12,009 bases of DNA from Verrucomicrobiota bacterium (lineage in GTDB: Bacteria > Verrucomicrobiota > Verrucomicrobiia > Verrucomicrobiales > Akkermansiaceae): NCBI GenBank assembly GCA_026397695.1, contig JAPLUJ010000203.1:1-12009 (forward strand), written 5' to 3'. A program made the position numbers and the translations under genes. Shown one piece after another: positions 1 to 12,009 of this stretch; within the stretch, counting starts at the first letter, position 1; every line of letters begins with the position of its first letter. Below the pieces are notes generated by a model that saw only the letters and a program-made list of their open reading frames with translations, was not told the origin of the DNA and did not search any database.

Positions 1-2
1 CC

Positions 3-113
3 GCGCCTGCGGAAGGCCAAGCCGCACCGGCGATGGTCAGCGCGGCTCCCGCCGCCGCCTCGGCACAACCGCAGGTGACCGCTGCGCGAGGCAATGATTC
101 CGAACTCTATTGA
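3..113 (+). CDS. C-terminal end of an upstream Ala/Pro-rich protein (partial)
   Basis: An open frame enters from the left edge and stops at TGA 111-113, giving the last 36 residues of a protein that begins outside the window. The visible part is low-complexity and rich in Ala, Pro and Gln, and it ends in GNDSELY, so the last residue is a tyrosine. There is no recognisable domain. The next gene encodes a Wza-type polysaccharide export protein only 20 bp downstream, so this could be the disordered tail of another capsule or exopolysaccharide protein, such as a chain-length determinant or tyrosine autokinase. That is inference from position only. The frame is supported by its GC-rich composition and by the short gap to the next start codon. 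Confidence 0.5.
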   Translation, partial: APAEGQAAPAMVSAAPAAASAQPQVTAARGNDSELY

Positions 114-133
114 CACCCTAACCGTTAAATCCG

Positions 134-697
134 ATGAACCTCAAACGCATTGTCGCCGGGCTATTGGCCTTTATCTGCATGTCCGTATCGGCGTTGGCAC
201 AGATCCAAGCCGGGCGGGCTATCATCGTCACCATTTCCGGGGTGCCAACCGAAGAGAAGGCCCGCTTTGATGTCAACTATCCGGTTTCCGAATCGGGAAT
301 GATCAACATGCCCTTCATCGGCCAGGTGAAAGCCGCCGGCCTGCGGGCGGAACAACTGCAGGCGGTGTTGGAGGCGCGCTACAAGTCGGCCGGCATCTAC
401 ACCCACCCGACGTTTCAAGTGATTGATTCGACTGCGGGAAAAATCGTCGAACAATTGGTGGTGGTTGGTGGCCAGGTCCGCAGGCCCGGCCCGGTACCAT
501 ATAACAGGAATTTGACGCTCTATCAGGCGATCCAGAACGCCGGCGGTGCCACCGAGTTCGGCAGCATGAAACGGGTGAAGTTGATCCGCAATGGACAACA
601 AAAGCAGTATGATCTGACGATATTGCAGTTCATGCAGATTCCGTTGGAACCGGACGACACGATCGAAGTTCCCCAGAAAAACATCATGAACGGTTGA
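134..697 (+). CDS. Wza-type polysaccharide export protein, single SLBB domain
   Basis: Predicted periplasmic or outer-membrane-associated protein of 187 aa for export of capsule or exopolysaccharide. Residues 1-22 form a Sec signal peptide with a hydrophobic core and an ALA-Q cleavage site. There is no lipobox cysteine, unlike E. coli Wza, which is a lipoprotein. About residues 27-100 match the Poly_export (PF02563) pattern, including a YPVSESGMINMPFIGQV stretch and a following helix with LRAEQLQAVLEARY. About residues 108-170 form one SLBB domain (VVGGQVRRPGPVPY, then LYQAIQNAGGATEFGSMKRV). Full Wza proteins of about 380 aa have several SLBB-like domains and a C-terminal membrane helix; this one has neither. 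It resembles the short export-family proteins common in Verrucomicrobiota and Bacteroidota. The ATG at 134 gives a clean signal peptide; no Shine-Dalgarno sequence is visible. Family assignment is firm, substrate unknown. Confidence 0.85.
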   Translation: MNLKRIVAGLLAFICMSVSALAQIQAGRAIIVTISGVPTEEKARFDVNYPVSESGMINMPFIGQVKAAGLRAEQLQAVLEARYKSAGIYTHPTFQVIDSTAGKIVEQLVVVGGQVRRPGPVPYNRNLTLYQAIQNAGGATEFGSMKRVKLIRNGQQKQYDLTILQFMQIPLEPDDTIEVPQKNIMNG

Positions 698-781
698 TGG
701 GATATCGCATCAGGAGTGGCTTGGATGTTAGAAATACCCGATGTGATTGGTGTGAAGCCGGGTGTGATTTTCCGAACTGCC

Positions 782-1495
782 ATGTATGAGAGAATCCAAC
801 GCGCCTTGATCGGACTGGCCAGTGTCATGGCGTGGTTGCTGGCATCCCCGGCCGTGGCATGGGCCATCGAATTACCCGCCGGGCCGCTGGCGAACCTGAA
901 GGCCGAAGAATTTCTCAAACGGGAGAGCGCCCAGGCGGAGTTGTTAGCGTGGGCACGCGGGCATCTGGAGCCGGCGATGGACGAATTGTTCCGGTATTCG
1001 AAGGTGGCCGATGATCCGGAGGTGCGGGAACGCTGCCTTGCCGTATTGCACGAGTTGGTCAACGACGAATATCAGAAGGAGGGCGAGGGATTTATCGGCA
1101 TCCGGATGCTGGAGGAAATCGCGAACGTGCCCGGAGATCCCAATCCCCGCAGCGTGATCCGGGTACTTCAGGTCATGCCCGACACTGCCGCGCAACAAGC
1201 GGGACTCCAGCCCAATGACCTGATCGCCGGGTTGGGGGATATGGTTTGGCGTGAGGGCACCGTCACACTGTTGTTCGGTGAGAAAATCCGTCAATTCAAG
1301 CCGCATACCAAGGTCACGCTCAAGGTGTTGCGCAACGGCAATTTGATGGATCTCGAAGTCACCTTGGGCAAGCGCCCGATCTCTGCGGACAATCCGTTCC
1401 TCGATCCGCGGCAAGTGGATCTCGCAGCCGCGGAAAAGGCCGCCAAGGACGCCTATTTCCGCCGCTGGCTGGAACGCCGGAAGTCGCCGAAATAA
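782..1495 (+). CDS. Secreted PDZ-domain protein
   Basis: Protein of 237 aa from the ATG at 782, chosen because it starts a typical signal peptide (MYERIQRALIG through SPAVAWA, cleavage about residue 28). The frame is open further upstream to a GTG at 716, just behind AGGAG, and to an ATG at 725, but those starts would put 19-22 non-hydrophobic residues before the signal peptide. About residues 30-100 are helical and charged, with a HEAT-like stretch (DDPEVRERCLAVLHEL). About residues 103-205 form a PDZ domain: GFIGIRML as the carboxylate-binding-type loop, then PDTAAQQAGLQPNDLIAGL and a closing strand with VTLKVLRNGNLMDLEVTL. The C-terminus is charged. There is no protease domain, so a substrate-binding or scaffold role in the periplasm is likely. 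It lies just before the PDZ-containing tail-specific protease, but an apparent terminator separates the two. No specific function is recognised. Confidence 0.72.
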   Translation: MYERIQRALIGLASVMAWLLASPAVAWAIELPAGPLANLKAEEFLKRESAQAELLAWARGHLEPAMDELFRYSKVADDPEVRERCLAVLHELVNDEYQKEGEGFIGIRMLEEIANVPGDPNPRSVIRVLQVMPDTAAQQAGLQPNDLIAGLGDMVWREGTVTLLFGEKIRQFKPHTKVTLKVLRNGNLMDLEVTLGKRPISADNPFLDPRQVDLAAAEKAAKDAYFRRWLERRKSPK

Positions 1496-1499
1496 CCCC

Positions 1500-1546
1500 T
1501 GCCGCATTTTGGAAATCGACATTCGTAAAAACTGTGGCATTTTTTT
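1500..1546 (+). terminator. Probable intrinsic terminator after the PDZ gene
   Basis: TGCCGCA (1500-1506) pairs with TGTGGCA (1533-1539), seven pairs with one G-U. The stem can extend inward through TTTT/AAAA past a bulged C. A run of seven T follows at 1540-1546. The hairpin starts four bases after the PDZ gene's stop codon. The loop, about 16 nt, is larger than usual, which lowers confidence. If it works, transcription of the following protease needs its own start site within about 35 bp or read-through. Confidence 0.5.
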
Positions 1547-1579
1547 GAAACATTCCCAACCCCGCTCCGTTTGACATTC

Positions 1580-3421
1580 ATGACTCGCTTCTGGTTAAGA
1601 AAAGCCACCTCCTCGGTCGCGGTGGTCGCGCTCTCCTGTTCCGCATGGGCGCAGCAGGCGGATTTCAACGAAGTGGGCCGGCAAATGGCGATCATGCTGC
1701 AAAACAGCCATTTCGCCCGACTTCCCTTCAATGAGGAGTTGAGTCGGCGGTTTCTCGAAGATTACCTCAAGGATCTCGATTTCCAGCGGCTTTATTTCAC
1801 CCAACAGGATGTGGACAAGTTCACACGCGACTATGGGGACAACCTTCACACGCTTCTGCTGCAAGGGAAATTCATGTCGGCGGCGAGCGATATCTATCGG
1901 GTTTTTGAACAGCGCGTGGAAGCACGTGTCGCCCAAACCACCAAGCTGTTGAATGCTGCCGAATTCGATTTTACGGCGAATGAGTCTGTCATGATGAGCC
2001 GGAAGAACGCCGTGTGGCCGAAAACCGAGAAGATCGCGGTCGATCTGTGGCGTCTGCAGATCAAGGAGGCGGTGCTTGCCGAGGTGCTCCGTCGTGAATT
2101 GCTCACCAAGCTCGCCAAGGAGCAGGGCAAAACGGATCCGGGCAGCGAGGACCGCAGTCCGAAAGATAAAGTCCTGCTGCGCTACAAACGGTTTCTGAGC
2201 AGTGTCAAGGATGTGGACGAGGAGGAAATCGCGAACTATTTTCTCAGCGCGGTGGCCCGTGCTTACGATCCCCACACGGATTACATGAGCTTCCGGGAGA
2301 TGAACCGTTTCAAGGACGGGATGAAAAACGAACTCGTTGGCATCGGCGCGCTGCTGCAAGCCGAAGAAGATGGAGCCACCAAAATCATGGGCATCGTCAT
2401 CGGCGGGCCGGCTGATCAGGAGGGGTCATTGAAACTCAACGACCGGGTGATGGCGGTGGACACCCTCAACACCCGCAAGACCGGGGACATGACGGATATC
2501 ATGTTCATGAAAATCGACAAGGTGGTGGATTTGATCCGCGGCAAGGAGGGAACCTCGGTGGCGCTCAAGGTGGAACCTGCGGGCGGTGCGCCCGGCGAGA
2601 CCAAGATTGTGGTGATCCAGCGGGGCAAGGTGGAATTGAAAGACGAACAGGCGAGCGCCGAGGTGATCGAAATGAAAACGAAAAAGGGTGCCGCCCGCCG
2701 CTTGGGGGTGATCACCCTGCCTTCGTTCTACGCGGATTTCGAAGAGGGTAAAGTCAGTTGCGCCAAAGATGTCGAACGTATCCTCAAACGCCTGATCGAA
2801 GAAAAAATCGACGGCTTGATTCTAGATCTGCGGAATAATGGCGGAGGATCGTTGGAGGAGGTCCGCCGCATGACGGGCTTCTTCATGGACCGCGGTCCGG
2901 TGGTGCAGGTGAAAAACACCCTCGGCCAGGTGCAGGTCAAGGATTCGGAAAACGGCAAGCCGATTTACAACGGCCCGATGGTGGTCATGACCGATAAGAG
3001 CAGCGCTTCCGCCAGTGAGATTCTGGCCGGCGCCCTGCAGGATTTCAATCGTGCGGTGATTGTGGGTGACTCGTCCACATTTGGTAAAGGCACGGTTCAG
3101 CAGCCGATGGACATCGGACGCATGCTGCCGTTGTTTTCCGTTAGAAACCGGGCGGGTTTCCTCAAGGTGACCATCCAGAAATTCTATCGTCCATCGGGTT
3201 CCTCCACCCAGATGGATGGAGTGAAGTCCGATGTGGTGGTTCCCAGTTTGATGGACGCGCTGGAGGTGGGAGAGGCGTTTCTGGATCACCCGCTGCCCCA
3301 TGATCGGATCCGCCGCGCCCCCGACTTTGAACCAAGGCCGCCCGTGAAAAAGAACTTTTGGAGTCAGACGCCCAGCAAAAGGAACGCAACATCGAGCGCC
3401 GGGCGCGTTTCGAAAAAATGA
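1580..3421 (+). CDS. prc: Prc/CtpA-type tail-specific protease (S41), frameshifted near its 3' end
   Basis: Periplasmic C-terminal processing protease that cleaves proteins from non-polar C-termini. The ATG at 1580 gives a signal peptide (MTRFWLRKATSSV through SAWA-QQ); the TTG at 1571 would only add MTF. About residues 25-230 match the helical N-terminal domain of E. coli Prc (SRRFLEDYLKDLDFQRLYF, then YDPHTDYMSF). A PDZ domain lies at about 250-340 (VIGGPADQEGSLKLNDRVMAV). The S41 domain follows, with LDLRNNGGGS, the nucleophile Ser477 inside SASASE, and the general-base Lys503 in TFGKGTVQQ. The S-K distance of 26 fits the family. As read, the frame ends at 613 aa with a 22-25 residue tail unlike Prc; the true C-terminal domain continues in another frame up to 3678. 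Restoring one base at the A5 tract 3347-3351 would give about 699 aa, close to E. coli Prc (682). All catalytic residues lie before the shift. Confidence 0.88.
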   Translation: MTRFWLRKATSSVAVVALSCSAWAQQADFNEVGRQMAIMLQNSHFARLPFNEELSRRFLEDYLKDLDFQRLYFTQQDVDKFTRDYGDNLHTLLLQGKFMSAASDIYRVFEQRVEARVAQTTKLLNAAEFDFTANESVMMSRKNAVWPKTEKIAVDLWRLQIKEAVLAEVLRRELLTKLAKEQGKTDPGSEDRSPKDKVLLRYKRFLSSVKDVDEEEIANYFLSAVARAYDPHTDYMSFREMNRFKDGMKNELVGIGALLQAEEDGATKIMGIVIGGPADQEGSLKLNDRVMAVDTLNTRKTGDMTDIMFMKIDKVVDLIRGKEGTSVALKVEPAGGAPGETKIVVIQRGKVELKDEQASAEVIEMKTKKGAARRLGVITLPSFYADFEEGKVSCAKDVERILKRLIEEKIDGLILDLRNNGGGSLEEVRRMTGFFMDRGPVVQVKNTLGQVQVKDSENGKPIYNGPMVVMTDKSSASASEILAGALQDFNRAVIVGDSSTFGKGTVQQPMDIGRMLPLFSVRNRAGFLKVTIQKFYRPSGSSTQMDGVKSDVVVPSLMDALEVGEAFLDHPLPHDRIRRAPDFEPRPPVKKNFWSQTPSKRNATSSAGRVSKK

Positions 3422-3678
3422 CCAAAGAGGACAAGGTTAATTTCAAGTTCTTCAAACTCAGGCTGGAGGATGTCGAGAAAGAGGCCCCGTTCAAGTCCTA
3501 CGATCCTGCCGACGAAAGCGGCAGCTACATGCGCCGCGCCAAGGATGCCACCGCGGATTTGGATGAAACCCCGAAATGGCCCACCGGATTGCACCCCGTC
3601 AAACGCGAGGCCCTCGCCGTGCTGCGGGATCTCATCGATCTATCGGAAAACGCCAGGATGGCGGGCTTGATCAAGTGA
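3331..3678 (+). pseudogene. prc: Out-of-frame C-terminal domain of the tail-specific protease
   Basis: This frame opens after a TGA at 3328-3330 and has no good start of its own: the first candidates are a TTG at 3358 and an internal ATG at 3418. Its protein sequence continues the Prc C-terminal region: KELLESDAQQKERNIERRAR, then FEKMTKEDKVNFKFF, corresponding to the ELL-x-EHNARIA and MKDKRNIVSLN region of E. coli Prc. It ends with a helical stretch, VKREALAVLRDLIDL. It lies in the -1 frame relative to the catalytic part. The simplest reading is one protein split by a missing A in the A5 tract at 3347-3351, through mutation, assembly error or -1 slippage. It should not be treated as an independent gene. 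Confidence 0.8.
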
Positions 3679-3697
3679 ACGCGGTCGCGGGAGTCTC

Positions 3698-4408
3698 ATG
3701 ATGTCGGATATTGCCGGGAACCTAACGGAAATCAGGCAACGGATCACGGCCGCTTGTCGGCGGGCGGATCGGGATCCGGCAGCGGTCCGCTTGGTCGCCG
3801 TTTCCAAAACGTTTCCGGCGGAGGCCGTGCGGGAAGCCAGCGAGGCGGGACAACTGCACTTCGGCGAGAGCCGGTTGCAGGAGGCGGAGCCCAAGATCGA
3901 TATGTTGCCGGGTTCGCTGCACTGGCATTTCATCGGCAGGGTCCAGCGCAACAAGGTGCGCCGGATACTGCCGCGCTTCGAGATGATTCATGCCGTGGAT
4001 TCCTCCGCTCTTGCGTCCTTCATGGATGCAATCGCCAAAGAACTCGGGTTGTTTCCCAAGGTTTTCCTGCAGGTCAACATTGGCGCGGAAGCGACCAAGG
4101 GCGGCTTCGATCCGGCGGTGCTGCGCACGGAATTGGCTGGTTTGTTAGCCTTGCAGCGCTTGGAGATCATGGGCTTGATGTGCATCCCTCCGGTCGGCCC
4201 GGATGCGGAGTCGGCGCGTCCGTGGTTTGTCGCACTCCGGTGTTTGCGTGACGACTTGGAGCGCGCGTCGGGCGTTGCGCTGCCCTTCCTGAGCATGGGC
4301 ATGAGCGGAGATTTCGAGGTCGCCATCGAGGAAGGGGCCACCCATGTGCGCGTGGGTTCCACGATTTTCGGGAAACGCGCCTATCAGATGGACGGCGGGC
4401 CCGGGTGA
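3698..4408 (+). CDS. yggS: YggS/PLPBP-family pyridoxal phosphate homeostasis protein
   Basis: Cytosolic 236-aa PLP-binding protein with a single alanine-racemase-like barrel; the family binds PLP and buffers vitamin B6 and amino-acid metabolism, with no firmly known enzymatic reaction. PLP-binding Lys37 is in LVAVSKTF. Other family motifs are FGESRLQEAEPKI (normally FGEN; Asn is Ser here), WHFIGRVQRNKVR (usually FIGHLQ-NK), LEIMGLMCIPP, and the phosphate-binding end LSMGMSGDFEVAIEEGATHVRVGS followed by IFGKR. Length is normal. Two ATGs are adjacent (3698 and 3701). The gene begins 19 bp after the protease region and ends 15 bp before recG, which suggests cotranscription. The two motif deviations do not affect the lysine or the phosphate loop. 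Identification is secure. Confidence 0.95.
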   Translation: MMSDIAGNLTEIRQRITAACRRADRDPAAVRLVAVSKTFPAEAVREASEAGQLHFGESRLQEAEPKIDMLPGSLHWHFIGRVQRNKVRRILPRFEMIHAVDSSALASFMDAIAKELGLFPKVFLQVNIGAEATKGGFDPAVLRTELAGLLALQRLEIMGLMCIPPVGPDAESARPWFVALRCLRDDLERASGVALPFLSMGMSGDFEVAIEEGATHVRVGSTIFGKRAYQMDGGPG

Positions 4409-4423
4409 GCGCAAATTCCCCCC

Positions 4424-6472
4424 GTGATTTCCGCGTTAACCGATTTGGCGTTGCTGCCGCTACTGCCGGCCAAGGAGGTGGCGGCGTTGGCGGCGGCGGG
4501 ATACCAAACCGCGGCGCAGGTGTTAGACCACCTGCCCAAGCGCCATGAGGACCGGCGGCGCTTCGATGCCTTTCCCAATCAGCCATCCGCCGCCGCAGTC
4601 TGCCTGCGTGGCACGGTGATCGATACTGCCAAGCGCCATTTCGGGCGCGGCCACGGGTTTTTCGAGGCGCTGGTCATGGACGGTGCGGGCGGCGTTTTCG
4701 GCTGCGGGAAAATCACCTGCCGCTGGTACCATATGGCGTTCATCCATAAACTCGTCGCCGCCGGCCAGGAAGTGGTCGTTTACGGCAAGGTCAAGGATTC
4801 TAACGGACGCTTGATCATCGATCATCCGGAGTTCGAGATTCTCCGCGAGGACGACCCCGGAGCCGAGTCCATTCATCTCGAACGCATCGTCCCCATCTAT
4901 CGGAATCTGCCGGGTCTCGCCCAACGGCGCTTGCGGGAAATCATCCATCTGCTGCTCGTGCAAGCCGACCCCGTGACGCTGGCGCGAGCCATCGAGGTGG
5001 ACCCGGCATCGCCGCGAGCCACCGCGCTGTGGCACGCGCATTTCCCGGCTTCGATGGATCAAGCGCAGGCCGCCCGCCGCCGCTTCGCGCTCGAAGAGTT
5101 TTTCTTCATCCAGTTGAACGTCGCGTGGCGCAGATTGCGCCATCAGGAACAATCCGGGCGTGTCCTCGGCAAACGCACCACCTTGTTAGGGACGTTTTAC
5201 CGCAGTCTGCCGTTTGATCTGACCGACGCGCAGAAGCGCTCGATCCGCGAGATCATCGCCGACATGAGGGTGCCGCGTCCGATGAACCGCCTGTTGCAGG
5301 GTGACGTGGGCTCAGGCAAAACCTTCGTCGCCATGGCGGCCATGTTGCTCGCGATCGATTCCGGTTGCCAGGCGGCCTTGATGGCCCCCACCCAGATTCT
5401 GGCGGAACAACATTATCTAACATTCCGCCGCTGGCTCGATCCGCTGGGCGTGCGCATCGCCTTGCGCACCGCCAACCGGGACGAAACCAACCCTGCCGCA
5501 TGGCGCGGCAAGGACGCGCAGATGATCATCGGCACCCACGCCTTGCTCTATGAGAACGCGCAGTTCGCGGATCTCGGACTGGTGGTCATCGACGAACAGC
5601 ACAAGTTCGGCGTCGCCCAACGCGCTTCGTTGATCCAACGCGGCGTGGTGCCCGATGTGCTGGTCATGACCGCCACGCCGATCCCCCGCACCTTGACCAT
5701 GACCATCTACGGCGACCTCGATGTCTCGCTGCTCGATGAGAAACCTCCCGGCCGCAGGAATATCATCAGCCGTGTGAGAGTGGGTGCCAAGCAGGCGGAT
5801 GTCACCGCGTTTGTGAAATCCCAACTCTCTAACGGACGCCAAGCCTATCTCGTCTATCCACTCGTCGAGGAAAGCGCATCCCTCAAGGTGGAATCCGCCA
5901 CCGCCGCCTGCGAAAAATGGCGCAAGCGCCTGCCCGCCCACGAGGTCGGACTGATCCATGGCAAACTCCGGCCCGACGAGAAGGAAGCGGTCATGCGCCG
6001 CTTCCGCGAAGGCGCGATCCGCGCCTTGGTGGCCACCACCGTGATCGAAGTGGGCATGGACGTGGCCAATGCCACCGTCATGATCCTGCATCATGCCGAA
6101 CGCTTCGGCCTGGCCCAACTCCACCAACTCCGCGGCCGCATCGGCAGGGGTGCCCATCAGGGATACTGCATCCTTCTAACGGATGGGAAAAACCCGGAAG
6201 CCCTCGAAAAACTCATGCTGCTCGAACACTGTGCCGATGGCTTCGAAATCGCCGAAGCCGACCTCCGCCTGCGCGGACCGGGCGATGTGTTAGGCACCCT
6301 GCAAAGCGGCCTGTCCGAACTGCGCTTCACCGATTTCCTCGCGGACACCCCGCTCCTGCGCCAGGCCCGCGAACTCGCCGACCATGTGCTCGCCGTGGAT
6401 CCCTGGCTGAATGACTGCCACCGCGCCCTGCGCCCGGCAATTCAGCAACTGCCGGTCCTGATAGATACATAA
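4424..6472 (+). CDS. recG: ATP-dependent DNA helicase RecG
   Basis: RecG, 682 aa, a superfamily 2 helicase that reverses stalled replication forks and branch-migrates Holliday junctions. The N-terminal part (about residues 1-230) holds the wedge/OB domain, with LRGTVIDTAK and GQEVVVYGKVKDSNGRLIID. In the wedge strand the usual aromatic pair appears as WY in ITCRWYHMAF. Helicase motifs are in order: Walker A GDVGSGKT at 293-300, APTQILAEQH, motif II DEQH at 390-393, MTATPIPRTL (motif III), VYPLVEES, VATTVIEVGMDV (motif V), and QLHQLRGRIGRG at 565-576 (motif VI). The C-terminal RecG-specific domain has DLRLRGPGDVLGTLQSG. The start is a GTG at 4424, giving a normal N-terminus; no Shine-Dalgarno is visible. 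It follows yggS by 15 bp. Length and motifs indicate an intact enzyme. Confidence 0.97.
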   Translation: MISALTDLALLPLLPAKEVAALAAAGYQTAAQVLDHLPKRHEDRRRFDAFPNQPSAAAVCLRGTVIDTAKRHFGRGHGFFEALVMDGAGGVFGCGKITCRWYHMAFIHKLVAAGQEVVVYGKVKDSNGRLIIDHPEFEILREDDPGAESIHLERIVPIYRNLPGLAQRRLREIIHLLLVQADPVTLARAIEVDPASPRATALWHAHFPASMDQAQAARRRFALEEFFFIQLNVAWRRLRHQEQSGRVLGKRTTLLGTFYRSLPFDLTDAQKRSIREIIADMRVPRPMNRLLQGDVGSGKTFVAMAAMLLAIDSGCQAALMAPTQILAEQHYLTFRRWLDPLGVRIALRTANRDETNPAAWRGKDAQMIIGTHALLYENAQFADLGLVVIDEQHKFGVAQRASLIQRGVVPDVLVMTATPIPRTLTMTIYGDLDVSLLDEKPPGRRNIISRVRVGAKQADVTAFVKSQLSNGRQAYLVYPLVEESASLKVESATAACEKWRKRLPAHEVGLIHGKLRPDEKEAVMRRFREGAIRALVATTVIEVGMDVANATVMILHHAERFGLAQLHQLRGRIGRGAHQGYCILLTDGKNPEALEKLMLLEHCADGFEIAEADLRLRGPGDVLGTLQSGLSELRFTDFLADTPLLRQARELADHVLAVDPWLNDCHRALRPAIQQLPVLIDT

Positions 6473-6655
6473 GGTTCTTTTACGAGTCTTTATCCGCATA
6501 TTTTAGCATACATTACGCCTTATATGCTGAATGCTTTACGCAAATTAATATCCGGATATCCAAGCTGCCAGTCACGCCTTTTCACGCACACGCATTCTCA
6601 TCCACCGCAACACAACCGATTCCAACCACCCCAACCCCGCAACACACACATCCCC
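6473..6655 (+). promoter_or_regulatory. AT-rich promoter-like gap and CA-rich leader upstream of the cytochrome locus
   Basis: Non-coding stretch between recG and the multiheme lipoprotein gene. Positions 6473-6560 are clearly AT-rich against GC-rich surroundings and carry two symmetric elements. The first is AGCATA (6505-6510) with its inverted copy TATGCT (6523-6528), 12 nt apart. The second is the perfect 12-bp palindrome ATATCCGGATAT (6548-6559). Either could be an operator. I could not fix convincing -35/-10 boxes. From about 6560 to the ATG the sequence becomes CA-rich and nearly free of G (three G in 6601-6655), with no Shine-Dalgarno. The first cytochrome gene and those co-transcribed with it are probably controlled from here. 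Confidence 0.5.
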
Positions 6656-7534
6656 ATGAAGACCTTCTGGAAACTTCCTCATGTCTCGACCCTCAGCCGA
6701 TGGGTTCGTGAAAAACAAAACCCTCTCTTATGGAGCGCGGGTGCCGGTGCCTCGGTGGCTCTGGTCCTGATTTCCTGCGGCACCACGGGTCGCACGATGA
6801 TGGCCCCGCCCAGCATCCCGGGCGCCACCTTTGTCGGCACCACGGAATGCGCCACTTGCCATGAAAAACTTGTCCGCGACTTCCGCACGGCTGATCATGC
6901 GAAGCTGCAAGCCAAGGGCAAGAACGCCATCGATATGGGCTGCGAATCCTGCCACGGCCCGGGCAGCAAGCACGTCGCAGCCGGCGGCGGCGCGGGCACC
7001 ATTGTCAATCCCAGGAAATCCCCACAAACCTGCTTCCAGTGCCACCTCGATAAAAAGGCGCAATTCATGCTGCCCTACAGCCACCCGGTGCTGGCCGGCA
7101 AGATGACCTGCGGCGATTGCCATAACCCGCACAAGGGCTCGGCCCTCAAGGGGGGCGGAACTCTTCTGCACGGCAAGAACGAAACCTGTTACGAGTGCCA
7201 CAAGGCCCAGGCCGGACCTTTCATCTTCTCTCATGACGCCGTTAAGGAAGGATGTTCGTCCTGCCACAACCCGCACGGCTCCGTGAACCAGAAAATGCTC
7301 ACCGAGCGCAATGCCACGCTCTGCCTGAAGTGCCACTTCGACGGACATACCAAAACAACGTTTAACAACGCCATGGGTCCCTCCGGCGGCCACGGTCCTT
7401 CCAAAAGCTCTCCTACCGCCACCCCCCCGAATACCATCACTCCAAATGGTCGCTTCCAACAAGGCACCTGTTGGAGCGCCGGATGTCACGAAGCCGTCCA
7501 CGGATCTAACACCAACGTCGAACTGCGCTTCTAA
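6656..7534 (+). CDS. MtrA/DmsE-like multiheme c-type cytochrome, predicted lipoprotein
   Basis: Predicted periplasmic electron-wire subunit of a porin-cytochrome conduit, 292 aa. The ATG at 6656 gives a signal peptide ending in a lipobox, LISC, with lipidation at Cys41 and Gly at +2. An in-frame ATG at 6524 would add 44 residues encoded by promoter-like DNA and is rejected. Seven CxxCH motifs start at residues 65, 96, 126, 152, 178, 200 and 223. An eighth, CWSAGCH (272-278), has four intervening residues (CX4CH). Ten other histidines in the mature part (such as 81, 106, 143, 193, 207, 231, 282) could be distal ligands. CHNPH repeats and the terminal CH-EAVHGSN are typical of the MtrA/DmsE family. 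Classical MtrA has ten hemes in about 330 aa, so this is a shorter, probably octaheme relative. The barrel gene follows 32 bp later. Electron donor and acceptor are unknown. Confidence 0.85.
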   Translation: MKTFWKLPHVSTLSRWVREKQNPLLWSAGAGASVALVLISCGTTGRTMMAPPSIPGATFVGTTECATCHEKLVRDFRTADHAKLQAKGKNAIDMGCESCHGPGSKHVAAGGGAGTIVNPRKSPQTCFQCHLDKKAQFMLPYSHPVLAGKMTCGDCHNPHKGSALKGGGTLLHGKNETCYECHKAQAGPFIFSHDAVKEGCSSCHNPHGSVNQKMLTERNATLCLKCHFDGHTKTTFNNAMGPSGGHGPSKSSPTATPPNTITPNGRFQQGTCWSAGCHEAVHGSNTNVELRF

Positions 7535-7566
7535 TCACCACCGCAAACTTCAAATCATACACCGAT

Positions 7567-9873
7567 ATGAAACCGATTCAATTTACAAAGTTCCTTGCTC
7601 AGTGCAGTTCCCTGCATTCGTTCCGTGTCGCGCTTGCCGCTCCGGCACTGCTGCTCACCTTCGCCACCGCCCAGGCTGGCTCTCCCGCGGCTCCCACGGC
7701 TCCCGCCGAGGAGGTGCCCTTGTCCAACTGGATCGGCTTCACCATCGGCGGCGCGTTCGTCAATGGCGATGATGCCGCCATGAGGCAACGCACCCATACC
7801 AATGGCGACTTTTACGGGGGCATCGATTCGTTGCAATTTTCCAAGGCGGTCAATGACTCCACCACACTGACGCTTGACGGGCATGCCCTGCCGGGTCTTG
7901 AAGACTATGAATTCAACATAAATATCGAAAAGACCGATGTCGGCTACATCAAAGCCGGATACAAACAATTCCGTACTTGGTATGATGCTTCCGGGGGATA
8001 TCTCGAAGGAGCCAATATGATCGGAGTCGGCAATCAATTTAACGACGAGCAGTCCATTGATCGCGGCGAGATTTACTTCGAGGCGGGCCTGCGCATGGAA
8101 AAACTCCCGGAGATAACGTTCTCATACAGGCATTTGTGGCGGAATGGTCAAAAGGATTCCACCTGCTGGGGCGATACGCAAAGCAACGCGGGTTGGGGTG
8201 GTGCTCCGGGCACTCAGAATTTTGCCTTCAAGCTTATGCCTGCGCTATGGGATATTGACGAGTCAACCGATATTTTCGAACTCGATGTTGAGCACACCTT
8301 GGGTAACACCGATATTGGCATGGGCTTGGTGTTTGAAAGCTATAACCTTGACAATTCCCGCTACACTCCGCGCTGGGGCAATCAACCGAAAGTCAATGGC
8401 GGCTCCACTACCAAAGCCGATACCATGATAGGCGTCAACGAAATCAATCTTACAGAGAAGACCGATGCTGACATCTTTGCCAGTCATATCCACAGCGTGA
8501 CCCGCTTTAATGACAAGGCATGGCTATCTTTCGCGGCCTCATACAGTAACATGGATACTGATATCGGTGGAGGGTCCCGGACGTGGGGCAAGTATTGGGC
8601 AAATCCCGTGCCTCCTGCAGTGACCGGAGACTCGAACAAACCGACGATACGCGATTACGCCTACGACCAGATGAGCGGTGGCAGTAGCGTCAACCAGTTC
8701 ATCGCCAATCTCAACTTCATGTGGGTTCCGGTGCAGGATCTGACCGTCACGCCCTCGTTGCGTTATGAAAACGAGAGTATCGACACCTTCAGTAAATTCA
8801 GGGCCTTCAATACCAACCAAACGTGGCAGGGTCTTGAGTCGCTCGCTGCCTATACGGACAAGGATTCCACCACGGGTGCCCTTGATCTCCGCTACACCGG
8901 CTTCTCCGATATCGTGCTCTTCGCCAAAGGCCAGTGGGGCCGGGAGAACGAGGACGTCCTCCGCAAGGACCGCTACATGACGGATGGCACGGGCGTCCCC
9001 GATGCCGATCTAGACGGTGAATTCCTCTCCTCGGACATCCAGATTGACGAGCAGGAATATGTGCTCGGTGCCAACTGGTATGCACGTAGCAACCTGAGTT
9101 TTGCTCTACAAGGCATACACAGTGAGCGCGATCAATCGCTCGACCATTACGAGGGCAATGAGCAGTATGCGAGTGCGCAGGCCCCGCTTCCCGGAGGAGC
9201 CAACAACTTCCGCCCGATCATGACCGAGCATAATGTCGAAATTGACGATCTCAGTGTCCGCATGACCTGGCGTCCGATGAGCAATCTCTCGTTGGTGACC
9301 CGCTACGATTATCGTCACACCGAGATTGAAAACAGGGGCATCAACTGGTCCAAGAATGCCGCACCTACTACCACCAGCCCTAACATTGACCCCGCGGTTA
9401 TCTATCCAACCGTCGAGAGCGGCGACATCGCCTCCCACATCGTGAGTCAGAGCGTCACTTGGAGCCCGACGGCGCGGTTCTACCTCCAGGGCAACGCGAG
9501 TTGGATCCGTTCGGAAACCAAGACGCCGGAGACTTACACCGGCAATTCGGACAGCGACTACTTTATGGGCAGCCTGACGGCGGGTTACGCGATTGATGAC
9601 CGCACGGACATCACGGCAAGTTATACCTACTACGGGGCCAGCAATTATGCCAACAGCACAAATTACTATGGTGCCAACACCATGGGCTACGGTCTGAACA
9701 CCGAGGAACACGCTGTCAGCCTGACCCTCACCCGGTTGCTCACCCCCAGCATGATTTGGAACCTGCGCTACGCCTACATCACCAGCAACACCGATCCGAT
9801 GCCGGATCAATCCGGCGGCTACAACGACTTTGACGCCCACATGATCTCAACAGGCTTGCAAATCCGCTTCTAA
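7567..9873 (+). CDS. MtrB/PioB-like outer-membrane beta-barrel protein
   Basis: Predicted large outer-membrane porin of 768 aa that would sheathe the preceding multiheme cytochrome. A signal peptide occupies about residues 1-38 (core VALAAPALLLTFATAQA). The mature part is made of alternating amphipathic strands rich in Tyr, Trp, Asn and Asp, with paired turns such as ADIFASHIHSVTRF, TVTPSLRYENESID and TLTRLLTPSMIWNLRYAYI. It ends in STGLQIRF; a C-terminal Phe is the usual signal for BAM insertion. Length, composition and position next to an MtrA/DmsE-like gene fit the MtrB/PioB decaheme-associated family (about 700 aa, 26 strands in Shewanella MtrB). The N-terminal CXXC of Shewanella MtrB is absent; I see only one cysteine in the mature protein (in DSTCWGD). 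No Shine-Dalgarno; the leader is CA-rich. Identification rests on architecture and context more than on strongly conserved motifs. Confidence 0.8.
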   Translation: MKPIQFTKFLAQCSSLHSFRVALAAPALLLTFATAQAGSPAAPTAPAEEVPLSNWIGFTIGGAFVNGDDAAMRQRTHTNGDFYGGIDSLQFSKAVNDSTTLTLDGHALPGLEDYEFNINIEKTDVGYIKAGYKQFRTWYDASGGYLEGANMIGVGNQFNDEQSIDRGEIYFEAGLRMEKLPEITFSYRHLWRNGQKDSTCWGDTQSNAGWGGAPGTQNFAFKLMPALWDIDESTDIFELDVEHTLGNTDIGMGLVFESYNLDNSRYTPRWGNQPKVNGGSTTKADTMIGVNEINLTEKTDADIFASHIHSVTRFNDKAWLSFAASYSNMDTDIGGGSRTWGKYWANPVPPAVTGDSNKPTIRDYAYDQMSGGSSVNQFIANLNFMWVPVQDLTVTPSLRYENESIDTFSKFRAFNTNQTWQGLESLAAYTDKDSTTGALDLRYTGFSDIVLFAKGQWGRENEDVLRKDRYMTDGTGVPDADLDGEFLSSDIQIDEQEYVLGANWYARSNLSFALQGIHSERDQSLDHYEGNEQYASAQAPLPGGANNFRPIMTEHNVEIDDLSVRMTWRPMSNLSLVTRYDYRHTEIENRGINWSKNAAPTTTSPNIDPAVIYPTVESGDIASHIVSQSVTWSPTARFYLQGNASWIRSETKTPETYTGNSDSDYFMGSLTAGYAIDDRTDITASYTYYGASNYANSTNYYGANTMGYGLNTEEHAVSLTLTRLLTPSMIWNLRYAYITSNTDPMPDQSGGYNDFDAHMISTGLQIRF

Positions 9874-9895
9874 TCTGCCAAATTATCCCGGCAGA
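9874..9895 (+). other. Short hairpin between the barrel and monoheme cytochrome genes
   Basis: TCTGCC (9874-9879) and GGCAGA (9890-9895) are perfect inverted copies with a 10-nt loop, starting directly after the barrel gene's stop codon. There is no T-run, so it is unlikely to be a strong terminator. It could stabilise the upstream mRNA or set unequal expression of the barrel and the small cytochrome. That role is inferred. Confidence 0.3.
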
Positions 9896-9931
9896 CCCAC
9901 CCGCAAATCAAAACACACAATTATCACCACC

Positions 9932-10243
9932 ATGAAAATGAAAATGTCACTCGTTTCGATCGCCTGTTTGCTGGCCGCTCCGCTGGCCTTCGGCGATGCT
10001 GCTGAAGTTTATGCCAAGAACTGTGCCTCGTGCCACGCCAAGGATGGCACCGGCAACACAGTCATGGGCAAGAAAAGCAAGGTGAAAGACTACACCGATG
10101 CCAAAGTCCAAGCGTCGTTCACCGATGCCGAAGCCCTCAAGGCCATCCTCGAAGGCAAGGACAAGATGAAAGGCTACAAGGACAAAATCACCGCTGAAGA
10201 AGCCGCCGCCCAAGTCAAATTCATCCGCGCCTTCAAGAAATAA
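9932..10243 (+). CDS. Small periplasmic monoheme cytochrome c
   Basis: Class I-type cytochrome c of 103 aa, likely a soluble periplasmic electron shuttle. Residues 1-21 form a signal peptide (MKMKMSLVSIACLLAAP, cleavage near AFG-DAAE). A cysteine at position 12 sits inside the hydrophobic core and is too early to be a convincing lipobox. The mature protein of about 82 residues has the usual layout: an N-terminal helix (AAEVYAKNC), heme motif CASCH at 31-35, a lysine-rich middle (GKKSKVKDY), a probable axial Met79 in KDKMKGYKDK, and a C-terminal helix (AEEAAAQVKFIRAFKK). It is strongly lysine-rich, so it could dock on acidic partners. It lies 58 bp after the barrel gene and is followed by a strong terminator, which makes it probably the last gene of the mtrA-like/mtrB-like transcript. 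Partners are inferred from context. Confidence 0.9.
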   Translation: MKMKMSLVSIACLLAAPLAFGDAAEVYAKNCASCHAKDGTGNTVMGKKSKVKDYTDAKVQASFTDAEALKAILEGKDKMKGYKDKITAEEAAAQVKFIRAFKK

Positions 10244-10322
10244 TCCTGCACAATGCGAGTGGTTGTGGTTGCCAGCCAGCCGCTGCTTCCTGAGAGGGCT
10301 CGTATCGAGGAATCATAACACG

Positions 10323-10354
10323 GCGGGGCTTCGGTGACGAGGCCCCGCTTTCTT
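10323..10354 (+). terminator. Strong intrinsic terminator after the monoheme cytochrome gene
   Basis: The arms GCGGGGCTTCG (10323-10333) and CGAGGCCCCGC (10338-10348) form an 11-bp stem with a single G-U pair, closed by the GNRA tetraloop GTGA (10334-10337). TTTCTT follows at 10349-10354. It lies about 80 bp after the cytochrome stop codon and 29 bp before the next start codon, so it separates the outer-membrane genes from the inner-membrane cytochrome gene. Confidence 0.88.
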
Positions 10355-10383
10355 ACTCCCAAGACCCGGCACACACCTAAATC

Positions 10384-11889
10384 ATGAGCGAAGAAATTTC
10401 TCCCGGCACCACTTCCACCGCGCTGCCCACCCGCCTCAGCCACCTGCACAACTGGCTCAGCCTGGCTGGCCTGGTGCTTGCGGTATCCGCTTTTTTTGCC
10501 TTTGTCCTGTTGTTTTCGGTGGACATTTTCGCCGCGCACGCGAACCCCTACATGGGTATTCTCGCCTACGTCGTGGCACCCATGTTCCTGCTCACAGGCT
10601 TGGCCATGACCTTGCTGGGCTATATTCTGGAATCCCGCAGAATCCCCAAAGGCCAGCCCGAACTCGCTTCCAGCTTCGTCCTGCACGTCAATCTGTCACG
10701 CAAACGTGACCGCCGCCTGTTGGTCGGCTTCGTCGGTGGCAGCTTGGGATTCTTCTTCCTAACAGCCCTTGGCAGCTATCAAACATATCACATGACCGAA
10801 ACCAATTCCTTCTGCGGCGAGGTCTGTCATACTCCGATGGAGCCGCAGTTCAAGGCTTACCAGCACTCGGCCCATGCCAGGGTGGCTTGCGTCGCCTGCC
10901 ATGTGGGACCGGGAGCAGGTGCCTATATCCGCACCAAGGTCAGCGGCATGCGCCAACTCTATCATACAATCCTCGGCGATTTCAAGCGCCCGATCCAACT
11001 TCACAACGTGAACCAGCGACCGGCGCAGGAAACCTGCCAATCCTGCCACTGGTCGCAAAAACACACCGGCGACCTGCAGAAAACCTACAAGCACTTCCTA
11101 TCCGACGAGACCAACACGCCCTTCACCGTGCAAATGGTGCTCAAAGTGGGTGGCAGCGACCCGGTGCTGGGCCCGGTGGAAGGCATCCACTCGCACATGA
11201 ATGTTTCTAACAAAATAGAGTTCATCACCACCGATGAAGCACGGCTCAACATCCCCTGGGTGCGCGTCACCGACCCCAATGGCAAGGTGACGGAATACCG
11301 CACCGAGGATTTCAAGGATGATATTTCCCAGCATGCGATCCGTACCATGGATTGCATGGATTGCCACAACCGCCCGTCCCACAAATACCTCACCCCCAAC
11401 GCCGCCGTGGATCGATCCATGGCCTTCGGCCGCATCGATCCAGCTATCCCCTGGGCCAAAGCCAAAGTGGTCAAGGCACTGGTCCAACCGTATGCCACCC
11501 GCGAAGAAGCCAACCAAAAAATCGCCAGCCTGCTGCGCGCGGATTTCCCGGATGACAAACGCGTGGACGCCTTGATCGCCGAAACCCAGGCAATCTATAA
11601 CATCAATTTTTTCCCCGAGATGAAAGCGGACTGGCGCATTCACCCGGACCACATCGGCCACAAGGACACCAACGGTTGCTTCCGCTGCCACGATGGCAAA
11701 CACCTGGCCAGCGACGGCAAGAGTTCCATCAAGGGCAGCGATTGCAATGCCTGCCATATCATTGTGGCCCAGGGAGCCGGCAAGGAACTCGAAAAAGTCA
11801 TTCCGCAAGGCATGAACTTTTTCCACATCGATGCGGAAAACTCCGATCCCACATGCGCCGAGTGCCACACCGGCCAGACGCAGGAGTAA
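10384..11889 (+). CDS. Inner-membrane NapC/NirT (ImcH-like) heptaheme c-type cytochrome
   Basis: Predicted quinol-linked inner-membrane cytochrome of 501 aa. Three hydrophobic helices lie at about residues 24-49, 56-82 and 112-131; the rest should be periplasmic. Seven heme motifs: CGEVCH at 144-149 (three intervening residues, CX3CH), then CVACH 169, CQSCH 218, CMDCH 324, CFRCH 432, CNACH 454 and CAECH 491. The first heme region, FCGEVCHTPMEPQFKAYQ, followed by SAHARVACVACHVGPGAGA and TKVSGMRQ, follows the NapC/NirT layout. Heme count, length and multiple N-terminal helices resemble Geobacter ImcH more than tetraheme CymA/NapC, which has one helix. Long heme-free segments (about 223-323 and 329-431) may be extra domains or loops. 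It would pass quinol electrons to the periplasmic and outer-membrane cytochromes encoded upstream. The leader is CA-rich without Shine-Dalgarno. Family is firm; direction of electron flow is inferred. Confidence 0.87.
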   Translation: MSEEISPGTTSTALPTRLSHLHNWLSLAGLVLAVSAFFAFVLLFSVDIFAAHANPYMGILAYVVAPMFLLTGLAMTLLGYILESRRIPKGQPELASSFVLHVNLSRKRDRRLLVGFVGGSLGFFFLTALGSYQTYHMTETNSFCGEVCHTPMEPQFKAYQHSAHARVACVACHVGPGAGAYIRTKVSGMRQLYHTILGDFKRPIQLHNVNQRPAQETCQSCHWSQKHTGDLQKTYKHFLSDETNTPFTVQMVLKVGGSDPVLGPVEGIHSHMNVSNKIEFITTDEARLNIPWVRVTDPNGKVTEYRTEDFKDDISQHAIRTMDCMDCHNRPSHKYLTPNAAVDRSMAFGRIDPAIPWAKAKVVKALVQPYATREEANQKIASLLRADFPDDKRVDALIAETQAIYNINFFPEMKADWRIHPDHIGHKDTNGCFRCHDGKHLASDGKSSIKGSDCNACHIIVAQGAGKELEKVIPQGMNFFHIDAENSDPTCAECHTGQTQE

Positions 11890-11934
11890 GTCGATCTTGA
11901 TGAACAAAAGTGACGCTTCAGGTCGTATCGTAGT

Positions 11935-11975
11935 TGGAGTCGCCGACTCCAGACCGTGGGCGGAACGTCCCGCTC
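11935..11975. repeat. Two adjacent hairpins, candidate dispersed intergenic repeat
   Basis: TGGAGTCG (11935-11942) and CGACTCCA (11944-11951) form a perfect 8-bp inverted repeat around a single C. Seven bases further, GGGCGG (11958-11963) pairs with CCGCTC (11970-11975) with one G-U around a 6-nt loop. No T-run follows, so this is not a standard terminator. The layout, two GC-rich hairpins in a gene-free gap, resembles REP-type or other short dispersed repeats. Only one copy is in the window, so repetition is inferred. The rest of 11890-12009 holds no supported gene. Confidence 0.4.
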
Positions 11976-12009
11976 CGTGCCGCAGTCACATTATTGCGTA
12001 AATCTGGCA

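Follow-up and report, generated by a model that had tools for sequence, protein, structure and literature searches.

A probable trans-envelope electron conduit with an octaheme MtrA-type cytochrome, an MtrB-fold barrel and an ImcH-type cytochrome in a Verrucomicrobiota MAG

For Verrucomicrobia from a humic bog, He et al. (2017; PMC5615132) described, in the passages on these gene clusters, a porin predicted to have 20 or more transmembrane motifs together with an octaheme periplasmic cytochrome, proposed electron transfer to humics and named homologs in organisms including Opitutus terrae. Several of the clusters also contained an extracellular MHC (PMC5615132), and a 2019 paper takes up this verrucomicrobial conduit in its text (PMC6344600). 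At the inner membrane of Geobacter, ImcH is described as operating above about -0.1 V and passing electrons to the periplasmic PpcA (PMC12307469). In the sections of Zhong and Shi (2018; PMC6295460) that define it, ImcH has three transmembrane helices, an adjoining CX3CH and six CX2CH motifs in 495-519 amino acids, while CymA, a tetraheme protein of the NapC/NirT type, has a single short transmembrane domain at its N-terminus.

The window analyzed here, 12,009 nucleotides in length, is an entire contig (C225) of the MAG of an uncultured relative of Akkermansia in the Verrucomicrobiota (4.53 Mb, 759 contigs, 82.8% complete). It contains genes for an SLBB export protein and a PDZ protein, followed by prc, yggS, recG and four co-directional conduit genes, and stops at base 12009, 120 bases past the imcH-like gene. 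The conduit region (6656-11889) codes for an octaheme MtrA-type lipoprotein, a 26-strand barrel, a monoheme cytochrome c and a heptaheme inner-membrane cytochrome. The first-pass annotation had placed these four genes in a row at the same positions and downstream of prc, yggS and recG, which was confirmed from open reading frames, heme motifs and Pfam for the former and by a domain search for the latter; its statement that the window holds no extracellular terminal cytochrome is likewise correct. GC3 in the four conduit genes (0.68-0.74) is close to that in the upstream genes (0.72-0.77), so there is no compositional sign of a foreign insert, and a PHROGs search gave no match. The prc-yggS-recG neighborhood was not encountered in the fetched stretches of the relatives' loci.

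The first conduit gene (6656..7534, forward strand) encodes an MtrA-related octaheme c-type cytochrome of 292 amino acids, a probable lipoprotein with a lipobox-like LISC, seven CX2CH motifs and one CX4CH. This unusual eighth heme site (CWSAGCH, residues 272-278; 7469..7489, forward strand), for which a CX3CH spacing was ruled out, retains both cysteines and the histidine in 38/38 aligned MtrA-like sequences (window included), and all eight heme motifs are invariant across the same alignment. His 81, 106, 143, 193, 207, 246 and 282 are invariant as well and H159 is kept at 90% or more, which makes these eight residues candidate distal heme ligands. A PDB sequence search retrieved 6r2q_A (E 1.1e-28), a chain of an entry titled 'Structure of the Mtr complex' that we take to be MtrA, its molecule name oddly being 'Cystathionine beta-synthase'. 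The decaheme MtrA/DmsE family is defined by ten heme sites and a score above cut-off; the protein has eight sites and stays below the cut-offs of both NCBIfam NF041028 (176.7 against 325 bits) and TIGR03508 (DmsE; 164.1 against 192.2 bits). A profile of the 38 MtrA-like sequences finds Photobacterium MtrA at 143 bits, to which the window protein aligns colinearly from either terminus, MtrA hemes 3-4 (one two-heme unit) being missing, and the NF041028 profile leaves a matching internal gap (aligned positions 8-93 and 146-303). This reference originates from an MtrC-MtrA-MtrB cluster on Photobacterium pDA100 with a CymA-like gene nearby, its genes being named from heme counts and Pfam, and was used because 14 control genomes contained no MtrA-family match and hence no positive control. 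The AlphaFold model of the protein alone has a pLDDT of 43.1 and a pTM of 0.24. Judged by its sequence, the protein is a shortened relative of the Shewanella-type MtrA wire with two hemes fewer; of the MtrA/DmsE-like multiheme lipoprotein proposed before, the MtrA homology and the lipobox-like motif were upheld, and with eight hemes and scores below the DmsE and GSU2203 cut-offs the family assignment was not. With two hemes fewer than MtrA, the wire could be interrupted, which speaks against a conduit.

Immediately downstream, a gene at 7567..9873 (forward strand) encodes a 26-strand outer-membrane beta-barrel of 768 amino acids with a C-terminal Phe (ending in QIRF). Its AlphaFold model has the 26-strand MtrB fold, and MtrB (6r2q_B) is its top structural match among solved barrels, aligning over more residues than any other and scoring far better than the next ones. 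Pfam MtrB_PioB (PF11854), which scores 510.6 bits on a true MtrB as positive control, matches neither the window barrel nor any other protein in the MAG; it was found in one of 24 aligned barrel relatives, is precomputed for six among the 120 relatives listed and reaches 21.1 bits, under the cut-off of 23, in the barrel of genome G166. An hhalign comparison of 90 barrels with one true MtrB gave a probability of 0.4%, and PDB sequence searches with the barrel or its alignment returned chance-level matches only. The terminal Phe and, in the model, the fold of the previously claimed MtrB/PioB-like barrel are retained without a profile match. A profile placement outside MtrB/PioB had been named in advance as evidence against a conduit; by sequence profile the window barrel does fall outside this family, and its fold contradicts that placement.

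The third gene (9932..10243, forward strand) encodes, as had been expected, a monoheme cytochrome c of 103 amino acids, which has a signal-peptide-like N-terminus (PF13442, E 1.4e-10; a single heme motif, CASCH, at residue 31), which is a probable periplasmic carrier. Between this gene and the imcH-like gene lies an intrinsic-terminator-like hairpin of 12 pairs with a T-rich tail (10322..10349, forward strand), and the surrounding 61 bases fold at -26.4 kcal/mol (z -3.59). When gaps of at least 25 bases were searched for a hairpin at or below -14 kcal/mol with a T-run, this junction scored in 24 of 34 gaps (window included), against a mean of 1.4 and a maximum of 3 in 10 rounds of shuffling, and the other two conduit junctions in 0/22 and 1/31 gaps. 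A general terminator scan of 6300-12009 yielded no excess over shuffles (4 found, 6.2 expected), so that it is the junction test which supports the hairpin. The stem sequence varies between lineages. The hairpin would likely make the conduit and its carrier more abundant than ImcH, or separate two transcription units.

The fourth gene (10384..11889, forward strand) encodes a heptaheme inner-membrane cytochrome of 501 amino acids and probable quinol oxidase with a partial NapC-type domain (PF03264, E 2.9e-11), three hydrophobic segments, one CX3CH and six CX2CH. The atypical CX3CH is the first heme site (residues 144-149; 10813..10830, forward strand) and follows soon after the third hydrophobic segment (residues 111-129), the placement seen in ImcH. 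With helices assigned by hydropathy, the protein shows the ImcH layout in its segments, motifs and length, and its seven hemes, 501 amino acids and three hydrophobic segments set it apart from CymA. The heptaheme NapC-type inner-membrane protein of the first-pass annotation is therefore more precisely ImcH-like. Among the 120 homologs listed of 7,205, CX3CH plus exactly six CX2CH occur in 118/118 with at least 470 amino acids. The window gene is the sole ImcH match in the MAG, and a plasmid search for an ImcH reference returned only a partial NapC match. The MAG also encodes two divergent CbcL-type proteins combining multiheme and cytochrome-b561 parts (contig C289). By analogy with PpcA in Geobacter, the monoheme cytochrome c would be a natural candidate for the carrier role here.

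Relatives of the barrel were found in 21/387 genomes drawn from the phylum and in 21/260 of the family, both counts taking in the genome of the window. By their titles, 42 loci of relatives are from Akkermansiaceae, Akkermansia muciniphila (lake MAGs), Opitutales, Limisphaerales, Chthoniobacterales, Pedosphaera and other Verrucomicrobia, with one labeled just 'bacterium'; the Akkermansiaceae and Verrucomicrobia titles support the earlier placement in Verrucomicrobiota. Isolate names point to lakes and sediments as the source of many relatives. Of 83 loci, the window among them, 63 unique ones were left after identical loci had been collapsed and L138, in which neither a barrel nor an MtrA-like gene was called, had been dropped; 60 of these have a called barrel, this gene being uncalled in L071, L089 and L112; genes of the relatives were called with a home-made ORF caller, and some calls at high GC are spurious. 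The MtrA-like gene lies directly upstream of the barrel in 57/60 loci, the exceptions being two contig ends and one barrel broken by a stop. Among the 49 loci whose fetched stretch extends 2.5 kb or more past the barrel, for which the window is too short and was left out, cytochrome c occurs in 42, ImcH in 34, ResB/CcsA in 21, an NrfD module in 10 (five of them without ImcH) and a b-type multiheme protein in eight. For the exemplar neighbors scanned, the ResB, CcsA, NrfD, Fe-S and b561 assignments are borne out by Pfam. An inner-membrane module of some kind is present in 39 of these 49 loci and none was recognized in the fetched stretch of 10, including a paralog on contig C422 of the MAG; these 10 loci without a recognized quinone module count against a conduit. 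In the own genus, 10 of 16 ImcH loci contain ResB and/or CcsA in the fetched stretch and six showed neither there, one of which (L059) ends after ImcH. A ResB search of the incomplete MAG (82.8%), run without a positive control, gave no match, a further point against a conduit.

The unbroken order of MtrA-like gene, barrel, cytochrome c and ImcH recurs in 27/63 unique loci (window included) across families, these loci being related to one another so that the counts are not independent events. Other arrangements include cytochrome c and ImcH ahead of the MtrA-like and barrel genes (L081 and L088) and intervening genes in further loci. Over 36 loci, the four genes have correlated distance matrices (r 0.72-0.89), a value reached in 0/999 permutations. 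The order persists where barrels share only about 30% identity and, with the eight invariant heme motifs in 38/38 sequences, this indicates that the locus is not a product of chance; the conduit is real and probably functional. Proteins with 11 and 13 hemes that follow ImcH in Opitutaceae were considered as surface cytochromes and rejected; the two scanned, both from L082, carry a cytochrome b561 domain and so look like CbcL-type membrane proteins.

Within the 260 family genomes, ImcH and the conduit occur together. Full-length ImcH is encoded by 21 genomes (23 matches minus the partial ones in G378 and G495, with 30-33% identity); 20 genomes have both barrel and ImcH, one the barrel only (G554), one ImcH only (G496) and 238 neither (Fisher p 1e-27 with kinship ignored). 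Since genus-mates are not independent, the raw counts overstate the co-occurrence. G496 carries an MtrA-like gene (38%) followed by a barrel, cytochrome c and ImcH, the barrel having been missed by BLAST and being taken as such from its place and size, and all 21 family genomes with full-length ImcH therefore also have a conduit. In the own genus, neither ImcH nor the barrel is present in at least 20 of the members listed. We tentatively suggest, as a possibility rather than an expectation, that the cassette is self-sufficient and modular and comes and goes as a whole inside a single genus, that the barrel and the quinol-oxidase slots (ImcH, NrfD/Fe-S/tetraheme, b-type multiheme) are exchangeable, and that the CX4CH heme of the shortened octaheme MtrA could serve as the surface electrode without an outer-surface cytochrome.

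We interpret the locus, with a probability of roughly three in four, as a trans-envelope electron conduit leading from quinol via the ImcH-type protein, the monoheme cytochrome c and the octaheme MtrA-type protein in its barrel to an external acceptor. The ImcH-type protein would oxidize quinol at the inner membrane, and the electrons would run through its seven hemes to the periplasmic monoheme cytochrome c. This carrier would reduce the MtrA-type lipoprotein, which, threaded into the 26-strand barrel, would form a heme wire across the outer membrane, and the outermost heme, probably the C-terminal CX4CH, would hand electrons to an external acceptor, which may be Fe(III), humic quinones or another shuttle. 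This reading draws on the heme counts, the ImcH architecture, the MtrA homology, the predicted MtrB fold, the recurring gene order and the co-occurrence, and we infer complex formation, heme spacing, the role of the monoheme carrier, the outward direction and the identity of the acceptor. The earlier proposal that one locus holds parts from the inner to the outer membrane is substantiated by the MtrA homolog, the MtrB-fold barrel and the adjoining inner-membrane quinone-type cytochrome. In the MAG, no surface cytochrome was recognized with PF09699 and PF22113, profiles that miss some kinds; they match the MtrA-like proteins, one protein of the CbcL type and, on contig C122, an eight-heme TPR protein. 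That neither the window nor, as far as recognized, the MAG holds a surface terminal cytochrome is an observation against a conduit.

The same proteins might instead carry electrons inward in the manner of PioAB and MtoAB, by oxidizing Fe(II) or reduced humics or by taking electrons from a partner, with the ImcH-type protein reducing quinone or the electrons reaching an oxidase. The MAG encodes two COX1-type genes and a five-heme protein beside a large Fe-S protein, a pair that we take to be of the alternative-complex-III type, and may respire oxygen; given these oxidase genes, a conduit for export would be an alternative to oxygen. PioAB and MtoAB are likewise described as lacking a surface cytochrome in the text of PMC6344600. 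However, the only role attributed to ImcH homologs to date is quinol oxidation, according to the sections of PMC6295460 on this protein, and a RuBisCO search of the 82.8% complete MAG gave no match. The known role of ImcH and the missing RuBisCO match favor outward flow, and we regard electron uptake as unlikely. The first-pass annotation had left open respiration on, or oxidation of, an external compound; the ImcH layout makes outward respiration the likelier of the two and Fe(II) oxidation the less likely.

A conduit of the DmsEF kind, which would serve a specialized extracellular terminal reductase that is encoded elsewhere and acts on a soluble oxidant, would agree with the TIGR03508 score lying near its cut-off and with a protein of 8-10 hemes without a Pfam membrane domain, a possible terminal enzyme, in seven loci outside the own genus (L084, L112, L114, L116, L118, L119 and L126). 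It is quite improbable, as no molybdoenzyme occurs among the 20 selected neighbor genes scanned with Pfam and the own-genus ImcH loci tend to carry ResB and/or CcsA. A reading of the barrel as a solute porin, with the heme proteins serving another periplasmic redox task, is very improbable in view of the barrel's structural match to MtrB and of the MtrA homolog directly upstream in nearly all barrel loci.

If export through the conduit is correct, a group of mostly uncultured Verrucomicrobiota can use extracellular humics or iron for respiration, and an MtrA-type wire works with two hemes fewer. The cluster suggests an inner-membrane partner, and likely electron source, for the verrucomicrobial conduit of 2017 and ties that conduit to the Mtr family, even though the barrels are barely or not recognizable by sequence. 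The module swaps would represent natural experiments on the determinants of the redox range over which electrons are exported.

The porin-octaheme pair of Verrucomicrobia is already known from He et al. (2017; PMC5615132), in the cluster descriptions of that paper. In the open PMC texts covered, no paper was found that links ImcH to verrucomicrobial conduits, nor were the ImcH linkage in this phylum, the relation to MtrA minus two hemes, the MtrB fold, the hairpin or the module swaps. Linkage of ImcH to a conduit is not unique as such, since a 2026 cave study reports, in its text, ImcH- or NapC-like genes with 6/8 decaheme-type PCCs (PMC13264449).

Compared by architecture, the window protein resembles Geobacter ImcH in its length of about 500 amino acids, three helices, CX3CH plus six CX2CH and partial NapC similarity, but it adjoins an outer-membrane conduit, whereas Zhong and Shi (2018) found, in the sections on gene neighborhoods, no mtrAB or mtoAB beside imcH (PMC6295460). 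The Geobacter OmaB-OmbB-OmcB system, as described in the text of PMC6344600, likewise combines an octaheme periplasmic partner with a barrel; unlike it, the window contains no OmcB-like gene. With MtrAB, MtoAB and PioAB the locus shares an MtrA-homologous heme wire and a 26-strand barrel whose best fold is MtrB. It differs from them in having eight hemes instead of ten, with MtrA hemes 3-4 absent, CX4CH last and a lipobox-like N-terminus, a barrel without a PF11854 match and no MtrC in the window. In the clusters of He et al. (2017; PMC5615132), a porin predicted to have 20 or more transmembrane motifs adjoins an eight-heme cytochrome in Verrucomicrobia, as is the case here; ImcH, the CX4CH site, the terminator and ResB/CcsA are not named in the passages on those clusters. 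In contrast to the statement in that paper that those MAGs contain no homologs of the Geobacter and Shewanella systems, the locus described here encodes an MtrA homolog and a barrel with a predicted MtrB fold.

The metagenome-assembled genome that carries the window encodes a second, paralogous conduit pair on another contig (C422, positions 2943-7310), comprising an MtrA-like protein (69%) and a barrel (38%) and lacking both the cytochrome c and the ImcH-type cytochrome. A gene for an ApbE flavin transferase (PF02424, E 2.2e-70) adjoins this pair in divergent orientation, which hints at flavinylated partners. The same genome also contains two divergent CbcL-type genes (C289, positions 2825-6728), each encoding a multihaem domain and a cytochrome b561. 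One of these genes is split over two overlapping frames (4891-5502 and 5451-6728), which is a frameshift or an assembly error. Furthermore, a secreted-looking eight-haem protein with TPR repeats is encoded at 3-2315 of contig C122, where the contig start cuts the gene.

The junction between the cytochrome c and ImcH genes contains a terminator-like hairpin (window positions 10322-10349), which is conserved at the equivalent junction in relatives, with a stem sequence that varies from lineage to lineage. Several loci encode a conserved lipoprotein-like protein of about 250-450 aa with a REIKxYPV motif between ImcH and ResB (4859-5701 in the relative's locus L058, and equivalents). A Pfam scan of one of these proteins returned no match; the family is perhaps a haem-assembly factor.

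Five loci (L131, L116, L132, L127 and L093) carry a tetra/pentahaem-FeS-NrfD type module instead of ImcH beside the same conduit type, followed in L131, L116 and L132 by a ResB of a second type. Upstream of an Opitutaceae conduit (L082, 1387-5794) lie genes that, judged by eye, look like those for the large subunit of a NiFe hydrogenase and its associated cytochrome b. In the family genome G496 (L183, contig C55, 9835-12828), the MtrA-like protein has eight CX2CH motifs and 38% identity, and the cassette is otherwise as in the window, but BLAST detects no similarity between the putative barrel (724 aa) and its counterpart in the window. The barrel slot seems to have been exchanged or to be evolving very fast.
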